The notes under the pieces are model-generated. The model searched no databases and was not told where the DNA came from. It was given only the letters and a program-made list of their open reading frames with translations. This document shows positions 1 through 34,695 of a stretch of 34,695 nucleotides of DNA, piece by piece (position 1 is the stretch's first letter; every line of letters starts with the position of its first letter). The position numbers were made by a program, and so were the translations under genes. Origin of the DNA: Bacillota bacterium (GTDB lineage: Bacteria > Bacillota > Clostridia > Peptostreptococcales > Anaerovoracaceae); NCBI GenBank assembly GCA_017431785.1, contig JAFRKJ010000036.1:1-34695 (forward strand), in the 5' to 3' direction.

Positions 1-1146
1 GTCTAAAGCAGCGGGGGTTTCGTCAGCGGCCGGTTTTTCAATGAGGAACGGTTTGGCAAGTACGCTTCTCAGCTCCGACATAAATATCGGTTTTGAACAG
101 AATGCGGTCACGCCGGCCTGTCTGGCCTCATCCGCTATGTCAGTCCAGTCATATGCTGTTAGTATAATGATCAGTGCATCGTCTCCGACTATTTTCCTGA
201 TCCGGCGCACAGTCTCGATGCCATTCAGATCCGGCATCATCCAGTCGATGATGTAGACCTTGAATTCATCCGCCTGATCCTTAGCCTCCTTGGCCCGTAT
301 CACAGCTTCCTTTCCATAGTTTGTCCAGTCCGGTCTCATGCCTATATCACGAAGCATTGCGCTGACAGACAGGCAGGAGTTGGTATCGTCATCTGCCACC
401 AGTGCGCGCATTCCCTGCAGCTCCGGGATCTTTTCGGATCTGTCTTTACTTTCACCTATCCTGCACGGGATCCGCACAATAAACTCCGAACCTTTTCCTT
501 CTTCGCTCTGGACAGAGATGGTTCCTCCCATCATATCCACGATGTTTTTGGTGATCGCCATGCCAAGTCCGGTGCCCTGTGTTCCACTGACTGTGCTGGT
601 TCTTTCTCTTGTGAATGCTTCAAAGATCGTCTTCTGGAATTCTTTGCTCATCCCGATGCCGTTATCTTTGATCTTAAATACAAAGTTTGCGATATCCGCA
701 TGGGACGATGGCTCCTCGATCAGGCGGAAGCTGATGGTTCCTCCGGCAGGCGTGAACTTGATCGCATTCGAAAGGATATTGAGCAAGACCTGATTCAGAC
801 GAAGTTTATCTGTAAAGATATCCTCATGCTTCACATCCTGTGTATCGATGAGAAGTTCCTGCTGCTTTGCCGTGATATTTGCCTGGATAATCGTTCTGAG
901 GTCATGGATGACATCCGGCAGATGCACATCTGCCTCTTCGATCGTAACCTTTCCGCTTTCGATCCGGCTCATGTCCAATACGTCATTGATCAGAGAGAGC
1001 AGATGCTGGCTGGACACGCTGATCTTCTGCAAATAATCTTTCACCTGCTCCGGATGATCCATGTGGGAAGCGGCCAGTGCTGTGAATCCCACTATGGCGT
1101 TCATCGGAGTCCGGATATCATGAGACATGTTGTTCAAAAATGCAGT
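1..1146 (-). pseudogene. Distal half of hybrid sensor kinase: HisKA, HATPase_c and receiver domains, cut off by a stop codon
   Basis: Reading on in the frame of the sensor gene after its TAA at 1147-1149, the frame stays open to the window edge. It encodes, in order, an H-box (NNMSHDIRTPMNA, His at about 1117-1122), a HisKA dimerisation helix, HATPase_c N, G1 and G2 boxes (NILSNAIKF, DNGIGM, GTGLGMAI) and a receiver domain with acidic pair VADDD and phosphoacceptor Asp in YIIDWMMPD (codon 244-246) plus the conserved CSKPIF lysine. The gene continues off the window. No ribosome site precedes the first ATG (1125), so independent translation looks unlikely. The protein would autophosphorylate on His and pass phosphate to its own receiver if joined to the sensor half. 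I call it a pseudogene because of the nonsense codon. A sequencing error is the alternative. Confidence 0.8.
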
Positions 1147-3261
1147 TTAGGCATGGTTTGCGTGCTCCGCTGCGATCAAAGCATCAGAAAGTGCTTTCTG
1201 CTTTTCCTGTTCTGCCCTGACGAGCTCTGTTACATCACTGTGATATCCGCTCAGATGGTGTGTGTGTTCGTCCAGCGCTTCTGCTGTCCCTCCGCAGCGC
1301 ACATAGATCATGCCTCTTTCCGGATGTTCCCACAGGTATGTATTTTCGGACAGTTTTCCCTCCAGCATCTCTGAAACACTTTTCTGAACTGATGAGATTG
1401 CGTCCTCATCGATACGAGAAAACCAGAAATCGTATACTTCTTCCTCTGTCATATCCTGTCCCGTGATCCCCAGAAGTTCGATCATCTTGGTATTTCCCCT
1501 CATGCGCGGGGCCTTGCCGTCCTCCAGGATGATATGCCAGACACCAAATCCGGCAGAAGCAATGATCTCATTGTTCTCAAGAAGAGCCTGTCTGCTCTCC
1601 TCCAGCTTTCTGTTGTTCTCCTCCAGTTCAGTTCGGGCGGTTTCTTTTTCTCTGATCTGCGTGCGGGAGCGCCTGTTGTCTCGGATAAGCAAAGAAATAA
1701 TTGCAGCAGCAACCGCCAGGATCCCCAGAATAAATATTCCGAGGTGCTGCCGTACCAGATCAAAAAAGGTATAAGAATACAATCCGTCGGCATAACGGTA
1801 AGCCTGGTTCTGTCCATAATCAACACCAAGCACGTTTATTCCCCGGTTCAGAAGCTTCAGAAGCCCTTCACTTCCCATCGCCACGCCATAGCAGCGGTCA
1901 TCGCTCTGGCTCAGCTGCAGAAGGGAAAGACTCTCGTAACGAGTATTTTTCAGCATATCGTTGGCCCTGAGCCCATTTAACGTAGTCGCATCTTCCTTCC
2001 CCGCAGCGACTGCGTCAAGGCAGTCATTCGCGGATGGATAGAAGGTGATCTCGGCGTCAGGGAAGTGTGTACGGACATAGTAATACTGCATCCGGTTGTT
2101 CTCATTGACGGCAAAATGCGACATATCGTCTACTTTAAATTCTCCGCGGAACACGATCTCTGTCGCTGCAGAGACTACCGGATTAGTCTGATATATCCCG
2201 CTCTCCTCCGAATAGTACAGACCGCCGCCAACCGGGAAGGCTGTGTCTACCTTTCCTGAAACAAGGTCCGCGATCATGTCATCATAGTTTTCATAGCCAT
2301 GATAACTTACAGAAAGCGTGTCAATGTTCAGGCTCTTCAGCAGTTGCTCTGTGACATCCGTCACAATGCCTGTAGCCTGTCCGTTTTCGTCTGTATCGCT
2401 GTAAGGCAGATAATTCTCAAGATATCCGACCCTGAGTTCGCTGTGAGACTGCAGCCATTCTGTCTCCGCAGCGGAATGCGCACGGCTTGCAAGGCTCCCG
2501 GAATAGTATTTCGTACTGAGAGAATTAAGATAATTCGGCTCCTCTGTTGCCAGAAGGGTCTGCGCCGTGTTCAGCTGCTCAAGGAGATCAGGACGCTGTT
2601 TATTGACTGTAAGATAATAGTCGGAAGTTCCGAAGGAATAGAGGATCACAGCATTTTCCACACTGAACCCGCTGTCTCCCTCACCCGCGAAAACATCCAG
2701 TTCTCCTGCATTAAACGCAGCAAACAGGCTGTCATAGTCAGGAAAAGTTATGACCTCAGCTTTCACGTCATGTGAATCCAGAAACTCATTCAAGGTATCC
2801 ACTATAGCGCTTTCCATAACGCCGATCTTTTTTCCTGTGAGCGTCACTGGATCCGCATTGATCTCAGTGTCCTGCTCATGCTTTACCAGGTTATAGGACT
2901 CATGCCCCATAGCAGCATCCGGGTACCCGATCAGCCCGACCCGGTCTTCCTTGCGGGCAAGACCGGCAAGCAGGTCGATCTCACCATCCAGCAGCATCTG
3001 GTACAGATCAGAAAAAGAGCCGTATACATACTCATACTTCCAGCCTGTGTATTCTGCCAGTTTTCGATAGTATTCATAGGCATAGCCTGTCTTTACCGCA
3101 CCTTCCTGTGCGCCTTCCTGAAAGATCTCATTTTCATAGTAGCCGACCCGGACCGTCTTCACATCATCAGCCTGCACAAAAGCAGGAGTGAGCAATGAAA
3201 ACAGCAGACATGCTGCTAAAATCAGCCGCACCGGTGCGCTTATTTTTATTGACTTTTGCAT
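1147..3261 (-). CDS. Sensor half of hybrid kinase: two solute-binding domains, one membrane helix, coiled coil, PAS; ends at premature TAA
   Basis: Encodes 704 residues. A signal peptide (VRLILAACLLFSLLTPAFVQA) is followed by two tandem periplasmic SBP_bac_3-type domains (about 30-245 and 270-480), a transmembrane helix near 500-520 (LGIFILGILAVAAAIISLLI), a charged coiled coil and a PAS domain. This layout is typical of BvgS/EvgS-like hybrid kinases that sense amino acids or other small ligands outside the cell. I chose the ATG at 3261 over the longer frame from 3351 because GAGGGAAG lies just upstream and the signal peptide follows directly. Translation stops after AEHANHA, where family members continue KTAFLNNMSHDIRTP. 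As it stands the product could sense but not signal. See the separate entry for the distal half. Confidence 0.85.
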   Translation of the reverse strand: MQKSIKISAPVRLILAACLLFSLLTPAFVQADDVKTVRVGYYENEIFQEGAQEGAVKTGYAYEYYRKLAEYTGWKYEYVYGSFSDLYQMLLDGEIDLLAGLARKEDRVGLIGYPDAAMGHESYNLVKHEQDTEINADPVTLTGKKIGVMESAIVDTLNEFLDSHDVKAEVITFPDYDSLFAAFNAGELDVFAGEGDSGFSVENAVILYSFGTSDYYLTVNKQRPDLLEQLNTAQTLLATEEPNYLNSLSTKYYSGSLASRAHSAAETEWLQSHSELRVGYLENYLPYSDTDENGQATGIVTDVTEQLLKSLNIDTLSVSYHGYENYDDMIADLVSGKVDTAFPVGGGLYYSEESGIYQTNPVVSAATEIVFRGEFKVDDMSHFAVNENNRMQYYYVRTHFPDAEITFYPSANDCLDAVAAGKEDATTLNGLRANDMLKNTRYESLSLLQLSQSDDRCYGVAMGSEGLLKLLNRGINVLGVDYGQNQAYRYADGLYSYTFFDLVRQHLGIFILGILAVAAAIISLLIRDNRRSRTQIREKETARTELEENNRKLEESRQALLENNEIIASAGFGVWHIILEDGKAPRMRGNTKMIELLGITGQDMTEEEVYDFWFSRIDEDAISSVQKSVSEMLEGKLSENTYLWEHPERGMIYVRCGGTAEALDEHTHHLSGYHSDVTELVRAEQEKQKALSDALIAAEHANHA

Positions 3262-3447
3262 AATTCTTCCCTCAGCCTTTCTATATCTGATTCTTTCACT
3301 TCTTTCAGGCCAAGTACATCTACCAATGTACGCATCATCTTGCCTCCACAAACCAAATCCATTTCATAGATTTCGAAACCATTTTCACGGGCAAGTCTGC
3401 AAAATGCTGACAGCGGTTTCGTTGATTTGTTCTGATATATAATTCAT
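3246..3447 (-). pseudogene. Small unknown protein gene broken by a frameshift
   Basis: From ATG 3445-3447 one frame reads MNYISEQINETAVS and soon stops. The neighbouring frame continues naturally as SAFCRLARENGFEIYEMDL and runs to TAA at 3246, overlapping the sensor kinase start by about 16 bases. Joined by one base change, the two make a protein of roughly 66 residues with a charged C-terminus (KEVKESDIERLREEL). The smooth join at Ala-Val-Ser / Leu-Ser-Ala-Phe suggests a recent indel. I do not recognise the family. No good ribosome site is seen before the ATG. It may simply be chance coding, but the tight overlap with the kinase gene is what an operon partner would show. Confidence 0.4.
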
Positions 3448-3563
3448 CACATCTAATCTACCACAAAATCTCCCATTGTAAAAGATTTGCCAAAAAACGT
3501 ATGATTGTTATCCTCTACATCTTCACCTACGATAACAACATCACTGAAATGGAGGTGTGTCCT

Positions 3564-3806
3564 ATGATCAACACAAATGGAACAAGAGACAGTTTTTTCA
3601 CCCAGGTATATATCTCGAGTGAGGCCAGTTTCTACTCAATTAAGGATGTAAAGGAGATGACTGGCTGGAGCGAAAACACTGTTCAAAAGCTTTTTAATGA
3701 CCCTAAGTTTCCGTCTGCTGACTACGGTAAAAATAAGGTTGTGGAAGTTCACGCGCTGATTCAGTTCTTCTCTGTGCCGCACAACAAGGAACGAGAACGA
3801 TACTAG
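3564..3806 (+). CDS. Small helix-turn-helix DNA-binding protein
   Basis: Encodes 80 residues. The core, roughly residues 24-60 (YSIKDVKEMTGWSENTVQKL), reads as a helix-turn-helix of the excisionase/AlpA or MerR-like type, followed by a short wing-like stretch with Lys and Val (GKNKVVEVHALIQFF). Such proteins are common in conjugative and phage-like elements of Clostridia, as excisionases or small regulators. The ATG at 3564 is preceded by GGAGGTG at the right distance, whereas the longer frame from 3501 has none. A hairpin with a short T run follows at 3851. It is the only plus-strand gene in this zone and faces the ParA/RadC remnants. Its exact role is unknown. Confidence 0.65.
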   Translation: MINTNGTRDSFFTQVYISSEASFYSIKDVKEMTGWSENTVQKLFNDPKFPSADYGKNKVVEVHALIQFFSVPHNKERERY

Positions 3807-3850
3807 CAGCCAAGCTACGTGCGCAACGGTGTCCCCCGTCGCTGATGTAT

Positions 3851-3877
3851 GGGATCCTCTCAAATCGGATCCCTTTT
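3851..3877 (+). terminator. Intrinsic terminator after the HTH gene
   Basis: Seven-base stem GGGATCC / GGATCCC with a nine-base loop followed by TTTT. It lies 45 bases after the HTH stop codon and just beyond the end of the opposing RadC fragment. Confidence 0.6.
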
Positions 3878-3879
3878 GC

Positions 3880-4050
3880 TCATCGTTCCCAGATGTCTGT
3901 GCGCATATTCTGCCTGATCTCATCCATCAGTCCGTTGGCTTTGAAACTGTACATCTCACCTGTTCCGCCCGCTATGATGCAGTGGTCCAGGAGCGGTATG
4001 TCCAGGTATTTGCCTGCTGTTGCAAGCTTTTCCGTCACTGCTTTATGATC
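3880..4050 (-). pseudogene. C-terminal fragment of a RadC/JAB-domain protein
   Basis: In a frame different from that of ParA the sequence reads DHKAVTEKLATAGKYLDIPL, then LDHCIIAGG, GEMYSFKANGLM and a stop at 3880. This matches the end of RadC-type JAB (MPN+) domain proteins, in which the helix '..VTxxLxxAGxLLxIPLLDHIIIG' is followed by a YSFxExGL motif. The catalytic HxHP-S-G segment is absent because the upstream part has been replaced by ParA sequence, the two frames meeting near 4040-4050. RadC-like genes often sit in plasmid or ICE accessory regions. No start codon or ribosome site is evident, so it is a remnant. Confidence 0.6.
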
Positions 4051-4499
4051 ACACTGTCTGCCGCTGTCAGAGCGTTGATGGTGATCATCCCGAGTGAGGG
4101 TGAACAGTCCAACAATATATAGTCGTAGTCCTTTTTGATGTCCCTCAGCAGCAGTGACAGCAGTTTTTCTCTGCTCATGGCGTTCACCAGCTGGCTCTCC
4201 ATGGATGAAAGATCCAGATTGGAGGGCAGAAGATCCATTCCCTCCTCATGATGCAGGATGGTATCCCTGACAATTGGCTTTCTTTCCTGTGTCGCCAGAT
4301 ACATCAGCCTGCCGAGAGACTGATCAAGCTCGTCTGCCTGATAGCCAAGCGACTGCGTCAGATCTCCCTGCGGGTCGCAGTCTACAAGCAGAACACGTCT
4401 TCCTGCTCTTACCAGCCCCGCACCTAGATTCACAGCGGTGGTGGTCTTTCCGACCCCACCTTTCTGATTACATATTGCGATTGTCTTACATTCACTCAT
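4035..4499 (-). pseudogene. Truncated ParA-family partition ATPase
   Basis: Encodes 154 residues of the usual 250 or so. The deviant Walker A (KGGVGKTTT, residues about 13-21), Walker A' (VDCDPQGDLTQSLG) and Walker B (DYILLDCSPSLG) motifs are intact. The frame then ends as ADSVIIKQ-stop, exactly where ParA proteins continue ADSVIIPVQ. The next bases encode a RadC tail in another frame, so the C-terminal third has been lost by deletion or recombination. Start ATG 4499 has AGGAGGA upstream and lies 9 bases after the preceding gene. Family members segregate plasmids, ICEs or chromosomes. No parB is seen. Confidence 0.75.
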
Positions 4500-4508
4500 A
4501 CAGTCCTC

Positions 4509-5090
4509 CTAATTTAGCCGGTTATTCTGCTCCTTGGCGTTTTCATTGAGCAGGTTCTCCATAGAATACCAACCTATTTGATCTGTTTCAAAAAAAGCGT
4601 CCCGAAAATAAAACATCGTGTCTCCCCAATGCTCAATAATAATATTCAGGAATGTTAATTCATCCGCTGCCGCATTCATTCCGTGGCTGAGAAACAACAC
4701 TTTTAACATGGAAATAAGAGCTTTTGGATCTGCCTCATCAAAACGCTTTACAATAGATAACGCTGAGTCTTTATTCACATTCTCAAGAATAATAACCATG
4801 TTTTCTGCTGCACGAATTGCCTGCCAGACGCCTACTAATGCAGCCAGCTCTTCCACCTTCATGAAATAGCCATCGTCTTCTCGGTCCATGTTATTCCGAT
4901 CGTTCTCAGACCTCTCCGCATTTTCATCTTCACATTTTGATATTAGTGCCTCAACCAGCCCTTCAAAGACTTCTGCCAACTCATCTGACATTTCAACAGC
5001 AATAACCCTACCGTCCATTATCACTTCCGATTCTTCCTTCTTGTTGACTCCTCCTGCAATAACTTTCATTGTTTCTTTTGTAGTTGCCAT
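4509..5090 (-). CDS. Hypothetical acidic protein in mobile-element remnant
   Basis: Encodes 193 residues with no domain I recognise. It is helical and acidic, with a hydrophilic low-complexity stretch of Glu, Asp, Asn and Arg near residues 55-75. A C-terminal part rich in aromatic residues (HWGDTMFYFRDAFFETDQ) follows. I chose the ATG at 5090 because AAAGGAAG lies 6-8 bases upstream. The longer frame from 5195 runs through a hairpin and has no ribosome site. It ends 9 bases before parA and follows the 46-residue gene, so the set looks co-transcribed. Its base composition is more AT-rich than the rlmD-whiA block, in keeping with acquired DNA. Confidence 0.6.
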   Translation of the reverse strand: MATTKETMKVIAGGVNKKEESEVIMDGRVIAVEMSDELAEVFEGLVEALISKCEDENAERSENDRNNMDREDDGYFMKVEELAALVGVWQAIRAAENMVIILENVNKDSALSIVKRFDEADPKALISMLKVLFLSHGMNAAADELTFLNIIIEHWGDTMFYFRDAFFETDQIGWYSMENLLNENAKEQNNRLN

Positions 5091-5118
5091 AACACTTCCT
5101 TTCTCCTTATTAGGTGTT

Positions 5119-5166
5119 CCGAAATAACAAAAGCTCCGCATTTGCATGCAGAGCAATGTATTTCGG
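5119..5166. repeat. Inverted repeat between two small genes
   Basis: Arms CCGAAATA (5119-5126) and TATTTCGG (5159-5166) enclose a second stem GCTC / GAGC (5133-5136, 5151-5154). It sits between the 46-residue and 193-residue genes. No T run follows on the minus strand, so it may be an mRNA processing or attenuation hairpin rather than a full terminator. Confidence 0.5.
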
Positions 5167-5184
5167 CATCCAGGGAAAAGGATT

Positions 5185-5325
5185 TTAATCGACAAACTTC
5201 ACTAAAAGCTCATCAATAGGATCGGTATATCTTCCTTCCTGGATCAGCTGGTTCTTCAGTTCTACCAGAGCCAGTACGATGACCCTAACCTCGTCATATG
5301 TGAATCGGTATTTCGTCTTTGACAT
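5185..5325 (-). CDS. Small hypothetical protein (46 aa)
   Basis: Encodes MSKTKYRFTYDEVRVIVLAL and ends DPIDELLVKFVD. I chose ATG 5325 because it has an excellent ribosome site (AAAGGAGGTG) at ideal spacing, unlike the longer frame from 5385. The pattern 'Y-R-F-T-x-[DE]-E-[VL]-R..L..L...[RK]N.L...GRYTD..DELL.K' is a recurring small accessory protein of clostridial ICE-like regions as far as I recall, with no assigned function. It precedes the 193-residue gene and parA on the same strand. Confidence 0.6.
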   Translation of the reverse strand: MSKTKYRFTYDEVRVIVLALVELKNQLIQEGRYTDPIDELLVKFVD

Positions 5326-5387
5326 AACTGCACCTCCTTTATCCAATCCCTTTTCTGCAGTATACATAACAAAAACGCGATCCACAA

Positions 5388-5519
5388 TTATGCGAACCGC
5401 GCTATCATTTCAAAAACACATAAAAACGTTGTATTCACCGGATACGAGGTGTTGTATTCACCGAACTCGCCTACCTTAAAAAAGTCCTCATAGGTCAGTA
5501 TTTTGTCGCTTTTCCTCAT
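5388..5519 (-). CDS. Possible small ORF (43 aa) at head of remnant cluster
   Basis: ATG 5517-5519 opens MRKSDKILTYEDFFKVGEFG and ends at TAA 5388. The composition is plausible for a protein, but there is no clear ribosome site and no family recognised. It contains two copies of the 13-base repeat described below, read in different frames. It lies upstream of, and in line with, the 46- and 193-residue genes. It may be a remnant of a longer gene. Confidence 0.3.
   Translation of the reverse strand: MRKSDKILTYEDFFKVGEFGEYNTSYPVNTTFLCVFEMIARFA
5428..5463. repeat. 13-bp direct repeat, period 23
   Basis: GTTGTATTCACCG occurs at 5428-5440 and again at 5451-5463. Spacing is about two helical turns, as for protein-binding direct repeats, but the copies also lie inside a possible small ORF. 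Confidence 0.5.
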
Positions 5520-5539
5520 CTTATATAATTCTCGGAATT

Positions 5540-5555
5540 CGTTGAAATTTCAACG
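5540..5555. repeat. 16-bp perfect palindrome just after rlmD
   Basis: CGTTGAAATTTCAACG is a perfect palindrome beginning 2 bases beyond the rlmD stop codon. It could be the stem of a weak terminator, a protein site, or an element boundary at the rlmD 3' end. Confidence 0.5.
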
Positions 5556-5556
5556 G

Positions 5557-7086
5557 TTAATTGCTTTTTCTTTTTTGTATTAATGCCACGGTCTCGACGT
5601 GGCCGCTGTTCGGGAACATGTCCACAGGCGTCGCTTCCACAAGTTCATACCCTTCTTCATGCAAAAGCTTCACATCCCGCGCCAGCGTCGCAGGATCGCA
5701 GGACACATAGATGACAGATGGTATTGATGCCCCTGCGACCGCATGCAGAAGCTCCGGTTTGCAGCCGGCGCGCGGCGGATCCAGTATGGCGATATCTGCC
5801 TGCGCTTCTTCTTTGCCTTCTGCCGTCCACTGCGGAATCAGCTCCTCTGCCTTACCACATGTGAAAGTAGCATTTACAATGCCGTTGATCGTCGCATTTC
5901 GATTGGCGTCCAGCACAGCGTCTTTCACGATTTCAATGCCGTGAACATGGTTTGCCAGATCTGCAATGCAAAGGCCTATGGTTCCCGTACCGCAGTACAA
6001 GTCGAGGACGTTAGGGCCAGATTCCCTGCCACTCTCACCTGCATTGCCACTCTCACGCATGCTGCAGACTGAAGCGCAATACCGACGCACGATACCGTAT
6101 AGTTTTTCCATCTGGTCGTGGTTGACTTGATAAAATGAATTTGCTGATATCTCAAAACTGAGCTCACGGACGAGCGTTTCGTCAGCGGATGCTCCGTCAT
6201 CAGATAAATCATCAATTACCACAACATCGGTAATCGTGTTTTTGCCCGCGATTGTTTCTGTCTTTTTACTGTTTCTGATTACCACGCTTTCCAGCGAGCC
6301 ACCAGCTTCGTATACTGCATCATCAAGATACTCTACGAGCTTCGCGGCATTCGGAATACCCTTCCCGTTGATGTCGTAGATAACCATTACCTCGCCTGTT
6401 CCGAATGCAGTACGTACTGTCATCTGCTTCATAAGGCCTTTATCCCAACGGTCGTCATAGGAACAGATGTGGTCTTCCTCCATGAACTGACGTGTTGCTT
6501 GCGCGGCCGCCATTGCTGTACCGACCTGCAGACGGCAATTCTGACAATCTGTCACTTTATGGGACTTAGCCGGCAAAAAACCGATGCGTGGTTCATGAAC
6601 AGGAACCTGAATGCCGCCTTTTTTCGTCATCAGCCCACCGGTTGATATTTTCATTACGGCCTTGTTTCTGTATTGTTCGTCGATTACGACTTCCTCCGGT
6701 CGCTCATCAACGCTTACAGCACTCATACCGATGATCGGCTGTACTTTCGGCTCGATCCCTGCGATGCGCAGGAGACGATTTCTGACCTGGCTTTCTTTGA
6801 GCTCAAGCTGCTTACTGTATTCCAGCCTGCCATACGGACAGCCGCCACACTGATCCTGATATGGGCACCATTCCTCATCGCGTCGGAACTCTGACACATG
6901 CAAAAGCTCTACAGCTCTGCCGATGGCATAATTCTTCTTCACTTTAATCAGTTCGACACTGACCCGGTCGCCGGGAAGTGCTTCCTCCACGAAGACGACC
7001 ATGCCATCCTCGGTCCTGCCGATCCCCTGGCCTTCCGTACTGATATCTTCAATTGTCAGCTCCATTATTTGCCCTTTTTCCATCAT
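5557..7086 (-). CDS. rlmD: 23S rRNA (uracil-5-)-methyltransferase, RlmD/RumA family
   Basis: Encodes 509 residues. It transfers a methyl group from SAM to C5 of a uracil in 23S rRNA. A TRAM RNA-binding domain (about 8-62) is followed by the Fe-S cysteine set CPYQDQCGGC (C74, C80, C83) with a further CQNC near 155. A Rossmann methyltransferase domain then carries SAM motif VLDLYCGTGTIGL, the DPPRAG motif and the nucleophile Cys in YVSCDPATLARD. A short repeat-rich insert (ESG-NAG-ESGR-ESG) lies just before the SAM motif and comes from 18-base near-tandem repeats at 6028-6056. The ATG at 7086 overlaps the whiA stop as ATGA, suggesting coupled translation. An internal ATG at 7065 is an alternative. 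RlmD, TrmA and the clostridial RlmCD-type enzymes are hard to tell apart from motifs alone. Confidence 0.9.
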   Translation of the reverse strand: MMEKGQIMELTIEDISTEGQGIGRTEDGMVVFVEEALPGDRVSVELIKVKKNYAIGRAVELLHVSEFRRDEEWCPYQDQCGGCPYGRLEYSKQLELKESQVRNRLLRIAGIEPKVQPIIGMSAVSVDERPEEVVIDEQYRNKAVMKISTGGLMTKKGGIQVPVHEPRIGFLPAKSHKVTDCQNCRLQVGTAMAAAQATRQFMEEDHICSYDDRWDKGLMKQMTVRTAFGTGEVMVIYDINGKGIPNAAKLVEYLDDAVYEAGGSLESVVIRNSKKTETIAGKNTITDVVVIDDLSDDGASADETLVRELSFEISANSFYQVNHDQMEKLYGIVRRYCASVCSMRESGNAGESGRESGPNVLDLYCGTGTIGLCIADLANHVHGIEIVKDAVLDANRNATINGIVNATFTCGKAEELIPQWTAEGKEEAQADIAILDPPRAGCKPELLHAVAGASIPSVIYVSCDPATLARDVKLLHEEGYELVEATPVDMFPNSGHVETVALIQKRKSN

Positions 7087-8042
7087 AATCCCTTCGCGAT
7101 TTCGCTGATACGGCGCAGCCTGTTGTTCACGCCGGATTTACTCAGCGGCGGAGAAACAAGCTGTCCCAGTTCTTCAATGCTGAGATCCGGATTCTCAAGT
7201 CGCAGGATCGCAATCTCACTGAGCTTCGGCGAAAGACTCTTCAGCCCCTGCTTCTCCGCAATGCGCTTGATATCCGTAATCTGACGCTCTGCTGCCTGTA
7301 TGGATTTATCCATGTTGACCAGATCTAACTGCTCGATTTTCCTTGCTGCTGAAATCGTGTCTTTCCTGATGATCTTGTCCTGATAATCAAAATAGGTTTT
7401 GCTGGCGCCCATAATGGCCAATGTATCCGCAATCTGGTCTCGCGCCTTCAGATACACTCCGTATCCGGTTTTCCGTTCAACGATCCGGGCGTTGATATCG
7501 ACAAAAGTATTCATCAGTCTTCTGAGGTCTTTCGCACAGATTTCCGATGAAGTGCTGATTTCGAAGTGGTGACTGCTGTCAGGATTATTTACAGTGCCCG
7601 CTCCGAGGAACGCACCGCGCAGATAGGACTTACGGCAGCACTTTGTGCGGATGAGTCCATCATAGATACCGTCACTCAATGTGTTCAATCCCTCCCGGAC
7701 AATCAGGATCCCCATTTCACGCAAAATCATTTCAGAATTGTTTTCCGGGCCTATGCGGATGATGTACTCTTTTGCCTTTGCACCTTTCAGACCGCGTACA
7801 TTGCTGCCGCCGGCGCCTACTTCAATGTCTGTATCCACATCAAAATAATTTCGGATGAGTTTCTTGTAGTGGCGAACAACAGCCAGATTCGGTGTCGTCA
7901 TGACCATGCGAAACTTTCCGCCGCCAGCGAATCCAACGCTTCCAGCGAAACGCATAAAACCTGCGATTTCCGCCAGCATGCAGCATTTCTTCTCAGGTTC
8001 TATTCTGGCCAGTTCATTTTTTGTTTCTGAAGCATATGACAT
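7083..8042 (-). CDS. whiA: Sporulation/cell-division regulator WhiA
   Basis: Encodes 319 residues, normal for WhiA. The N-terminal LAGLIDADG-like homing-endonuclease fold begins with the conserved 'SYASETKNELARIEPEKKCC' and 'AEIAGFMRFAGSV'. The C-terminal helix-turn-helix (ILRLENPDLSIEELGQLV, PPLSKSGVNNRLRRI) is complete. WhiA binds DNA and affects chromosome segregation and division in Firmicutes. The ATG at 8042 is chosen because AGGAGA lies 8 bases upstream and the conserved family start MSxxxETKxEL falls there. It overlaps rlmD by 4 bases. In most Firmicutes whiA follows rapZ and glmR (yvcK). Here the kce-like gene and a terminator intervene and glmR is absent from the window. Confidence 0.95.
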   Translation of the reverse strand: MSYASETKNELARIEPEKKCCMLAEIAGFMRFAGSVGFAGGGKFRMVMTTPNLAVVRHYKKLIRNYFDVDTDIEVGAGGSNVRGLKGAKAKEYIIRIGPENNSEMILREMGILIVREGLNTLSDGIYDGLIRTKCCRKSYLRGAFLGAGTVNNPDSSHHFEISTSSEICAKDLRRLMNTFVDINARIVERKTGYGVYLKARDQIADTLAIMGASKTYFDYQDKIIRKDTISAARKIEQLDLVNMDKSIQAAERQITDIKRIAEKQGLKSLSPKLSEIAILRLENPDLSIEELGQLVSPPLSKSGVNNRLRRISEIAKGL

Positions 8043-8117
8043 ATATATTCTCCTAAGGCACGAAGGTATGCTTTTCCTACAAGACTGCACACTCCCTTCG
8101 TGTGCCCTTAATAAGGT

Positions 8118-8151
8118 TAAAATGATGCCGGGAAGGAGTTCTCCCCGGCAT
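8118..8151 (-). terminator. Intrinsic terminator after the Kce-like gene
   Basis: Stem ATGCCGGG / CCCCGGCAT (8125-8151) followed on the minus strand by a TTTT run (8119-8122). It separates kce transcription from whiA, which begins 76 bases further on. Confidence 0.75.
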
Positions 8152-8181
8152 GCTGTTCTCTTTTAGTCTTTTCCCTTTTGC

Positions 8182-9015
8182 TTATTTCTTTCTTGGTGGG
8201 ATGCTCAGGATTTCTCTTGCTTCATCCGGAGTTGCGACTTCACGTCCGAAGAGTTTTGCCATCTCAACGACTTTAGCAACCATTTCGCCATTGCTCTTCG
8301 TAAGAACGCCCTTTTCCATGTAGAGGTTGTCTTCGAATCCGATTCTGCAGTGTCCGCCCATAATGATGGAAGCTGCAGCGATTTTGAACGCATCTCTTCC
8401 GATGGCGCATCCTGTCCAAGTGCATCCTGGAGGAACGGAATCAACGCAGAATGACAGATCTCTGATGGTAGCAGACATCTGTACGCCGAGAACGAAATCG
8501 AAGTGCATCGGCATATCGAGATATCCCTTTCTGCCTGCTGTCTTCAGAACGATGTCCAGCATTCCCTTATCAAAGCATTCCAGCTCTGGCTTCATGCCCT
8601 TTTCCTGCATTGTCTTCGCGAAGTTGATGATCGTGTTGTCAGTGTTTACGAAAATCTCGTCGCCGCCGAAGTTGCAAGTTCCGCAGTCGAGTGTTACGAA
8701 CTCCGGTGTCGGAGTAACGTTAGTTGAGTCCAGTCTCTCTTCATCTGTCATGCCAACAGCTCCACCTGTAGAAGGCTGAATGATAACGTCAGGGCATACC
8801 TCATAAATAGCGTCCATGCATTCCTGGAATCTCTCATGAGACTGTGTCGGTGTACCGTCATCTTCTCTTACGTGAAGATGGATAACTGATGCGCCTGCAT
8901 CATAGGCTGACTTCGCTTCTCTTACGATTTCTTCTACAGTGTATGGTACTGCAGGATTGTGTTCCTTCGTAACTTCTGCGCCGCAGATGCAAGCTGCGAT
9001 GATCAATTTTTCCAT
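8182..9015 (-). CDS. Beta-keto acid cleavage enzyme (BKACE/DUF849, Kce-like)
   Basis: Encodes 277 residues, the normal length. BKACE enzymes condense a beta-keto acid with acetyl-CoA and split it to acetoacetate and a new CoA ester. The founding member, Kce, cleaves 3-keto-5-aminohexanoate in lysine fermentation. Visible are the catalytic Glu in GAEVTKE (near 14), the Zn-binding HLH of VIHLHVRE (near 46-48), QPSTGG, the conserved TLDCGTCNFG loop, and a C-terminal RIGFEDN. Start ATG 9015 has GGAGGAGGA upstream. No kdd, kal or other lysine-fermentation gene is adjacent, so the keto-acid substrate is open. It sits between rapZ and whiA, an unusual place, with its own likely promoter and a strong terminator. 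Confidence 0.88.
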   Translation of the reverse strand: MEKLIIAACICGAEVTKEHNPAVPYTVEEIVREAKSAYDAGASVIHLHVREDDGTPTQSHERFQECMDAIYEVCPDVIIQPSTGGAVGMTDEERLDSTNVTPTPEFVTLDCGTCNFGGDEIFVNTDNTIINFAKTMQEKGMKPELECFDKGMLDIVLKTAGRKGYLDMPMHFDFVLGVQMSATIRDLSFCVDSVPPGCTWTGCAIGRDAFKIAAASIIMGGHCRIGFEDNLYMEKGVLTKSNGEMVAKVVEMAKLFGREVATPDEAREILSIPPRKK

Positions 9016-9059
9016 GTTGATTAATCCTCCTCCAAAATCATCTTTATAGCTTTTTCATT

Positions 9060-9088
9060 TTTATACCTTGGATATTCTAACACTATAA
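9060..9088 (-). promoter_or_regulatory. Possible sigma-A promoter for the Kce-like gene
   Basis: On the minus strand TTATAG, 17 bases, TATAAA, about 45 bases before the start codon. The -35 is weak and the assignment tentative. Confidence 0.35.
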
Positions 9089-9928
9089 ATCTCTGTGTTC
9101 AAGGGTCGTTCTTATGCCTTTCGCCGTAAGCCTGTCGTTCAGGTCATTGGCCAGTGTCACCGATCTATGGTGACCGCCTGTGCAGCCGAAGCAAACACTG
9201 AGTGAGAACTTTCCTTCTTTTTTGTAGAACGGAATCAGGACTTCAATCATCCCCCTCACTTCGTCTGCAAAGAGCTTCGCAATATCGTGACTCATAACGT
9301 AATTCCTAACCGCTTCATCATTCCCCGTCAGATGCTTAAGTTCCTCAACGTAAAATGGATTCGGCAGGAATCTTGCGTCGAACACCATGTCCGCAGATAT
9401 CGGCATCCCATTCTTGTAGCCAAAAGACATGATATTGACTGTAAATGTCCTGTTGTCTTTTCCTTCGCTGACGATATTTCTGATCTCTGCTGCCAGCTGG
9501 GCGTTGTTGAAATAAGATGTATCTATGATGGCGTCCGCTTCCTTGCGGATGGCTTCCAAGCGTTCTTTCTCACGCTTGATGCCCTTCGCAACGGCTTCTC
9601 CATGGGCGAGCGGATGCTCTCTGCGCGTCTCGTTGTATCTTCTCGCCAAAACTTTATCGGATGCTTCCAGAAAGAGAATCTTGAAATCAACATCCTCTTT
9701 TTTCATAGCTTCCATCGTATCCTTTAAATCATCAAAAAGACTGCCGCCTCTGACGTCAATTCCAAAGGCTGCCTTTTCCAGTTCTTTGTTTTTGGCTGCG
9801 ATGTCCAGAAAATTCTTGATCAGCAACGGGGGCATATTATCTATGCAGTAGTACCCCATGTCTTCCAGAACATCCATAGCCTGTGTTTTTCCGGAACCCG
9901 AAAGTCCTGTCACAATGATGATTTTCAT
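9083..9928 (-). CDS. rapZ: RNase adapter / nucleotide-binding protein RapZ (YvcJ)
   Basis: Encodes 281 residues. An N-terminal P-loop domain opens IIIVTGLSGSGKT (Walker A at 8-15) with the family's ALDVLED-like helix and DNMPP. The C-terminal domain ends with the RapZ signature CFGCTGGHHRSVTLA. RapZ/YvcJ binds nucleotides and, in E. coli, small RNAs controlling glmS. In Firmicutes it lies in the cell-wall precursor block with murB, glmR and whiA. Start ATG 9928 overlaps the last base of the MurB-PHP stop (TAATG), so the two are translationally coupled. Confidence 0.95.
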   Translation of the reverse strand: MKIIIVTGLSGSGKTQAMDVLEDMGYYCIDNMPPLLIKNFLDIAAKNKELEKAAFGIDVRGGSLFDDLKDTMEAMKKEDVDFKILFLEASDKVLARRYNETRREHPLAHGEAVAKGIKREKERLEAIRKEADAIIDTSYFNNAQLAAEIRNIVSEGKDNRTFTVNIMSFGYKNGMPISADMVFDARFLPNPFYVEELKHLTGNDEAVRNYVMSHDIAKLFADEVRGMIEVLIPFYKKEGKFSLSVCFGCTGGHHRSVTLANDLNDRLTAKGIRTTLEHRDL

Positions 9929-11625
9929 TAATAATCTCTCCTGATGTTCACAATACGAGATATATCAAGTCCTGCGTCCAGCGCTCTCTGCAGCGCTTCC
10001 TTGTACTTTCCAACGGCATCAGGACTGTGGGCGTCGCTGCTGATGATAAAGTTCAGCCCTTCCACCTGCATTGCCTCTTTGATCTCATCGACTGTCAGGT
10101 GGCCGTGTCTTCCGTTGATTTCTATGAGCGTGTCTGTTTCAGCACAGACTTTCGCGATCTCAAGGATGTCGAACGGTCCCTTGTCGCCCGGGTGTGTGAT
10201 AATTGCAATATCATTCAGACGCAGCGCGTCTATTATCATTTTCGTATTGGATTTTCTGAGGCTCTCCTCCCCTGCCTTGATGCCATGGGACCAGAGCCAG
10301 TTCTTAATGGAACTGCAGTTCCTGCATCCGAAGTGGAATCCGGCGATGATGAAGTCGAACTGCTCAAATTCCTCTGGTTTAATATCCAGTCCATTGGCGT
10401 GATCCGTGCCTGGCTGCGCATGGAGTATATTGGCCTCCACACTTGCACGCACGCTGATCTGCGGATACTTCTCCGCCATCTGTTCAATATCCTTCTTGAA
10501 ATTCGGGATCTCATTCCGCTTGATGCCGTAAAACAAATGCCCTGGACCGTGGTCGGAGATAGCGATAAACTCCAGACCCTTATCGATTGCAACTTTCACA
10601 TTGTCCTCTACGGAACCTGTTCCGTGGGAGTACGTCGTATGTGTATGCAGATCATAGGTCATGATATAATCGTCAACCGTTCCAACCGGCTCGCCGGATA
10701 CCGCATCCGCTGCACCATCTGGTTCTTCACCGATGATCCGCACTTCCGGTTCGAGCATGACACCGAACTTATCGAATACGCGAGCCTGCACCAGTTCTTT
10801 GAGCTGAGTGATATCGGTCGCTGTCGCACTGCCTTTATTGATGATGAATCCGCTGTGGAGCGTCGATACTTCTGCTCCGCCAACGGACAGTCCTTTGCAG
10901 CCGGCATCCTGAACGAGCTTCCCTGCGAAGTACCCTTCCGGTCTTTTAAAGAAGCTTCCTGCACTCGGATACTGAACGGGCTGTTTGGAATTTCGTTTCT
11001 TCGTGAGCTCAGACATGCGTTCTCTGATCTCCGCTTCATCTCCCTCCTCCAGCTTGAGGACGACTTCTGTCACCACATCCCCTGTCTCGTGCAGCACGGT
11101 GTGTCTGTATCCCATCTGAAGATCTTCAACTGTCATCACAGCCTGACCGCTTCCGTCAGCCGAGATGACATGGGCTTCTTCAAGGATGTCCTTCGTTTCG
11201 CCGCCGTATGCTCCGGCATTCATGAATACGGCCCCGCCGATGCTCCCCGGTATTCCTGAGGCAAATTCAAAACCGGACAAGCCTTCTGACGCGGCTTTCT
11301 TCGCAACTGCTGACATGAGTGCACCTGCCCCGCAAATCAGTTTGTCTCCTTCTCTGCGTATATAGTTGAAATGCTCCCCGATTTTGACGATTACCCCTCT
11401 GTAGCCGCCGTCACGCACCAGCACATTTGACCCGTTGCCGAGCACCATGTGTGGTACGTCTGCAAGAACCGTCAGCACCTGCTGAAGCTGCTCTGCATCA
11501 GATGGGCAAACCAGGACATCAGCACATCCTCCGGCTTTAAACGATGTATGCTGAGCCATATCAGCGTTCTCAACAACCTGATCCGGCTCCAGTATTTCTC
11601 TAAGTTTTTCTTTGATTGTTTCCAT
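9928..11625 (-). CDS. murB: Fusion: MurB (UDP-N-acetylenolpyruvoylglucosamine reductase) + PHP-domain phosphoesterase
   Basis: Encodes 565 residues, about twice MurB length. Residues 1-300 are a type II MurB: FAD-binding GNGSNVLVRDGG, SGIPGSIGGAVFMNAGAYGG, MGYRHT, catalytic Ser in PSAGSFFKRP and a closing LEPEVRIIGE. After a short acidic linker, residue 322 (a retained Met at 10660-10662) begins a PHP domain, with metal ligands in DLHTHTTYSHG, ISDHGPGH, EANIL, FHFG, THPGD and SSDAHS. In related Clostridia a separate PHP gene follows murB, so this is a fusion of neighbours. No ribosome site precedes the internal Met. MurB makes UDP-MurNAc for peptidoglycan, and the PHP part is probably a phosphoesterase of unknown substrate. 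The ribosome site before 11625 is weak. Confidence 0.92.
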   Translation of the reverse strand: METIKEKLREILEPDQVVENADMAQHTSFKAGGCADVLVCPSDAEQLQQVLTVLADVPHMVLGNGSNVLVRDGGYRGVIVKIGEHFNYIRREGDKLICGAGALMSAVAKKAASEGLSGFEFASGIPGSIGGAVFMNAGAYGGETKDILEEAHVISADGSGQAVMTVEDLQMGYRHTVLHETGDVVTEVVLKLEEGDEAEIRERMSELTKKRNSKQPVQYPSAGSFFKRPEGYFAGKLVQDAGCKGLSVGGAEVSTLHSGFIINKGSATATDITQLKELVQARVFDKFGVMLEPEVRIIGEEPDGAADAVSGEPVGTVDDYIMTYDLHTHTTYSHGTGSVEDNVKVAIDKGLEFIAISDHGPGHLFYGIKRNEIPNFKKDIEQMAEKYPQISVRASVEANILHAQPGTDHANGLDIKPEEFEQFDFIIAGFHFGCRNCSSIKNWLWSHGIKAGEESLRKSNTKMIIDALRLNDIAIITHPGDKGPFDILEIAKVCAETDTLIEINGRHGHLTVDEIKEAMQVEGLNFIISSDAHSPDAVGKYKEALQRALDAGLDISRIVNIRRDY

Positions 11626-11663
11626 ATAGTTTTTATTGTCTTTGCCTTTAATGTCTTTGCTGT

Positions 11664-13055
11664 TTAATCATACGTCTTCTGATCGTCATCATGGAATTCC
11701 ACAAGTGTCGCTTCCATGATCGTATGTCCATCATCCTGCGCCTGCTTAACCTCTTCCTCAGTCATCTCCTTGACCTCGTCTTCAACATAGGCATCAATAG
11801 GCTCGTTGTCCTCTAAAACAGGTTTCTTTCTCTTCCTACGTGGTTTATGTGTGCGGTATTTATCGACTTTGTAATCCAGGGTGTTTGTCGAGAATCCCCT
11901 CTTGGTGAGACGTCTGTTCAGCGCTCTTCCGCAGTAAGCATAAATAACTGCAAAGACAGGAATGCTCAGCACCATTCCCGGGAAGCCGAATAGTCCTCCG
12001 CCGACCAGAACTGCGAACAGTACCCAGAAGCTGTCGAGGCCTGTGCTGTCGCCCAGAATCTTAGGTCCTAGAATGTTTCCATCAAATTGCTGCAGTATGA
12101 TAACGAGTATGATGAAGTATAAGCAGTGCATCGGATTGACCATCAGCAAAAGTAAGGCCGATGGGATTGCTCCGATGAACGGTCCGAAGAACGGAATGAT
12201 GTTCGTGATGCCTATGATGCAGCTGATCAGCAGGCTGTACTCCCATCCGAATATGCTCATGATGATGAAGCAGAGGATTCCGATGATGATGGAGTCGATG
12301 ATCTTGCCGCTGATGAATCCGCCGAATGTCTTGTTGGTGTATTCTGCTCCTTCGAGGATCTCGCTGGCCGTATTTTCCTTGAAATGTGCTACGATGATTT
12401 TCTTAGCCTGTGCAGCCAAAGTGTCTTTGATGTTCAGAAAATATACGCAGACGATGATGCCGATCACAAAGTTCATAACGAAGCCGATTGCTCCAAATAC
12501 GGTACCGGAAATAGCAGCTGCCATGTTGCCCGAATTCGGCAGAATCGTATTGGTTGCGAAATCGATGGCATACTCGGTGATATTGTTACTGATCTGATCC
12601 AGATAATCCTTCGCGACAGGCAAGTTTGCAAATTTGACATCGACCCAGTTCGTGAAATTCTTCATTGCACCTGGTATGATGTCGATGACCTTCATGATGC
12701 TGTCGAACAGTCCAGGGATGATCATCCAAAGTACACCGGCGATTCCAACCAGCAGAATCGTCAGGGAGACGATGGTTCCAATGACTTTGGCTATCGTGAG
12801 ATCGTGTTTGAATTTATATTTGCCTTTATTGAAAATGCCGTACGATCTTGACACGACAAAGTTGTAGATCGGGCACAGCAGATAAGCCATGATCATACCG
12901 TATACGAGCGGTGCGATGGCTTTGCCGATGAGGCCCAGAACATGTCCCACAGAATCTGATCGATAGATCAGAAAGAACACTATGAAACAGCATACGATGA
13001 CAAGAAATGCTGTCAGTCCCCATTGATAGTGTTTTTTCTCAAGTTTTATTCTCAT
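11664..13055 (-). CDS. AI-2E family transporter (membrane permease)
   Basis: Encodes 463 residues. The PF01594-type fold is visible: about seven to eight hydrophobic segments, the conserved central LISCIIGITNIIPFFGPFIG, then LQQFDGNILGPKILGDS and FGFPGMVLSIPVFAVIYAY. The C-terminus is a long charged cytoplasmic tail with an RRKRKK cluster and an acidic end. Family members include AI-2 exporters, Na+/H+ antiporters and sporulation YtvI, so the substrate cannot be named. The ATG at 13055 overlaps the previous stop as ATGA with AGAGG upstream. It is the last gene of a three-gene operon, though transcription may run on into murB 38 bases later. Confidence 0.85.
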   Translation of the reverse strand: MRIKLEKKHYQWGLTAFLVIVCCFIVFFLIYRSDSVGHVLGLIGKAIAPLVYGMIMAYLLCPIYNFVVSRSYGIFNKGKYKFKHDLTIAKVIGTIVSLTILLVGIAGVLWMIIPGLFDSIMKVIDIIPGAMKNFTNWVDVKFANLPVAKDYLDQISNNITEYAIDFATNTILPNSGNMAAAISGTVFGAIGFVMNFVIGIIVCVYFLNIKDTLAAQAKKIIVAHFKENTASEILEGAEYTNKTFGGFISGKIIDSIIIGILCFIIMSIFGWEYSLLISCIIGITNIIPFFGPFIGAIPSALLLLMVNPMHCLYFIILVIILQQFDGNILGPKILGDSTGLDSFWVLFAVLVGGGLFGFPGMVLSIPVFAVIYAYCGRALNRRLTKRGFSTNTLDYKVDKYRTHKPRRKRKKPVLEDNEPIDAYVEDEVKEMTEEEVKQAQDDGHTIMEATLVEFHDDDQKTYD

Positions 13056-13795
13056 ACGTAACCTCTGCAAGCATGAATCGTGCCCTTCATTTTCTCCACA
13101 ATAGCATCCCTGAAAAATTCATATTCTTCATCGACTCTGACACCTTTGAGGCAGGCAGTCACGAGTTCAATGTAATCTTTTCTCTCCATCGGCATATCGA
13201 TTGGCATAAATCCCTGTTCCATCAGGTAGTAATTCATGGCGAATATCGCAAGTTCCCCATTGTACTCGTCAAATGGCCAGATATCGATGACGCAGTTATG
13301 CACGTACATAGCTCTGGCAGCAATATCATTCTCGATACGCCCTGCGTATAATCTGCGGAAAGAATTGGTCAGTCGATTATCAATATCCTCCCAGTCAGGC
13401 GGAACATGGCTGAATGCGAATACGACCGGGCTGTCCTTTCTGAAGTCAGCATCCGGATCCTCCTCCAGTATCCGGTAAGCGCTCTTGAGCAGCCCCGCGC
13501 TCATGGAGTTCCCCATATTGAGATTATTGTAAGCAGCCTTGACCAGTTCACAGTAGTTTTCAATAAAAACAAAATCTCCTACTGCAACATCAGTTGGCAG
13601 TTCCCCATCCAGAATCCTGTCAATCTTCAGGCTCTGATGTTTCGGTGTGCGTACAATAAGTGAAGCTCTGATCATGTCAAGCTTATTGACCTCACGCAAA
13701 GCCTGCTTCAGCGCTTTGTTGCTCGCCAGCATCTGGGCGAGTTCTTTTTTCATCTCCATTAATAGTTCCTGCATATGCAATCTCTTACCCTTCAA
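13052..13795 (-). CDS. Fic-fold-like protein with degenerate catalytic motif
   Basis: Encodes 247 residues. An N-terminal coiled-coil region (residues 8-45) precedes an alpha-helical domain. Residues 166-205 read VHNCVIDIWPFDEYNG-ELAIFAMNYYLMEQGFMPID, followed by ERKDYIELV. This aligns by eye with the Fic core HPFxxGNGRxxRxLMNxxLxxxGxPPI and the following ERxxYxxAL. However, the catalytic His is Trp (W173), the first Gly is Tyr and the Arg is Glu (E181), with PF and NG kept. AMPylation by the usual mechanism would not be expected. Start is a TTG at 13795, eight bases after the MoaA-like stop, or ATG at 13774. It overlaps the AI-2E permease by 4 bases. The homology is my reading and needs profile confirmation. 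Confidence 0.6.
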   Translation of the reverse strand: MKGKRLHMQELLMEMKKELAQMLASNKALKQALREVNKLDMIRASLIVRTPKHQSLKIDRILDGELPTDVAVGDFVFIENYCELVKAAYNNLNMGNSMSAGLLKSAYRILEEDPDADFRKDSPVVFAFSHVPPDWEDIDNRLTNSFRRLYAGRIENDIAARAMYVHNCVIDIWPFDEYNGELAIFAMNYYLMEQGFMPIDMPMERKDYIELVTACLKGVRVDEEYEFFRDAIVEKMKGTIHACRGYV

Positions 13796-13803
13796 TTGCC
13801 CTT

Positions 13804-14241
13804 TCAGTTCTTCATAAAACCAATGCGCCCTTTTGCAACGGCGTATTTATACATTTCGACTTCGCCAAAATCTCCTTCGATCTTATGCAGACCGGGCATT
13901 TTGGCTTTTATTTTATCGTAATCCATGGTAGGCAGGAAAATGATATCGTACTTGTACATCAGTGTGAGCTGAAGAAAATCCAGCACCTCATCATCGTTGA
14001 ATCCCTCTTTGAGTCCAACGTGCAGTGTGATGTGCATTCCCGCGTCTTCAGCCTTGTTGATCCCATTGATCACCGGCTGCAGTTCTTTGCCCTCATTGGA
14101 TTTTTTATACTTGGTATAGTTGAATGTATTAACAACAACTGTGACGTCTGTGACACCGTTTTTCTTAAGGTCTTCGACCTGTTCCGCAAGGTCCTGACCA
14201 TCTGTTACGATTGTTTTCTTTTCTGTGTTATGATCTGCCAT
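13804..14241 (-). CDS. MoaA-like radical-SAM-derived protein lacking the Fe-S cysteine motif
   Basis: Encodes 145 residues. The order of motifs resembles the middle of the MoaA barrel: a VTDVTVVVNTFNYTKYKK strand (cf. '..VNVSLDTLDxxxYxK'), then LQPVINGINKAEDAG, HITLHVGLKEGFNDDEVLDF (cf. 'lNxVvlkGfNDdEi.dl') and IIFLPTMDY before GLHKIEGDFGEVEMY. The N-terminal CxxxCxxC cluster and SAM-binding strands of MoaA are missing and no Cys occurs in the protein. It cannot be a radical SAM enzyme as read. It starts the operon MoaA-like, Fic-like, AI-2E permease. A near-consensus promoter lies 60 bases upstream. The spacing to a ribosome site (AAGGA) is long. Confidence 0.6.
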   Translation of the reverse strand: MADHNTEKKTIVTDGQDLAEQVEDLKKNGVTDVTVVVNTFNYTKYKKSNEGKELQPVINGINKAEDAGMHITLHVGLKEGFNDDEVLDFLQLTLMYKYDIIFLPTMDYDKIKAKMPGLHKIEGDFGEVEMYKYAVAKGRIGFMKN

Positions 14242-14300
14242 ATTGTCTGTTTTTTTTCCTTGAATAGAATTGTTTCCTCAAAAAGCCCATACCTATTTAT

Positions 14301-14329
14301 ATTGTACTTGAATTCTATAGCAGTGTCAA
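14301..14329 (-). promoter_or_regulatory. Sigma-A promoter of the MoaA-like / Fic-like / AI-2E operon
   Basis: Minus strand TTGACA, exactly 17 bases, TACAAT. A transcription start near 14294 would give a leader of about 53 bases before ATG 14241. It is back to back with the promoter of the plus-strand small membrane protein. Confidence 0.75.
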
Positions 14330-14373
14330 AGACTGAAACCCATTATTCCAAGCCACCTGAGCCGTTTTTTCTC

Positions 14374-14402
14374 TTGAATGTAATGCCATATTCTGTTACT
14401 AT
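14374..14402 (+). promoter_or_regulatory. Sigma-A promoter of small membrane protein gene
   Basis: TTGAAT, 17 bases, TACTAT, ending 33 bases before ATG 14436. The short leader carries GAGAGG as ribosome site. Confidence 0.6.
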
Positions 14403-14435
14403 TAACTAGGCAAAAACATAGAGAGGTTTAATTAT

Positions 14436-14639
14436 ATGCTTATTTTATTCATAGCATTGATATTTGGTGTTGTCGTTCTGCTGATTCTTCTGAAGAACAT
14501 GAAGGGCGACTTCAGAGCGCAGCTCCAGGGCCAGGGCTCACAAAAGATTCGTGCGATCATCAAACTGATACTGCTTGTCGAAGTCGTGATTTATATCCTG
14601 ATCTTCCTGGTAGTTATCATTAAGACAATAATCATTTAG
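14436..14639 (+). CDS. Small two-helix membrane protein (67 aa)
   Basis: Residues 2-20 (LILFIALIFGVVVLLILLK) and 43-66 are strongly hydrophobic, separated by a basic, polar loop (NMKGDFRAQLQGQGSQKIRA). This predicts a hairpin membrane protein with the loop on the cytoplasmic side. AGAGAGG lies 9 bases before the ATG and a fair promoter just upstream, so the gene is probably real. I do not recognise the family. It is transcribed divergently from the MoaA-like operon. Confidence 0.6.
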   Translation: MLILFIALIFGVVVLLILLKNMKGDFRAQLQGQGSQKIRAIIKLILLVEVVIYILIFLVVIIKTIII

Positions 14640-14665
14640 AAAAAAGACCGCCTTTATAGGCGGTC
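14640..14665 (-). terminator. Intrinsic terminator of the dsdA-thioesterase operon
   Basis: Stem GACCGCCT / AGGCGGTC with a four-base loop and a TTTTTT run on the minus strand (14640-14645). The thioesterase stop codon lies inside the stem, so the gene ends within its own terminator. It may also end the opposing small gene. Confidence 0.8.
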
Positions 14666-15202
14666 GCTGTAATTCATAAGGCTGCTTATATATCCGGTAC
14701 TGCCGGATTTTTTCTTTGTCTGTTTTTCTTTATCTGTATCGACGTTCATATAGATGGAAGTCGCTGTAGCCGCCAGTTTTCCCGTCGACTTGATCCGCGC
14801 CTCACCAGTTAGCTGCGTGATTCTGCGACCGGTCGAGGTCGCCTTTGCAGTAACGACGAGTTTCTCACCCATCGGGACAGGTCTGATGTAGTTCACATCG
14901 AGATTGATCGTCGGAGCGAAATACTCTCTGGCATAAAATCTCGCCAACGCCGCAATCGTAAGATCAAAAGCAGTGCATATAGCTCCGCCATGCATATTTC
15001 CGATTCTGTTTGCCTGCCATTTCTGAACAGGAAATTCGAATGTCAGGGTCTTTTCCTCATAAGAGCATCCGCCCCACTCTCCTTTCATCAGGCCATTCAT
15101 GGTGTCCTTCTGGATCACATTGTTGCTGTGAAGCGTCTTGCGGGCGTGTTCTTCAAGGGCTTCCTGCCCTGTTATATTTGTTTTCTTTTCTTCAGCGCAC
15201 AT
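14654..15202 (-). CDS. PaaI-type hotdog-fold acyl-CoA thioesterase
   Basis: Encodes 182 residues. The hotdog signature RIGNMHGGAICTAFDLTIAA (residues about 66-85, with the HGG loop and catalytic-type Asp) is followed by YIRPVPMGEKLVVTAKATSTGRR and an alternating strand ending AATATSIYM. Family members hydrolyse acyl-CoA thioesters, and the substrate cannot be told from sequence. A charged, Lys-rich C-terminal tail beyond about 155 is extra. Start ATG 15202 has AGAGGT upstream. It follows dsdA by 17 bases and shares its transcript. A link between D-serine breakdown and a thioesterase is not obvious. Confidence 0.8.
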   Translation of the reverse strand: MCAEEKKTNITGQEALEEHARKTLHSNNVIQKDTMNGLMKGEWGGCSYEEKTLTFEFPVQKWQANRIGNMHGGAICTAFDLTIAALARFYAREYFAPTINLDVNYIRPVPMGEKLVVTAKATSTGRRITQLTGEARIKSTGKLAATATSIYMNVDTDKEKQTKKKSGSTGYISSLMNYSDRL

Positions 15203-15219
15203 TTCGGTTACCTCTTCGC

Positions 15220-16518
15220 TTACTCTTTTCCTCTCTCATAGTATGCTGTTTTCTCATCCTCAGGCACCATGTTTCCTCCGGTCGCCCAAATCACATGAAT
15301 AGAATTCTCATCCGGTGCCGGTACATACTCTCCGCCGCAGATGTATTTCAATCCCTCAAAAGCAGCACAGGCTGATGGCTCAATGAATATGCCGGTGCTG
15401 TCCTTCAGCGCTGCCAGATAAGGATAAAGCTTCTCATCTTCTACCGTAAAACATCCTGAAAGCATGGTCTGCATTGCCTTTGCAACCAGTCCCGAAGGGC
15501 GTCCTACCGCCAGGCCATCCGCTTCTGTTTTACCGTCAATGCCGATATCGCCTACTGCAATCTCATTCAGCTTGCCTGAGATAAGCCCCAAAGCCATACA
15601 TGGTGCATGAGTCGGTTCTGCAAAGAAACAATATGTGCCTTCTCCGAACTCATCTCTGATTCCATAAGCTACGCCGCCCGGCGCACCGCCAACGCCGCAA
15701 GGAAGATATACGTACATTCTGTGGTCTTTGTCGACTTTTACGCCCAGCTCGTCCAGCTGCCTCTTAAGTCTTCTGCCTGCAACGGAATAACCGGCAAAGA
15801 GATCCAACGAATTCTCATCGTCCACAAAGTGGCATGTCGGATCCGCCTGTGCCTCTCTTCTCCCCTGGGCAACAGCAGCTTCGTAATCGTCAGGATACTC
15901 AACGACTGTAACGCCCTTGGAGCGAAGCATATCCTTCTTCCACTGGCGTGCATCCGCCGACATGTGTACGGTTACTTCAAAACCAATGGCCGCACTGATG
16001 ATTCCGATACTCAGCCCCAGATTGCCTGTAGAGCCGACGGCGACTTTGTATTTAGAGAAGAATTCCTTCATCTCTGTGTCACCCAGCTTCGCATAATCAT
16101 CATGCTCTCCCGTCTGCGGGTCCCAATGGAGCAGTCCTGCTTCCACCGCCAGTGTTTCCGCCAGTTTCAGCACTTCATAGATGCCGCCTCTGGCTTTGAT
16201 GGATCCGGAGATCGGAAGATGTGAGTCCTGCTTGACGAAAAGTCTGCCTTTCGCAGATGCTTCTGTCAGACCTGCAAGCCTTGCCACCTCTGCAGCATCT
16301 GTTATCTCAGCCAGCGGCGATTCGATGATGCCGCCTTCGACTTCCGGGAACATGCGCTCGATGAACGGCGCGAATCTCAGCAGCCTTGCTTCCGCATCAT
16401 CGATATCCACGATCTGTTCGTCTTTCTCTTCCGCAGCACCTGCTGCCGGCGAAACAAACCCCGGATTGATCCAGAAAAACTCGTCGCAGTTTCTCAATTT
16501 ATCCATATAATCAGTCAT
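15220..16518 (-). CDS. dsdA: D-serine ammonia-lyase (D-serine dehydratase)
   Basis: Encodes 432 residues. This PLP enzyme converts D-serine to pyruvate and ammonia. Visible are the family N-terminus (FFWINP), the PLP-binding Lys in LPISGSIKARGG, the VGSTGNLGLSIG phosphate-binding loop, the monovalent-cation/active-site region YLPCGVGGAPGGVAYG and the C-terminal IHVIWATGGNMVP. The ATG at 16518 has AAGGAGGA 7 bases upstream, whereas the longer frame from 16572 crosses the likely -10 box. No dsdX or dsdC is adjacent. Pyruvate and ammonia release fits an amino-acid-fermenting lifestyle. Confidence 0.93.
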   Translation of the reverse strand: MTDYMDKLRNCDEFFWINPGFVSPAAGAAEEKDEQIVDIDDAEARLLRFAPFIERMFPEVEGGIIESPLAEITDAAEVARLAGLTEASAKGRLFVKQDSHLPISGSIKARGGIYEVLKLAETLAVEAGLLHWDPQTGEHDDYAKLGDTEMKEFFSKYKVAVGSTGNLGLSIGIISAAIGFEVTVHMSADARQWKKDMLRSKGVTVVEYPDDYEAAVAQGRREAQADPTCHFVDDENSLDLFAGYSVAGRRLKRQLDELGVKVDKDHRMYVYLPCGVGGAPGGVAYGIRDEFGEGTYCFFAEPTHAPCMALGLISGKLNEIAVGDIGIDGKTEADGLAVGRPSGLVAKAMQTMLSGCFTVEDEKLYPYLAALKDSTGIFIEPSACAAFEGLKYICGGEYVPAPDENSIHVIWATGGNMVPEDEKTAYYERGKE

Positions 16519-16552
16519 AATCTGTCCTCCTTGTTCATTCTCATCTGCCATG

Positions 16553-16558
16553 ATTATA
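16553..16558 (-). promoter_or_regulatory. Possible -10 box for dsdA
   Basis: TATAAT on the minus strand, 35 bases before the dsdA ATG. The -35 at 17 bases (TGTCAT) is poor, so an activator may be involved. Confidence 0.35.
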
Positions 16559-16630
16559 TCATCAATACGCATTCCATGACATATGATTTCAGCCGGCGCC
16601 CCTTCCGAAGAACTTTCTGAAATATTCTAG

Positions 16631-16659
16631 TTGAAATGCCTCAAGGTAATGTGTATAAT
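16631..16659 (+). promoter_or_regulatory. Sigma-A promoter of tRNA-Arg
   Basis: TTGAAA, exactly 17 bases, TATAAT, 26 bases upstream of the tRNA 5' end. Strong match to consensus. Confidence 0.8.
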
Positions 16660-16685
16660 AATCTAGCGGGTTTCAAGAAAACCAT

Positions 16686-16762
16686 GCGCCATTAGCTCAA
16701 TTGGATAGAGTCGCGCACTACGAATGCGAAGGTTGGGGGTTCGAGTCCCTCATGGCGCGCCA
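16686..16762 (+). tRNA. tRNA-Arg (anticodon ACG)
   Basis: 77 nt including an encoded CCA. Acceptor GCGCCAT pairs with ATGGCGC, followed by discriminator G. The D arm is GCTC/GAGT, the anticodon loop CTACGAA with ACG at 16720-16722, and the T arm GGGGG-TTCGAGT-CCCTC. The ACG wobble A is normally deaminated to inosine to read CGU, CGC and CGA. The top pair of the anticodon stem (G27-A43) appears mismatched. The remaining stems are sound. It is a single-gene unit with its own promoter and terminator. Confidence 0.95.
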
Positions 16763-16800
16763 ATAAAACAAACAGGTCCGAAGGGCCTGTTTGTTTTATT
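16763..16800 (+). terminator. Intrinsic terminator of tRNA-Arg
   Basis: Long perfect hairpin with arms beginning ATAAAACAAACAGG and ending CCTGTTTGTTTTAT around a short loop, starting immediately after the CCA end. The descending arm is T-rich, as usual for tRNA terminators in Firmicutes. Confidence 0.8.
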
Positions 16801-16848
16801 GGGTGAGTATATAATCCAGGGACTAGTTAAAAGCCTTTCTGCAACAGA

Positions 16849-16889
16849 AATAGACCTAAACAAGCCATGATTAAGTATTTGGGTCTATT
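16849..16889. repeat. Inverted repeat upstream of exoA
   Basis: AATAGACC (16849-16856) and GGTCTATT (16882-16889), arms 25 bases apart. A TATAAT at 16909-16914, likely the exoA -10 box, lies just downstream, so the repeat could be an operator. Nothing else is evident in the 150 bases between the tRNA terminator and exoA. Confidence 0.4.
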
Positions 16890-16949
16890 CGGATTTGAGA
16901 AATCTGTATATAATCAGAGTGAAACACACTTTGGGGGAGGAAATGATCT

Positions 16950-17702
16950 ATGAAACTCATATCTTGGAATGTCAACGGAATCAGAGCTGCCATGAAAAAA
17001 GGCTTTCTGGATTTTGCAGCGGAAGCTGATCCGGATATTCTGTGTCTGCAAGAGACGAAGATGCAGGAAGGTCAGGCTGAGGTGCCTCTGGAAGGATACC
17101 ATCAGTACTGGTGTTCCGCGGACAAAAAAGGATATTCGGGAACAGCTGTATTCACCAAAGCGGAGCCGATTTCCGTCACACGTGGCATCGGAATCGATGA
17201 ACATGATCATGAAGGCCGTGTCATCACCTGTGAATATGACGATTTCTATCTTGTGAATGTTTATGTTCCCAACGCGCAGAACGAGCTGAAGCGTCTGGAC
17301 TACCGCATGAGATGGGAGGATGACTTCCGTGCCTACCTCAAATCCCTTGAAGCGTCAAAGCCTGTCATCACCTGTGGTGATTTCAATGTCGCCCACGAAG
17401 AGATCGACCTGAAAAATCCGAAGAGCAACCGCGGGAATGCCGGTTTCTCCGATGAAGAGCGCGGTAAGATGACGGAACTGCTTGGCGCCGGTTTCATCGA
17501 TACCTGGCGTTTCTTCTACCCCGATCTTGAAGGCGTGTACTCCTGGTGGAGTTACCGTTTCAGAGCCAGAGACAACAACGCTGGATGGCGTATCGATTAT
17601 TTTCTCGTATCAGAAGCATTAAAAGACCGGCTTCGGGGAGCCGGTATCATGACAGATATCTTCGGCAGCGATCACTGCCCTGTCACATTGGAAATCGACT
17701 AA
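16950..17702 (+). CDS. exoA: Exodeoxyribonuclease III (AP endonuclease, ExoA/XthA family)
   Basis: Encodes 250 residues, typical length. It cleaves DNA 5' to abasic sites and has 3'-5' exonuclease activity in base excision repair. All family motifs are present in order: the metal-binding [16 protein letters not shown] (Glu ligand), [18 protein letters not shown], the catalytic [41 protein letters not shown] and the closing [11 protein letters not shown] with Asp-His. Start ATG 16950 has GGGGGAGGA upstream. It stands alone between the tRNA and a bidirectional terminator. The gene is called exoA in Bacillus and xth elsewhere. Confidence 0.95.
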
Positions 17703-17704
17703 AA

Positions 17705-17724
17705 ACGGCGCCGTAAGGCGCCGT
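17705..17724. terminator. Bidirectional terminator between exoA and GNAT gene
   Basis: Perfect eight-base stem ACGGCGCC / GGCGCCGT with loop GTAA. A TTTTT run follows on the minus strand, and a weaker T-containing tail on the plus strand. It serves the convergent ends of both genes. Confidence 0.8.
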
Positions 17725-17735
17725 TCTCAATTCTG

Positions 17736-18299
17736 TCAAAATTCTTTTCTCAGCAGATATCTATCTTTGCCTCCGTAGAGCTTTCTGCGGTCGACGATCT
17801 CCCAGTTGAGAATCAGAAAGTTATTGTAACTGTACGGATTCTCCGGCGAAATCGATGTGATTCCTTCGGTCGCGCCGAGCTCGATCGCCTTTGCGATGCG
17901 GATCTTATTGAAAAGCCTCTGCAGTCCGTGTCCCCGATACTTCGGCACAACCATTGTCATGTCAAAGGATGCCGTGCGGCTGAGATGTTCTTCATCATAA
18001 TCGAAGTAATGGCCGTAATTGTAACTCTGATCTTCTCTGTTATTCGGTTTTAAAACTGATACTCCCGCCACATCACCGTTCTCTGCAAAGGCAAGCCAGC
18101 AGCAATCGTTCTCCAACTGGTCTATCGTCTCCTCTTCTGTAAACGGCGCATAGATATCCTTATCCGGCAGCGCGTCCATGATGATATCCTGAAGTTCCAT
18201 AAACAGATCATAATCATTGATGTCAGCCTCTCTGATGTGGAATTTCTGTGGTTCTCCGCGACCATTCATCAGTTCAATATCATAAGGCATCTGAATCAT
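17736..18299 (-). CDS. GNAT-family N-acetyltransferase (paralog A)
   Basis: Encodes 187 residues. The acetyl-CoA-binding motif A is seen as VVPKYRGHGLQRLFNKIRIAKA (R-x-x-G-x-Q type), preceded by the beta-4 strand TASFDMTMV and followed by the acceptor-side YSYNNFLILNWEIVDRRKLYGG. The substrate is unknown. I chose ATG 18299 because GGAGGAAGC lies 5-8 bases upstream. A TATAAT box for this gene lies at 18343. The protein matches the divergently transcribed neighbour at 18432-18986 along its length, so the two are paralogs. Confidence 0.8.
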   Translation of the reverse strand: MIQMPYDIELMNGRGEPQKFHIREADINDYDLFMELQDIIMDALPDKDIYAPFTEEETIDQLENDCCWLAFAENGDVAGVSVLKPNNREDQSYNYGHYFDYDEEHLSRTASFDMTMVVPKYRGHGLQRLFNKIRIAKAIELGATEGITSISPENPYSYNNFLILNWEIVDRRKLYGGKDRYLLRKEF

Positions 18300-18342
18300 A
18301 ATGCTTCCTCCATTTCTTTTTGTGTTTTTCATGCACGAAAGT

Positions 18343-18348
18343 ATTATA
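18343..18348 (-). promoter_or_regulatory. -10 box for GNAT paralog A
   Basis: TATAAT on the minus strand about 44 bases before ATG 18299. No good -35 is seen at the expected distance. Confidence 0.45.
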
Positions 18349-18392
18349 GCATGAAAAGTGATAATTTTCTTTCATTTTTTACTTTAATGCGT

Positions 18393-18398
18393 TATAAT
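18393..18398 (+). promoter_or_regulatory. -10 box for GNAT paralog B
   Basis: TATAAT about 34 bases before ATG 18432, in a very AT-rich stretch. The -35 (TTTCAT) is weak. Confidence 0.45.
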
Positions 18399-18431
18399 TT
18401 TATAAAATTAAAATATAAAAGGAGAAGCGCT

Positions 18432-18986
18432 ATGTGTGAATATCCTAAGACAATAACTTTGTCGCGGAAATCGGGTCAGAAACAGGACTTTCTGATTCGC
18501 AGATGCACGGAAGCTGATCTCTCTGACATTATGGAATTGCAGCAAAAGGTATACGAGGATATTGGCAATCCGGATCTATATGCAATTGTACCGGAAGAAA
18601 ACATCCATGAGTCCATTCTTGAAGATTACTGTTTCGGAACATACGTTAACGACAGACTTATCGCGTTCACGATGATGATCGCAAATCGCATATCATACCG
18701 TAACTACGGCACTTATATCGGTTATCCGGAAGAACGGCAGGCCAGATGTGTTTCTATGGAAATATCCCTGGTGGATGATGAGTTCCGTGGTTATGGACTG
18801 CAGAAGCTTTTTGTCACCCTCCGTGAAGAAGAAGCACTGCGCGCAGGTGCAGCAGAAGCACTGGTCACCATCGCGCCGGGAAACGACTACAGCCTGGCGA
18901 ACCTCATCAATTCAGGGTATAAAATCATTGAAACTAAGCCGCTGTATGAAGGAGCCGTAAGGCATATTCTGAGAAAACAGCTGTAA
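18432..18986 (+). CDS. GNAT-family N-acetyltransferase (paralog B)
   Basis: Encodes 184 residues. It has the same layout as paralog A: N-terminal 'FLIRRCTEADLSDIMELQ', beta-4 VSMEISLV, acetyl-CoA motif DDEFRGYGLQKLFVTLREEEA, then NDYSLANLINSGYKIIETKPLY and RHILRKQL. The equivalent segments of A (YRGHGLQRLF, YSYNNFLILNWEIVDRRKLY, RYLLRKEF) line up without large gaps. Start ATG 18432 has GGAGAAG 5 bases upstream, and the much longer frame from 18237 overlaps paralog A and is rejected. The substrate is unknown. Confidence 0.82.
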   Translation: MCEYPKTITLSRKSGQKQDFLIRRCTEADLSDIMELQQKVYEDIGNPDLYAIVPEENIHESILEDYCFGTYVNDRLIAFTMMIANRISYRNYGTYIGYPEERQARCVSMEISLVDDEFRGYGLQKLFVTLREEEALRAGAAEALVTIAPGNDYSLANLINSGYKIIETKPLYEGAVRHILRKQL

Positions 18987-19021
18987 CCCATCCACTTAAA
19001 TCAATCAACACAAACAAAAAA

Positions 19022-19059
19022 GTGCTGGAAGCGAACCAGTCATGGTCAACTTCCAGCAC
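19022..19059 (-). terminator. Terminator at the end of the urease-region operon
   Basis: Ten-base perfect stem GTGCTGGAAG / CTTCCAGCAC with a smaller ACCA/TGGT stem inside. A TTTTTT run follows on the minus strand (19016-19021). It lies 15 bases after the stop codon of the PPOX-like gene and closes the long minus-strand transcript. Confidence 0.85.
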
Positions 19060-19073
19060 GATTTGTATATCTG

Positions 19074-19589
19074 CTAGCCTTTGATACTATCGAAACTGAA
19101 ATTCGGATCAGCGAACTCGATGGCCTCCTTGCCGGAAATGTGATCGATTTCAATTTCAAATGCGCCCATCCATGCGATTCTCTTTTCGAACATCTCATGA
19201 ATGCCTTCTTCAAGACCTGGTGAGTACTTCTCAACCAAATAGTCTGCAATCTTATGCTTCTCTGCAACATCTTCCACAATTCTAGCGCGCCCAAAGATAA
19301 TGACGCTCCTGAAATAAGTAGTATACTCTTCCGGTACGACCTGATCGGTTTCGATGATTGTCAGACATACCTTATCGTGTTTCTTCATGGAATCATATTT
19401 GTGTCCGCTCGGCATACCATGGAAGTAAATTTTGTTGTTTCTGTAGGCGAAGCTGATCGGCACACCGTATGGATAGTCGCCGTCACCGAGCACGGCCAGC
19501 ACTCCTGATGTCGCCTTGTTGATAATCTCGTCACATCTTTCTTTTGAGAGAATCTGCTTCTTGTTTCTGGATACTTCTCTGAACTCCAT
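19074..19589 (-). CDS. Pyridoxamine 5'-phosphate oxidase-like flavoprotein (NimA/PPOX family)
   Basis: Encodes 171 residues. The split-barrel flavin-binding fold shows the usual 'GVLAVLGDGDYPYGVPISFA' strand pair, IYFHGMPSGHKYD, KVCLTII and the later VIIFGRARIVED. These features match the NimA-like branch, whose members include 5-nitroimidazole reductases, but most members are of unknown role, so resistance should not be assumed. Start ATG 19589 has AAAGGAG upstream. It is the last gene of the operon, 23 bases after the amidohydrolase, and is followed by a strong terminator. Confidence 0.8.
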   Translation of the reverse strand: MEFREVSRNKKQILSKERCDEIINKATSGVLAVLGDGDYPYGVPISFAYRNNKIYFHGMPSGHKYDSMKKHDKVCLTIIETDQVVPEEYTTYFRSVIIFGRARIVEDVAEKHKIADYLVEKYSPGLEEGIHEMFEKRIAWMGAFEIEIDHISGKEAIEFADPNFSFDSIKG

Positions 19590-19612
19590 TCATGAACTCC
19601 TTTCTGCTCTTT

Positions 19613-21235
19613 CTATGCTTGATATGTGATCTCACCATCGACTATGGTTAAAACCACCTTGGTGTCTTTGATTTCTTCTTCCGGTCTTGCAAACAGGTTC
19701 CTGTCCAGCACGATCACGTCTGCCAGTTTACCCGGTTCTAAAGTACCGAGTTCATCTGCTCTGCCGTAAGCCTTTGCAGATCCAAGGGTATTTGCCGACA
19801 GCGCTTCCGCCAGCGTCAGCTTCTCCCCATTGTCAGCGCCTGCGATGGAACCATCATAATTTCTCCTTGCCACGCCCGCATAGATACCCGGGAACTGGTT
19901 ATACTGAACAACCGGGAAGTCTGTCCCAAAGGCAAGCGTAGCCCCTGTATCAACAATAGACCGGAACGGCCACTCATAACGGCAGCGTTCTTCTCCAATA
20001 CGGATCAGCTTCTCGTTGTTTTCCTGCGGCAGGTGTTCGCCCTGCATGGAAGCGATAACATCCAGCTCCACGAACCTTGGAATATCAGCCGGATCTGCGC
20101 TTTCAATATGCTCAATCGTATTCGGCAATCCGTGTCTTCCGTTTGCCTTGATCGATTCTTCAAAAGCATCCAGAGCCATCCTGACTGCACCGTCCCCAAT
20201 ACAATGCAGTCTTACCGGAAGACCGACACGGTTTGCTTCTATGACACCTGCATTAAGAGCATCCTGCTCTATAAGCGGGCATCCGTCCCCGCAGGTCGAC
20301 GGGTTGTCTTCATATGGCGCAAGCAGCAGTGCCGTATAGGTTGAAGTAACGCCATCCAGGAATCCCTTGAGACCATTGAGGCGGAATGTTGGTGAGCAGA
20401 ACTCCTTCTGCCATTCCTTCGCAGTATCAAAGTTTTTCATTCCTTTGAATTTCGTATAGAGATGTACACGGGTCGTCAGTTTTCCCTGTTCGCTCAGTGC
20501 CTGGAAGACTTTATGGCGCTTGTAATACATGTCTTCATATCCGTCTGCGCTCATTTCGCTGATGGAGGTAACGCCCTGAGAAGCGAGTCCTTTCATAAAA
20601 CCTTCGATGATTTCTACGATCTGCTCCTCCGGAAAATCATATAGCTTCTGCCACGCAAGCTCCAGTGCGGCAGGTTCAAAGGCCAGACCATTCAGTTCGC
20701 TATCTTCCGTCAGCCCCATATGGCCTCCGTCAAAGGTGCTCTCTGGTGTATATCCTGCTTCCTCCAAAGCCTTCGTATTCATCCAAATGGTGTGGCAATC
20801 CGCGCAAATCATATACACTGGTCTGTCCGGAACGATTGCATCCAGAGAGTCTTTCGTCGGCAGCGGCGCATCATTCCATGTTGCAGGGAACCAACCGAAA
20901 CCGCGGACTCTCGGAAACTCAGGATGTGCTTCCGCGAACTCTTTGATCATTGCAACAGCCTCTTCTTCTGTTGTGGATGCAGTAATGTCTACCATGTACC
21001 TGCTGTCAGCAACTGCTCCCCACCATAGGTGCTCATGACCGTCGATCAAGCCCGGCATAATCATATTATCGCCGTACTCCAGCACTTTTGTATCCGGTCC
21101 TTCAAATTTCTTCAGTTCTTCAGCAGAACCCACCGCCAAAATCTTTCCTTCTGCAATGGCAACGCCGCCTGCAAAAGGTTTATCCTGCAATCCTGTGAAC
21201 ACAGCATTGCTCTTGATAATAGTATTTACAAACAT
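19613..21235 (-). CDS. YtcJ-type metal-dependent amidohydrolase (Amidohydro_3)
   Basis: Encodes 540 residues. The family begins with a composite beta domain (MFVNTIIKSNAVFTG, IAEGKILAVGS), then the metal-binding PGLIDGHEHLW (HxH), FGWFPATWNDAPLPTKDSLDAI, DCHTIWMNTKAL, HCIGDGAVRMALDAFE, NTIEHIE, and the terminal Asp in FGTDFPVVQ. It closes with the dihydroorotase-like LGTLEPGKLADVIVLDRN. Some relatives are N-substituted formamide deformylases, while most have unknown substrates. Start ATG 21235 has AGGAGAA upstream. It follows the DUF6485-like gene by 10 bases in the urease transcript, so its substrate may be an amide related to that pathway. Confidence 0.85.
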   Translation of the reverse strand: MFVNTIIKSNAVFTGLQDKPFAGGVAIAEGKILAVGSAEELKKFEGPDTKVLEYGDNMIMPGLIDGHEHLWWGAVADSRYMVDITASTTEEEAVAMIKEFAEAHPEFPRVRGFGWFPATWNDAPLPTKDSLDAIVPDRPVYMICADCHTIWMNTKALEEAGYTPESTFDGGHMGLTEDSELNGLAFEPAALELAWQKLYDFPEEQIVEIIEGFMKGLASQGVTSISEMSADGYEDMYYKRHKVFQALSEQGKLTTRVHLYTKFKGMKNFDTAKEWQKEFCSPTFRLNGLKGFLDGVTSTYTALLLAPYEDNPSTCGDGCPLIEQDALNAGVIEANRVGLPVRLHCIGDGAVRMALDAFEESIKANGRHGLPNTIEHIESADPADIPRFVELDVIASMQGEHLPQENNEKLIRIGEERCRYEWPFRSIVDTGATLAFGTDFPVVQYNQFPGIYAGVARRNYDGSIAGADNGEKLTLAEALSANTLGSAKAYGRADELGTLEPGKLADVIVLDRNLFARPEEEIKDTKVVLTIVDGEITYQA

Positions 21236-21245
21236 AACTTTTCTC

Positions 21246-21455
21246 CTAATCGATTTTCAGCGCAAGTTTCGCGAAATGTTCAAAACTCCAGTCTTCAAAT
21301 CCATCGATGCTATCAGTCACTTTCAAAAAGAAACACTTCGGAATCTCACCGCACTTCAGTGAATCCTCCACGCAGAGATTACATCCCTGATCGTGGTTTG
21401 CGGGATTAAACGGACAACTCTCGTCCTGACAAGGACACCATGCTAATTTACCCAT
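21246..21455 (-). CDS. Cysteine-rich small protein (DUF6485-type)
   Basis: Encodes 69 residues with seven cysteines in the first 41 (C7, C9, C14, C25, C28, C35, C41). The pattern CPCQxxxCPFxPxN and CNLC resembles the small DUF6485/cysteine-rich family found in anaerobes. The spacing suggests one or two metal sites (Zn or Fe-S), but none is proven. The second half (DSIDGFEDWSFEHFAKLAL) is helical. AAGGAGG lies upstream of ATG 21455. Being placed between ureD and the amidohydrolase, it may act in metal handling or redox for the operon, but that is inference. Confidence 0.7.
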   Translation of the reverse strand: MGKLAWCPCQDESCPFNPANHDQGCNLCVEDSLKCGEIPKCFFLKVTDSIDGFEDWSFEHFAKLALKID

Positions 21456-21493
21456 ACTCTGCCTCCTTCTGCTCTACCGCTTTTTTCTTTATC

Positions 21494-22348
21494 CTATTCA
21501 CTGCACCCTGAGAACTCCTTGCGGAGCCTGAGTGCAGGTTTATTCAATATGCTCTTCCTACAGACGTCCCAGACTGCCTGCATCATATCTCTCATTTCTA
21601 TGATCCCATCCCCTAAAAATCTTATGACCATTAAATCGGGCCGCACATTGCCTGCTGCCAACCGCACCTTTTCCGTGCTCAATTCACTGACTCTGTTTTT
21701 CAGCTGCGGATCCATCGCATCGGCATATACGTACAGGGAGCCATTCGTCTGATATCCATCCAAAAGCCCTGTCCTCAGAAGATTCTCTTCGCCGGGCTGC
21801 AGGCTGCAATTATCGTATAGCGCCAGTTCTCCATCGATGAAGATTCTCGTTCTTGACTTGTATCTTGTGTAATCAAATTTCTCACCGCTTGCAACGCGTC
21901 CTGCCGTCACCATATCCGCTGCAAAAAGCACCGCGCCCTTTTCGACTCTGAATTCGTTTTCCTGATAAACCGTCGATTCTGCGAAGGGCACATTGTGCTC
22001 CGGCAGATACTCCAGCACCCCGCCGCTATGCACATAAAGTCTGTTCCACACTTTGGCGCAGTCATCGTCCATTCTGTAGTATTTGTTGTTTCCAGGCGTT
22101 GTGAATATGGCGTCCGTCCCTGTTTCACTTTCAATTTCCGTGAGCAGCCTGTCATGCTGCAGAATCCCTCCGGCGGGATTCAGCGAATAGACGATTGCTG
22201 TTCCGTCGACATCATAGTAATGCGCCTTCAGAAGCTGGAGCGGAATCTTGTGAAACTGCTTTGCCATATATGTCCTTCCCTCTGCATTTCTGCGGAAGAC
22301 AATGGATATTTGCCCATTCGGCTGTTCCTTCAGTTCGTCCCAGATCAT
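21494..22348 (-). CDS. ureD: Urease accessory protein UreD (UreH)
   Basis: Encodes 284 residues. UreD forms a scaffold with UreF and UreG that delivers nickel to apo-urease. Recognisable are the early [13 protein letters not shown] motif (usual 'xxGGxxxGDxL'), [10 protein letters not shown] (cf. 'TTPAATKVYR'), the [22 protein letters not shown] segment (cf. 'LEWLPQETIxF'), and [24 protein letters not shown]. It is more diverged than typical UreD but collinear. ATG 22348 overlaps the end of ureG as ATGA, so translation is coupled. Confidence 0.88.
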
Positions 22349-22959
22349 TTCATGTCCTCAAACAGCATATCTTCTTTGATCCAACGAATCACTTCATCAA
22401 GGCCGATGCCTTTATACAAATCGGTGAAAACGTACGGCTTATCCCCGCGCTGCTTTTTTGTATCCCGGTCCATGACTTCAAGGCTTGCGTGGACGTATTC
22501 CGCGATGTCGATCTTGTTAATGACAAGCAGGTCTGATTTGTTGATTCCCGGTCCGCCTTTGCGCGGAATCTTCTCACCTTCACCTACGTCGATGACAAAA
22601 ATCAGACCGTCGACCAGTTCCGGACTGAAAGTCGCCGCGAGATTATCACCGCCGCTCTCAACAAACAGCAGATCCAGATTATCGAATCTTGATGTAAGCT
22701 CATCGATGGCGTCCAGATTCATGGAGATATCCTCTCGAACTGCGGTATGCGGGCATCCGCCCGTCTCCACGCCAAGGATTCTCTCTGCGGGAAGCGCCTC
22801 CGCCCTCGTCAGGATCAGTGCATCCTCCAATGTGAAGATATCGTTTGTCACTACAGCGATTTCATATTCATCCCGCAACGCTTTGCACAATTTTTCTATC
22901 AAGGCGGTCTTGCCTGATCCAACCGGACCGCCAACGCCTATTCTCACAGGTTTTCTCAT
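22345..22959 (-). CDS. ureG: Urease accessory GTPase UreG
   Basis: Encodes 204 residues, standard length. A SIMIBI-class GTPase that binds nickel and drives urease activation. The P-loop [18 protein letters not shown] is at residues 7-24. The metal-binding CPH of [16 protein letters not shown] (near 68-76) is intact. [17 protein letters not shown], the [19 protein letters not shown] switch region and the NKxD guanine motif (VINKIDI) are present. This is the best conserved gene of the cluster. It lies 16 bases after ureF. Confidence 0.97.
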
Positions 22960-22975
22960 GGTCTATCTCCTAAAA

Positions 22976-23701
22976 CTAGCTCATATACAGCCGCACCGGC
23001 AGGTTTTCATGCCGCAGGCTTGCAATATCTATCCCCGGGCAGAAGTTCGTCACATGCTCCACATCTGTCTCCATGCAAGTGCGTGTGACTTCTTCCATGT
23101 AAGCATCCATTTCGAACAGCACCTGCTGCGCTTCCACATTGCCGAGAGGAATCAGTTTCAGCGCACTCTGCGTCAGCGTATTCGCCGTACTGAAAACATA
23201 GGCGGCAAGCGCCTGTTCCCTATCCAGCTTGAGAATGCTGCAGACGCATCCGTAGAGCACCGGATAGCTGATGTTCATTCCTCCGAATACTTCGTGCAAA
23301 GGCAGCATCGCCTCTTCACCTGCGATCGGTTCGATCACTCTGCCGAATGCTCTGCCCATACGGAGCCCTGCTTCCCTGCTTTCCTTCGTCACTTTCACAG
23401 CATTGGATAGCTGTTCCAGATTTCTTAACTGAGCAGCAATAACGTCAGATTCTTTCTCTCCTGCAGCATGCAGCACCTTCATGATTTCCATCAGCTCATA
23501 GGCTCTGCAGATGATTGGTCCTTCGCAATTGCCGATGCTGGTCATCAGATACACTTCAAGAAATTCACCAAAGGAACCGGCATCTCTGACGGTCCCTTCC
23601 GCTACATAAGTTTCCAAACCCCAAGACTGGCTGAAGCCACCTGTCGGGAATGTTCCTCCATTCAGTTGCAGTAACCGCAGCAGCTGCTTCTCACTATTCA
23701 T
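22976..23701 (-). CDS. ureF: Urease accessory protein UreF
   Basis: Encodes 241 residues, all helical. The family opening 'LLRLLQLNGGTFPTGGFSQS' with GLETYV, then RNLEQLSNAVKVTKESREAGLRMGRA (cf. 'RxxSxxMGxxLL') and the C-terminal IPLGNVEAQQVL (cf. 'iPLGQtxgQril') are all present. UreF links UreD and UreG in the activation complex. I chose ATG 23701 because the UreF domain starts there and GGAGAAA lies upstream. The longer frame from 23800 only reads the His-rich tail of ureE out of frame. It overlaps the end of ureE by 8 bases. Confidence 0.93.
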   Translation of the reverse strand: MNSEKQLLRLLQLNGGTFPTGGFSQSWGLETYVAEGTVRDAGSFGEFLEVYLMTSIGNCEGPIICRAYELMEIMKVLHAAGEKESDVIAAQLRNLEQLSNAVKVTKESREAGLRMGRAFGRVIEPIAGEEAMLPLHEVFGGMNISYPVLYGCVCSILKLDREQALAAYVFSTANTLTQSALKLIPLGNVEAQQVLFEMDAYMEEVTRTCMETDVEHVTNFCPGIDIASLRHENLPVRLYMS

Positions 23702-24224
23702 CGCTTTCTCCGTGGCTGTGTTCGTGTGCGTGACTTTGATCATGCGCATGATCGTGATGGTGGCCATGATGATGGTGATGTCCCTCATGCTGGGAAACAT
23801 TCGCCCTCACTCCGTCGATTGGACGGCTGTCCCTTTCGCATGCGACGCCCAGTTTTTGCATCATGGATTCCAGAATGGCATCGTAAGGAGTGACAATGCA
23901 GTCCTCCTGAATGAACGCCGCCTGGTGCATGTTGCCGATATTGTAGGCGGCACGCGCCCACTGCATCTGTCCTTCCGGCCGGATGACCAATGCATCTTCC
24001 GGTTCCAGTTCGATTACGACAACCCTGTTATCGTCAGCGCATATCACGTCTCCGGATTCCAGTACATGCCCGTGGGGCAGAGACAGCCCAAATACCTCAC
24101 CAGCTTCAGATGTAAGCTTCTGATGCGGTTTTGAGAGTCTCTCCCTGTCCAGCACAACCTTGTCCACTCTTCTGCCTTCCAGTGGATAGTCTTTTATATT
24201 TCCTGCAATGCTCTCAATGATCAT
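23694..24224 (-). CDS. ureE: Urease nickel metallochaperone UreE with long His-rich tail
   Basis: Encodes 176 residues. The N-terminal peptide-binding half has KVVLDRERLSKPHQKLTSEAG and GLSLPHGHVLESGDVI. The metal-binding half has MQWARAAYNIGNMHQ (cf. 'LARAAYHLGNRHxP') and the IVTPYDAILESMMQKLG helix. The C-terminus (about 147-176) is packed with roughly 15 histidines mixed with Asp and Glu, a nickel store as in K. aerogenes UreE. The conserved dimer-interface His of GNMH is present. It lies 18 bases after ureC. Confidence 0.95.
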   Translation of the reverse strand: MIIESIAGNIKDYPLEGRRVDKVVLDRERLSKPHQKLTSEAGEVFGLSLPHGHVLESGDVICADDNRVVVIELEPEDALVIRPEGQMQWARAAYNIGNMHQAAFIQEDCIVTPYDAILESMMQKLGVACERDSRPIDGVRANVSQHEGHHHHHGHHHDHAHDQSHAHEHSHGESDE

Positions 24225-24242
24225 TGTCTGTACGCCCTCTAC

Positions 24243-25967
24243 CTATCTGAAGTAATACCTCTGGCACAGGCAGACCTCATCCACCGGTTCACAAGTGATA
24301 TGCTCACCGTCGACGTAGACTTTGTATGTCTCCGGATCAACTGTGATGTTCGGCAGATAGTCGTTTCTGACCATATCTTTCTTCGTAAGATGTCTCGTAT
24401 TCTTTACCGGCAGCAGCTTGCCTTTAGCACCGTGCAGTCTGTCTTCCAGTCCGCTGTCGATGGCTGCCTGCGTGACAAAGATCCTGTTCAGTTTTCTGTT
24501 GTTTCCGATGCCGTGCCCCGCGTACTGCAGTCTGTAGAGCATCGGCTCCGCAACTTCGATGCAGGCGTTGGTGTCTCCGGATGCGGAATAAACGACCTGG
24601 CCGCACTTGAAGATCAGCCAAGGCTTCGCACCGAAGAAGCAAGGATCATATACACAGAAGTCCGCCAATCTGCCAGGCTGCAGTGATCCGATGTATTCAT
24701 CGATACCGTAGACCTTAGCAGCATTGACTGTGTACTTGGCAATGTATCTCAGGATTCTCTCATTATCGTTGTCACCGGTTTCCTCAGGGAGACGTCCTCT
24801 CTGCTTTTTCATCTTTGACGCCATCTGCCAAGTTCTGAGAATAGTCTCGCCTACGCGTCCCATACCCTGTGAGTCGGATCCATGGATTGAAATCGCGCCC
24901 ATGTCGTGGAGCACGTCTTCTGCAGCAATCGTCTCACCTCTTACACGGGATCCTGCAAAGGCGACATCCTCCGGCAGCGTCGGATTCAGATGGTGCACCG
25001 CCATGATCATATCCAGATGCTCCGCAATCGTATTTACTGTATACGGGTTGGTGCAGTTGGTGGATGACGGGATGACGTTCGGCTCTCCGACGACTTTGAG
25101 CAAATCCGGAGCATGTCCGCCGCCTGCTCCCTCTGAATGATAGGTATGTATGGTTCTTCCACCAAAGGCATCGATCGTGTCCTCAACGAAACCTGATTCG
25201 TTCAAAGTATCTGTATGAATCTGCACCTGGAAGTCATATTTATCCGCAACATCCAAACAGCATCTGATGACTTCCGGTGTGGCCGCGAAGTCTTCATGGA
25301 TCTTCATTCCGATGGATCCTTCAAGCGCCTGCTCTTCGATAGCTTCCGGTAAGCTGGAACATCCTCTTCCCAAAAATCCTGCGTTAACAGGAAGCTCTTC
25401 ATGGGCTTCGATCATCATGTGCAGGTGTTCTCTGCCGTTGGTTTCTACACTTGTTGTCTTAGCACCGTGACCGCCGCCGATCATGGTGGTGATACCGTTG
25501 GCCAAAGCCTCCCATGCCTGTCCCGGACTCTCGAAGTGGATGTGCACATCAATACCGCCCGGCGTAACGATAAGTCCCTCTGCGCAGACTTCTTCTGTTG
25601 CAACGCCGACGACAAGTCCCGGCGTGATATCCATTGTGTCTGGATTTCCTGCTTTACCGATTCCAACAACTACGCCGTCACGGATACCGATGTCGCATTT
25701 CACGATGCCGATGGTTGGATCGATCAGCGTTGCGTTTGTAACGACAACATCCAACACATCAGTCCCTTCACTCGGAAGTCCTGCCATCTGTCCCATACCG
25801 TCACGGTCTGTCTTGCCGCTGCCCCAGACCATCTCGTCCCCGTAATGACCTGCGCAGTAATCCTTTTCGATTTCCGCAATCAGTCCAGTGTCGCCAAGAT
25901 GCAGCTTGTCACCAACTGTTGGACCGTACAGTTCGAAATATTCTTCGTGTGTCAGTTTAACTGCCAT
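24243..25967 (-). CDS. ureC: Urease alpha subunit (UreC), diverged active-site shell
   Basis: Encodes 574 residues. In classical ureases this subunit holds the two-nickel site that hydrolyses urea to ammonia and carbamate. All metal ligands are visible: H142 and H144 (HIHF), carbamylated K222 (GMKIHEDF), H251, H277 (YHSEGAGGGHAPD) and D365 (GSDSQ). The general acid His (H325) and the H224 partner are kept too. Three substrate-side features differ from the norm. The loop usually reading GTxATTCTPGPW after GGG is replaced by an unrelated, slightly shorter stretch (residues 166-182). The flap Cys before HHL is Val324. SSDSQA reads GSDSQG. ATG 25967 is one base past the ureB stop. Most likely it is a urease, but a changed substrate is possible. 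Confidence 0.93.
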   Translation of the reverse strand: MAVKLTHEEYFELYGPTVGDKLHLGDTGLIAEIEKDYCAGHYGDEMVWGSGKTDRDGMGQMAGLPSEGTDVLDVVVTNATLIDPTIGIVKCDIGIRDGVVVGIGKAGNPDTMDITPGLVVGVATEEVCAEGLIVTPGGIDVHIHFESPGQAWEALANGITTMIGGGHGAKTTSVETNGREHLHMMIEAHEELPVNAGFLGRGCSSLPEAIEEQALEGSIGMKIHEDFAATPEVIRCCLDVADKYDFQVQIHTDTLNESGFVEDTIDAFGGRTIHTYHSEGAGGGHAPDLLKVVGEPNVIPSSTNCTNPYTVNTIAEHLDMIMAVHHLNPTLPEDVAFAGSRVRGETIAAEDVLHDMGAISIHGSDSQGMGRVGETILRTWQMASKMKKQRGRLPEETGDNDNERILRYIAKYTVNAAKVYGIDEYIGSLQPGRLADFCVYDPCFFGAKPWLIFKCGQVVYSASGDTNACIEVAEPMLYRLQYAGHGIGNNRKLNRIFVTQAAIDSGLEDRLHGAKGKLLPVKNTRHLTKKDMVRNDYLPNITVDPETYKVYVDGEHITCEPVDEVCLCQRYYFR

Positions 25968-25968
25968 C

Positions 25969-26343
25969 CTACTCACCACCTTCCAGTTCCGCCTTCATAG
26001 CGGCTATTGCTCTTTTCTTTACTTCCGGATCATAGATGTTGCCCATGGTCCATCCCAGAAATCCGTAGAGGTTACCTTCCCCTGCATAAGTGGTCAGCGC
26101 GACTTCCTTTTCCTCGCCCGGTTCAAATCTGATCGCCGAACCGGCAGGGATATCGAGACGCAGGCCGAATGCTTTTTCGCGGTCGAATTTCAGTGCCTTG
26201 TTTGCCTCGAAGAAATGATAGTGGGAGCACACCTGAATGGTCCGGTCCCCGGTGTTGGTTACCATGATTTTTGTCACAGGTTTTCCTTCATTGATGATGA
26301 CAGGATCCTCTGCGAAAATGATATCGCCGACTTTATATGTCAT
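25969..26343 (-). CDS. ureB: Urease beta subunit (UreB)
   Basis: Encodes 124 residues. The small beta-rich subunit shows the signature VTNTGDRTIQVCSHYHFFEANKAL, FDREKAFGLRLDIPAGSAIRFEPGE and YGFLGW (normally YGFRGLVNG). It packs against UreC in the trimer. A C-terminal helix rich in Lys, Ala and Glu (VKKRAIAAMKAELEGGE) extends the usual chain. ATG 26343 is preferred over GTG 26352 because GGAGAG lies at a suitable distance. It lies 18 bases after ureA. Confidence 0.95.
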   Translation of the reverse strand: MTYKVGDIIFAEDPVIINEGKPVTKIMVTNTGDRTIQVCSHYHFFEANKALKFDREKAFGLRLDIPAGSAIRFEPGEEKEVALTTYAGEGNLYGFLGWTMGNIYDPEVKKRAIAAMKAELEGGE

Positions 26344-26361
26344 TGCCCTCACTCTCCTTTC

Positions 26362-26721
26362 TTAATAATTCATGGACAGCAGTTCGCTGACCGGCAGTGT
26401 TTCTTCTTTTGTGTCCAGACGGATAGGATCGTGAACTGAAACCAGCTTATTGCCGTCCGGGAACTGTACTTCAAACATGATGATCGGAAGCATTGCTTCA
26501 ATGCCATCCATGCAATCCTCCTTAGAGAGAATCTGTGTTCCGATTTCCATGAGCTCTGTGATGTTGTTTGTGCCGGCTCTGCCTCTTTCAAGCAGTTCGT
26601 CCATGATGATGGCAGATGCCTCGATGTAGTTGAGCTTAACGCCCCGTTTCCATCTCCGCCTTGAAATCTCAGCGACACCGAACAGCAGCACTCTTTCCTG
26701 TTCATGAGTTGTCAGTTTCAT
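26362..26721 (-). CDS. ureA: Urease gamma subunit (UreA)
   Basis: Encodes 119 residues. The family pattern is clear: MKLTTHEQERVLLF, GVKLNYIEASAIIMDELLERGRAG (cf. 'KLNyPEAvAlIsdaileGARdG'), then MDGIEAMLPIIMFEVQFPDGNKLVSVHDPI. UreA normally ends at the HNPI motif near residue 100, and here about 19 further residues follow. ATG 26721 has AAAGGAGGGAG upstream, and its first 20 bases overlap the end of the EamA gene. The longer frame to 26895 is rejected. Confidence 0.95.
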   Translation of the reverse strand: MKLTTHEQERVLLFGVAEISRRRWKRGVKLNYIEASAIIMDELLERGRAGTNNITELMEIGTQILSKEDCMDGIEAMLPIIMFEVQFPDGNKLVSVHDPIRLDTKEETLPVSELLSMNY

Positions 26722-27631
26722 AAGTCTCCCTCCTTTGTCTTTCCGGTAACTGCGTAATGATGGTTGCCGCGAACATGAGAGCACATCCGATAAGCTCCCG
26801 CGGCGACATGGTTTCCTGTATAATGACCCAGGCTCCTGTGACAGCAAATACTCCCTCCAGCGACATGAGCAGGCTCGCCACAGTTGGATCGACATACTGC
26901 TGTGCGTATGCAGCCAGTGTGAATCCTACTGCACTGGAGAGAACGCCTGCATAGAGCATCGGCGGCAATTCTCCTGCAAAAGCCGCCCAGGTTGGTTCTT
27001 CAAATAGAAACATGCAGATTGGTGCGAGGATACCTCCCACTGCAAACTGCAATGTGCTCAGCAGCATCGGATCAGCTTTCTCCACGTAGTGATCCATGAA
27101 CAGAATCTGCAGCGCGAAGAACACGGTCCCGATGAGCAGGATGATATCTCCTTTTGCCAGCGCCATGGTTTCGCCAGGCTGTACTGCCAGGAACCAGAGT
27201 CCTACAATGGCAAGCAGTACGCAAAACCATAAAATCTTCCTTGGCTTTTGCCCGATGAACAGTGCAAAAATCGGAACTTCGATAATGTATAATGCCGTTT
27301 CAAATCCCGTTTTGCCTGCGCTGGTCGTCATGATGCCGAGCTGCATGCATGATATTCCGATGAACAGGCACAATCCGCACAGAAGTCCTCCGACAAGAAG
27401 ACTCTTTTTATCTGTGATCGGAGGCGGCCACGCCTCTTTGCCTTTTCCCCGGTTGATCATCCATCTGATCAGGACAACAACTCCCATAGCCAATGCGGCA
27501 GAACACATTCTTCCTGTATTGAATGTGAATGCGTCGACCGCATCGACGCTCGTCCTCTGGGCTACAAAGGAGCAGCCCCAGAGCATTGTCGTGATCAGAA
27601 GCAGTATTACTCCTATAAATTGCTTACTCAT
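26702..27631 (-). CDS. EamA/DMT-family transporter at head of urease operon
   Basis: Encodes 309 residues with about ten hydrophobic segments in two EamA repeats. The first begins with IGVILLLITTMLWGCSFVAQRTS and the second around DIILLIGTVFFALQILFMDHYVE. The end of the second repeat has the usual AYAQQYVDPTVASLLMSLEGVFAV. Members export or import amino acids, nucleobases and other metabolites, so the substrate cannot be named. Its last 20 bases overlap ureA, which suggests coupled translation and a functional link with the urease-like enzyme. It starts 30 bases after the sigma-54 activator gene. AGGA is upstream of ATG 27631. Confidence 0.88.
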   Translation of the reverse strand: MSKQFIGVILLLITTMLWGCSFVAQRTSVDAVDAFTFNTGRMCSAALAMGVVVLIRWMINRGKGKEAWPPPITDKKSLLVGGLLCGLCLFIGISCMQLGIMTTSAGKTGFETALYIIEVPIFALFIGQKPRKILWFCVLLAIVGLWFLAVQPGETMALAKGDIILLIGTVFFALQILFMDHYVEKADPMLLSTLQFAVGGILAPICMFLFEEPTWAAFAGELPPMLYAGVLSSAVGFTLAAYAQQYVDPTVASLLMSLEGVFAVTGAWVIIQETMSPRELIGCALMFAATIITQLPERQRRETYETDNS

Positions 27632-27661
27632 TGATTATCCTGTAAATGATTTCTAGCTGTT

Positions 27662-29023
27662 TTACTCTTTGATATTCAGTCGTTTCAGTTTCTGATAAAG
27701 CAGTGGTCGTGCGATTCCCAGATAGTTTGCCGCTCTGGTCTTATTGCCGTTGAACCGTTCCAGCACCTTCATGATGACTTCACGTTCTGCATCATTCTTC
27801 GCCTGTTCAATGATATTTCCCCTCGCGGCAAGAGCGTCCAAATCGACTTTCTTCCCCGCATGGGTCGAATCAAGATCCGTCAGGTGAATCGTGTCATCCT
27901 TGGAAAACGCCATTGCGCTTTCGATAACATTACGGAGCTCTCTGATGTTGCCTTTCCAATAACGGTTCTTCAGCTCCGTCAGTGTCTCATCATCCACTCC
28001 GACTTTGGAGAGACCATTTTCCACATTCAGTTCTTCAATGATCGACTGAATGATTTCTTCCATGTCTTCCGGATGCTCACGAAGAGGCGGCGTATCGATT
28101 TCTATGACATCCAATCTGTAGAATAGATCCTCCCTGAATCTTCCCCTCCGGACAAGTTCCTTCAGATCCTCATTGGTCGCCGTAATGATACGGACATCCA
28201 CTGGAATCGGCTCCTGTCCCCCGATTCTGTCGATTTCTTTTTCCTGCAGCGCACGCAGAAGCTTCGGCTGCATCGCCATCGGCAGATGATTGATCTCATC
28301 GATGAACAGCGTCCCTTTGTCCGCCAGTTCAAACTTACCCTTTTTCCCCACGTCAAGAGCTCCTGTGAAAGAGCCTTTTTCATATCCAAACAGTTCCTCC
28401 TCAATCAGGTTCTCCGGTATGGAGGCTGCATTGATCTTAATAAACTTCTCCTGTCTGCGGTTGCTCAGATTGTGTATTGCATGGGCAACCAGTTCCTTGC
28501 CTGTGCCCGTTTCACCACTGATTATCACAGTGGAATTTGTCGCTGCTGTAGAGATGATCTTCCTCCTGAGTTCCTGCATAACCAGAGACTTTCCGAGGAT
28601 GTCGTTGATTGTATAACGGGTTCTGTCAAAAGTAGTCAGATGCCCCGTCTGTCCGTTCAGCACACCGTCGAGAAAGCCCCTGTAATCGTCTGCAAGACCA
28701 TAGAGGACCTCTGAATTCTGCACGACGTCATACTCCCCGATACCGATTCTCGTTCCGTTTTCATCGAACACCGGGAAGTTGACTGAAATACCGATTCCAA
28801 GATATGAGTTATAGAAGACGACGACTGGTTTCTCTATATTCATATTCTTGATCATAGTTGTCTCCGGAAAGTATTCGCGAATCTCTTTTCCGATAGTAGA
28901 GTCTTTGTCGACACCGAAATAATCCGCGCACTGCTGACTCATGTACAGAGTCTTTCCCTCTGTATCAATGATGACAAGGCCCGGTACAGATTCAAACAAA
29001 GGCTCCATTTCTGCAAAATTCAT
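27662..29023 (-). CDS. Sigma-54-dependent transcriptional activator (PAS-AAA-Fis)
   Basis: Encodes 453 residues. An N-terminal PAS sensor domain (about 5-110, VIIDTEGKTLYMSQQCADYFG) precedes an AAA+ domain with Walker A GETGTGKE, the sigma-54 contact loop GSFTGA (a common variant of GAFTGA), Walker B TLFIDEINHL and the arginine-finger region RGRFREDLFYRLDV. The C-terminal Fis-type HTH reads FNGNKTRAANYLGIARPLLYQKLKRL. It would open sigma-54 promoters in response to a PAS ligand. ATG 29023 is chosen over GTG 29029. The gene starts directly behind the terminator of the antiporter gene. The obvious target is the sigma-54 promoter at 30493-30507. Confidence 0.93.
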   Translation of the reverse strand: MNFAEMEPLFESVPGLVIIDTEGKTLYMSQQCADYFGVDKDSTIGKEIREYFPETTMIKNMNIEKPVVVFYNSYLGIGISVNFPVFDENGTRIGIGEYDVVQNSEVLYGLADDYRGFLDGVLNGQTGHLTTFDRTRYTINDILGKSLVMQELRRKIISTAATNSTVIISGETGTGKELVAHAIHNLSNRRQEKFIKINAASIPENLIEEELFGYEKGSFTGALDVGKKGKFELADKGTLFIDEINHLPMAMQPKLLRALQEKEIDRIGGQEPIPVDVRIITATNEDLKELVRRGRFREDLFYRLDVIEIDTPPLREHPEDMEEIIQSIIEELNVENGLSKVGVDDETLTELKNRYWKGNIRELRNVIESAMAFSKDDTIHLTDLDSTHAGKKVDLDALAARGNIIEQAKNDAEREVIMKVLERFNGNKTRAANYLGIARPLLYQKLKRLNIKE

Positions 29024-29034
29024 AGACACACCTC

Positions 29035-29072
29035 TAAAAAAAGCAGGGAGAAAGCCCCGTGAGCCTTCTCCC
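29035..29072 (-). terminator. Terminator after the NhaC-type antiporter, in front of the activator gene
   Basis: Stem of GGGAGAA / TTCTCCC extended by G-C pairs across one mismatch (29046-29072), with seven T on the minus strand (29035-29041). The activator ATG follows only 12 bases later. Confidence 0.8.
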
Positions 29073-29085
29073 CGTAATCACTAAA

Positions 29086-30435
29086 CTAGCACATAATGAT
29101 TCCTACGATCAGGAATGCAATGATTGCTACTAATGTAGGTAACACGATAATTGGCAGAGCATTCTTAGCATACTCTGCATTGTTGATTCCAGTTGCTGCA
29201 CAAGCCAGCGTAGCCGCGTCGCCATAGAAGCAAGCATGGCTTCCGAATGCGCCTGCGGAAATGATAGCTGCAGAAATCAGAATCGGATCTGCACCAACTG
29301 CGTTACCGAGCGGTACCAGAATAGGGAACGCGATTGCCGCAGTGCCCCAGAATGATCCTGTACACATTGCGATAAATGCACAGATAACGAATGATGCCAT
29401 AGGCAGAATCTTCGCGCTGAGGATTGGTTCAAATACACCGATGACGAACTCAGTCAGTCCAAGCTGTGTATTCGCTTCCTGCAGAACGAATGCAGTGATA
29501 ACGATTGCTGTTACGACGACCATGCTCTCCCATCCTTTCCAGCAAGTATCGAAGAACTTGCCCGGAGTCATGATCTTAGCCGGCAGGTACATAAACATGC
29601 ACACTAATGCGCCGATGGTCATACCAATCAGGATATCGTTGACCACAAGTGTAACGACGATTGCGGCGCCGAGCGGTACGATGAAGAACCATGGGCTGGT
29701 CGGCTTGATATCATATCCTTCCAGTTCCTCATTGGTCTCATGGTAGTAAGGTGAGTACGGATCTCCGTTTTCTGCTCTGATAGCAGCCTGCTTCATAGGT
29801 CCCCAAAGAGGGATGATACCGAATCCGATGAGCGGAACGATGATTACTGCTGCGAGCGGATAGAACATGAACGGGATCGCATGGATGTAAGCTGAAAGGC
29901 CACTTCCATTATCAACAACGCCCAGTTCTTCCATCTGGGAGATCATGAAGATTCCCCAGGATGACATCGGGATCAGTACACAGACTGCTGCGCCAGTAGA
30001 GTTGATCGTGTAGGCAAGCTGCTCTCTAGGGATCTTGTTCTTGTCACTGATGTTTCTCATTGCAGTACCAACCCCCAGATTGTTGAGGTAGTCGTCGATG
30101 AATACTGCAATACCCATCAGCCAGGTAACAAGGATCGTAAGCCCCTTCGTTCGCGCCACCTTGGCGCCGAGCTCAGCGAAGCCTAGTGCACTTCCTGATT
30201 CTTCAAGCAGTTTTGCTACGATACCGAACATACCGAATACAAGGATGTACCAGGCATTGTCCGCAACGATCGTTGTAAATCCGTTGAGAATCTCAGTGAA
30301 GAAGTGCGCTTTGTAGACAAGTACATAACCAACGACAGCGCCGAGAATAAGCGGTTCAACCGTACGCTTAGTCAAAAGCGCTACCACGATTACGACTGCT
30401 ACAGGAAGTAAACTTATAATACCGTAAGTTTCCAT
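29086..30435 (-). CDS. NhaC-family Na+/H+ or substrate/Na+ antiporter
   Basis: Encodes 449 residues with about 10-12 membrane segments. The NhaC-type features include MGIAVFIDDYLNNLGVGTAM (half-helix with paired acidic residues), an STGAAVCVLIPMSSWG segment, and the C-terminal CTGSFWGTAAIAFPILVPLG and GAFGSHACFYGDAATLA. Family members exchange Na+ for H+ or carry amino acids and other organic ions. In Clostridia they often sit with amino-acid catabolic genes. I chose ATG 30435 because GGGAGGAGG lies upstream, whereas the frame from 30531 would span the promoter. A perfect sigma-54 promoter lies 58 bases upstream. Confidence 0.88.
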   Translation of the reverse strand: METYGIISLLPVAVVIVVALLTKRTVEPLILGAVVGYVLVYKAHFFTEILNGFTTIVADNAWYILVFGMFGIVAKLLEESGSALGFAELGAKVARTKGLTILVTWLMGIAVFIDDYLNNLGVGTAMRNISDKNKIPREQLAYTINSTGAAVCVLIPMSSWGIFMISQMEELGVVDNGSGLSAYIHAIPFMFYPLAAVIIVPLIGFGIIPLWGPMKQAAIRAENGDPYSPYYHETNEELEGYDIKPTSPWFFIVPLGAAIVVTLVVNDILIGMTIGALVCMFMYLPAKIMTPGKFFDTCWKGWESMVVVTAIVITAFVLQEANTQLGLTEFVIGVFEPILSAKILPMASFVICAFIAMCTGSFWGTAAIAFPILVPLGNAVGADPILISAAIISAGAFGSHACFYGDAATLACAATGINNAEYAKNALPIIVLPTLVAIIAFLIVGIIMC

Positions 30436-30492
30436 TTGTCCTCCTCCCTGATAAGCAAAAAGATATAACTGATACTGATGTAACGTATTAAA

Positions 30493-30507
30493 GCAATAAA
30501 CGTGCCA
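30493..30507 (-). promoter_or_regulatory. Sigma-54 (-24/-12) promoter of the NhaC-type gene
   Basis: Minus strand TGGCAC, five bases, TTGC (followed by T), an exact match to the TGGCAC-N5-TTGC consensus. It is 58 bases before the antiporter ATG. A sigma-54 activator gene lies next downstream. Confidence 0.88.
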
Positions 30508-30557
30508 TTTATGCAAATGCAGTAATACCAAGGCTTTTGCATCCCCCTTCCGGGGAT

Positions 30558-30648
30558 GGGTGTAAGTTTATACTGACATAATAGCGTAAAAATACAGAAA
30601 ATTCAATACTGTCAGTATATAATGACATGTAAGCTCAAAATTACACCC
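30558..30648. promoter_or_regulatory. Nested inverted repeats: candidate activator binding sites
   Basis: Outer arms GGGTGTAA (30558-30565) and TTACACCC (30641-30648). Inner arms TATACTGACA (30569-30578) and TGTCAGTATA (30610-30619). The latter is part of the perfect 13-base palindrome ATACTGTCAGTAT (30606-30618). They lie about 50-150 bases upstream of the sigma-54 promoter, where enhancer sites are expected, and also upstream of the divergent APC gene, whose -10-like TATAAT (30670-30675) lacks a -35. No gene lies in 30436-30717. Confidence 0.55.
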
Positions 30649-30717
30649 CACTTCTTTGGCTTAAAGTAGTATAATAATGAATGTCATCATACAGTTATCA
30701 AACAGCGAGGAAACATT

Positions 30718-32400
30718 ATGGAAAACATCAATCAACAAGGACCTGTCAAGCAGGTCGACAACCTGAAAAAAATCAAAATGTCCCCTGTCCGGATGGCAGG
30801 CATGCTCTTCTGTCTGACTGCAGCGGGTGCTTTCGGCATCGAAGATATGATCCCGCTCAGCGGACCGGGCTTCACACTGGTCATGTTAGTTGTCTTCGCA
30901 GTCATCTGGGCGTACCCTATTTCGCAGATCGTTTCAGAACTCAGTGCGATCATGCCGTCCGAAGGTGGTATCTATATCTGGGTCAAGGAAGCACTCGGTG
31001 AATTCTGGGGTTTCTGCACCAGTTGGTGGGGCATCATGAACTGCTATCTGGGACTTTCCGTATACATCGTCCTGATTACGGACTATGCATCTAAATTTGT
31101 CCCTGCTCTGCAGGATCCTGTCACAAGATTTATCGTGCAGTTCCTGATCGTTGCTATTTTCGTCGCATTGAACCTCAAAGGCTTATCAGATGTATCCTGG
31201 GTCAACACTGTTTTCTCGATCCTGATTCTTCTTGCCTTTGCATTAGTTACGATCGTAGGGCTGACCCATTGGACTTACAATCCAATGGTTCCGTTTACAC
31301 CGGAAGGACAGTCCTGGGTCGACAGCTTAGGAGGCAGCATCTGCATCGTCATCTGGATGTACTGCGGTTACGAGAGCATCTCCAACATGGGTGGTGAAAT
31401 CGAAAACCCGGAAGTAATTCCAAAGGGATTCCGCCTTGTTATGCCAGTCATCGCACTCAGCTATATTCTTCCGACTCTTGCCGGAATCGTTTCCGTCGGT
31501 CCTTGGGATGAATGGGCAACAGATGGCATCGGCTACGGCGATGTTCTTGGACAGTGCCTCGGCTACGGATGGGGCGTTGGTTTCCTGGTCGTTGCAATTC
31601 TTTCACAGATGGCCATTTTCAATGCTTACATTGCATCAGGATCCCGTGCCTTCTTCGTTATCGCAGACGATCACCTGTCCCCGAAATTCCTCGCCAAGAC
31701 GAGTCCGAAGAGCGGACTTCCGGTTCTCTCGATCATGCTGCTTGCTATCATGGTCGTCATCATGATGAACTTTGATTTCACAACACTGATGATCATCACA
31801 GCACCGCTGATGCTGATTGTATACGTCACATTGAGTTTGTCACTTCTGGTCATCCGTAAAAAGTATCCGGTTGAGGAGCGGAACTGCTGGTACATCAAAG
31901 GGCCAAAGGCGAAGATTTACCTGTACGGCGTTCTGCCGATGATCATCACCGTCATTGCGCTTTTGGTCAACGGAACCGAGTACTTCTTGCTGGGCTTCGT
32001 CTCCATCGGATCCGCAGTACTCTTCTACATCGCATTCAAATGGATCTACGGCGGTCTGTATGTCGATAATCCAGAGCGCTATCCAATCAATCCGAAGACC
32101 CGCCTGGCCAAGGGTGATATCACCAGATTTGGCGTCTACATTCTGGCCTTTGGGCTGTATGCAATCGTCGGTTCCTTCTTCCTGGCGTGGTATGAAGGTG
32201 CCTGGGGTCCGGAGTACTATCTGGATTTGTATGGTGAAGGAACTCTGATCGGCAACTTCTGGCTGATGATCAAAGTCGCCAGAGTCGGCGGTATCATCGC
32301 AACCATTGTCAGCCTGATCATGATTGCAATCGGCAAAAAGACTGATCCTCCTGCAAGAGGACTGTTCGATGTCCGCCCTGGTGATGTACCGGGAAGATAA
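30718..32400 (+). CDS. APC-superfamily amino acid permease
   Basis: Encodes 560 residues with about 12-14 membrane helices. The APC fold is shown by helix 1 'SPVRMAGMLFCLTAAGAFGI' with unwound GAFGIE, 'IMPSEGGIYIWVKEALG' between helices 2 and 3, 'IWMYCGYESISNMGGEIENP' (helix 6 and following loop) and 'SRAFFVIADDHLSPKFLAKT'. Relatives carry amino acids, polyamines or glutamate/GABA. The substrate is not fixed. Start ATG 30718 has GAGGAAA upstream. It is divergent from the antiporter and 29 bases upstream of the aminopeptidase, likely in one transcript. Confidence 0.88.
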   Translation: MENINQQGPVKQVDNLKKIKMSPVRMAGMLFCLTAAGAFGIEDMIPLSGPGFTLVMLVVFAVIWAYPISQIVSELSAIMPSEGGIYIWVKEALGEFWGFCTSWWGIMNCYLGLSVYIVLITDYASKFVPALQDPVTRFIVQFLIVAIFVALNLKGLSDVSWVNTVFSILILLAFALVTIVGLTHWTYNPMVPFTPEGQSWVDSLGGSICIVIWMYCGYESISNMGGEIENPEVIPKGFRLVMPVIALSYILPTLAGIVSVGPWDEWATDGIGYGDVLGQCLGYGWGVGFLVVAILSQMAIFNAYIASGSRAFFVIADDHLSPKFLAKTSPKSGLPVLSIMLLAIMVVIMMNFDFTTLMIITAPLMLIVYVTLSLSLLVIRKKYPVEERNCWYIKGPKAKIYLYGVLPMIITVIALLVNGTEYFLLGFVSIGSAVLFYIAFKWIYGGLYVDNPERYPINPKTRLAKGDITRFGVYILAFGLYAIVGSFFLAWYEGAWGPEYYLDLYGEGTLIGNFWLMIKVARVGGIIATIVSLIMIAIGKKTDPPARGLFDVRPGDVPGR

Positions 32401-32429
32401 TAGACACAATTGACACTTTGGAGACTATC

Positions 32430-34259
32430 ATGACTATCGTTACATCAAATCACTTTGTACCAGACAGACTCGCCGCCCTGCGGGAGCTCATGCGCGCAAA
32501 GGCAATCGATGCGTGCATCGTCCCGACCGGTGATCCGCACATGTCGGAGTACACGAGTGATCACTATAAAACAAGAGAATTCATCACAGGCTTTACAGGC
32601 TCCGCAGGAACGGCGGTCATCACCATGGACGATGCCGGACTTTGGACGGACAGCCGGTACTTCCTGCAGGCGGCAGACCAACTTGCAGGGAGCGGCATCA
32701 CACTGTATAAATATGGGCTGCCGGATACGATCAAACTCCATGCGTATCTGATGCAAAAGTTGCAGCCGGGCAGCACCATCTGTGTCGACGGCCGTCTGGT
32801 CAGCGGCGCCTGGGCAGATAAACTGCGCAAGGATACTTCTGCATGCAGTTTCAGCCTGCGCACAGATCTGGATCTGGTCGGCGAAATCTGGTCGGACCGT
32901 CCTGCAGCAGAATTCAATACTGTTTTTGAATACCCAATCCAATATGCCGGCGTATCACGTACAGAAAAAATCAAACTCATTCGGGAAGACATGGACAAGG
33001 CAGGTGCAGATGCACTGGTTTTGTCCCAGCTGAGTGATATCGCGTGGTTCATGAATCTGCGCGGCAGTGATGTCTTGTGCAATCCGGTGTTCTTCTCTTT
33101 TGTAATTCTGACAAAAGACAACGTGAAGCTCTTCGCGAACGCGGACGCCTTTGCACCAGAACTCAAGGAATTACTGTCCTGCGACGGCGTTGAGCTGCTT
33201 CCATATGATTCATTCTATGAGGCGCTTAAAGATATCGATGGACCTGTACTTCTGGACCGGGAGACCTGCAGTGAGCTGATTCTTCAATCACTGCCGAAGG
33301 ATACCAAGATAATGAACGACTACAGCCCAGTCATGAAAAGAAAGGCTGTCAAAAATACGGTCGAGATGAAAGGTGTCCACTCTGCCCATTTGAAAGATGG
33401 CGTAGCCATGTGCAAGTTCCTGTACTGGCTTAAGACGAATGTTGCAAAGGCAGCCGAAACAAAATCTGGGATGGGAATTACTGAAATTTCGGCAGCGGAG
33501 AAGCTCCACGAGTTCCGTGCCGAGCAAGACTTGTTTATGGGCGATAGCTTTGAAGCGATCGTCGGATACGGTCCTCACGCAGCAATCGTGCACTACTGCG
33601 CGACGCCTGAGAGCGATGCAGCTCTGGAACCATATGGCATGGTTCTGATCGACTCCGGCGGACAGTATATGCACGGCACGACAGATATCACCCGTACCAT
33701 CGTACTCGGTCCACTGACTGATCAGGAGAAAACACTCTTTACGGCTGTTCTTCGTGGACACATCAATCTGGCAAGAGCCCGATTCCCGGAAGGTCTGAGC
33801 GGTGCCAACCTGGACTACCTGGCTCACGAGCCGCTTTGGCAGATGGGGCTGGATTACCGTCACAGCACCGGTCACGGCGTCGGACATTATCTCAACGTCC
33901 ACGAAGATCCAAATGAAATCTACTGGGATGAGCGGGATATGATTCCGCCGATGCCGCCGTTCGAAATCGGTATGCTGACTTCTGATGAGCCGGGATACTA
34001 TGAGGACGGAGCCTTTGGAATCAGACATGAGAGTTTGCTTCTGACCGTTGCTGCCGGAGAAACCGATTACGGCAAGTTCCTGGAATTTGAAGAAGTTTCC
34101 CTTGTGCCGTTCGATTTGGAAGGAATCGATGCGGAGCTGATGCAACCTGATGAAATCGATTTTCTGAATCAATATCATGAAACGGTATATCAAAAGATTG
34201 CTCCTCACCTGAATGAGGAAGAACGCGAGTGGCTGCGTTCGGCAACAGCAAGTATTTAA
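32430..34259 (+). CDS. M24-family Xaa-Pro aminopeptidase (long, three-domain type)
   Basis: Encodes 609 residues. Two creatinase-type N-terminal domains (about 1-140 and 165-310, with SEYTSDHYKTREFITGFTGSAG and DIAWFMNLRGSD) are followed by the pita-bread M24 domain and a C-terminal tail, as in eukaryotic APP1-type enzymes. The two-metal ligands are D408 and D419 (IDSGGQYMHGTTDITRT), H482 (HSTGHGVGH), E520 (DEPGYY) and E554 (FEEVSLVPFD). It removes an N-terminal residue ahead of proline from peptides. ATG 32430 with GGAG upstream is preferred over TTG 32418. It lies 29 bases after the permease, which suggests coupled peptide breakdown and uptake. Confidence 0.93.
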   Translation: MTIVTSNHFVPDRLAALRELMRAKAIDACIVPTGDPHMSEYTSDHYKTREFITGFTGSAGTAVITMDDAGLWTDSRYFLQAADQLAGSGITLYKYGLPDTIKLHAYLMQKLQPGSTICVDGRLVSGAWADKLRKDTSACSFSLRTDLDLVGEIWSDRPAAEFNTVFEYPIQYAGVSRTEKIKLIREDMDKAGADALVLSQLSDIAWFMNLRGSDVLCNPVFFSFVILTKDNVKLFANADAFAPELKELLSCDGVELLPYDSFYEALKDIDGPVLLDRETCSELILQSLPKDTKIMNDYSPVMKRKAVKNTVEMKGVHSAHLKDGVAMCKFLYWLKTNVAKAAETKSGMGITEISAAEKLHEFRAEQDLFMGDSFEAIVGYGPHAAIVHYCATPESDAALEPYGMVLIDSGGQYMHGTTDITRTIVLGPLTDQEKTLFTAVLRGHINLARARFPEGLSGANLDYLAHEPLWQMGLDYRHSTGHGVGHYLNVHEDPNEIYWDERDMIPPMPPFEIGMLTSDEPGYYEDGAFGIRHESLLLTVAAGETDYGKFLEFEEVSLVPFDLEGIDAELMQPDEIDFLNQYHETVYQKIAPHLNEEEREWLRSATASI

Positions 34260-34293
34260 GAAAGTATCTAAGTAAACAATTGGAGAACGACTG

Positions 34294-34695
34294 ATGTTTT
34301 CAGAACAACTGTTAGAAGAATCAAGACAATCTGCAGCCAGAGCCAAACAGAATCTGGAACACATTACGGACCAGCCTACCGGGATCACCGGCGGCGGCAG
34401 CGCTGCCGGTCATACTGTGACCAGAACGGCCATGCGGAAGAATGTGGATCATATTAGTAAATCGATCCATATCGATAAGGTTCTGGCTTTTATTGCTAAG
34501 GTCAGCGGTAAAAGCAGTGAGCAATACGGCATCATCCCTCACCCTCTCGCATGGGATCTTTGTTTTGATGGAGACACGGTCTACGCCCACACCATCGACG
34601 GACCTGAAGTGGAATGTGTTTTTGAAAATCCCGAAAAAAACGCAGCAAAGAAATACTGCGTCTATCGTCTTATTGTCGATGGTAATCCTCTCATA
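34294..34695 (+). CDS. Unrecognised protein, partial (runs off the window)
   Basis: 134 codons are visible from ATG 34294, which has GGAG 8 bases upstream. It lies 34 bases after the aminopeptidase. The N-terminus is polar and helical (MFSEQLLEESRQSAARAKQN). A glycine-rich turn (GITGGGSAAG) follows, then a mixed alpha/beta stretch with many charged and aromatic residues (HPLAWDLCFDGDTVYAHTID). I do not recognise a domain. Position suggests it belongs to the APC permease and aminopeptidase transcript. Confidence 0.6.
   Translation, partial: MFSEQLLEESRQSAARAKQNLEHITDQPTGITGGGSAAGHTVTRTAMRKNVDHISKSIHIDKVLAFIAKVSGKSSEQYGIIPHPLAWDLCFDGDTVYAHTIDGPEVECVFENPEKNAAKKYCVYRLIVDGNPLI

Follow-up and report, generated by a model that had tools for sequence, protein, structure and literature searches.

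A shortened substrate loop marks a deep branch of urease-like alpha subunits that may act on substituted ureas or small amides

Introduction

Does a gene that looks like ureC in a Bacillota bacterium encode the alpha subunit of an ordinary urease, or that of a related nickel enzyme with another substrate? The question is raised by a stretch of 34,695 nucleotides (family Anaerovoracaceae; GenBank assembly GCA_017431785.1, contig JAFRKJ010000036.1), which we analysed at its full length and call the window. The original prediction, made from the sequence of this stretch, was a urease-like alpha subunit that keeps its nickel ligands in an altered substrate shell, and it left a choice between an unusual urease clade and an enzyme derived from urease whose substrate is some other small amide.

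Results

An intact ureC frame with an altered substrate pocket

The ureC-type frame runs on the minus strand from an ATG to a stop codon (25967-24243) with no inner stop, and its 574-aa translation matched PF00449 and Amidohydro_1 in profile searches. It also passed the NCBI equivalog model for the urease alpha subunit, TIGR01792, with 778.7 bits against a cut-off of 680. When the protein was aligned with the K. aerogenes chain, H142, H144, K222, H251, H277 and D365 fell on the nickel ligands H134, H136, K217, H246, H272 and D360, H325 on the catalytic H320, and H224 on H219. These eight window residues (H142, H144, K222, H224, H251, H277, H325 and D365) were invariant in a 30-row alignment. 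The open frame, the alignment and the surrounding operon thus bear out the predicted alpha subunit with its nickel ligands retained and its substrate shell altered.

The loop around Ala167 had been described as replaced. The usual GTxATTCTPG motif is indeed absent from the window protein, which reads GGHGAKTTSVETNGREHL at 25475-25422, but the loop is also three residues shorter than in K. aerogenes and not merely replaced, so that no single window residue can be named as 'the Ala167'; alignment restored neither the missing length nor an ATTCTPGPW loop. The PGPW end of the loop is variable in ordinary ureases too (the H. pylori chain reads TPGRRN), and the NGR stretch was seen only in the window species and one 98% relative, the 75-87% relatives carrying PGP. 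Alignment also placed valine at the mobile-flap Cys319 and glycine at Ala363, both as predicted (Table 1). The flap cysteine of urease is not essential. The residue after the catalytic flap histidine, at the position of K. aerogenes His321, is His in the window and Gly in the close relatives L024, L025, L026 and L028.

A frame error in the loop was ruled out, as the 98% relative has the same loop and the 75-87% relatives have one of the same length. A single odd or decayed gene was likewise ruled out by the open frame and by the presence of the same features in 53 proteins. Searches with PF00449 and TIGR01792 found no second full UreC in the genome of the window organism (G000; 2.72 Mb, 81% complete), where the next matches were a partial one of 23.8 bits to PF00449 (cut-off 23) and one of 32 bits to TIGR01792. 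The same genome holds, at about 113.8-132.9 kb of its contig C83, a cluster of five amidohydrolase-like open frames of 554-588 aa.

The operon and its flanking genes

The gene order ureA-ureB-ureC-ureE-ureF-ureG-ureD, all on the minus strand, makes up a complete ureABCEFGD operon in the window (Table 1). Upstream of ureA and on the same strand lie genes for an EamA transporter, a sigma-54 activator and an NhaC-like transporter; in related loci, the gene directly before ureA encodes an Amidohydro_3 enzyme (L066) or a transporter (L024). The Amidohydro_3 gene downstream of ureD also has counterparts, as homologues adjoin short-loop ureC in related genomes (10 of 42 short-loop and 0 of 48 full-loop loci in the comparison described below).

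Table 1. Features of the ure region, in window coordinates
Feature	Position	Strand	Basis or remark
Amidohydro_3 enzyme, downstream of ureD	19613..21235	-	PF07969
ureD	21494..22348	-	PF01774
ureG GTPase	22345..22959	-	TIGR00101, 325 bits (cut-off 204)
ureF	22976..23701	-	PF01730; inner ATG start inferred
ureE, His-rich tail	23694..24224	-	PF02814/PF05194
ureC-type alpha subunit, short-loop Gly363 type, 574 aa	24243..25967	-	Open frame and family models
Gly368, position of K. aerogenes Ala363	24864..24866	-	Alignment
Val324, flap position of K. aerogenes Cys319	24996..24998	-	Alignment
Shortened substrate loop around Ala167, 3 residues fewer than K. aerogenes	25422..25475	-	Alignment
ureB (beta subunit)	25969..26343	-	PF00699, TIGR00192; inner ATG start inferred
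ureA (gamma subunit)	26362..26721	-	PF00547, TIGR00193; inner ATG start inferred from family-match start
EamA-family transporter, between regulator and ureA	26702..27631	-	PF00892; also in 98% relative L023
Sigma-54-dependent activator (PAS-AAA-Fis)	27662..29029	-	PF00158/PF02954
NhaC-like transporter	29086..30435	-	PF03553; inner ATG start inferred
Sigma-54 -24/-12 site, TGGCACGTTTATTGCT	30492..30507	-	Exact match; 57 bp before inferred NhaC-like gene start

Allowing up to one mismatch, the window contains no other -24/-12 match; shuffled sequences averaged 1.4, and 75 of 100 shuffles had one or more. The sequence match is therefore weak evidence by itself, and its position is what counts. 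Sites with up to one mismatch preceded a transporter, regulator or Amidohydro_3 gene by 39-65 bp, counted to the matched or inferred gene start, in 9 of the 18 distinct related loci that were scanned (the window, L023, L024, L027, L028, L029, L030, L031 and L164; strands checked). The window cluster has the look of a catabolic operon that is inducible and includes an importer.

In the window organism's genome, 81% complete, UrtB was the urea transporter searched for, and its best match reached 42 bits against a cut-off of 250. The same genome gave no match to the MTTB methyltransferase family that would have indicated a methylamine link. An Rfam scan of the window detected nothing except a tRNA gene (16686-16759, plus strand). 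A flavin protein encoded at 19074-19589 resembles the NimIJ and NimABCDEF families, scoring well below their cut-offs.

Loop length and residue 363 change together

We collected UreC proteins from 49 genomes of the window genus, 296 of its family and 398 of its phylum, from 59 loci of a named genome collection, from ten selected genomes and from 14 regions picked from plasmid matches. Distinct proteins of at least 500 aa, the K. aerogenes chain included, formed a 113-protein alignment; exact duplicates, L001 and rows below 500 aa (including L041, L070, L075, L096, L099, L127, L136 and L138) were left out. The nickel ligands (HHKHHD), His219, His320 and Arg336 were kept in all 113 proteins. Loop length and residue 363 agreed in 112 of them: every full-loop protein had Ala363 and Cys319 (59/59 each), whereas 53 of the 54 proteins with a loop three to four residues shorter had Gly363. 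The exception is a haloarchaeal protein (L146, 2989-4692), which has a different loop deletion and keeps ATTCTPG, Ala363 and Cys319.

Cys319 does not define the short-loop branch, because 14 of the 53 short-loop Gly363 proteins retain it. A separate clade sharing all three changes had been envisaged; the short loop and Gly363 are indeed common to it, but the Cys319 change is not constant. The most discriminating positions were Ala363, the deleted 164-166 and 167-170. At the Cys170 position, about 72% of 39 representative short-loop rows have Glu or Asp, a figure that depends on the alignment.

Short-loop genes were found in Bacillota, Pseudomonadota and mycobacteria. In the window family, UreC matches (E up to 1e-50) occurred in 24 of the 296 sampled genomes, 20 with the short-loop type, four with the full-loop type and none with both. 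The phylum sample gave 17 UreC-bearing genomes besides the window organism's own, one of them short-loop (G601, L116), and among Paenibacillaceae 72 of 104 genomes had a UreC match, all 29 newly read proteins (L203-L231) being full-loop with Ala363. L116 is a very divergent UreC, with 47% identity, the longest branch, the flap VHKLHP and a loop four residues short.

One deep branch separates the two types

Loop columns 156-180 and positions 319 and 363 were removed before tree building. In a quick tree of 74 representatives, the full-loop group required one change (SH-aLRT 93) and the short-loop group two, because the very long row L116 was placed next to the full-loop rows and the haloarchaeal row fell within the rest. 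A careful tree was then computed from 72 rows, the two rows with the longest branches (L116 and L132) being dropped. In this tree, a single branch with support 100/99 split 37 short-loop from 34 full-loop rows, and the split was present in 100% of 200 bootstrap trees. The window UreC lies on the opposite side of this branch from the canonical full-loop ureases.

The trees and the 113-protein alignment therefore support the unusual clade that had been suggested, as a deep branch whose members have the shortened loop and Gly363 in common. The suggested urease-derived enzyme for another small amide fared differently in its two parts: neighbouring genes and coexistence with full-loop urease, presented below, speak for another substrate, but the word 'derived' finds no support in an unrooted tree, which has no outgroup and so does not give the older state, short or full loop.

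Amide hydrolases and regulators adjoin many short-loop genes

For a comparison of gene neighbourhoods, 42 short-loop and 48 full-loop loci were hand-picked from 179 with a UreC match, omitting duplicates and mostly short stretches. Flanks were unequal, both reaching at least 5 kb in 38 of the 42 and 44 of the 48 loci. The following counts are a contrast and not a test, since the marker proteins were drawn from short-loop loci, which biases the screen, and the loci are related; Fisher values are not probabilities here either, because many full-loop loci are near-identical Lachnospiraceae.

At least one amide or Amidohydro_3 hydrolase lay within 9.5 kb of ureC in 23 of 42 short-loop loci versus 1 of 48 full-loop loci. 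Similarly, sigma-54 activators (12/42 versus 0/48), ANTAR regulators (9/42 versus 0/48) and NhaC-like transporters (9/42 versus 1/48) were found mostly or only at short-loop loci, methylamine-type markers were few (3/42 versus 0/48), and Urt-type permeases adjoined both kinds (14/42 and 15/48). The screen detected no amide hydrolase at 19 of the 42 short-loop loci, including L154 of Mycolicibacterium wolinskyi and L071 of Mycobacterium BK086, which counts against an amide substrate.

A nearby UreG was detected for 30 of 42 short-loop loci and for 46 of 48 with the full loop, and a nearby UreD for 35 of 42 and 42 of 48, so some short-loop members would keep accessory genes elsewhere or in diverged form. 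Both were undetected in the stretch at seven short-loop loci (L064, L065, L067, L080, L155, L160 and L161) and two full-loop loci.

Some genomes hold both types

Of ten genomes selected for closer inspection, five carry UreC of both types: Paenibacillus validus, Alkalihalobacillus sp. BA299, Paenibacillus darwinianus, Mycobacterium sp. AZCC_0083 and M. wolinskyi. Neither P. darwinianus gene (L070, L188) is uninterrupted in the assembly; the full copy has the ATTCTPG loop, and the short copy was assigned by Gly363 and 64% identity because its loop is not covered. Each of the five genomes has an amide hydrolase within 9.5 kb of a short-loop locus and none at the full-loop locus in the same screen; M. 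wolinskyi and P. darwinianus have shorter full-loop stretches (L171; L188, 13.6 kb) than the other paired genomes.

The hydrolases beside the short-loop loci were an aliphatic amidase in both Paenibacillus species, three PF01425 amidases and one CN_hydrolase in Alkalihalobacillus, and two PF01425-type matches in each mycobacterium; the 9.5-kb screen found none at L154, the second short-loop copy of M. wolinskyi. In P. validus, the AmiE-type amidase scored 710 bits against a curated cut-off of 427.

Two different short-loop UreC proteins apiece were seen in six to seven genomes (G036, G107, G722, G721, G727, G726 and G724), and also in M. wolinskyi. The pairs are L004/L098, L082/L097, L120/L130, L123/L132, L124/L131, L126/L133 and L121/L137.

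Proteobacterial clusters and methylamine-type genes

Short-loop clusters on proteobacterial plasmids vary in content: they draw on AmiC-like and ANTAR genes, on transporters of the Urt-like or branched-chain type, and on genes for aliphatic amidases or nitrilase-family proteins. Next to the clusters of Acinetobacter NCu2D-2 and Shinella sumterensis are genes whose annotations name sarcosine oxidase subunits, type III glutamine synthetase and glutamine amidotransferase, together with glxC/GXGXG, FMN-binding glutamate synthase, and purU or folD. By their annotations, these sets are apparent methylamine assimilation genes. Of 11 other plasmid records examined, 4 carried the glutamate-synthase homologue, which lay near ure genes only in the two Shinella; the mgsC homologue was absent from 7 of 11, which counts against a methylurea link. 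Genes for urate or allantoin breakdown, which yields plain urea, lie near two short-loop loci, in M. radiotolerans and Aminobacter SR38.

On the Enterobacter hormaechei plasmid pENT-576 (L147, 4809-16953), a short-loop ure cluster with a nitrilase-family gene and an ABC transporter sits between IS26 copies. Several Klebsiella and Enterobacter plasmids carry UreC genes 71% identical to the Aminobacter query L143.

Discussion

On sequence grounds, the window UreC is a member of the UreC family that lies outside the full-loop urease branch. We favour the reading that it is the catalytic subunit of a nickel-dependent, urease-fold hydrolase that would act on a small N-substituted urea or amide, with a probability of about 0.55, because of the pairing of loop length with residue 363, the split by one branch, the neighbour contrast, the coexistence of both types and the sigma-54 sites. 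The wider proposal, that a large branch of genes now called urease in three or more phyla encodes a separate nickel enzyme whose substrates are small amides or N-substituted ureas, with N-methylurea as substrate of the methylotroph-linked members, is put forward tentatively, at just short of an even chance.

Compared with canonical urease UreABC (K. aerogenes, S. pasteurii, H. pylori; EC 3.5.1.5), the short-loop branch has the same fold family, subunits and accessory genes, and the same nickel ligands, His219, His320 and Arg336. It differs in a loop three to four residues shorter, Gly for Ala363, the frequent loss of the flap Cys319 and mostly Glu or Asp for Cys170, and it has other neighbours and occupies the other side of the UreC tree. 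Haloarchaeal L146 has its deletion in the same place but otherwise keeps the canonical pocket residues listed above.

The two constant changes suggest how the pocket may differ. We take Ala167 and Ala363 of K. aerogenes to be Ala170 and Ala366 of S. pasteurii. In the S. pasteurii enzyme, the backbone carbonyls of these two residues are reported to hold the urea nitrogen bound at Ni(2), and a Ni(2) water touches the Ala366 side chain (PMC7433671). As these carbonyls hold the Ni(2) nitrogen, both constant short-loop changes fall at its site. The short loop and Gly363 may open this site and leave room for a larger amide or for a nitrogen that carries a substituent. The reaction would follow the urease mechanism, with a bridging hydroxide attacking the carbonyl and His320 helping the amine to leave. 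In the gut lineage, the sigma-54 activator may sense the substrate and turn on the NhaC-like importer and the ure operon, and the Amidohydro_3 enzyme would act alongside the nickel hydrolase.

Short-amide operons of the amiE/amiC/amiR type with Urt-like genes offer the closest parallel in gene content: AmiE relatives, a Clp-like AAA protein, ANTAR regulators and Urt-like transporters are common to these operons and to the Paenibacillus and proteobacterial short-loop clusters. The amidases of those operons belong to the CN_hydrolase (nitrilase) family, and the short-loop clusters add a nickel amidohydrolase. A 2010 paper on SIMBAL reported that Bradyrhizobium has a second Urt-like transporter encoded next to amidases, and proposed that it carries an amide other than urea; the passages on this cluster do not mention a urease (PMC3098086). 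A rumen survey is reported to have found core ureC types outside the clusters of known ureases (PMC12130578). Among the open-access matches listed, as judged from titles and the starts of abstracts, we recognised no described short-loop or second-substrate urease.

N-methylurea is our guess at a substrate for one proteobacterial sub-branch only. It is suggested by the position of the changes, at the site of the leaving nitrogen, and by the methylamine-type genes beside the operon in two lineages. Most short-loop loci lack such genes, which counts against it. So does a metformin-degrading Aminobacter, which may or may not carry the gene and which reportedly failed to grow with dimethylurea or urea as its carbon source (PMC9699525). 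M. smegmatis, with two urease clusters, is reported to show low urease activity and no growth on urea as sole nitrogen source (PMC4222082).

There is a real, if minority, chance that the window protein is an ordinary urease whose loop and flap have drifted, with urea as substrate and with neighbours that are other nitrogen-scavenging genes under shared control. The window operon is complete, its UreC passes the urease model, and the short-loop type, being the sole UreC in 20 of the 24 UreC-bearing genomes of the sampled family, may simply be their urease. Urt permeases adjoin both types, and the M. radiotolerans and Aminobacter SR38 copies lie beside urate or allantoin genes. Moreover, a chromosomal amidase/formamidase cluster with Urt-type transporters has been reported (PMC13209695), so that there can be other reasons for amide and Urt genes to occur together. 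However, the joint change of loop and residue 363 along one deep branch looks like more than drift, as does the neighbour contrast inside the five genomes with both types, and the UrtB match in the window organism's genome lies far below its cut-off.

It is unlikely that the substrate is a carbamoylated amino acid or a similar ureido acid instead of a neutral alkylurea or amide. The Aminobacter SR38 copy on pSR3 has a dihydropyrimidinase gene, gcvT and folate C1 genes upstream, and the copy on pSR1 has, likewise upstream, genes for an ArgE/DapE deacylase and allantoate amidohydrolase. Each of these neighbours comes from a single locus, however, and the acidic residue at the Cys170 position of most short-loop rows would disfavour an anionic substrate. 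Even less credible is a homologue that has lost all or nearly all hydrolase activity and is kept by inertia or for a scaffold role, for which the Brucella ure-2 operon, reported to be without measurable activity, although its UreC2 is said to group with Yersinia and Photorhabdus UreC, is a precedent (PMC2492869) and the loci lacking both UreG and UreD (7/42 versus 2/48) some encouragement, but against which stand the catalytic residues kept in 113 of 113 proteins, UreG or UreD beside 35 of 42 short-loop loci, and UreD, E, F and G all present in the window.

If the window UreC and its branch do act on N-substituted ureas or small amides, the presence of ureC would no longer equal the splitting of urea; as the curated urease model accepts the window protein, gene surveys of gut, rumen and soil may count such genes as ureolytic. 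The nickel urease scaffold would have a second, unrecognised class of natural substrates, and the two types would offer a natural comparison for substrate choice at the nickel site that bears on the specificity of urease inhibitors. Methylated ureas are reported as proposed end products of caffeine C-8 oxidation, and the branch would provide a candidate enzyme for the step that follows (PMC4408171).
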